In this document: positions 1 through 33,990 of the stretch, in pieces
Layout of the letters: the number at the start of each line of letters is the position of its first letter
Position numbering within the stretch: the stretch's first letter is position 1
NCBI GenBank assembly: GCA_016934605.1
Contig: JAFGSO010000019.1
Span: 1-33,990, forward strand
Reading direction: 5' to 3'
Length of the DNA stretch: 33,990 nucleotides
Source of the DNA: Calditrichota bacterium
GTDB lineage: Bacteria; Calditrichota; Calditrichia; RBG-13-44-9
Program-made: the position numbers and the translations under genes
Notes under the pieces: generated by a model
The model's input: only the letters and a program-made list of their open reading frames with translations
What the model was told of the DNA's origin: nothing
Databases searched by the model: none

Positions 1-1
1 A

Positions 2-223
2 GTCGCAGAATATATCACCAAAACTCATGCCATCTGTGTTATCTGCGGAAATCCGGCCAATTATACCCAGCGGAAAACGCCGAGTAAGGAAAGAGTTGTA
101 GTGGGAGCCGCTGATATTTATGAAGCACGCTGCCGCAACTGTTTTGAACCGCCGGAAGACTCAAAGCAGGAAATCAAATTTTCTGCAAAAAATCGCTCTT
201 CTGCGAAGGAGACATCCAGATGA
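2..223 (+). CDS. tdk: Thymidine kinase, C-terminal fragment (5' end outside window)
   Basis: Frame 2 reads [73 protein letters not shown]. This is the typical TK zinc-ribbon and VVVGAxDxYEARCRxC tail. Its TGA at 221-223 overlaps the next ATG (ATGA). Absent from the ORF track because it has no in-window start. Confidence 0.9.
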
Positions 224-1533
224 TCCCCGATATTCTTTTCGGATTAGCCGGACTTGCCTGGTTACTGGCCATCGCCTTCGCATTTTCCAGCCATAAGAGA
301 AAAATCGATTGGCGGCTGGTCGGGACCGGAGTGGCTCTTCAGATTGTTTTTGCACTATTCGTTCTCAAAGTGCCGGGAGGGGAGGATGTCTTTAATGCCC
401 TCAGTAAATTCTTCGTCACAATCATTAATTTCACTTTTGAGGGGGCTGAGTTTGTATTCGGGATCTTGTCTTCTCAGACAATGATGGAAAAAATGATGCC
501 CCCGGATATGCAGAACATGGGATTCGGTTTCATCTTCGCTTTTCAGGTATTGCCAACCATTATATTCTTTTCTTCACTGATGTCAGTTCTTTATCATCTT
601 GGAATTATGCAGAAAGTAGTGCAGGGGATGGCCTGGGTGATGGCGAAGACCATGCGGGTCAGCGGATCTGAATCCCTCTCGGTAGCTGCCAATGTATTTA
701 TCGGTCAGACTGAAGCACCGCTGGTGGTAAGACCGTATGTCGCATCCATGACGCAATCGGAACTGCTTACACTGATGGTCGGAGGGATGGCCACTATTGC
801 CGGAGGTGTTCTGGCGGCTTATGTAAACATCCTCGGAGGCACCGATCCTCAAATGCAGGTCTATTATGCCAAGCATCTCCTTTCCGCCAGCATTATGGCA
901 GCGCCGGCAACCATGGTGATTGCGAAATTGTTGAAACCGGAAGTGGAGCATTCGGAAACAAAAGGTGTTGTGGAACTGAAAGTTGAAAAGAACACCGCGA
1001 ATGTCATCGATGCAGCGGCCACAGGAGCCGGAGACGGACTGAAACTGGCCCTGAATGTTGCTGCCATGTTATTAGCCTTTATTGCCCTCATTGCCATGGC
1101 AAATTATATTCTGGAAGCATTCGGGAATATCACAGGTCTTAATACGGTTATTGGACAACCGTTGAATCTGAATCTGATTCTGGGATATCTTCTGGCACCG
1201 ATTTCCTGGATTATCGGAGTTCCCTGGCAGGATGCGATCCATGTTGGTACACTGATCGGACAAAAAGTGGTTATTAATGAATTTATCGCCTACCTGGAAC
1301 TGGGGAATATGATTCAGGATGGGATGCTGTCTGAAAAAGCCAGAATCATCTCCACTTATGCATTGTGCGGCTTCGCAAATTTTTCTTCGATCGCCATTCA
1401 GATTGGTGGAATTGGGGGAATTGCTCCCAACCGGAGGAAGGATCTGGCAAGATTTGGACTTAGAGCAGTTCTGGGTGGCTCTCTGGCTACCTTCATGACG
1501 GCTACTATTGCGGGCGTATTAACTTCTTTGTAA
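220..1533 (+). CDS. Concentrative nucleoside transporter (CNT/NupC family)
   Basis: 437 aa multi-pass membrane protein. Contains [36 protein letters not shown] and [26 protein letters not shown], hallmark CNT motifs. Confidence 0.93.
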
Positions 1534-1595
1534 TTTATGGAAATAATTTAAATCCAGGCATTAATTATGAATACAGCAAGAAAGGATGAAATATC

Positions 1596-3326
1596 ATGAA
1601 GGGTTGGGTGAAAATTGTTTTATTGATTGTCATTATTTTTATCTGTGTGGGATCATTCTATTATTTGATGTTTTCAAGTCTGTTTGAAGGTCCGGCACCG
1701 ATTTCACGGGACAGTTACTTGCAGCTGGACATTTACGGTGAACTTCCGGAACGGGAAAGTCCGGAACCTCTGTCTCAGATTTTTGCTGCACAGGTACCGG
1801 TGATGGGTGAACTTCTTCAATCAATCCGGAAGGCAAAAATTGATGATAACATCAAAGGACTGATCATCCGGCCTATGGGATTAAGCACCGGATGGGCAAA
1901 AATTGAAGAGCTGAAACAGACGATCGAGGATTTCAAAACATCGGGTAAAAAAGTATATGTCTATCTGGAAGTCGCTTCAAACAGAGAATACTACCTTGCT
2001 CTTTCCGGAGATACCATCTTTGGCTCACCGGAAGGACTTCTGTTCATTAACGGTCTTTTAGGCGGTGGATATTTCCTGAAGGGTACTCTGGATAAATTGG
2101 GTATTGAAGCCGAATTTATTGAAGCAGGAAAATACAAGAACTATCCGGAAATGTTTACCCGCTCCGGTATGAGTCCCGCTGCAAAGGAGATGCTGTCCAC
2201 TATTCTGGATGATATCTTCAGAAGATATTTGCAAGAGATTGAAAAAAGCCGGGGAGTTTCCGCCCGCCGTGCCAAAGAGCTGATAGATAAAGGTATTTAC
2301 AGCCTGAAAGATGCCTATAAAAGCGGAATTATTGATACATTGATGTATTACAATGAATTCACTGAATTTTTGAAAGAAAAGGAACGGAGTCGACCCGGAA
2401 TTGTTTCCTACAGTCGATATAAAGAAATTCCCTTCAGTAAACTGGGGGTGAAGGCGAAGGAATATGTCGCCCTGATCTATGCGGTAGGTTCAATTGTATC
2501 CGGTTTTGGAGGCGATTTTTTTGAAGACGGGCTGATTGTCTCCGAAAATATGGCAAAAAATATCAAGAAAGCAACAGAGGATAAATCGGTTAAAGCAATC
2601 GTATTACGTGTGAACAGTCCCGGTGGTTCAGGTATTGCATCAGACATTATCTGGAAACAGGTGAAGGAGGCACGCACTCAAAAGCCGGTCATAATATCCA
2701 TCTCAGATGTTGCCGCTTCCGGCGGATATTACATATCAATGGCAGCTGATACCATTTACAGCCAGCCCAGCGCTCTGGTAGGGAGCATTGGTGTCTTTTC
2801 CGGCAAATTCTCCGTCAAGGGTCTGTATGAAAAACTGGGTATTAACAAGGAAGAAATTCCCCGCGGAAAGAATGCTGATATTTTCTCCGATATTTCCCTG
2901 TTTAATGACAGTCAGGAAGAACTGATTCGCGAGATAGTAATGCAATCTTATCAGGATTTTATTTCCAAAGCTGCTGAAGGACGTAAGGTGCCGGCGGCTG
3001 AGATCCGGGAGATTGCCGGCGGAAGAGTGTGGACTGGTGAACAGGCGGTTCAGAATGGTCTGATTGATAAGCTGGGTGGTCTGGAAGATGCCATCCGAAG
3101 TGCCAAAATTATGGCCGGGATTTCGCCTGATACACCTGTAAAACTGAAAGTTTATCCCAAACAGCGGTCAATACTGGAAAAACTTATGTCCGGAGGATTA
3201 CAGGCTCGCACCGACTGGCTGAAGAACATGTTGCCCGCGCATATCATCAGATATGCCAGGGGTTTTCTCTTTTACCGGGATTATGAACCTTTACTCCTGA
3301 TACCATTTGTCCCGGAAATCAAATAA
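1596..3326 (+). CDS. sppA: Signal peptide peptidase SppA (67-kDa type)
   Basis: N-terminal TM; duplicated Clp/crotonase-like domains. Lys motif region EAGKYKNYPEMFTRSGMSPAAKEML and Ser motif SDVAASGGYYISMAADTIYSQPSALVGSIGV. Confidence 0.93.
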   Translation: MKGWVKIVLLIVIIFICVGSFYYLMFSSLFEGPAPISRDSYLQLDIYGELPERESPEPLSQIFAAQVPVMGELLQSIRKAKIDDNIKGLIIRPMGLSTGWAKIEELKQTIEDFKTSGKKVYVYLEVASNREYYLALSGDTIFGSPEGLLFINGLLGGGYFLKGTLDKLGIEAEFIEAGKYKNYPEMFTRSGMSPAAKEMLSTILDDIFRRYLQEIEKSRGVSARRAKELIDKGIYSLKDAYKSGIIDTLMYYNEFTEFLKEKERSRPGIVSYSRYKEIPFSKLGVKAKEYVALIYAVGSIVSGFGGDFFEDGLIVSENMAKNIKKATEDKSVKAIVLRVNSPGGSGIASDIIWKQVKEARTQKPVIISISDVAASGGYYISMAADTIYSQPSALVGSIGVFSGKFSVKGLYEKLGINKEEIPRGKNADIFSDISLFNDSQEELIREIVMQSYQDFISKAAEGRKVPAAEIREIAGGRVWTGEQAVQNGLIDKLGGLEDAIRSAKIMAGISPDTPVKLKVYPKQRSILEKLMSGGLQARTDWLKNMLPAHIIRYARGFLFYRDYEPLLLIPFVPEIK

Positions 3327-3344
3327 CCAGGTAAATTATCTGCT

Positions 3345-3914
3345 ATGGATATCTCCCGGTACATCGTAAAAGATAAAATCTGGACTCTGTCCAATATCTT
3401 CAGCTTTGCCAGACTGTTTATGGCGGTATTCCTTTTCTATTTCATCTACACCAGGCATACTTATGTCGCCACATTTCTGGCGATTCTTGCTGTTATTTCA
3501 GACTATGCAGATGGTTATGCTGCCAGACGAAGGAATGAAGTCACTGAACTGGGCAAAATTCTGGATCCGGTGGCAGATAAGGTCTCGGTGGGTCTCAGTG
3601 CTGTTGCCTTGCATCTTTCTTACGGACTTCCATTATGGATGGTTATTGTGATTGTCGGGCGGGACATATTGATCCTGATCGGTTCCCTGTTCCTGATGGA
3701 TAAAGTGAAAGCTGTTGCAGCTTCCCAGATGCCCGGAAAGATTGCCGTTACTGTGATAGCCATGCTTCTGCTGTCATATCTTTTTGAGTTTCATAACATT
3801 AAAAATATTCTGATTATTTTAACTATCCTGGCAATCATTTATTCATTTACGAGTTATCTGATCCGGTTTCTCAGAATTATGGGCCGGAAAACCGACAAAA
3901 AGGAGGCTCTCTGA
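3345..3914 (+). CDS. CDP-alcohol phosphatidyltransferase family protein (PgsA-like)
   Basis: Exact DG-x2-AR-x8-G-x3-D-x3-D motif: DGYAARRRNEVTELGKILDPVAD. Membrane protein. Confidence 0.9.
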   Translation: MDISRYIVKDKIWTLSNIFSFARLFMAVFLFYFIYTRHTYVATFLAILAVISDYADGYAARRRNEVTELGKILDPVADKVSVGLSAVALHLSYGLPLWMVIVIVGRDILILIGSLFLMDKVKAVAASQMPGKIAVTVIAMLLLSYLFEFHNIKNILIILTILAIIYSFTSYLIRFLRIMGRKTDKKEAL

Positions 3915-4750
3915 TCAGGGAGAAGCTTATTTCCAGTAAAATTAAAACCAGTGCACATTTTATTTCCTCCCGTCTGAAAACGAAGCCAGTGATTGCTGTT
4001 ATTCTGGGTTCAGGTCTGGGAGACTTTGCCGAATCCCTGGAAAATAAAGTGGTGATTGCGGCAGAGGAAATTCCTCATTATCCGGTTTCAACCGTCAAGG
4101 GACATGAGGGGAAGCTGATTTTCGGGGATGCAGGCGATGTATCGGTGATGGCAGTGAAGGGACGAACTCATCTCTATGAAGGACATGACGTAACGAATGT
4201 TGCCTTTGTGGTCCGCATTATGGCACACCTGGGAATTCGACTGCTGATCGTCACCAACGCAGCTGGTGGTGTTAATCCACGTTTTACTCCGGGCGATCTG
4301 ATGATCATTTCAGACCATATTAATTTCATGTTTCGTAATCCGCTGCGTGGACCTGTTATCGACAGCGAAAGCCGCTGGACGGATATGCATAACGCATATG
4401 ATATGCAGCTTCAGGAAAAAATTGAAAAAATAGGCATGGATCTGAAAATTCCACTGAAAAGAGGAGTTCTATTCGTGTCTACTGGTCCTGCCTATGAATC
4501 ACCGGCCGAGGTGAAAATGGCCCGAAAACTGGGGGCGGATGCACTCAGTATGTCAACCGTTCCCGAGGTTTTGGTTGCCCGGGCCAATGGCATCCGGGTG
4601 GCGGGAATTTCCTGCATCACCAATATGGCTACCGGCATCAGTACCGAACCTCTTTCCCATGATGAGGTAACTGAGGTTGCCCGCCTGGTTAAACCTAAAT
4701 TTGCCAGACTGTTGGGTGAGATTTTGAGAAAAATCGGAAAAGAATATTAA
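3911..4750 (+). CDS. Purine nucleoside phosphorylase (trimeric type); start extended upstream of the ORF-track GTG at 3989
   Basis: ILGSGLGDFAE, TNAAGGVNP, STGPAYESPAE, MSTVPEV and SCITNMATG motifs. The in-frame extension (L/M)IREKLISSKIKTSAHFISSRLKTKP resembles the usual PNP N-terminal helix and starts at CTG 3911, 4 nt after AGGAGG (3901-3906). Family call is strong; the exact start is inferred. Confidence 0.88.
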   Translation: MIREKLISSKIKTSAHFISSRLKTKPVIAVILGSGLGDFAESLENKVVIAAEEIPHYPVSTVKGHEGKLIFGDAGDVSVMAVKGRTHLYEGHDVTNVAFVVRIMAHLGIRLLIVTNAAGGVNPRFTPGDLMIISDHINFMFRNPLRGPVIDSESRWTDMHNAYDMQLQEKIEKIGMDLKIPLKRGVLFVSTGPAYESPAEVKMARKLGADALSMSTVPEVLVARANGIRVAGISCITNMATGISTEPLSHDEVTEVARLVKPKFARLLGEILRKIGKEY

Positions 4751-4773
4751 TTTTTCTGATTTTAAATGATTGG

Positions 4774-5250
4774 CTAATCCAGTATGGCTGCCAGTATTAT
4801 GCCCAGGATTAGCCAGAGCGGTATGGAAAACAGAAGAGCCCATACCAGTCCCTGCACAGTTTTCAGCCGATCCTTCAGCGATCTTTTTTCGAAAGCCCGT
4901 TCAATACGTAACTTTACATCTTCCATGTGAAAAGGCTTGGTTATATAATCGTACGCGCCCTTTTTAATAGCATCTACGGCTGTTTCTATTGAAGGATAGC
5001 CGGTAATCATCAGAAAAATAACATCCTTGTCGATATCTCTGATTCGTTTCAGGAGTTCCAGACCATCGATATTGGGCATAAGCAGGTCGGAGATAATGAG
5101 ATCAAAGTCTCCTTTGGTGAATTTATTCAGAGCATCCTGACCATCCTCGGCAGTAGTCACTTCATAATTCATGCTTTCAAGGTAATTTGATAATACTTCC
5201 CGAATATTCTCCTCATCATCAATAACCATTACACGACCAAGCTTTTTCAT
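4774..5250 (-). CDS. Receiver-domain response regulator with C-terminal transmembrane segment
   Basis: REC: MVIDDEEN, LIISDLLMPNIDGLELL, YDYITKPF. The tail is VQGLVWALLFSIPLWLILGIILAAILD, a hydrophobic helix at the extreme C-terminus. Confidence 0.9.
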   Translation of the reverse strand: MKKLGRVMVIDDEENIREVLSNYLESMNYEVTTAEDGQDALNKFTKGDFDLIISDLLMPNIDGLELLKRIRDIDKDVIFLMITGYPSIETAVDAIKKGAYDYITKPFHMEDVKLRIERAFEKRSLKDRLKTVQGLVWALLFSIPLWLILGIILAAILD

Positions 5251-5277
5251 TTTTCTCCCGCTGATATTAGTTTCAAA

Positions 5278-5306
5278 AAATTACAATCTGCTTAACTTAG
5301 TGTCAA
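5278..5306 (-). promoter_or_regulatory. Candidate sigma70 promoter for the receiver-TM gene
   Basis: On the minus strand: TTGACA (5306-5301), 17-nt spacer, TAATTT (5283-5278), shortly upstream of the start at 5250. Confidence 0.5.
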
Positions 5307-5409
5307 GTAAAAAACAATACCCGTGAAAATCATCGACAATCCAGCCGGTTTGCTTTAGAGCTTCTGAAAGTATTATGGAAATTCTACAGAACTAATTACG
5401 AAAAATCAA

Positions 5410-5440
5410 TTTGATTTACTGGTTTATTTGCCTATTTTTG
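5410..5440 (+). promoter_or_regulatory. Candidate Bacteroidetes-type promoter upstream of lapA operon
   Basis: TTTG (5410-5413), 19-nt spacer, TATTTTTG (5433-5440), matching the TTTG / TAnnTTTG consensus known from Bacteroidetes. Confidence 0.45.
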
Positions 5441-5464
5441 TAACAAAAAAACTGAGGGAATTTT

Positions 5465-5812
5465 ATGAAGATCATTGAAAATCTTATAAAAATTTTGATC
5501 GTGCTGCTTCTTCTGTTTGTCCTGATCCAGAATTCCAGCCAGAAAATAGACCTTCAGCTTTTTACGCTTTATTATCCCAACATAAATCTGGCAATAATTC
5601 TGTTGATAACACTGGGAATTGGTGCGGTTCTGGGAGCGTTGATGCTCAGTTTAAATCTGATACAATCACGCTCAGAAATTCGTAATCTGCAGAAGAAGAA
5701 TAAACAACTGACGAAAGAGCTGGAAAATTTGCGGAATATCTCCATTGAAGAAATTCCGGACGGCGAAATTCAGTCACCGGAAGAGAACATTAAGAGTAAA
5801 GAGGAGAATTAA
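5465..5812 (+). CDS. LapA domain (DUF1049) membrane protein
   Basis: Two TM helices with FVLIQNSSQKIDLQLF and IILLITLGIGAVLGALMLSL, then a charged coiled tail; followed directly by a LapB-like gene. Confidence 0.78.
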   Translation: MKIIENLIKILIVLLLLFVLIQNSSQKIDLQLFTLYYPNINLAIILLITLGIGAVLGALMLSLNLIQSRSEIRNLQKKNKQLTKELENLRNISIEEIPDGEIQSPEENIKSKEEN

Positions 5813-5815
5813 TAC

Positions 5816-6970
5816 ATGCAGAATTCCACCATGCTGACTGAATTGCTGATCGCGTTGCTGGTGATCGCTGCATTGCTGATAATCTATTATTTTACCCGGG
5901 AGTACAGAAAGCCCAGGGGAGGCAGGAACAATTATCTGGAGGCACTGGAATATCTGGTTGACGGAAATGAGAAATGGGCTATCCAGAAATTCAAGGAAGC
6001 CATAAGGGAAAACAGCGAAAATATCGACGCCTATCTCAGACTGGGTGATCTCCTGCGGAAAAAGGGACTTACCAGTAATGCTTTGAAAATACATAAGGAT
6101 CTGATGCTCCGATCAAATCTTTCCGGAGATACACAAACAAAAATCAAATACAGTCTCATGCTGGATTATGAGATGATGGGTAATACCGCACAGGCGATAG
6201 AAACCGCCTATTCCATCCTGGAGAATGATAAATCTTTCCATGCCGAAACAGCAACCCGGCTACTCAATTATCTCGAAAAAGAGGAAAAATGGCAGGAAGC
6301 CTATGATACCATAAAAAAATATTTTAAGAATCCCTCAACTCAATTAAAGAAAAAAGCTGCTCTCTACCTGGTATTTGATGGGCTGAAACTGCAGGAGAAA
6401 GAGCAGGGCAGAGATGCCAGGATCAAATACAAAGAAGCACTGAAAACTGATTCCAATTGCGCGGCTGCTTATTATTACCTTGGCTCCTCATATTATGCCG
6501 AGGGTCGCCTGGAAGATGCCGTTCAGGAGTGGAAAACTTTATGTGCGGCAATCCCCCCAAAAGCCCAGGTTGCATTTGATGATCTGGAAAGAACCTGGTT
6601 CGACCTGGGGAAATTTACCGAAGCAGAAAAGCTGTATAAGTCTATAGTGGACAAAAATCCCCAGAATATACATGCCTATATTTCATTGGCAGAAATCTAT
6701 GAAAAGAAGGAGGATTTCGATACTGCCCTGGATATTCTGGACCGAATGTCTGAAGAATTTAAGGGGGAACCGCAAATAGTGGGATATAAAATACAGCTTC
6801 TTCTGAATAAGAATCAGAATAAACAAGCCGGTAGCCATGCTCTGGAATTTTTCCAGAAAAATTTCACTCTCACCGATATCAAATTTGAATGCCAGGAATG
6901 CCAGTATATCAGTAATAAGCCTCTATGGATATGTCCACAATGCAAAAGTATCGATTCTTTTATATCATAA
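5816..6970 (+). CDS. LapB/YciM-like TPR protein with C-terminal rubredoxin-type zinc ribbon
   Basis: N-terminal TM, TPR repeats, C-terminal FECQECQYISNKPLWICPQCKSIDSF (CxxC...CxxC) as in LapB; adjacent to LapA. Confidence 0.85.
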   Translation: MQNSTMLTELLIALLVIAALLIIYYFTREYRKPRGGRNNYLEALEYLVDGNEKWAIQKFKEAIRENSENIDAYLRLGDLLRKKGLTSNALKIHKDLMLRSNLSGDTQTKIKYSLMLDYEMMGNTAQAIETAYSILENDKSFHAETATRLLNYLEKEEKWQEAYDTIKKYFKNPSTQLKKKAALYLVFDGLKLQEKEQGRDARIKYKEALKTDSNCAAAYYYLGSSYYAEGRLEDAVQEWKTLCAAIPPKAQVAFDDLERTWFDLGKFTEAEKLYKSIVDKNPQNIHAYISLAEIYEKKEDFDTALDILDRMSEEFKGEPQIVGYKIQLLLNKNQNKQAGSHALEFFQKNFTLTDIKFECQECQYISNKPLWICPQCKSIDSFIS

Positions 6971-7548
6971 TTTTATTTTCTGTTCTGTTTTGTTCGACAG
7001 GGTTTTCACAGGAATCTCATGTGTCTGTGCTGTATATACAGAACAAGATTTCTGAAATCGAAACTGCATTGAATGCAGGAAAAATTACCGATGAAGACTG
7101 GAACAAATTTGCACAGGCGCTTTTTGTGGAAGATCTGGATGCTGCGTTGAATCTGTACATAGAGCTGTACAATAAAACGAATAATATTCAGATCAAAAAA
7201 CTGGTAACAGACAGGATTTCTCAATACTACTATGCTAAAGGATTATATGATTCTGCCGAAAGATTATTGAAGGATGAATCATTCCGGCAGCGGATTTTTA
7301 CTGCGAACGTGGATAAAATCTATTTTGGTGTCCAATTAGGTGCTTTTTCTTCAGAGAAAAATGCCGATAATGCCAGAAAGAGATTTTCCCAAAATGCAGA
7401 AAATTTGTCAATTGTGCGCAAAACCAGTGGAGGGAAAGAACTCTTTGTAGTAATAGCCGGACAGTTTACCAGCCGGGATGAAGCAGAAAAGTACAGGAAC
7501 TTTCTGAAAAACAAATACGATTACAATGGCCTTGTTATTCAATTTTAA
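6925..7548 (+). CDS. SPOR domain-containing exported protein
   Basis: Signal-like MQKYRFFYIIILFSVLFCSTGFSQ. C-terminal SPOR: YFGVQLGAFSSEKNADNARKRF...GGKELFVVIAGQFTSRDEAEKYRNFLK. Start is 6925 or, more likely, ATG 6940; overlaps the lapB 3' end. Confidence 0.85.
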   Translation: MDMSTMQKYRFFYIIILFSVLFCSTGFSQESHVSVLYIQNKISEIETALNAGKITDEDWNKFAQALFVEDLDAALNLYIELYNKTNNIQIKKLVTDRISQYYYAKGLYDSAERLLKDESFRQRIFTANVDKIYFGVQLGAFSSEKNADNARKRFSQNAENLSIVRKTSGGKELFVVIAGQFTSRDEAEKYRNFLKNKYDYNGLVIQF

Positions 7549-8244
7549 ATGGAAAATACAGATATGAATTCTGAATTCTTAAAGCAAATACCCTTATTTT
7601 CTGAACTGAATGACCGCGATCTGGAAAAAATTATTCAGGTTGCTACCAAACAACGCTACCATAAAGACAATATTATTCTGATTGAAGAGGAAGTGGGTTC
7701 CACCATGTTCATCATCCTCTCCGGCCGTGTTAAAATTTCCAGGATCAGCGATGATGGACGTGAAGTGATCCTATCCATTCTCAGCGACGGAGATTTTTTC
7801 GGGGAAATGTCCCTGCTGGATGGATATACCAGATCGGCTAATGTAACTGCCATTGAAGAAGCAGAACTGCTGGTAATCCGCCGGGAGGAATTCCTTCAGA
7901 TGCTCCACGATTATCCTCAGATTGCCGTGAATCTCCTGAAAGAACTCGCTCAGCGTATACGGAAAAGTGATGAGCATATAAAATCATTATCTCTCCAGGA
8001 CGCCACTGGCCGTGTCGCCTCCACCTTGCTCCGGATTGCGGAAGATTCCGGTGTTTTCCGAAAAGGGCAGGTTGAAATTGCAGAACTGCCATTGCAGCAG
8101 GATCTGGCTAATATGGCCGGAACAAGCCGGGAAACCATATCCCGTGTTATTAAAACACTTAGTGATGAAGGATATCTTAAAAAACAAAGTGGTAAAATCA
8201 TCATTCTGGATTATGAAAAATTTCAGCTTAGATTTTCAAAATAG
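7549..8244 (+). CDS. Crp/Fnr-family transcriptional regulator
   Basis: Cyclic-nucleotide-binding fold (ILIEEEVGSTMFIILSGRVKISR..., GDFFGEMSLLDGYTRSANVTA) and HTH QQDLANMAGTSRETISRVIKTLSDEGYL. No N-terminal Cys cluster. Start could be ATG 7564. Confidence 0.93.
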   Translation: MENTDMNSEFLKQIPLFSELNDRDLEKIIQVATKQRYHKDNIILIEEEVGSTMFIILSGRVKISRISDDGREVILSILSDGDFFGEMSLLDGYTRSANVTAIEEAELLVIRREEFLQMLHDYPQIAVNLLKELAQRIRKSDEHIKSLSLQDATGRVASTLLRIAEDSGVFRKGQVEIAELPLQQDLANMAGTSRETISRVIKTLSDEGYLKKQSGKIIILDYEKFQLRFSK

Positions 8245-8265
8245 ATTTTATCTGTTTTATATAAA

Positions 8266-10305
8266 ATGAAAATATTTATTGCCGGAGAAGACAGGGAGTC
8301 TTCTGCCTACATTCGAGATGCTTTGATTCAGACCGGTCTCGATATACAGCTTATTAATTTTGATATCCTCGGTAACAATAACCTTGATAAATCAGATGCC
8401 GCCATTCTGATTCTCAACTTTTCAGCCGAGAAAGACCCGGACTCACAACATTTGAAACAGATTCTGTCATTCGTCAGAGATTTTCCCGCACCTGTTATTT
8501 CATTTGTTCAGCCGGCAAAAAGTGAACTTCAGCAACAGTTGGAAGACGAGGGATTTCATCCTGTACTGGAATTACCTTATTCCCATGCCGAGATCCGGTT
8601 GCTGATAACCGGATACCTGAAGGAATCCCCGGATTTTTTAAATCCTGAAGATAAAAATCAGAAAGTTTCAGGTGCTGACGACCCACTTGAAATGTTTTTT
8701 AATCTGATGAATTCCATGCAGAAAAATAACTGGAATTTCTCTCGACTGGTTCGCGAATTGATGGGATTCACCCATCACTGCCTCAATATTTCCCACATTC
8801 TTTTTCTGGAAGATATGGGGAATTCAGAGGGACTGGTAAAAAACAGTGTTTCTTTGACGTGGATGAAAAGTGATTTCAAAATTAATCTCAAAAATTTAAG
8901 CTATAATCAAAATGTCATCGATGATCTGATCATACTTGAGAATCTTGAAAAAAATAATTCGGCCAGAACCTATCTGAAATCGCTGCTGGGGAGAGAATCG
9001 AAATCACTGATTGTTTGTCCGGTATTCCTTCAGAATCAACGAAAATTCACTTATCTGTTTCTCAATGAACATAAAAAAACATTCACCGCTGCTCAGAAGA
9101 GACTGATATACTTTATGCGAAATTTAAGTGAATTCGCTCTGGAAAAAGAGAAATTTTCTGTACGTCAACCGCCTGACTCTTCCGCTTCGTCGGCTATTTT
9201 TTTTCAGGGAATTATTGATCATCTGAATTTTGGCATTGTTATCATAGACCGGAAGCTCGGCATAAAATTTATAAACCGGGAGGCTTCACATCTTCTTCAG
9301 TTAAAGATAGCCGGAAATAATTACCAGAATCTCCGGGAGATTCTCGGTGAACAGAATATTCAGGCTGTTGTTGATTCCATGAAAACAATCGACGGTACTT
9401 TTCAGAGGCCGGAGATTGAGCTGGAAACTGCGACCGGCCAGAAACTGCTTATCGGCTTTACCTTAACCGAGTACCTGGATCCCCTGAACGAGGAGAAAGT
9501 TTACATTCTCTCGCTGAAAGATATTACCTATACCAAAGAACTCCAGGAAGAAATGACCCGCATGGATAGGCTGGCGTCACTGGGAGTGATGGCCAGTGGT
9601 ATCGCTCATGAAATTAGAAATCCCCTGGCAGGAATAAAAGCTATTGCCCAGACGTTTGAAGAAGAGCTTGCAAAAGATGACCCAAAGAATGAATATGTTA
9701 CACGAATCATTAAACAGGTGAATCGCCTGGACGATCTTCTGAAATCACTTTTTTCCTATGCGAAACCTCAGAAGCCCAACCGCCAGTTTTCTTCGGTCCA
9801 GGAGATTATCTATGATGTGCTTTCACTTCTGAAGCAGAAACTGCAGAGCCAGAATATTAAACTGATCCAATCCATCCAGAAGCCGTTGAAAGATGTTTTT
9901 GTGGATAATTCACAGATACAGCAGGTGCTCTTTAACCTCGTTCTGAATAGTATCGAGGCCATTGAAGGACCTGGTGAAATCAGTATTACCGTGAATGAAA
10001 TCAGGGATGATGCAGCAACCTTCCGCCGCAAACCTTTCTATAATAAAATCACTGATAAGCCGTATATTCTGATCCGGATCTCCGATTCGGGTTATGGAAT
10101 TTCTCCCGAGAATCTTCAGCAGATTTTTAATCCATTTTTCACAACAAAAAATTTTGGTACCGGCCTGGGTCTTTCAATCGTTTATCAAATAGTCCAGGAA
10201 AATAATGGTATTATTTATTTTGAAAGCGAAAAGAATGTCGGCACGGATTGTTATCTTTTCCTGCCTGCATTTGAACCGGTCTCCAAAGAATCCATGAAAA
10301 GTTAA
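8266..10305 (+). CDS. PAS sensor histidine kinase with N-terminal degenerate receiver-like domain
   Basis: PAS (IIDHLNFGIVIIDRKLGIKFINREASHLL), HisKA (LGVMASGIAHEIRNPLAGIKA), HATPase (NLVLNSIEAIEG, ISDSGYGI, GTGLGLSIVYQIV). The N-terminal ~120 aa look receiver-like. Confidence 0.92.
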   Translation: MKIFIAGEDRESSAYIRDALIQTGLDIQLINFDILGNNNLDKSDAAILILNFSAEKDPDSQHLKQILSFVRDFPAPVISFVQPAKSELQQQLEDEGFHPVLELPYSHAEIRLLITGYLKESPDFLNPEDKNQKVSGADDPLEMFFNLMNSMQKNNWNFSRLVRELMGFTHHCLNISHILFLEDMGNSEGLVKNSVSLTWMKSDFKINLKNLSYNQNVIDDLIILENLEKNNSARTYLKSLLGRESKSLIVCPVFLQNQRKFTYLFLNEHKKTFTAAQKRLIYFMRNLSEFALEKEKFSVRQPPDSSASSAIFFQGIIDHLNFGIVIIDRKLGIKFINREASHLLQLKIAGNNYQNLREILGEQNIQAVVDSMKTIDGTFQRPEIELETATGQKLLIGFTLTEYLDPLNEEKVYILSLKDITYTKELQEEMTRMDRLASLGVMASGIAHEIRNPLAGIKAIAQTFEEELAKDDPKNEYVTRIIKQVNRLDDLLKSLFSYAKPQKPNRQFSSVQEIIYDVLSLLKQKLQSQNIKLIQSIQKPLKDVFVDNSQIQQVLFNLVLNSIEAIEGPGEISITVNEIRDDAATFRRKPFYNKITDKPYILIRISDSGYGISPENLQQIFNPFFTTKNFGTGLGLSIVYQIVQENNGIIYFESEKNVGTDCYLFLPAFEPVSKESMKS

Positions 10306-10309
10306 GCTA

Positions 10310-11119
10310 ATGAATCTGGTCTCATCACTCCCATTTTTATCTTTACCTGTTCTGTATGCCATAGAAAACAATCTGGTGGAACACCATATCAATATCAAAT
10401 ATCTCCATGAAAACGATATTCTATCCTCCCTGACAGAGGGCTCTGCAGATGCTGCTTTTATCTCTCCATTAACTTTTGCCCGGAATACCAGTGGACTTCA
10501 GATCGTCAGGGATTTTACGGTGAACAGTCCGAACTACGGGCGAAATGCACTACTGTTTTTCAGTGGTAATCTTACCAGCATCGATACCATTTATTTTGAA
10601 TCGGGTAAAGATAATAACGAATTCGATCTGTTCCTGGCAGAGGTTGTGTTAAAAGAATATTTTGAAATTATACCCCAATGGGAAAAAATCGAAAATGTTA
10701 TTCCGGATAGCAAAGCACTCGCATCACACAAGGTGATATTTATTCCCTCACCAATATCTTTCGATATGTATCCGGACTATGAAAATTATATTGATCTCTC
10801 CGAAGAGTGGTCCCTCCAGACGGAACTTCCCCTGGTACATGGACTTTTGTGCGTAACCAATTCCTTTAAAGATCGCGAATCTCTTGCAAAGCTAAGGCTC
10901 TCCAGGGAACTTGGTCTCCGAAATCTGATGAAAATCGCCAAAAGGTATGCCGAGAACCACCCGCAAAACTGGGATGTTTATTTCGATTTATGGAATGAAA
11001 AATATCAATACTATCCTGTTCCGGAAACCTGGGATTCTCTGGAACAGCTGTTTTCCTACATGTTTTATTATGCCAGGGCAGAATATTACCCGGAGTTGAA
11101 ATTTTACCCAGAAGATTAA
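10310..11119 (+). CDS. MqnA-like (menaquinone biosynthesis / PBP2-fold) protein
   Basis: Pattern similarity to MqnA/MqnD: LTEGSADAAFISPLTFARN, YGRNALLFFSGNLTSIDTIYFE, IDLSEEWSLQTELPLVHGLLCV. Divergent sequence, so family-level only. Confidence 0.55.
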   Translation: MNLVSSLPFLSLPVLYAIENNLVEHHINIKYLHENDILSSLTEGSADAAFISPLTFARNTSGLQIVRDFTVNSPNYGRNALLFFSGNLTSIDTIYFESGKDNNEFDLFLAEVVLKEYFEIIPQWEKIENVIPDSKALASHKVIFIPSPISFDMYPDYENYIDLSEEWSLQTELPLVHGLLCVTNSFKDRESLAKLRLSRELGLRNLMKIAKRYAENHPQNWDVYFDLWNEKYQYYPVPETWDSLEQLFSYMFYYARAEYYPELKFYPED

Positions 11120-11231
11120 ATACCAGATCCGATTGAATGTAAATTATTTGCACAAAACTGTGATTTTCACTTTTGTATATTTCTCATGTTTATTAAAACT
11201 TTGTCGTATATTCTTAAAAATAATGGGAATG

Positions 11232-11263
11232 ATTGGTTTTAAAAAAAATTGGCAGTAATTTTG
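11232..11263 (+). promoter_or_regulatory. Candidate Bacteroidetes-type promoter upstream of PorV-like gene
   Basis: ATTG (11232-11235), 20-nt spacer, TAATTTTG (11256-11263), matching TAnnTTTG with a 3/4 match to TTTG. Confidence 0.4.
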
Positions 11264-11297
11264 CAATTCTCTTGAGGAAGAATAAACGGGATATTGT

Positions 11298-12581
11298 ATG
11301 AATAGATTCAGATTCTGGTATTTTATGGTGTTCGTTGTGTTAATTCTGGCAAATTCTGAAAGTGAGGCCAGCGGGAATAATGCATTCAATTTTTTGCAGA
11401 TGAATATCGGTAGCCGTGCCCAGGGAATGGGAAAAGCCTTCACTGCTGTGAGTGGAGATCTGAACGGCCTGTATTATAATCCTGCCAGCGTCGGTTTCGC
11501 TTTACATCCTTCTCTGATGTTTTATCATGCACAATTGTATGAGGATATCGCCATTGAAAATTTTTCCGCCATGCTTCCTGATGTCCGTAATTTTACTTTT
11601 TCAATGGGATTGAGTTATCTGCATCTGCCGGAAATTGATGAGTATGAAATTAATGGTGGCTCGCCAGTCCATCTGGGTACATTTCAGGTATATGATTTTG
11701 TTTCTCAGGTTGGTGTGAGTTACCTGATGAACCGTCGTGTTTCCATGGGTATGCAGATGAAGTATCTTCAGGAAAGAATTGATGAAGTTACGGCCTCAGG
11801 CGTGGCTTTTGATATTGGTGTACTGGCCAGACTGCCTATCGATTATCTCAGTATTGGTGCTTCCGTACAGAATATGGGACCGAATGTCAAATTTGATCAG
11901 ACGAAGGAAAAATTACCCTTAACCTACCGTCTCGGACTCGCTTATCAGTTGCCTGCCTATATGGTCACTTTTGCTTTTGATGCGGTGAAGACCATCGATG
12001 AGGACTGGCAGTTTTACCCCGGGCTTGAGATGGAATTCCTGAAGAGTCTGGCAATCAGAACCGGCTATCAGTATAACCCCGACGTAGGTGGAGGATACAA
12101 TGTTGGTGCCGGACTCAAATTTCTTGATAATTACCGGTTGAATTACGTTTTTTCTTCAGCAGGAATCCTGGGCAGCACCCATCGTGCTGAAATTTGCATC
12201 AATTTGCGCAGCGGAAAAGACAAAAAGTCATACGATTACGTAAAAGCTTTCCCTGCAAGCAATAAAGCAACTTCGATGAATGTTAACAGGAATATATCCT
12301 ATTTCCTTCCTGTTCCGGGGAGCTTAACATACCGAAAACTGTCCAATGAATTGATTCTCAGCTGGGAAAAATCTGCTCTCAGTGATGCACAATATCACGT
12401 CTGGGTCGAAATTCCCGGAAAAACCGGAATCGTAAAGATTACCGAGAAACCGTTGAGTGAGAATATTTATACATTCAAACCCACCGTCGATAAAATAGAT
12501 CTGGTATTTTATGTCAGTTTATATAAGGATGGTAAAGAGAGTGAATTTTCAGAACCACTCAAGGTAAAATACCGGAAATAA
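11298..12581 (+). CDS. PorV/PorQ-family outer membrane protein with C-terminal Fn3-like extension
   Basis: Signal peptide; FLQMNIGSRAQGMGKAFTAVSGDLNGLYYNPASVGF is the PorV/PorQ (UPF0164) N-terminal motif. The ~110 aa after the barrel look beta-sandwich/Fn3-like. Confidence 0.85.
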   Translation: MNRFRFWYFMVFVVLILANSESEASGNNAFNFLQMNIGSRAQGMGKAFTAVSGDLNGLYYNPASVGFALHPSLMFYHAQLYEDIAIENFSAMLPDVRNFTFSMGLSYLHLPEIDEYEINGGSPVHLGTFQVYDFVSQVGVSYLMNRRVSMGMQMKYLQERIDEVTASGVAFDIGVLARLPIDYLSIGASVQNMGPNVKFDQTKEKLPLTYRLGLAYQLPAYMVTFAFDAVKTIDEDWQFYPGLEMEFLKSLAIRTGYQYNPDVGGGYNVGAGLKFLDNYRLNYVFSSAGILGSTHRAEICINLRSGKDKKSYDYVKAFPASNKATSMNVNRNISYFLPVPGSLTYRKLSNELILSWEKSALSDAQYHVWVEIPGKTGIVKITEKPLSENIYTFKPTVDKIDLVFYVSLYKDGKESEFSEPLKVKYRK

Positions 12582-12622
12582 GAAAAAATCCGACCATAAT
12601 CCGATTTTTATGACCATTCTAC

Positions 12623-12646
12623 AAGCCCCGTCTTCGGGGCTTTTTT
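12623..12646 (+). terminator. Rho-independent terminator
   Basis: AAGCCCCG-TCTT-CGGGGCTT followed by a T run; perfect GC-rich stem 42 nt after the PorV-like stop. Confidence 0.93.
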
Positions 12647-12765
12647 ATGAACTACCAATTTCTTAAATAAATTCTTCTTAATTATCTTTTCTGGTTTGTC
12701 GAAAATATTTTAAGAAACCATAACGGAAAGAAGCGAAATTTCAGGAAAGATTTGAAGGGCAATCC

Positions 12766-13071
12766 ATGGAAATAACCGTTAACAGGAACGGAAAATCTAT
12801 CCGGATCTCAATTATAGGTGCAGTTGATAATGAAAATGCAGAAGAATTAAAATATGAACTTCAGAATCTTACAGGGGAGGATTTCCAGGAAGCAGTGTTC
12901 GATCTAAGTTATGTACCATTTATAACCAGCTCAGGAATCGGAAAATTTCTAATTTTTTATAAAACGCTTCTCTCACAGGATCGGAAGATGCGGATTGAGG
13001 GGATTAACGATACTCTGCTCGATCTTTTTAAATCCATAAAGCTGGATCAGCTCTTTACCATAGAAAAATAA
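12766..13071 (+). CDS. STAS-domain anti-sigma-factor antagonist
   Basis: 101 aa; AVFDLSYVPFITSSGIGKFLIFYKTLLSQDRKMRIEGINDTLLDLFKSIKLDQLF, a SpoIIAA/RsbV pattern with phosphorylatable Ser after IT. Confidence 0.92.
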   Translation: MEITVNRNGKSIRISIIGAVDNENAEELKYELQNLTGEDFQEAVFDLSYVPFITSSGIGKFLIFYKTLLSQDRKMRIEGINDTLLDLFKSIKLDQLFTIEK

Positions 13072-13084
13072 ATAGAAGTTTATA

Positions 13085-14008
13085 ATGGAATTCACATCTT
13101 GCCGGCACATTTTAGTGGTTGATGATGAGCATACCATAGTGGATTTACTCGAGGAATTTTTCAAGGGTTTAGGGTGCAATGTTTCTACTGCCGCCAGTGC
13201 AGAGGAGGCGCTTGAAAAATTGAGGAATGGTAAATCTTATCAGCTGGTCCTTACGGATATTAACATGCCCGGGAAATCGGGCCTGGATCTATTAAAAATA
13301 ATCCGGGAAACCCGGGAAGATCTTCCGGTTGTATTACTGACCGGTCTGAAAACCCTGGACAATGCCATTAATGCGGTTAAAAGCGGAGCCACCGATTATA
13401 TAACGAAACCATTTGAACTCAGCACACTCCAACGGGTTGTTGAAAGAATACTTCGTAAGCAAGACAGGATCGTCCGCAAGGAACAGATTTATGAAAACCT
13501 GAATTATCTCAAACTTAATTTTGAATATGAAACAGGTAAACTGGATCCAGGTGCTGTTGCCCGAAAACTGGTGAAATATCTCGAGAAAATTCGCTTTGCA
13601 GAATCCGATGAACTCGGGAAATATGAGCTGGCTTTTACCGAAACCCTGGTAAATGCTATCGAACACGGAAATCTGGAGCTTGCCTCACGGACTAAGAACA
13701 GTGATTCATTTCAGATTGCCGAGTATGAGGAATTAAAAGAAAAACGCTTAAATGAGCAGGTTTTTGCTGAAAGGAAAATAATTATCACATTTGAGTGTAC
13801 CAGAGAAGTATTCAACTTTTCCGTCAAGGATGAAGGGAACGGTTTCAACTGGCGAAAGTATCTGAATTCCTCTCACCAGATTCAAAATGAATCCATGAAA
13901 TCATATGGACGTGGTTTTCACCTGATACGCCATGTAATCGATGAAGTTCATTTTAATGATACAGGTAATATTATTACCCTAATCAAAAACAGTGCCCAAA
14001 ATACCTAG
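13085..14008 (+). CDS. Response regulator receiver fused to RsbW/SpoIIAB-type HATPase
   Basis: REC: LVVDDEHTIVDLL, LVLTDINMPGKSGLDLL, TDYITKPF. HATPase: FTETLVNAIEHGN, FSVKDEGNGFNWRKY, GRGFHLIRHVIDEVHF. Confidence 0.92.
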   Translation: MEFTSCRHILVVDDEHTIVDLLEEFFKGLGCNVSTAASAEEALEKLRNGKSYQLVLTDINMPGKSGLDLLKIIRETREDLPVVLLTGLKTLDNAINAVKSGATDYITKPFELSTLQRVVERILRKQDRIVRKEQIYENLNYLKLNFEYETGKLDPGAVARKLVKYLEKIRFAESDELGKYELAFTETLVNAIEHGNLELASRTKNSDSFQIAEYEELKEKRLNEQVFAERKIIITFECTREVFNFSVKDEGNGFNWRKYLNSSHQIQNESMKSYGRGFHLIRHVIDEVHFNDTGNIITLIKNSAQNT

Positions 14009-14026
14009 ACACAGAGAATTGGCAGA

Positions 14027-15781
14027 ATGAATCGTGCTGAGCTGACAGGCATTTTAAATAATTCAAAGGTTAAGAATCTTAAACATCCGGTATTCTTTGT
14101 GACTCATGCTGGTCGTGTTATCAGTTACAATAAATCTGCTGCTGAATTAATTCGTCTGTATTCCGGTGCATTAATTCATTCAATTGAAGATTCATTTGAT
14201 CAGGATAAAAAAAATAATCAGAAAATTTTTAAAAATAATAATTCGATTTTTATCAATACGATCTTCGGTTTTGAAGCAAACTGTACTTGTCAGATGATCT
14301 GGTTTCCCGACTTTGAGGGGGAAGATACCCGGCAATATGCCGGTGTTCTGATCTGGGAGTCCGGAAACCATGCGGCGATTGAGGGGCGCTATATACATTA
14401 CTTAAAATCTATAAACAAACTTTCGGGTAACAGTAACAAATATAAAAATATTCATTCCTTGTCCCGGTTTTTCGCCAATGAGCTTTATAAAGCTGAATAC
14501 AATTTTTATCATGTTGGATTGTTTTTGAGGGATCCTCTTTTTTCTGGTTCTGAAGTTATTCTGATGGCGGCAGCAGGGGAGTCCCGCCAGTTTCTAAAAA
14601 AAGATTTGAGTCACAGATACCATCAATCTATATCTACAGGTGTAATAGGAAAAGTTATTACTGAAAGACGGTCAATTATTGTTGATGATACGGACAAAAT
14701 AGATTTTTATCATAGTACTTCACTGTTTCGTGGAAAATCTGAGATAGCCGTGCCTATCTTTCTGCACAATGAAGTAATGGGCGTTATCAACATTGAATCA
14801 AAAGAGCTTGTCCGGTTCGATTCTTCCGATCAGGCTTTTCTGGAAGCAGTGGCAGATATTTATGCGGCAAATATATATCGGATAGAAACTCATAAAGAAA
14901 TTCAGAAGAAAAATTCGGAACTGGAAAATTATCTCGATCAAATCCGCAAGTACAATGAAAAACTGGAAAGACAGTCAAAACGGCTTAGAAATGCTCTTGA
15001 AAAAAGAATCGAAATTCAAAAAATAGTTGAAAAACAAAACGAAAAAATTCAGAATAAACTGGAGATGGGAGCAGAATTGCAGAAATCACTTCTCCCCAGA
15101 TCTTTTCCGGATTCTCCGGAACTGGTTTTTCATGCCTGTTATTATCCGAATTCACAGCTGGGTGGAGATCTTTACGATGTATGTACACTGGATGATAATC
15201 ATATTGGTATTATCATCGCAGATGTGTCCGGTTATGGCGTTTCTGCTGCGATGATTGCTGCCATGTTTAAAGCCTATTTCAATAACTTCAGCAAATCATT
15301 GTTGAGTACGGCGGGAATAATGTCCCGATTAAACAGAGCATTTTATTCCGTACTCCAGACTGGCGATTTTATTTCTGCATTTTATATGATTTTAGATACC
15401 AGAAATTTTAAAGCGATATATACAAATGCAGGACATACTTTTCCGTTATTATACCGGGCCAGTACGGCTCAGATAGAGGAGCTTGATACTTCAGGATTTT
15501 TTGTTGGACTGTTTGACAGAAAAGAATACCAGGAACAGGAGACCGTTATTTTTCCGGGTGACCGGTTGCTTTTCTACACAGATGGAGTCGTTGAGAGTCG
15601 TAATCATAAAAATCAGTTCGGAATAGGAAGGTTAAGAACTGTTTACCTGAATGAAATTCTAAATGGAAGCGAAGGCAAAGAAATTCTGAATAAGATAATT
15701 GATGAGATTCAGCGCTTTACAGGTAGATCCAGCTTTGAAGATGATGTAACGCTGCTAAACATTGAGCGAATGGTTCTCTAA
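14027..15781 (+). CDS. PAS-like/GAF-PP2C (SpoIIE/RsbU-type) serine phosphatase
   Basis: PAS-like HPVFFVTHAGRVISYNKSAAELI; GAF domain; coiled coil; PP2C SpoIIE: LQKSLLPRSFP, LGGDLYDV, IADVSGYGVSAAMIAAM, FYTDGVVESRN, FEDDVTLL. Confidence 0.92.
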   Translation: MNRAELTGILNNSKVKNLKHPVFFVTHAGRVISYNKSAAELIRLYSGALIHSIEDSFDQDKKNNQKIFKNNNSIFINTIFGFEANCTCQMIWFPDFEGEDTRQYAGVLIWESGNHAAIEGRYIHYLKSINKLSGNSNKYKNIHSLSRFFANELYKAEYNFYHVGLFLRDPLFSGSEVILMAAAGESRQFLKKDLSHRYHQSISTGVIGKVITERRSIIVDDTDKIDFYHSTSLFRGKSEIAVPIFLHNEVMGVINIESKELVRFDSSDQAFLEAVADIYAANIYRIETHKEIQKKNSELENYLDQIRKYNEKLERQSKRLRNALEKRIEIQKIVEKQNEKIQNKLEMGAELQKSLLPRSFPDSPELVFHACYYPNSQLGGDLYDVCTLDDNHIGIIIADVSGYGVSAAMIAAMFKAYFNNFSKSLLSTAGIMSRLNRAFYSVLQTGDFISAFYMILDTRNFKAIYTNAGHTFPLLYRASTAQIEELDTSGFFVGLFDRKEYQEQETVIFPGDRLLFYTDGVVESRNHKNQFGIGRLRTVYLNEILNGSEGKEILNKIIDEIQRFTGRSSFEDDVTLLNIERMVL

Positions 15782-15871
15782 ATGATCCTTTCGGCTTTTT
15801 CCAGAAACAAATTTTTGTTATATTAAATTATGCATTGGCTCAGGTACAATTAAGAACAAACTATTTTAAAA

Positions 15872-16942
15872 ATGATGGAAAATAAGGTCACATCCATGAC
15901 CCAGAAAACCTGCCTTGTTGTTGATGATGATTACGGAGCACGTCTCCTGGTTCAGAAAATCCTGGAAAAAGAAGGCTATCATATTACACTTGCCTCCGGG
16001 GGGCATGAGGCACTTGAGTATTTGAAGAAAGATTCATGTGATTTGATGATTTCGGACCTTAAGATGGAAGGAATGGATGGAATTGAACTGCTGAATAAAG
16101 TTAAGCAATCTGAACCGAATCTGTCAGTGATTATCCTGACCGGGCATGCCTCAATTCAGACTGCCATTGAGGCCCTTAGACTGGGAGCTGTCGATTATCT
16201 GACGAAACCGGTTAATGCAGACGAATTGCGAATCCGGGTAAAAAAAGCGATTGAAAGAATAAACCTGGAAAATCGGCTCACCGAAATAGAACGACAGCTG
16301 ACTTATAACGCAACTGTGACGACAGCTAACCACGAGATTAATCAACCACTGACTGTAATTCTTTCCGGCGTTGATATGATCAAAATGGAATTTGATAAAA
16401 AACATATCGGTGACAAGAAAATCCTGAATTATCTTAACCTGATCGAAAAATCCAGTCTTAGAATTGCCAATATTCTCAGGAGTTTTCGTGAAATTTCAAC
16501 ACCTGTTATTCAGAAAATTCCTCATGGTATGAGAATGATTGAACTCAGAAAAGGCGAAAAGTACAAACATGCCTCAGAAAAATATATCCTGGTAATTGAG
16601 GATGAAGAACAGATACGGATTCTGATAAGGGACATGCTGGAAAGTGCCGGATACCACGTGATTCTTGCCTCAAATGCCCATGAAGGAATTGAAATTTACG
16701 AAAGTCAAAAAAATGTCATCGATCTTGTGCTTCTGGATTACTATCTTCCTGACAGTTCCGGATTGCAGGTTTTCAGAAAAATAAGAGAAGTTGATAAAAA
16801 CAGTCATATTCTTCTGACTTCCGGATTCGATATCGACGATGATATTCAGAAAGCTCTGGATGAAGGAGCCATCGGATTTCTGAGTAAACCATTCAATCGT
16901 GAACAAATTGTAAACTTTATTCAGCAACTCACCATTCAGTAA
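15872..16942 (+). CDS. REC-DHp-REC phosphorelay protein (no HATPase domain)
   Basis: REC1: VVDDDYGARLL, LMISDLKMEGMDGIELL, VDYLTKPV. Central HisKA-like: TVTTANHEINQPLTVILSGVDMIKMEF (His codon at 16331). REC2: VIEDEEQIRIL, LVLLDYYLPDSSGLQVF, IGFLSKPF. Confidence 0.88.
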   Translation: MMENKVTSMTQKTCLVVDDDYGARLLVQKILEKEGYHITLASGGHEALEYLKKDSCDLMISDLKMEGMDGIELLNKVKQSEPNLSVIILTGHASIQTAIEALRLGAVDYLTKPVNADELRIRVKKAIERINLENRLTEIERQLTYNATVTTANHEINQPLTVILSGVDMIKMEFDKKHIGDKKILNYLNLIEKSSLRIANILRSFREISTPVIQKIPHGMRMIELRKGEKYKHASEKYILVIEDEEQIRILIRDMLESAGYHVILASNAHEGIEIYESQKNVIDLVLLDYYLPDSSGLQVFRKIREVDKNSHILLTSGFDIDDDIQKALDEGAIGFLSKPFNREQIVNFIQQLTIQ

Positions 16943-16970
16943 ATAAAATCATAAATCGGATATTTCACCT

Positions 16971-17600
16971 TTGTCTGCACTGATTGAAATAGATATCAAG
17001 CTGTTTTTTTTTCTGAACCGCAGTATAGCCAATCCGGTTTTTGATATAATTATGCCGTTTGTGACAGACCTGGACAACTGGAAAATTCCCATTTTGATTG
17101 TCTGGATGTTTCTGATGATTCGGGGCGGAAAAAAAGGCCGGATAGTCGGAATTCTCCTGATATTTGTGCTGATCTCCACAGATCAGCTGTCCTCATCCCT
17201 GATAAAGCCTCTGGTAGGACGGATACGTCCCTGCCACACTCTGAATGATGTTCGTCTGCTGGTAGGCTGTGGAGGCAAACTGGCATTTCCCTCTTCTCAC
17301 GCCACCAATATTTCGGGGGTTGCTGTCCTGTTTTCCTTTTTTTACCGCAGGGGCACTGTCTGGTTTACAATAACTGCTCTGATCGTCGGTTTTTCCCGGA
17401 TATATGTTGGTGTTCATTATCCTGCCGACGTAGCCGGTGGGTTTTTGTTCGGTAGTGCCTCTGGTGGGCTTATTGTCTATTTTTATTTAAAAATATCAGA
17501 ATTTTATTCTTCTCTGGATTATCGTACGCTTCAAAGCAGTGTTTCTCCCAATAATAGGGAAGAGCTGAAGAATCCTTCGGGGAATTATAAATCCCGGTAA
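16971..17600 (+). CDS. PAP2-family phosphatase
   Basis: KPLVGRIRPC, PSSHATNISG and SRIYVGVHYPADVAGG, the three PAP2 signature motifs. Start at TTG. Confidence 0.93.
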   Translation: MSALIEIDIKLFFFLNRSIANPVFDIIMPFVTDLDNWKIPILIVWMFLMIRGGKKGRIVGILLIFVLISTDQLSSSLIKPLVGRIRPCHTLNDVRLLVGCGGKLAFPSSHATNISGVAVLFSFFYRRGTVWFTITALIVGFSRIYVGVHYPADVAGGFLFGSASGGLIVYFYLKISEFYSSLDYRTLQSSVSPNNREELKNPSGNYKSR

Positions 17601-17607
17601 TTTTGTT

Positions 17608-18261
17608 ATGAGCATTGTATCGAAATTAAAGAATAATATCAAATCAAATCTAATACCCGGTATTATTGTAGTTGTTCCTCTGGTGATATCTTTGATTGTA
17701 CTCCGCTGGCTGATCAATTTTTTTGACAGCCTGATTCAACCGGCGCTTAAAAACTATATCCACATCTATATCCCGGGACTGGGAATACTTGTCAGTCTGA
17801 TTTTTATTTATCTGGTAGGCTTATCAACCAAAAACTATTTTGGAAATAAGTTGGTTCAGGTAGGGGAGTGGATAGTGGTCCGGATTCCGGTTGCCAAAAC
17901 CGTTTATCTTGCAGTCAAACAGATAATAACAACAATCACCTCACGAGAAAAGAAAAAAACTCAGAAGGTAGTCATGATCGAATATCCCGGAAAAGATTTA
18001 TATTCGCTCGGACTTTATAACGGGCTGGTGGAAGACCCGGTCAATAATCGCGTTATGGGTAGTATTCTGGTCATTACTTCCATCAATCCGACATCTGGAT
18101 TTACTGTACTTGTACCTGTAAAGAATATTCGTTTGACGGATCTCACAGTGGAACAGATGATGCGGTTCGTTGTTTCAGGGGGACTCGTGATACCGGAAAA
18201 GTTGAAAACACTTCCTTTCGAGGGTCTGCCGGCTGATAATTCGGAATTGGATTCAATTTAA
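17608..18261 (+). CDS. DUF502 family membrane protein
   Basis: NLIPGIIVVVPLVISLIVLRWLINFFDSL, GLGILVSLIFIYLVGLSTKNYFGNKL, VAKTVYLAVKQIITTI pattern. Confidence 0.87.
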   Translation: MSIVSKLKNNIKSNLIPGIIVVVPLVISLIVLRWLINFFDSLIQPALKNYIHIYIPGLGILVSLIFIYLVGLSTKNYFGNKLVQVGEWIVVRIPVAKTVYLAVKQIITTITSREKKKTQKVVMIEYPGKDLYSLGLYNGLVEDPVNNRVMGSILVITSINPTSGFTVLVPVKNIRLTDLTVEQMMRFVVSGGLVIPEKLKTLPFEGLPADNSELDSI

Positions 18262-18732
18262 TCCTTCATCACTCTCCAGGCTCTCCCTCAGAAGCGAGAT
18301 ATTCTGTTTGTCATTCCGGATCATTCTCCGGATGAACTCCTCAAATGTGACATGTCCCTCCAGTTCATGAAATCCGGTTCGATCCCAGGAAAAGACCGGT
18401 ATATTGTATAGAAAACGTATAATTTCTTTCTTTTGATACAGAAATTTTTCAATCAGCTGTTCCAGAGAGCGTTGATTCTGGATTGCCTGTTCCTTTAACC
18501 GTTCTACCTGGATAGCCGGTAGATAGGGATTTTCCAATTCTATAATCTTTTTTAACCGCATTTCAAGGATATCCTCTTCAACCACGGTAACTGTCCGGAT
18601 GATTTCACGAATTTTCAGTCGGCTATTTTCCGGATTTGGATTATGATCGGGAAGAGAAGAGAGAATAGATTGAAAATCGTTTAAATTTTCCTCTATATTC
18701 TTAATCAGATTTGATCGGTAGCCATCATTCAT
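18253..18732 (-). CDS. Putative DinB-superfamily-like protein
   Basis: C-terminal VFSWDRTGFHELEGHVTFEEFIRRMIRNDKQNISLLRESL resembles the DinB pattern (HPelGevTleellrhmirHDrhHl) with final histidines substituted. 3' end overlaps DUF502 by 9 nt, convergent. Confidence 0.55.
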   Translation of the reverse strand: MNDGYRSNLIKNIEENLNDFQSILSSLPDHNPNPENSRLKIREIIRTVTVVEEDILEMRLKKIIELENPYLPAIQVERLKEQAIQNQRSLEQLIEKFLYQKKEIIRFLYNIPVFSWDRTGFHELEGHVTFEEFIRRMIRNDKQNISLLRESLESDEGLN

Positions 18733-18976
18733 AATTGATACTGAATTAATTTTATATTTAAACTAATAAAAAAATGGACATAAAAAAAATGATTTTCATC
18801 ACACTTTGTATTTTCTGCTGGAGGACATAAAATTAATTTTTTTTGCTGTATTTTCCGGTTAAATTTTAGTAATAATAAAGGGCATCAATAAGTCAGATTC
18901 CATAAAAAAGGAGAAATAGCCCCTGCTGGATTAATGGAATTGTGTCAGGTCATCATGTTTTAACCGGAGTATTTCT

Positions 18977-21900
18977 TTGTCTTCTTTTATTCATCTTCAT
19001 AACCATACCCACTACAGTTTGCTGGATGGAGCAGCAGAATTGCGAAAATTGCTCATCAGGGCCGGAGAATTGAAATATCCGGCTCTTGCTATCACTGATC
19101 ATGGCAACATGTTCGGTGTTCTGGATTTTTACCTGGAGGCGAAAAAGCTGGGTATAAAACCTATTATTGGCATGGAAGCTTACATTGCCCCGGGATCCAG
19201 ATTTGAAAAAAAGTCCGGGGGTTCTGGTGTTAAGCAGAATTCTTTTCATCTTATTTTACTCGCTAAAAACAGAACGGGTTACGATAATCTCATGAAATTA
19301 TCTTCTCTGGCTTATACCGAAGGCTTTTATTACAGGCCGAGAATCGATAAGGAAATTCTTCGTGAATACAGTGAAGGATTGATTTGTGCGACTGCCTGTA
19401 TGAAGGGGGAGATATTTTATAAAATAAATTATATGGAGAAATCTGAGGGTATTAAAGCTATTGAGGAATATCTGGATATTTTTGGAGAGGATTTTTATAT
19501 CGAGTTGCAGAATCACAATATTCCGGAAGAGCAGGGGTATGAAAATTTGTACAAGGTTGCCCGGGATATGAATATTCCTGTGATAGCCACCAATGATGTA
19601 CATTATCTGGAGAAAGAACATCATACATCCCACGATGTATTGTTGTGTATCCAGTCCGGTAAAACTGTATCCGATCAGAACCGGATGCGCTATAATACAG
19701 AAGAACTCTATCTGAAAAGTCCGGATGAAATGTATACAGCATTTCCCGGGAAAGCAGACGCTCTGGAAAGAACCCTGGAAATTGCAGAAAAATGTAATAT
19801 GGAAATCGAAACAGGTAATATTCTCCTGCCACGCTTTCCACTACCGAAAGAGTTCTCCAAAATGGAGCTGGATGATTTCCTTGAAGTGGAAGCCCGGAAA
19901 GGACTGCAAAATTTATATCCGAAAGTCTCGAAGGAGATTGAAGACCGCCTCAATCATGAGCTCCAGATAATACGAAAAACGGGATATGCCGGCTACTTTC
20001 TCATTGTTAAAGATTTTATCGATTTTGCAAAAAAGAATGACATTCCGGTCGGCCTCGGAAGGGGTTCCGTTGCCGGGAGCCTGGTGGCTTATGCGACCGG
20101 CATCACCCGGGTAGATCCCCTACGATACGATCTGCTTTTTGAACGGTTTCTCAATCCCGATCGGGTAAGTATGCCGGATATCGATATCGACTTCTGCTAC
20201 GAACGTCGTGAGGAAGTAATTGACTATGTTCGCAAAAAATATGGTGAAAAGAATGTTGCCCAGATAATTACCTTCGGTACTATGGCATCAAAAGGAGTGA
20301 TTCGTGATGTCGCCCGGGCGCTGGGAATTGAATATGCCAAGGCAGATGCCATTGCCAAACTGATTCCGGTTATTCAGGGCAAACCCATGCCGCTTGAAGA
20401 AGCTCTGCAAACCGTTCCGGAGCTTAAAGAGATGGATACAAATGGGGATGAACAGTTCAAGAAATTGATGAAACATGCCCGGGTGCTGGAAGGTCTTGCA
20501 CGTCATGCTTCTATTCATGCTGCCGGTATCATAATCGCCCCTGATGTTATTACAAATTACGTCCCCCTTTATCAAACCGAGGAAAAAGGCCAGAAAGTAG
20601 TAGCCACCCAGTTTAGTATGACCGGTTGTGAGACTATCGGCCTGTTGAAGATGGATTTCCTGGGATTGCGAACGCTCACTGTTTTACACCATACCGTTGA
20701 GATGCTGCGGGAAAAAGGCGTTGAACTGGATCTGGATGAATTGCCCCTTGATGATCAGCCTACTTATGAGATCTTCTGTGAAGGGAATACGGTCGGCATT
20801 TTTCAGTTTGAAAGTGCGGGAATGCAGGAATACCTGCGCAAGCTTCAACCAAACCGGATAGAAGATCTCATCGCCATGAATGCATTGTATCGTCCGGGTC
20901 CCATAGATAATATAGATCCCTATATTGCACGAAAAAGTGGCCAGGAAAAAATTGAATATATTCATCCTAAAATGGAACCGATTCTCCGTGAGACCTATGG
21001 CATAATCGTTTATCAGGAACAGGTTATGCGAATTGCCTCTGAGTTGGCAGGATTTTCTCTGGCAAAAGCGGATATTCTGCGGAAGGCCATAAGCAAAAAG
21101 AAACTGGAAGAAATGGAAAAACTGAAAATCGAGTTCATTGCCGGATGCCAGACAAATAATATCGATGAAGACACCGCGAAAGCGCTGTATGAACTGATTT
21201 TGAGATTCGCCAGTTATGGTTTTAATAAATCTCATTCGGCAGCATATGCATTGCTGGCCTATCAGACTGCTTATTTGAAAAGGCATTATCCTGCTGAATT
21301 CATGGCAGCTACCATGGCATCTGAAATGAATGATTCTGCAAGAATTTCTGTTCTCATCGAAGAATGCCGGAAAATGAATATCAGTATCTTACCCCCGAAT
21401 ATCAATATTTCCTCGGATATTTTTAAGGTAACCTCCCAACATCAGATCAGTTTTGCTCTCGCTGCCATCAAAAATGTTGGAAGAGCCGCCATTCGCTCTA
21501 TTATAAAGGCCCGCACCACTAATGGCCCGTTCAAAAATATTTTTCATATGATGCAACACGTTGATCTTCGCTCGGTTAATAAGAAAATCCTGGAGGCGCT
21601 TGTTCAGGCAGGTGCTCTTGATGAACTGGAAGGCAGCCGGGCTCAGAATTTTGCAGCTATTGAACTGGCAATCAGTTTTGCCCAGAAATATCAGAGCAGC
21701 GCTCAGAATAAGAGCCAGATTACCATGTTTGAGGTCATGGCAGAAGCATCAGATGGTGAAAATGATGACCGGAATTATATGACTTACCCGGAACTTCCTG
21801 ATGTACCGGAATGGCTTATTCAGGAAACGCTTCAACGGGAAAAGGAACTCCTGGGATTTTATATCAGTGGTCATCCGCTGGATCGTTACGCCAGGGAGAT

Positions 21901-22456
21901 AAATCTGTTCAGCACCCTGGACTGGAATGTTCAGGATACATACAGCCCTCAAAAAGAGGTTCAGACAGGCGCAATACTTACTCAGGTGAAGAAACACCTG
22001 GACCGTAAAGGGAATATTATGGCCTTCATTACCATGGAAGATAAAACCCACAGTTTCGAAGGGGTTGTATTTTCATCAGTCTATGAAAAATACAGTATGT
22101 ATCTGAACAAAGGAGAACTGATTTTTGCCAAGGGGAAAGTGAGCGAGGCGGAAGAAAAAACCTTTCGGATGCTCTGTGATGAGATTATCCCTCTCGCTGA
22201 AGTCCGAAACCGATTATCTAATGGTTTACAGTTAATTGTAGATCCGCATAATTTTAAGGAAGAAAAATTAAGCGAGCTTCTTCATCTGATTCAGCATTTT
22301 CCGGGAAATATTCCACTTTATTTTGAAATGAGACCAAACGGCAACGGAAGTGGTCTGGTGATGCGATCCAAAAAATTTCAGGTAATTTTAAGCGATGAAT
22401 TTCTGGACAAACTCCAGGATATCATGGGTAAAAAAAATATTCATATAAAAATCTGA
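18977..22456 (+). CDS. dnaE: DNA polymerase III alpha subunit
   Basis: 1159 aa; PHP FIHLHNHTHYSLLDGAAELRKL, ITDHGNMFGVLDFY; polymerase VGLGRGSVAGSLVAYATGIT, MPDIDIDFCYERREEVIDYV, ALYRPGPID, FNKSHSAAYA; C-terminal OB fold. TTG start. Confidence 0.97.
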   Translation: MSSFIHLHNHTHYSLLDGAAELRKLLIRAGELKYPALAITDHGNMFGVLDFYLEAKKLGIKPIIGMEAYIAPGSRFEKKSGGSGVKQNSFHLILLAKNRTGYDNLMKLSSLAYTEGFYYRPRIDKEILREYSEGLICATACMKGEIFYKINYMEKSEGIKAIEEYLDIFGEDFYIELQNHNIPEEQGYENLYKVARDMNIPVIATNDVHYLEKEHHTSHDVLLCIQSGKTVSDQNRMRYNTEELYLKSPDEMYTAFPGKADALERTLEIAEKCNMEIETGNILLPRFPLPKEFSKMELDDFLEVEARKGLQNLYPKVSKEIEDRLNHELQIIRKTGYAGYFLIVKDFIDFAKKNDIPVGLGRGSVAGSLVAYATGITRVDPLRYDLLFERFLNPDRVSMPDIDIDFCYERREEVIDYVRKKYGEKNVAQIITFGTMASKGVIRDVARALGIEYAKADAIAKLIPVIQGKPMPLEEALQTVPELKEMDTNGDEQFKKLMKHARVLEGLARHASIHAAGIIIAPDVITNYVPLYQTEEKGQKVVATQFSMTGCETIGLLKMDFLGLRTLTVLHHTVEMLREKGVELDLDELPLDDQPTYEIFCEGNTVGIFQFESAGMQEYLRKLQPNRIEDLIAMNALYRPGPIDNIDPYIARKSGQEKIEYIHPKMEPILRETYGIIVYQEQVMRIASELAGFSLAKADILRKAISKKKLEEMEKLKIEFIAGCQTNNIDEDTAKALYELILRFASYGFNKSHSAAYALLAYQTAYLKRHYPAEFMAATMASEMNDSARISVLIEECRKMNISILPPNINISSDIFKVTSQHQISFALAAIKNVGRAAIRSIIKARTTNGPFKNIFHMMQHVDLRSVNKKILEALVQAGALDELEGSRAQNFAAIELAISFAQKYQSSAQNKSQITMFEVMAEASDGENDDRNYMTYPELPDVPEWLIQETLQREKELLGFYISGHPLDRYAREINLFSTLDWNVQDTYSPQKEVQTGAILTQVKKHLDRKGNIMAFITMEDKTHSFEGVVFSSVYEKYSMYLNKGELIFAKGKVSEAEEKTFRMLCDEIIPLAEVRNRLSNGLQLIVDPHNFKEEKLSELLHLIQHFPGNIPLYFEMRPNGNGSGLVMRSKKFQVILSDEFLDKLQDIMGKKNIHIKI

Positions 22457-22468
22457 CATCAGGAAAAT

Positions 22469-22930
22469 ATGAGAGCTGTTGTTCAAAGAGTTACAGAGGC
22501 CGGGGTGGAAATTGAAGGACAAACCATCAGCCAGATTGCGCAGGGACTTGTTGTGCTGCTGGGGATCCGGCACGAAGATAGTGAGGCGGATGCAGAATAC
22601 CTGGCTGCAAAAATTGCCAATCTGAGAATTTTTCAGGACGATCAGGATAAGATGAATCTCAGTCTGCTGGATGTCCGGGGTGAGGCACTGGTAATTTCAC
22701 AGTTTACACTGTATGGAAATACCAGAAAAGGCCGGCGCCCCAGTTTTATAGAAGCTGCCCCTCCCGCAAAGGCAGATCCTCTCTACGAATATTTTATGGA
22801 AATGCTTTCAAAACAGGGCATATCAGTAAAGCGTGGTGTTTTCGGTGCTATGATGCTGGTTCGGATCCATAATTATGGTCCGGTTACCATCCTGCTGGAT
22901 AGTGAAGAACAACATAAACCGAGGCAGTAA
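22469..22930 (+). CDS. dtd: D-aminoacyl-tRNA deacylase
   Basis: MRAVVQRVTEAGVEIEG, SQFTLYGNTRKGRRPSFIEAAPP, NYGPVTILLDS (Gly-cisPro motif). Confidence 0.95.
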   Translation: MRAVVQRVTEAGVEIEGQTISQIAQGLVVLLGIRHEDSEADAEYLAAKIANLRIFQDDQDKMNLSLLDVRGEALVISQFTLYGNTRKGRRPSFIEAAPPAKADPLYEYFMEMLSKQGISVKRGVFGAMMLVRIHNYGPVTILLDSEEQHKPRQ

Positions 22931-22944
22931 TTTCCGAGGAAAAT

Positions 22945-23772
22945 ATGGAAGAGAAAAATCATCCATTCTGGCGGAAAATATTAAATTTAAGAACGATCGG
23001 AATTCTATTTCTGGTTCTTGTGGGATTTATGTTTTTTGTCCTTCTTATGGATTATGTGATTATGCCGTGGTATACCAAACATGGACAGTCCATGGAACTT
23101 CCCGATGTCACCGATAAGCCTGTGGACGAGGGAATCACAATCCTTGAAGAGGGGGGCTTCGAGCCGGTGATTCAGGACTCAGTCTATGACGAACAGTTCG
23201 CTCCCGGCAAAATTATCCAGCAAAATCCTCTACCTTATTCTATGGTAAAGGAAGGCAGGAGGGTCTATATCATTGTCAGCATCGGAGAGAAACCGCGCTA
23301 TATGCCACAGTTGATCGGTTTGACGCCTCAGGATGCTGAATTTAGACTGAAAGAGCAGGGATTGACCCTTAATCAGGTTTTTTATGAATTTTCAGATTTT
23401 TACCCACGCGGGGTGGTTATTAATCAATCTTTACCTGCAGCCGAAGAAGTTGAAAGGAATCAGAAAGTCAATATAACCGTCAGCCTCGGTCAGGCACCAA
23501 CATCTCAGGAAATCCCGAACCTGGTTGGCAAAAGTCTGGAAACTGCTGAAAAAGAACTTGAGTCCCTGGGTGTGCCTGTGGGACGAATCAGATATTCCTA
23601 CCGTCCTAAACTTGTCCCGGGTACGATACTTCATCAATCTGTTGCTGCAGGGAAAAGCGCTGTGCAAACTAATTCCATTGATTTGATTGTCAGTACCGAC
23701 GAGCCACCCCCTGAAGAAAACAGGGAAGACAGTCTCATGGAAAATATGGAGAATGAGAATGAGCCTGAATAA
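22945..23772 (+). CDS. Membrane-anchored PASTA-domain protein (about three PASTA repeats)
   Basis: N-terminal TM, then repeats: MELPDVTDKPVDEGITILEEGGFEP..., RYMPQLIGLTPQDAEFRLKEQGLTLNQ..., QEIPNLVGKSLETAEKELESLGVPVG... No kinase domain. Confidence 0.9.
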   Translation: MEEKNHPFWRKILNLRTIGILFLVLVGFMFFVLLMDYVIMPWYTKHGQSMELPDVTDKPVDEGITILEEGGFEPVIQDSVYDEQFAPGKIIQQNPLPYSMVKEGRRVYIIVSIGEKPRYMPQLIGLTPQDAEFRLKEQGLTLNQVFYEFSDFYPRGVVINQSLPAAEEVERNQKVNITVSLGQAPTSQEIPNLVGKSLETAEKELESLGVPVGRIRYSYRPKLVPGTILHQSVAAGKSAVQTNSIDLIVSTDEPPPEENREDSLMENMENENEPE

Positions 23773-24463
23773 GGGTGAATACCAGATCCTTCCTTCAATT
23801 CTTGCCGGTGATGCCGGAAAACTGGTGGAAGAAGCACATTCCGTTGATATAACGGAGATAGAGTATCTTCATGTCGATGTAATGGACGGACATTATGTTC
23901 CAAATCTGACCATGGGCCCGGATGTGGTAAAATCGCTTAAAAAGAATACGCGCTTTAAACTGGATGTACACCTGATGATTGACAATGCGTCCGAAATGAT
24001 CCCTGTTTTTATTGATGCCGGGGCGGATATTCTGACAATCCATCAGGAAGGGGTCTTACACCTGCACCGCGAAATTCATCGAATTAAGCAGCTGGGAGCA
24101 CTTGCCGGTGTGAGCCTGAATCCGGCAACGTCCCTGGAAACGTTGCGATGGGTTCTTCCGGATCTGGATCTGGTATTGATCATGTGCGTTAATCCCGGTT
24201 TCAGCGGACAGGATTTTATCGAATCAAGCATGGATAAGGTGAAACAATTAGCACAATGGAAGCAGAGGGACGGCGCAAAACTGGTGATAGAAGTGGATGG
24301 TGGTATCGGACCGGCGAACATTGGAAAAATGTATGAAGCCGGCGCCAGATATTTCGTAGCCGGCAGCGCTGTTTTTTACCAGAGCGACCGTAAAGCTGCT
24401 CTCCATAAATTGTTACACGCTATTAATTCCGAAAGGACAAGGCAAGGATCGCTTCAGGTATAG
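23753..24463 (+). CDS. rpe: Ribulose-phosphate 3-epimerase
   Basis: ILPSILAGDAGKL, HVDVMDGHYVPNLTMGP, LDVHLMIDNAS, MCVNPGFSGQDFI, VIEVDGGIGPANI, VAGSAVF. Start likely 23753 or 23759 rather than 23687; overlaps the PASTA gene end. Confidence 0.94.
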   Translation: MRMSLNKGEYQILPSILAGDAGKLVEEAHSVDITEIEYLHVDVMDGHYVPNLTMGPDVVKSLKKNTRFKLDVHLMIDNASEMIPVFIDAGADILTIHQEGVLHLHREIHRIKQLGALAGVSLNPATSLETLRWVLPDLDLVLIMCVNPGFSGQDFIESSMDKVKQLAQWKQRDGAKLVIEVDGGIGPANIGKMYEAGARYFVAGSAVFYQSDRKAALHKLLHAINSERTRQGSLQV

Positions 24464-24526
24464 AACCTACCGAACGCTTGCAGAGAAATTGGCGAAAAAA
24501 ATTATCAAAAAAACTTCTGAGAAGGA

Positions 24527-25111
24527 ATGATCAGCTTCATAAAGCAGGAAAGATATTTTCTCCTACGGAAACTGATTCATGTCCTGTCCGGATTGCTGTT
24601 TATCTGGATTGCCGGTAAATACGGCAGTAAAATTATTCTGACAAGTTTTATCCTGATTGTGGTTTTATTGGATCTGGGGAGGAAACTAAATCCAGCCTGG
24701 AACAGATTTTTTCTGAAACTGTTCCGGCCATTACTTAAAACAGAGGAAGTGACCTTAAAACCCGCCGGAGCAACCATGTTGTGGACGGGATTATTTCTGA
24801 CATATATTCTGTTTCCGTTAAATGTATTTCAGGCCAGCGGGATGGTTGCTGTACTGGCTGATCCTCTGGGTGCCATTGGGGGGCGGTTTATTCCGTCGCC
24901 GAAAATTAAAACCGGCAAATCAGTGGCAGGAACAGTCACATTCTTTATCATTACCCTCTCAATTCTATGGGGGTACTGGAATATTCCGTTGTTTCATTCG
25001 CTGTTGTTATGTATTATCCTGAGTGCGGTTGAACTGTATTCTCCCGATATCATTGAAAATATGGTGTTGTCTCTGGCAGGAGCATTTGTGATAAAGTTGT
25101 TATACGCCTGA
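24527..25111 (+). CDS. Dolichol kinase / phosphatidate cytidylyltransferase-like membrane protein
   Basis: RKLIHVLSGLLFI, LADPLGAIGGRFI, KSVAGTVTFF, VELYSPDIIENMVLSLAGAF; order fits the SEC59/CTP-transferase family. Confidence 0.78.
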   Translation: MISFIKQERYFLLRKLIHVLSGLLFIWIAGKYGSKIILTSFILIVVLLDLGRKLNPAWNRFFLKLFRPLLKTEEVTLKPAGATMLWTGLFLTYILFPLNVFQASGMVAVLADPLGAIGGRFIPSPKIKTGKSVAGTVTFFIITLSILWGYWNIPLFHSLLLCIILSAVELYSPDIIENMVLSLAGAFVIKLLYA

Positions 25112-25192
25112 ATGAAAAACAGGCTCAGTGATATTTTAAATGAAACCTTTATTCGTCTTCAGGGTTGAAGATATAATTTTTCTGGAATTCCT

Positions 25193-26188
25193 ATGACTGA
25201 GAAAAAAATAACCGGTCTCTTTGTCCTCCTTTCAATCTTTCTGGTATACTGTTCGCTCCATGCCGATGGATTAAAATTCCGTAAATATGCAGGAGAATTC
25301 ATGGAAATTGGTGTAGATGCCAGGGCCCAGGCCATGGGAGGAGCATTTACCGCTATGCCCGGGGGTGTGACCTCTACTTATTATAATCCGGCCGGAATGA
25401 CCGCTATTTCCGGAACTCAATTTTCCTTCATGCATACCCAGCAGATGATCGCCTCGGTAAATTATGACTTTCTGGCAGCCGGTTATCGGCAAGCCGATAA
25501 CAGAATTATCGGAATAAGCCTTGTGCGACTTGGGATAGACAACATAAAGGACAGCCGACAGGCTCAGAGGATCATCTCACAATCCGGCGACTGGAATCTG
25601 GACATAAGCCGTATTACCGAATTTAATTCCTCCGATTATATTTTTACCCTGTCTGTTGCTCAACAGTGGCGTGGAAGCTGGACCTGGGGTGCCAATGTCA
25701 AGCTGATTCGAAGGGACCTTGCAGAATTCTCGGCAAATGGTATCGGTATGGATCTTGGAATCCAGAAATCTGTTCTGGAAAATGGATTACTGGGAGCCAG
25801 CTTTAAGAATTTCACCACTACGCTGATCTCCTGGAATACCGGAGAGAAGGAGCTTATCACACCGTCCATGCATCTCGGTGGCAGCTATCTGCTGAATATC
25901 CCTTCCTGGAAGAGTAGTTTCCAGCCCACAGCAGATGCGATTTTCAGAGCGGAAAACCGCCGCGAGAGTGCAACAGCACATCTGGGGAAATTTAGCCTGG
26001 ACTATGCGGCCGGTCTGGAATATTCTTATTATCAGATAGTCTATCTCAGAACCGGTATTGATGAAATTAGTCGTTTAAACGTGGGAATAGGTATTCAAAT
26101 TCCACATATCCGTATAGATTATGCTTTCAGCAGTTTCGATAATGAACTTGGAAACAGTCACAGAATTGGTTTACTGGTGGTTTTATAG
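25193..26188 (+). CDS. PorV/PorQ-family outer membrane protein
   Basis: Signal peptide; FMEIGVDARAQAMGGAFTAMPGGVTSTYYNPAGMTAI, the PorV/PorQ N-terminal signature; ends shortly after the last predicted barrel strand. Confidence 0.85.
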   Translation: MTEKKITGLFVLLSIFLVYCSLHADGLKFRKYAGEFMEIGVDARAQAMGGAFTAMPGGVTSTYYNPAGMTAISGTQFSFMHTQQMIASVNYDFLAAGYRQADNRIIGISLVRLGIDNIKDSRQAQRIISQSGDWNLDISRITEFNSSDYIFTLSVAQQWRGSWTWGANVKLIRRDLAEFSANGIGMDLGIQKSVLENGLLGASFKNFTTTLISWNTGEKELITPSMHLGGSYLLNIPSWKSSFQPTADAIFRAENRRESATAHLGKFSLDYAAGLEYSYYQIVYLRTGIDEISRLNVGIGIQIPHIRIDYAFSSFDNELGNSHRIGLLVVL

Positions 26189-26229
26189 ATTAGATCGGGA
26201 AAATATTATCTGATTACATATAAATTTTC

Positions 26230-26253
26230 AAAGGATGGATACATCCTTTTTTT
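26230..26253 (+). terminator. Rho-independent terminator after PorV/PorQ-like gene
   Basis: AAAGGATG-GATA-CATCCTTT followed by a T-rich run; 8-bp perfect stem. Confidence 0.8.
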
Positions 26254-26317
26254 ATTTATTCGCATCATGAATGGTCATGCTGACCGATAATTTAAATATA
26301 GATATGAGAAAATTTTC

Positions 26318-28576
26318 ATGCGCCTGATCCCCCTTTTTTTGATACTCTTCCTGTCTGGTACTATATTCGCTGAGATAACTACCACGCAAACAGAACCGGT
26401 AAAAACCTGCGGAACACCGGAATTAATGGAAATTGATATTGAATCTTATCTGGAAGAAATGAGAGAGAACAATCCGGATGCCTTTCTGAAACTCATGCAG
26501 GAGGCGGAAATGATAGATATGTTCAATTCTACCGGGATTCAGCAGCGGATGTTTTATGCCTATAATTTTGTATCAAAAAAATTTTATACCGTCAATGCAA
26601 CATTGCGAAGAGAGGGTGCTCTAACCCGCATCTGGGTTGAAGATGCCAGTGATCAATACATGACAGAAACTCTGCTGGACAATCTGCTGGCCAACCTGGA
26701 ATCTTTCAGCGGAGCCAACTCAATCGATCCAACCAAAGGGATCGTGGAAATCGATACCATGCTTTTCGGACAGCCCCCTAATTACGACGGTGACGGCATT
26801 GTGGATTTCCTGGTGCTTGATATAAAGGACAGTTATTCACCAGATGAAAATAATGAATTTATTGCCGGATATTTCTCGCCGACCGACCAGACCAATCAGG
26901 CCATGAGCAACAAAATGGATCTGATGTATCTGGATTCATATCCTGGTTTTTTTGACGGGCAAAATTACCGTACGGAACCGGTTCTTTCAACCACGGCCCA
27001 TGAATTTCAACACTTAATTCATTATAATTACGATCAAAATGAGGAATTGTGGATCAATGAAGGACTCTCGCAGCTGGCCGGAACTTATTGTGGATACGGC
27101 ATCGATTTTCCTTATCTCTATCTGGAAAATCCCAATCAGAGCCTGACTGTCTGGGAACAGAAACTTCAGGATTATTCCCGGGCTAATCTGTGGACGCTCT
27201 ATTGTGCCGAGCAGTTAGGTTTGGAATTCATCAAAAATCTCACTCAGAATCCGTCCAATGGTATCGCCAGTTTTAATGAGTCGCTTCAATTTATGGGCAG
27301 TCCGGCATCTATTGCCGATGTTTTCAGATCCTGGACCCTGGCAAATCTGATAAACGACCGTTCTGTAGATCCCCGCTATGGTTATATAGCCACGGAAGCT
27401 TCAGGGCTCCGTGCATCAGTAACCCGTCTGGTTTACCAGTATCCTGAAACCGTTACCGGGATTGTCAAAGGGCTGGGCGTAGAATACCATCGTTTCCGCG
27501 GAAGAGACTCACTTCAGTTTAATTTTGCTGGTACCATTCCGCAGAATTACTGGCTGGTATCCCGTAATAACCTGTATTCGATTGCATCCATTTTGCAGAA
27601 TTCCTACCATGCTCCTTTTTTTTCTGACGATTCCACCTATATTCTTCTTTTATATTCTACAGTGCAGGATATGGCCTACCGCTATGATTCTTACGCTTCG
27701 TTTTCTTTGCGGTACTTCGATATGGTTTATGATGATGGGCAGACTGATGTAACGGTTCGCTTCGATTCGGGAAATCTGCCGGCTGTTGCGGCAAACCGTT
27801 TTATTGTTCCGGAAAATAATCTGGATCTGGAAAGTGTTCGTTTCTGGAGTGCATCTTCCGATTATAATGCATTAATCCGGGTTTTAAGTAATAACGGCAG
27901 CCAGCTTCCCGGAACCGATCTGATATCGCCCTTGAATATAATGCCTGAAAGCCGCAACAATTGGGTAGAGATACCACTTCCCGAAAAGCTCTCCGGATTG
28001 AGAGAAAACGAAATTATTTATGTAGCGGTAGAAATCAATGAAGCAAATAAAGCCATCGGATATGATAATACCCTTGCTAGCGGGCGGAGTTATCTCAAAC
28101 TGTCCGGAAATAACTGGTCTTTACTGTCAAATTATTCATTTTCAACTAATAATGAACCGGCCAGCGGGCTGTGGATGATCAGAGCTTCCTTCAGTGGACT
28201 GATTCAATCCGATTCAATTTCCGATCAATCTGTTGAGGAAGACTTGATTGTATTGAACAATTTTCCCAATCCATTTGTATCCCAAAAGGCTGGAAAAAAT
28301 GGTAACGGTACCCATTTTTCATTTCAGATCATAAATCCGGGATACCTCAGAATTGCCGTTTATGATATTCTGGGACGGAAAGTGCATGAAATGTCCCGCC
28401 AGGTGACGCCGGAGGGTCGGCCAGGATCTTCGGTATACAATGCTATTTTCTGGGACGGTTATGGAGAAAATGGGCCTCTGGCGGCAGGAATCTATATTTA
28501 CCGACTAACATTCCTCGACGCCATATCCGGAAAACGCATTCATTCACCGTATCGCAAATTGGTTATACTGAACTGA
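26318..28576 (+). CDS. Secreted zinc metallopeptidase with FlgD/T9SS-like C-terminal domain
   Basis: Signal peptide MRLIPLFLILFLSGTIFA; HEFQH zinc motif (TAHEFQHLIHYNYDQNEELWINEGLSQLAG). C-terminal NFPNPFVSQK...FQIINPGYLRIAVYDILGRKVHEM...FWDGYGENGPLAAGIYIYRL, a T9SS type A / FlgD-like pattern. Confidence 0.87.
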   Translation: MRLIPLFLILFLSGTIFAEITTTQTEPVKTCGTPELMEIDIESYLEEMRENNPDAFLKLMQEAEMIDMFNSTGIQQRMFYAYNFVSKKFYTVNATLRREGALTRIWVEDASDQYMTETLLDNLLANLESFSGANSIDPTKGIVEIDTMLFGQPPNYDGDGIVDFLVLDIKDSYSPDENNEFIAGYFSPTDQTNQAMSNKMDLMYLDSYPGFFDGQNYRTEPVLSTTAHEFQHLIHYNYDQNEELWINEGLSQLAGTYCGYGIDFPYLYLENPNQSLTVWEQKLQDYSRANLWTLYCAEQLGLEFIKNLTQNPSNGIASFNESLQFMGSPASIADVFRSWTLANLINDRSVDPRYGYIATEASGLRASVTRLVYQYPETVTGIVKGLGVEYHRFRGRDSLQFNFAGTIPQNYWLVSRNNLYSIASILQNSYHAPFFSDDSTYILLLYSTVQDMAYRYDSYASFSLRYFDMVYDDGQTDVTVRFDSGNLPAVAANRFIVPENNLDLESVRFWSASSDYNALIRVLSNNGSQLPGTDLISPLNIMPESRNNWVEIPLPEKLSGLRENEIIYVAVEINEANKAIGYDNTLASGRSYLKLSGNNWSLLSNYSFSTNNEPASGLWMIRASFSGLIQSDSISDQSVEEDLIVLNNFPNPFVSQKAGKNGNGTHFSFQIINPGYLRIAVYDILGRKVHEMSRQVTPEGRPGSSVYNAIFWDGYGENGPLAAGIYIYRLTFLDAISGKRIHSPYRKLVILN

Positions 28577-28580
28577 AGAC

Positions 28581-29183
28581 TTATCTGATAATTCTAATTT
28601 CGCTCAGTTTTTTTCTGATTTCGAGGGGATCCTCAGCAACGATACCCTGAATCCCAAATTCTTGAGCAGCCTCAATATTCTCAGCAATATCATCAATGAA
28701 AACACATTCATCTCCGGCGGCAGAAAGGGTATCGAGTACGTGCTTATAAACTACCGGATTTGGCTTACCATATTTCAACTCAAAGGAAAGAAAATAGTGG
28801 GTGAAGTCCCGAATAAAATCAACAGTTTTCAGAACCTTCTGCCAGTGCCAGATGTCAGTGTTCGAACAGATACATAGAGTATATTCTGATTTTAGCTCCT
28901 GAACTAATTGATCTATTCCGTCCTTGGGCTCGCCAATTACCCGGTTCCAGATATTGATAAATTCACTGTTTGAAAGGTCACAAGGGAATGTGTCCATCAT
29001 AAGGGAATAAAATTCTTTACCGTTATGCTTACCTTCCATGAAATTCATATGGAGTTCAGACAGGTAAAACCGCTGTATTTTCTCAGTAGGAAGATTGCAG
29101 CGGCGGGTAAATTCTGCTATTACCTCGTGAGGGTGGATGTGTATTAATACATTTCCTAAATCGAAAATAACGTACCTAATCAT
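28581..29183 (-). CDS. HAD-superfamily hydrolase (phosphoglycolate-phosphatase/epoxide-hydrolase-like)
   Basis: MIRYVIFDLGNVL, CICSNTDIWHWQ, KYGKPNPVVYKHVL, VFIDDIAENIEAAQEFG. Start at ATG 29183 preceded by AGGAG; the 29222 start in the track is less likely. Confidence 0.92.
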   Translation of the reverse strand: MIRYVIFDLGNVLIHIHPHEVIAEFTRRCNLPTEKIQRFYLSELHMNFMEGKHNGKEFYSLMMDTFPCDLSNSEFINIWNRVIGEPKDGIDQLVQELKSEYTLCICSNTDIWHWQKVLKTVDFIRDFTHYFLSFELKYGKPNPVVYKHVLDTLSAAGDECVFIDDIAENIEAAQEFGIQGIVAEDPLEIRKKLSEIRIIR

Positions 29184-29246
29184 ATTTTCTCCTGTAACTT
29201 CCCTTAAAATAATAAAATACACTAATTATCGCATGTAATAAAATAA

Positions 29247-30833
<1,587 letters not shown>

Positions 30834-30846
30834 GGAGTGAATATCC

Positions 30847-31245
30847 ATGCTTGAAAAAATTGATCATATAGGTATAGCTGTTAATTCAGTTAATGAGGTG
30901 AAATCTCTATTTAAAAAGATATTTAACCTGGAACCCCTTTTTGAAGAAGAAGTCAGCGATCAAAAGGTTCGGGTGGTGGGTTTTAAATGCGGTGATTCGA
31001 ATCTTGAATTTCTGGAACCTCTGAACGCCGAATCCCCGATAGCCAGATATCTGGAAAAAAGAGGAGAGGGTCTTCATCATGTTGCCGTGGGTGTGAAAGA
31101 TATTGACGAAGCATTGAATAGACTCAAATCAACCAATGTCAGACTTATTGATGAGAATCCTCGAATGGGTGCTGAAGGGAAAAAAATAGCCTTTGTTCAT
31201 CCTAAAAGTGTATTTGGTATTTTACTGGAATTATCCCAGGAATAA
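30847..31245 (+). CDS. mce: Methylmalonyl-CoA epimerase (VOC family)
   Basis: KIDHIGIAVNSVNEVKSLFKKIF, EFLEPLNAESPIARYLEKRGEGLHHVAVGVKDIDEAL, HPKSVFGILLELSQE. Confidence 0.93.
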   Translation: MLEKIDHIGIAVNSVNEVKSLFKKIFNLEPLFEEEVSDQKVRVVGFKCGDSNLEFLEPLNAESPIARYLEKRGEGLHHVAVGVKDIDEALNRLKSTNVRLIDENPRMGAEGKKIAFVHPKSVFGILLELSQE

Positions 31246-31300
31246 CCCGGGAACATCATCAATCAGTTGAGTTCAATCGTAGATAAATAATATTTTTAGC

Positions 31301-32077
31301 ATGAAATTTTTTAAAGCCAAATCTTTCTGGAGATTCTGGTTCTTCTATGTTCTCAGTTTTATCTTCCTCATACTTTTTTATTTCTTATATCTGTATCTAA
31401 CACTTCCCGATGTTTCGCTGCTGGCGACCAAAACGCCCGAAAAGACCGCCTTAATGAAATATCGACAACAGGATAAAAATTATGTTAAACATCGTAATAA
31501 TATTATATATCATAATATTCAATACAGTCAAATACCGGATTTGATGAGAAAAACCATTATAGTTGCCGAAGATGCATCATTCTGGATTCATGAAGGTATC
31601 GACTGGTTTGAAGTGAGGGAATCTATTAAAAAGAATATCAACGAGGGGCAGTTTACACGGGGCGGAAGTACCATTACACAACAATTAGCCAGAAATCTTT
31701 ATTTGAATCCCCGCAAGGATATTTCCAGGAAAATTGAAGAGTGGTTGATTGCCCGGGAACTGGAAAAGGAAATTAAAAAAAGCCGGATACTGGAATTATA
31801 CCTCAATGTGGTAGAATGGGGATACAATGTATTCGGAATAGGTGCCGCTTCAAGCATATACTTTCAGAGACCCCCATCGGAATTATATCTGGATGAGATG
31901 GTGAGGCTGGCCGCTGTTTTGCCGAATCCTCTTGAAATGAATCCGACTCGGGTGAATGATTCGGTTCTGTGGCGTTCAAAAATTATTCTGAAAAGGCTTT
32001 TTCAGTATGAATTTATTACCGAGGAACAATACCGCTTTAATAGTGAGCTTCTGCAATTCCTTTATGAAAACCAGTAA
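31301..32077 (+). CDS. mtgA: Monofunctional biosynthetic peptidoglycan transglycosylase
   Basis: N-terminal TM; GT51 motifs AEDASFWIHEGIDW, RGGSTITQQLARNLYL, ELYLNVVEWGYNVFGIGAASSIYF. Confidence 0.94.
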   Translation: MKFFKAKSFWRFWFFYVLSFIFLILFYFLYLYLTLPDVSLLATKTPEKTALMKYRQQDKNYVKHRNNIIYHNIQYSQIPDLMRKTIIVAEDASFWIHEGIDWFEVRESIKKNINEGQFTRGGSTITQQLARNLYLNPRKDISRKIEEWLIARELEKEIKKSRILELYLNVVEWGYNVFGIGAASSIYFQRPPSELYLDEMVRLAAVLPNPLEMNPTRVNDSVLWRSKIILKRLFQYEFITEEQYRFNSELLQFLYENQ

Positions 32078-32098
32078 GATGAATCCGATCTTATCTTG

Positions 32099-33990
32099 TT
32101 ATTTCTGATACCATTTAACGATACCCAGTTCAATATCTCGCGGAAGTTGTTTATGGTAGGGTAGTACCCTTACCGTATAATAATAATGACCGCTGTCAGA
32201 AGGTGTTATCACTGTCTGGTAGTTAACCAGTCCCTTTTTACCATTTCCAGAAAATTTCATATCGAATATCTCGTAATCCGAGGCCTCTTCCAGATGTTCA
32301 CCGTTTCTCACCAGAAATATCTGTACTTTTACCTCCTCTGGCTTCAACGATCCAAGCCGGACTCCTGCTTTTACCTGGTATTTTTCGCCGAAATTCATCA
32401 ACAAATATCCATTCTCACTTCCGGAATCGCTGAATTTTTCCAGCTGGACATCATACCAGTGCTGGTCAATCCTGTTTTTCCAGCTGGCTACTTCCCGGGC
32501 TATCTGGTAATTATTTTGGTTGTAGCGGACTCCTAAATCATTCGCAGGGAGATAAAGTATATGGGTATAATCCTTTATCATTCGATGGGTGTTGAATTTT
32601 GGCAGGACTGTCCTGATGGAATTTTTGATCATTTTTATCCAGTCAGCCGGTAAATCCTGGTCATTTCTGGCATAAAATAAAGGAATAATGTCATTTTCCA
32701 GAATATCGTATAATTCCTCCGAATCCCAGGAGTCCCAGTCTTCCAGCGATTCATAGTTCTGTTTATCGCCGAATGCCCAGCCATTTTCGCCGTTATAACC
32801 CTCGTTCCACCATCCATCAAGAACACTGAAATTCAAGCCACCGTTCATACCTACCTTCTGGCCACTGGTGCCGGAGGCCTCCTGCGTGCGGCGGGGATTA
32901 TTCAGCCAGATATCCACACCGGATACCAGGTCCCTTGCCAGACCCATGTCATAATTTTCAACAAATAAGATTCTTCCACGGAATTCCGGTTTTAGAGAAT
33001 AGGTATAAATCTGTCTGATAAGTTCCTGACCTCCGGTATCCCTGGGATGTGCTTTTCCTGCAAAAATCAGCCTTAACGGCTGTTCAGGATCATTTAAAAG
33101 CCTTTTGAGTCTATCCGGATTCCTGAAAATGAGCGTTCCTCTCTTATAGGTTGCAAACCTTCTGGCAAATCCTACTGTCAGAATATCCGGTTTTAGATGC
33201 TGTTTCACCCGTAGCATCTGCAGAGACCCGATTTTATTGCGTTCATATTGGATAGTCAATCGTTCACGAATATGATTGATCAGTTTTTTCTTCGATTCCA
33301 GTTTGGTCTTCCATATTTCCTCATCGGGTATTTTGTCTATTTCTTGCCACTTTTGAGAATCGTCCTGAAATTCAAACCAGTTTTTCCCCAAAAATTTATC
33401 ATACAGATCTCGGTTTTTCCGTGAAACCCAGCTGGCGGTATGCACACCATTTGTGATATAGCGAATTGGTACCTCATAACTCGGAAGATCCGGCCAGACT
33501 GTCTGCCATAATTTTTGAGAGACCGATCCGTGCAGCCGACTTACCGCATTCCGGTAACGGGACAGGTTAAATGCCAGGATAGTCAGATTGAAAATTTCAT
33601 ATCCTTCCGGCTGAACCTGCGATCCCAGTTCGATGAACTGATGACGTCTTATTCCGACAGATTCCCAGTATTTCTGGAAATATTTTTCCTTGATGTGCAG
33701 CGGAAATGCATCATTACCGGCGGGAACAGGTGTATGTGTGGTAAAAATAGTATTTGCTGTAACAGCTTCCAGAGCTTCATCAAAATTTAATTTTGCTTTC
33801 TGCACCAGCTGTTGTATCCTCTGCAGCACCAGAAATACCGAATGGCCTTCATTCATATGCCAGATAGTCGGTTTAATACCCATTGCATCGAGGACCATCA
33901 CACCACCCATACCCAGAATAATTTCCTGAGCAATTCTCATTTCCTGGTCACCACCGTATAACCGACCAGTAATTTCACGATCTGCAGAGC
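32099..33990 (-). CDS. Alpha-glucan (glycogen/starch) phosphorylase, GT35 short type; N-terminus outside window
   Basis: Minus-strand frame continues upstream of the ORF-track Met as SADREITGRLYGGDQEMRIAQEIILGMGGV. Also MNEGHSVFLVLQRI, TTHTPVPAGNDAFP, ITNGVHTASWVS, FARRFATYKRGTLIF, FAGKAHPRDTGGQELI, EASGTSGQKVGMNGGLNFSVLDGWWNEGY. Confidence 0.94.
   Translation of the reverse strand, partial: SADREITGRLYGGDQEMRIAQEIILGMGGVMVLDAMGIKPTIWHMNEGHSVFLVLQRIQQLVQKAKLNFDEALEAVTANTIFTTHTPVPAGNDAFPLHIKEKYFQKYWESVGIRRHQFIELGSQVQPEGYEIFNLTILAFNLSRYRNAVSRLHGSVSQKLWQTVWPDLPSYEVPIRYITNGVHTASWVSRKNRDLYDKFLGKNWFEFQDDSQKWQEIDKIPDEEIWKTKLESKKKLINHIRERLTIQYERNKIGSLQMLRVKQHLKPDILTVGFARRFATYKRGTLIFRNPDRLKRLLNDPEQPLRLIFAGKAHPRDTGGQELIRQIYTYSLKPEFRGRILFVENYDMGLARDLVSGVDIWLNNPRRTQEASGTSGQKVGMNGGLNFSVLDGWWNEGYNGENGWAFGDKQNYESLEDWDSWDSEELYDILENDIIPLFYARNDQDLPADWIKMIKNSIRTVLPKFNTHRMIKDYTHILYLPANDLGVRYNQNNYQIAREVASWKNRIDQHWYDVQLEKFSDSGSENGYLLMNFGEKYQVKAGVRLGSLKPEEVKVQIFLVRNGEHLEEASDYEIFDMKFSGNGKKGLVNYQTVITPSDSGHYYYTVRVLPYHKQLPRDIELGIVKWYQK

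Follow-up and report, generated by a model that had tools for sequence, protein, structure and literature searches.

A STAS and receiver-RsbW gene pair beside a relay protein without a kinase domain, kept together within one order of uncultured bacteria

How does a partner-switching module relate to a phosphorelay protein that has no kinase domain, when the genes for both lie side by side? This question is raised by a locus of a Calditrichota bacterium (assembly GCA_016934605.1, contig JAFGSO010000019.1), which we analysed within a stretch of 33,990 nucleotides, here called the window. An earlier note, made from the sequence, had described four consecutive signalling genes on one strand. Open reading frames and Pfam profiles confirmed their positions and their shared + strand. 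The features of the locus are:

12623..12648, + strand: intrinsic terminator (8 bp stem with 6 G-C pairs, TCTT loop, T-run)
12766..13071, + strand: STAS protein, anti-sigma-antagonist type, 101 aa (PF01740, E 1.6e-12)
13085..14008, + strand: REC-HATPase_c_2 protein (REC-HATPase), LvrC/TciR-type putative receiver-controlled RsbW-like kinase, 307 aa (PF00072, 3.7e-29; PF13581, 2.9e-15)
14027..15781, + strand: GAF-PP2C phosphatase, SpoIIE/RsbU-type, 584 aa (PF07228, 1.4e-42; GAF_2, 6.6e-12)
15872..16942, + strand: REC-DHp-REC (REC-HisKA-REC) protein, 356 aa (two PF00072 stretches; PF00512, 7.8e-7)
16971..17600, + strand: PAP2-superfamily phosphatase (Pfam, neighbourhoods)
17608..18261, + strand: DUF502 membrane protein (Pfam; follows PAP2 in several loci)

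Catalytic or phospho-acceptor residues are intact in all four signalling proteins, with the exception that the relay protein, REC-DHp-REC, has no kinase (CA) domain. The metal-site motifs GGD, ADVSG, TDG and DD are present in GAF-PP2C, as aligned with its orthologues from genomes G001 and G003 and with two other SpoIIE proteins; the N-terminal PAS domain that had been assigned to it found no Pfam profile support. The terminator proposed before the block was borne out (12623-12642, followed by the T-run), having the most G-C pairs among the sites scanned over 10200-19000, and it closes an upstream PorV-family gene.

The SSG motif of the STAS protein aligns with Ser58-Ser59-Gly60 of SpoIIAA, and its predicted phosphosite, Ser55 (codon 12928-12930), stands at the SpoIIAA Ser58 position. 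Ser55 and Ser56 were invariant in 14 of 14 genomes. In alignments within the order, STAS had changed least (mean column identity 82% versus 64-66%), as expected of a protein with several binding partners. REC-HATPase has the architecture of LvrC and TciR, namely an N-terminal receiver with Asp/Thr/Lys (Asp58 is codon 13256-13258) and a C-terminal RsbW-like domain. This ATPase domain belongs to the RsbW-type family HATPase_c_2, and a Pfam profile search gave no HATPase_c match. The N-box (Glu186/Asn190) and the G1 and G2 boxes of a GHKL serine kinase are present, and D58, T86, K108, E186, N190, D249-x-G-x-G and G275-R-G were invariant in 14 of 14 sequences. A sequence profile matched LvrC (PDB 9qih) over the full length of the protein (E 4.8e-34), and RsbW/SpoIIAB relatives were also among the solved structures that matched. 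LvrC was likewise the top PDB match of an AF2 model built from two sequences; this model is of low confidence (mean pLDDT 57), and we used its match because the sequence profile agrees. The analysis supports the earlier suggestion of a receiver-controlled RsbW-type kinase that would be paired with STAS and, in the window, probably opposed by the PP2C.

The key residues of REC-DHp-REC are Asp62, His154 (codon 16331-16333) and Asp289; D62, the NHEINQPLTVI box that includes H154, and D289 were invariant in 13 of 13 sequences. We found no CA domain and no HATPase profile match in this protein, in agreement with the earlier description of a kinase-less relay. An AF2 model placed a two-helix hairpin (116-177 and 182-209) between the two receivers. 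Among solved structures, the DHp segment is closest to LvrB, which likewise begins with a receiver; LvrB is a REC-DHp-CA histidine kinase, whereas the relay protein has a receiver and a DHp with its His, lacks the catalytic domain after the DHp and carries a second receiver. A fold search with the whole protein returned receiver proteins only (for example, PleD) and was uninformative beyond the receivers. Orphan CA-less REC-DHp proteins occur in other orders of the class (G017, G018 and G019), in surroundings without homologues of the other window genes. The DHp profile had zero matches in 19 arbitrary distant genomes, a search that lacked a positive control.

The earlier note had proposed conservation of the four-gene order among relatives as a check on its circuit. 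The order of STAS, REC-HATPase and REC-DHp-REC held: these genes follow one another directly, on the same strand, in the window and 13 further genomes of its order. The four-gene order did not; besides the window, only G001 and G003 have it. The other 11 of the 14 loci have no PP2C gene. GAF-PP2C is a family-level addition (3/14 loci), and every genome examined encodes other SpoIIE proteins. The three-gene arrangement was kept although REC-HATPase identity among these genomes is only 43-56% and the upstream neighbours have been replaced, so it is not due to chance; the three genes have long been neighbours in this one order of uncultured bacteria.

The block is best described as two units, STAS with REC-HATPase and REC-DHp-REC with PAP2. 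Within the order, 15 genomes could be assessed, and the units adjoin in 14 of them; outside it, 24 genomes of the phylum showed no such adjacency. The gap from STAS to REC-HATPase is 13 nt in the window and 8-29 nt across loci. REC-HATPase and REC-DHp-REC are separated by 105-350 nt in loci without an intervening PP2C, and these loose gaps make co-transcription of the two doubtful. Terminators in this interval, a candidate that had looked likely, were found in 1 of 11 gaps versus 1.6 expected in shuffles and were dropped. In 12 of the 14 loci that could be assessed, PAP2 is the next gene 3' of REC-DHp-REC, and the two are likely in one transcription unit. One genome, G002, belongs to the window's own genus. 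At an otherwise intact locus, it is missing STAS, REC-HATPase and PP2C and has kept REC-DHp-REC-PAP2-DUF502, a natural loss of the first unit without loss of the second. This genome, together with the 11 loci that lack PP2C, speaks against the block as a four-gene unit.

We favour, at a probability of roughly 0.55, two adjacent units, a partner switch and a relay or phosphate sink that includes exchange with the REC-HATPase receiver. The RsbW-type domain of REC-HATPase would phosphorylate STAS at Ser55, its N-terminal receiver would set this kinase activity, and GAF-PP2C, where present, would take the phosphate off. STAS, released or captured by its phosphorylation state, would then bind a target encoded elsewhere. 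REC-DHp-REC would be a histidine phosphotransfer protein whose own catalytic domain was lost or never present. It would most likely exchange phosphoryl groups between its own pair of receivers and others, including that of REC-HATPase, serving a histidine kinase encoded elsewhere as a relay or a phosphate sink. Coupling between the units is supported by their closest solved relatives, LvrC and LvrB, which share one pathway: in Leptospira, LvrB rapidly phosphorylates LvrC (PMC13269768). For the switch itself, SypE/SypA and HsbR/HsbA serve as precedents. In a more speculative extension, which we consider rather unlikely, the CA-less protein would be a phosphate hub from which a His-Asp phosphorelay reaches both a serine partner switch and the envelope lipid phosphatase PAP2, with a non-sigma output and a switch half that can be lost.

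It is also conceivable, with a lower but still substantial probability, that the units are functionally unrelated neighbours, a self-contained STAS and REC-HATPase switch beside an independent REC-DHp-REC/PAP2 regulator, within a neighbourhood conserved as a whole. PAP2 and an opposite-strand gene (18253-18732) are likewise conserved there, a wide gap separates the units, and the orphan REC-DHp proteins of other orders are consistent with an independent regulator. Because G002 maintains REC-DHp-REC and the genes behind it without REC-HATPase, the relay protein has another function, and coupling of the units may be no more than incidental. However, every genome with the first unit (14 of 14) shows the linkage, despite the replaced upstream neighbours, and LvrB and LvrC offer a precedent for transfer from a REC-DHp to a REC-Bergerat protein (PMC13269768). 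The same G002 locus bears on whether REC-HATPase supplies the missing catalytic domain and phosphorylates His154 in trans. An ATPase without a DHp adjacent to a DHp without an ATPase would fit such an arrangement, and split histidine kinases have been described (PMC3591291). But G002 keeps the DHp His and the NHEINQPLTVI box intact with no REC-HATPase at all and so with no such CA-bearing partner, which indicates a relay protein independent of the switch; the orphans elsewhere in the class also lack a CA domain, and the ATPase is of RsbW type, has no HATPase_c match and has a STAS partner. We therefore regard a split kinase as very improbable.

Compatible with the two-unit explanation, though on balance doubtful, is a classical anti-sigma switch in the style of RsbW/RsbV or CrsR/CrsA, in which REC-HATPase would bind a sigma factor encoded elsewhere, with STAS as the antagonist. 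The RsbW/SpoIIAB structural relatives, at least seven sigma-70 region-2 matches in the genome and the proposal that LvrC is an anti-sigma factor (PMC13269768) are in keeping with this. Against it, none of 40 genomes yielded a SigB/F/G-type sigma factor scoring above the curated cut-off, and the loci examined showed none beside the module.

The earlier note had set the receiver-controlled kinase apart from known systems, a contrast that does not hold: the three-gene block is one version of a kind of switch already known from other bacteria. RsbV/RsbW/RsbU of Bacillus shares STAS, GHKL serine kinase and PP2C with the window but has a kinase without a receiver and targets SigB; a second, receiver-less STAS/RsbW/SpoIIE cluster lies elsewhere in the window's genome (contig C121, L155). 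In Vibrio fischeri, SypE/SypA likewise pairs a receiver-controlled RsbW-like kinase and a PP2C with STAS, and no sigma factor is known to be its target. The STAS kinases of HsbR/HsbA (Pseudomonas) and CrsR/CrsA (Shewanella) also bear a receiver; in HsbR, a phosphorelay (HptB) feeds this receiver, and the outputs of such systems are RpoS or FlgM (PMC6482189). SypE, HsbR and CrsR are each a fusion of receiver, PP2C and kinase, and the relay of HsbR and CrsR is an Hpt protein, whereas here the PP2C is a separate, often missing gene and the adjacent relay protein is REC-DHp-REC. The REC-RsbW architecture itself is known from LvrC of Leptospira (PDB 9qih, and 8vc9 for LvrA-LvrB-LvrC; PMC13269768) and from TciR of Vogesella indigofera, in which the kinase residues are also conserved (PMC12826045). 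The STAS gene lies directly 5' of REC-HATPase here, whereas V. indigofera has no RsbV homologue according to the authors (PMC12826045) and a STAS partner of LvrC is unreported, the term being absent from PMC13269768. In two distant genomes, LvrC-type proteins had no STAS gene nearby, an observation that counts against the favoured explanation. A Leptospirales locus (L036), where genes for a histidine kinase, a receiver protein and STAS lie within about 3 kb of one another, was considered as a parallel but set aside, as no HATPase profile matched the receiver protein.

Anti-sigma activity of the REC-RsbW response regulators TciR and LvrC was proposed in 2025 and 2026 papers, with the substrate or sigma factor not known (PMC12826045, PMC13269768). 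In the lineage studied here, the REC-RsbW-type protein always lies beside a STAS protein whose phosphosite is intact. This constant neighbour makes receiver-controlled STAS phosphorylation directly testable with three small soluble proteins, and the lineage itself supplies natural variants: loci that carry PP2C, loci that do not, and one from which the switch is gone.

Four consecutive plus-strand open reading frames were found at 12766-16942, where the earlier note had proposed a partner switch joined to a kinase-less phosphorelay. Pfam assigned them as follows:

12766-13071, plus strand, STAS protein
13085-14008, plus strand, receiver and HATPase_c_2 protein (REC-HATPase)
14027-15781, plus strand, GAF and SpoIIE/PP2C protein (GAF-PP2C)
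15872-16942, plus strand, receiver-HisKA-receiver relay protein (REC-DHp-REC)

In its 3.27 Mb metagenome assembly, which is 84% complete, the window corresponds to contig C232. Pfam detected no ATPase domain in REC-DHp-REC, in agreement with its reading as kinase-less, and the proposed terminator before the block was recovered at 12623-12642, the site richest in G-C pairs in the scanned region. A PAS domain claimed for the PP2C protein was supported by no profile.

Aligning the order's orthologues revealed that T54-S55-S56-G57 of STAS is invariant and that S55 aligns with Ser58 of SpoIIAA, which is preceded by Asp in SpoIIAA but by an invariant Thr here. REC-HATPase retains receiver residues D58, T86 and K108, N-box residues E186 and N190, D249-E-G-x-G and GRG (all 14/14), and REC-DHp-REC retains D62, H154 within NHEINQPLTVI and D289 (13/13). 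The PP2C motifs GGD, DVSG, TDG and DD are shared with other SpoIIE proteins of the window's genome. Judged by these motifs, none of the four proteins looks degenerate.

Full-length REC-HATPase orthologues (43-56% identity) were found in 13 other genomes, every one in the window's order. The HATPase profile exceeded 250 bits in 14 of 16 genomes of the order versus 0 of 24 others in the phylum; the runner-up match across all genomes scored 52 bits. The order genomes without the module are G002 and G015, the latter not assessable because REC-DHp-REC sits at the very start of its contig. STAS, REC-HATPase and REC-DHp-REC lie in this order on one strand in all 14 genomes with REC-HATPase. The proposed four-gene order therefore holds for three genes, whereas just three of these loci (window, G001 and G003) include GAF-PP2C. 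A single gain in the family followed by loss in G004, a family-level relative of the window's genome, is compatible with the tree. Every genome encodes at least four other SpoIIE phosphatases. A separate cluster in the window's genome (L155, contig C121, 225-4076), with STAS, RsbW-like and SpoIIE genes and a second SpoIIE gene upstream, is a conventional partner switch without receivers.

The upstream neighbours vary: the window, G001 and G002 have a PorV-family gene there, G004 has another open reading frame, and the other families have further unrelated genes, so on this side the linkage does not merely reflect an absence of rearrangement. Downstream, the PAP2 phosphatase gene is present at 12 of 14 assessable loci and an opposite-strand gene (18253-18732) at 13 of 13.

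The locus consists of two units, STAS with REC-HATPase and REC-DHp-REC with PAP2. Gaps are 8-29 nt within the first (13 nt in the window) and mostly below 50 nt within the second (28 nt), and 105-350 nt separate REC-HATPase from REC-DHp-REC in loci without an intervening PP2C gene. G002 is nested inside the window's genus in the REC-DHp-REC tree (support 98/94). Its syntenic locus lacks STAS, REC-HATPase and PP2C but is otherwise intact, with the PorV-family gene followed directly by REC-DHp-REC, PAP2 and the membrane-protein gene DUF502, which indicates that the three genes were lost together and the relay protein retained. No REC-HATPase was found elsewhere in that assembly. Relatives of the relay protein that lack a catalytic (CA) domain also occur in other orders, with none of the other module genes beside them: G017 has a 238-aa REC-DHp, while G018 and G019 have versions of 363-364 aa whose receivers have diverged. 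These orphan REC-DHp or pseudo-REC-DHp-pseudo-REC genes (L145:6364-7080, L143:7022-8116 and L144:5326-6417) each keep the conserved HEINQPLT box, as NHEINQPLT or HHEINQPLT.

Other notable genes in the window are:

4774-5250, minus strand, 158-aa receiver with C-terminal hydrophobic tail WALLFSIPLWLILGIILA (predicted tail anchor)
7549-8244, plus strand, CRP/FNR-family regulator (86-89% identity in three family members)
8266-10305, plus strand, histidine kinase (PAS, HisKA, HATPase_c)
10310-11119, plus strand, VitK2_biosynth (MqnA/MqnD-like) or periplasmic-binding-like protein

The histidine kinase stays near the module in G001, G003 and G004 and near the G002 locus, and is a possible input kinase; its N-terminus resembles a receiver without the phospho-acceptor. 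The gene directly 3' of it keeps this adjacency in the family at 30-50% identity, and its product, instead of being a menaquinone enzyme, may serve the kinase as a sensor partner. The 158-aa receiver has identical length in the six class members examined (L149-L154) and is 92-93% identical in two same-genus genomes, against 40-70% for most neighbouring genes; by sequence it is a stand-alone, predicted membrane-anchored and strongly constrained protein. Identity of the CRP/FNR-family regulator is likewise far higher than that of its neighbours.

Among known systems, REC-HATPase matched LvrC of Leptospira (9qih) over its full length (E 4.8e-34); its HATPase segment alone also ranked LvrC (E 2.5e-8) above SpoIIAB and RsbW, and the closest solved relative of the DHp segment was LvrB (E 5.7e-4). 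LvrB is activated when its receiver is phosphorylated and rapidly phosphorylates LvrC, a proposed anti-sigma factor of unknown target (PMC13269768). TciR shares the REC-RsbW architecture; its authors state that such proteins had not been functionally characterised before, and report no RsbV homologue in the organism they studied (PMC12826045). SypE/SypA and HsbR/HsbA are precedents for STAS proteins acted on by receiver-controlled kinases. No STAS gene lay within about 5 kb of LvrC-type proteins in two distant genomes, so in this small sample the constant STAS neighbour distinguishes the order. In a Leptospirales gene (L162:3825-5123), an LvrC-type HATPase is preceded by a degenerate receiver-like N-terminus and followed, at the C-terminus, by what resembles a cyclic-nucleotide-binding domain.

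We propose that a histidine kinase encoded elsewhere would phosphorylate REC-DHp-REC, the REC-HATPase receiver or both, and that REC-DHp-REC, itself incapable of using ATP, would shuttle phosphoryl groups among receivers via His154, possibly linking the two units. The state of the REC-HATPase receiver would set the level of STAS Ser55 phosphorylation, which PP2C, where present, would reverse, and STAS would engage a target encoded elsewhere. Because none of 40 genomes encodes a SigB/F/G-type sigma factor above the cut-off, such a factor is unlikely to be the output; sigma factors of other types exist. The earlier observation was correct, and its interpretation was right in part but overstated the novelty: the locus is a variant form of receiver-controlled partner switching, a kind already known. 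With this locus, the output of REC-RsbW proteins becomes testable.
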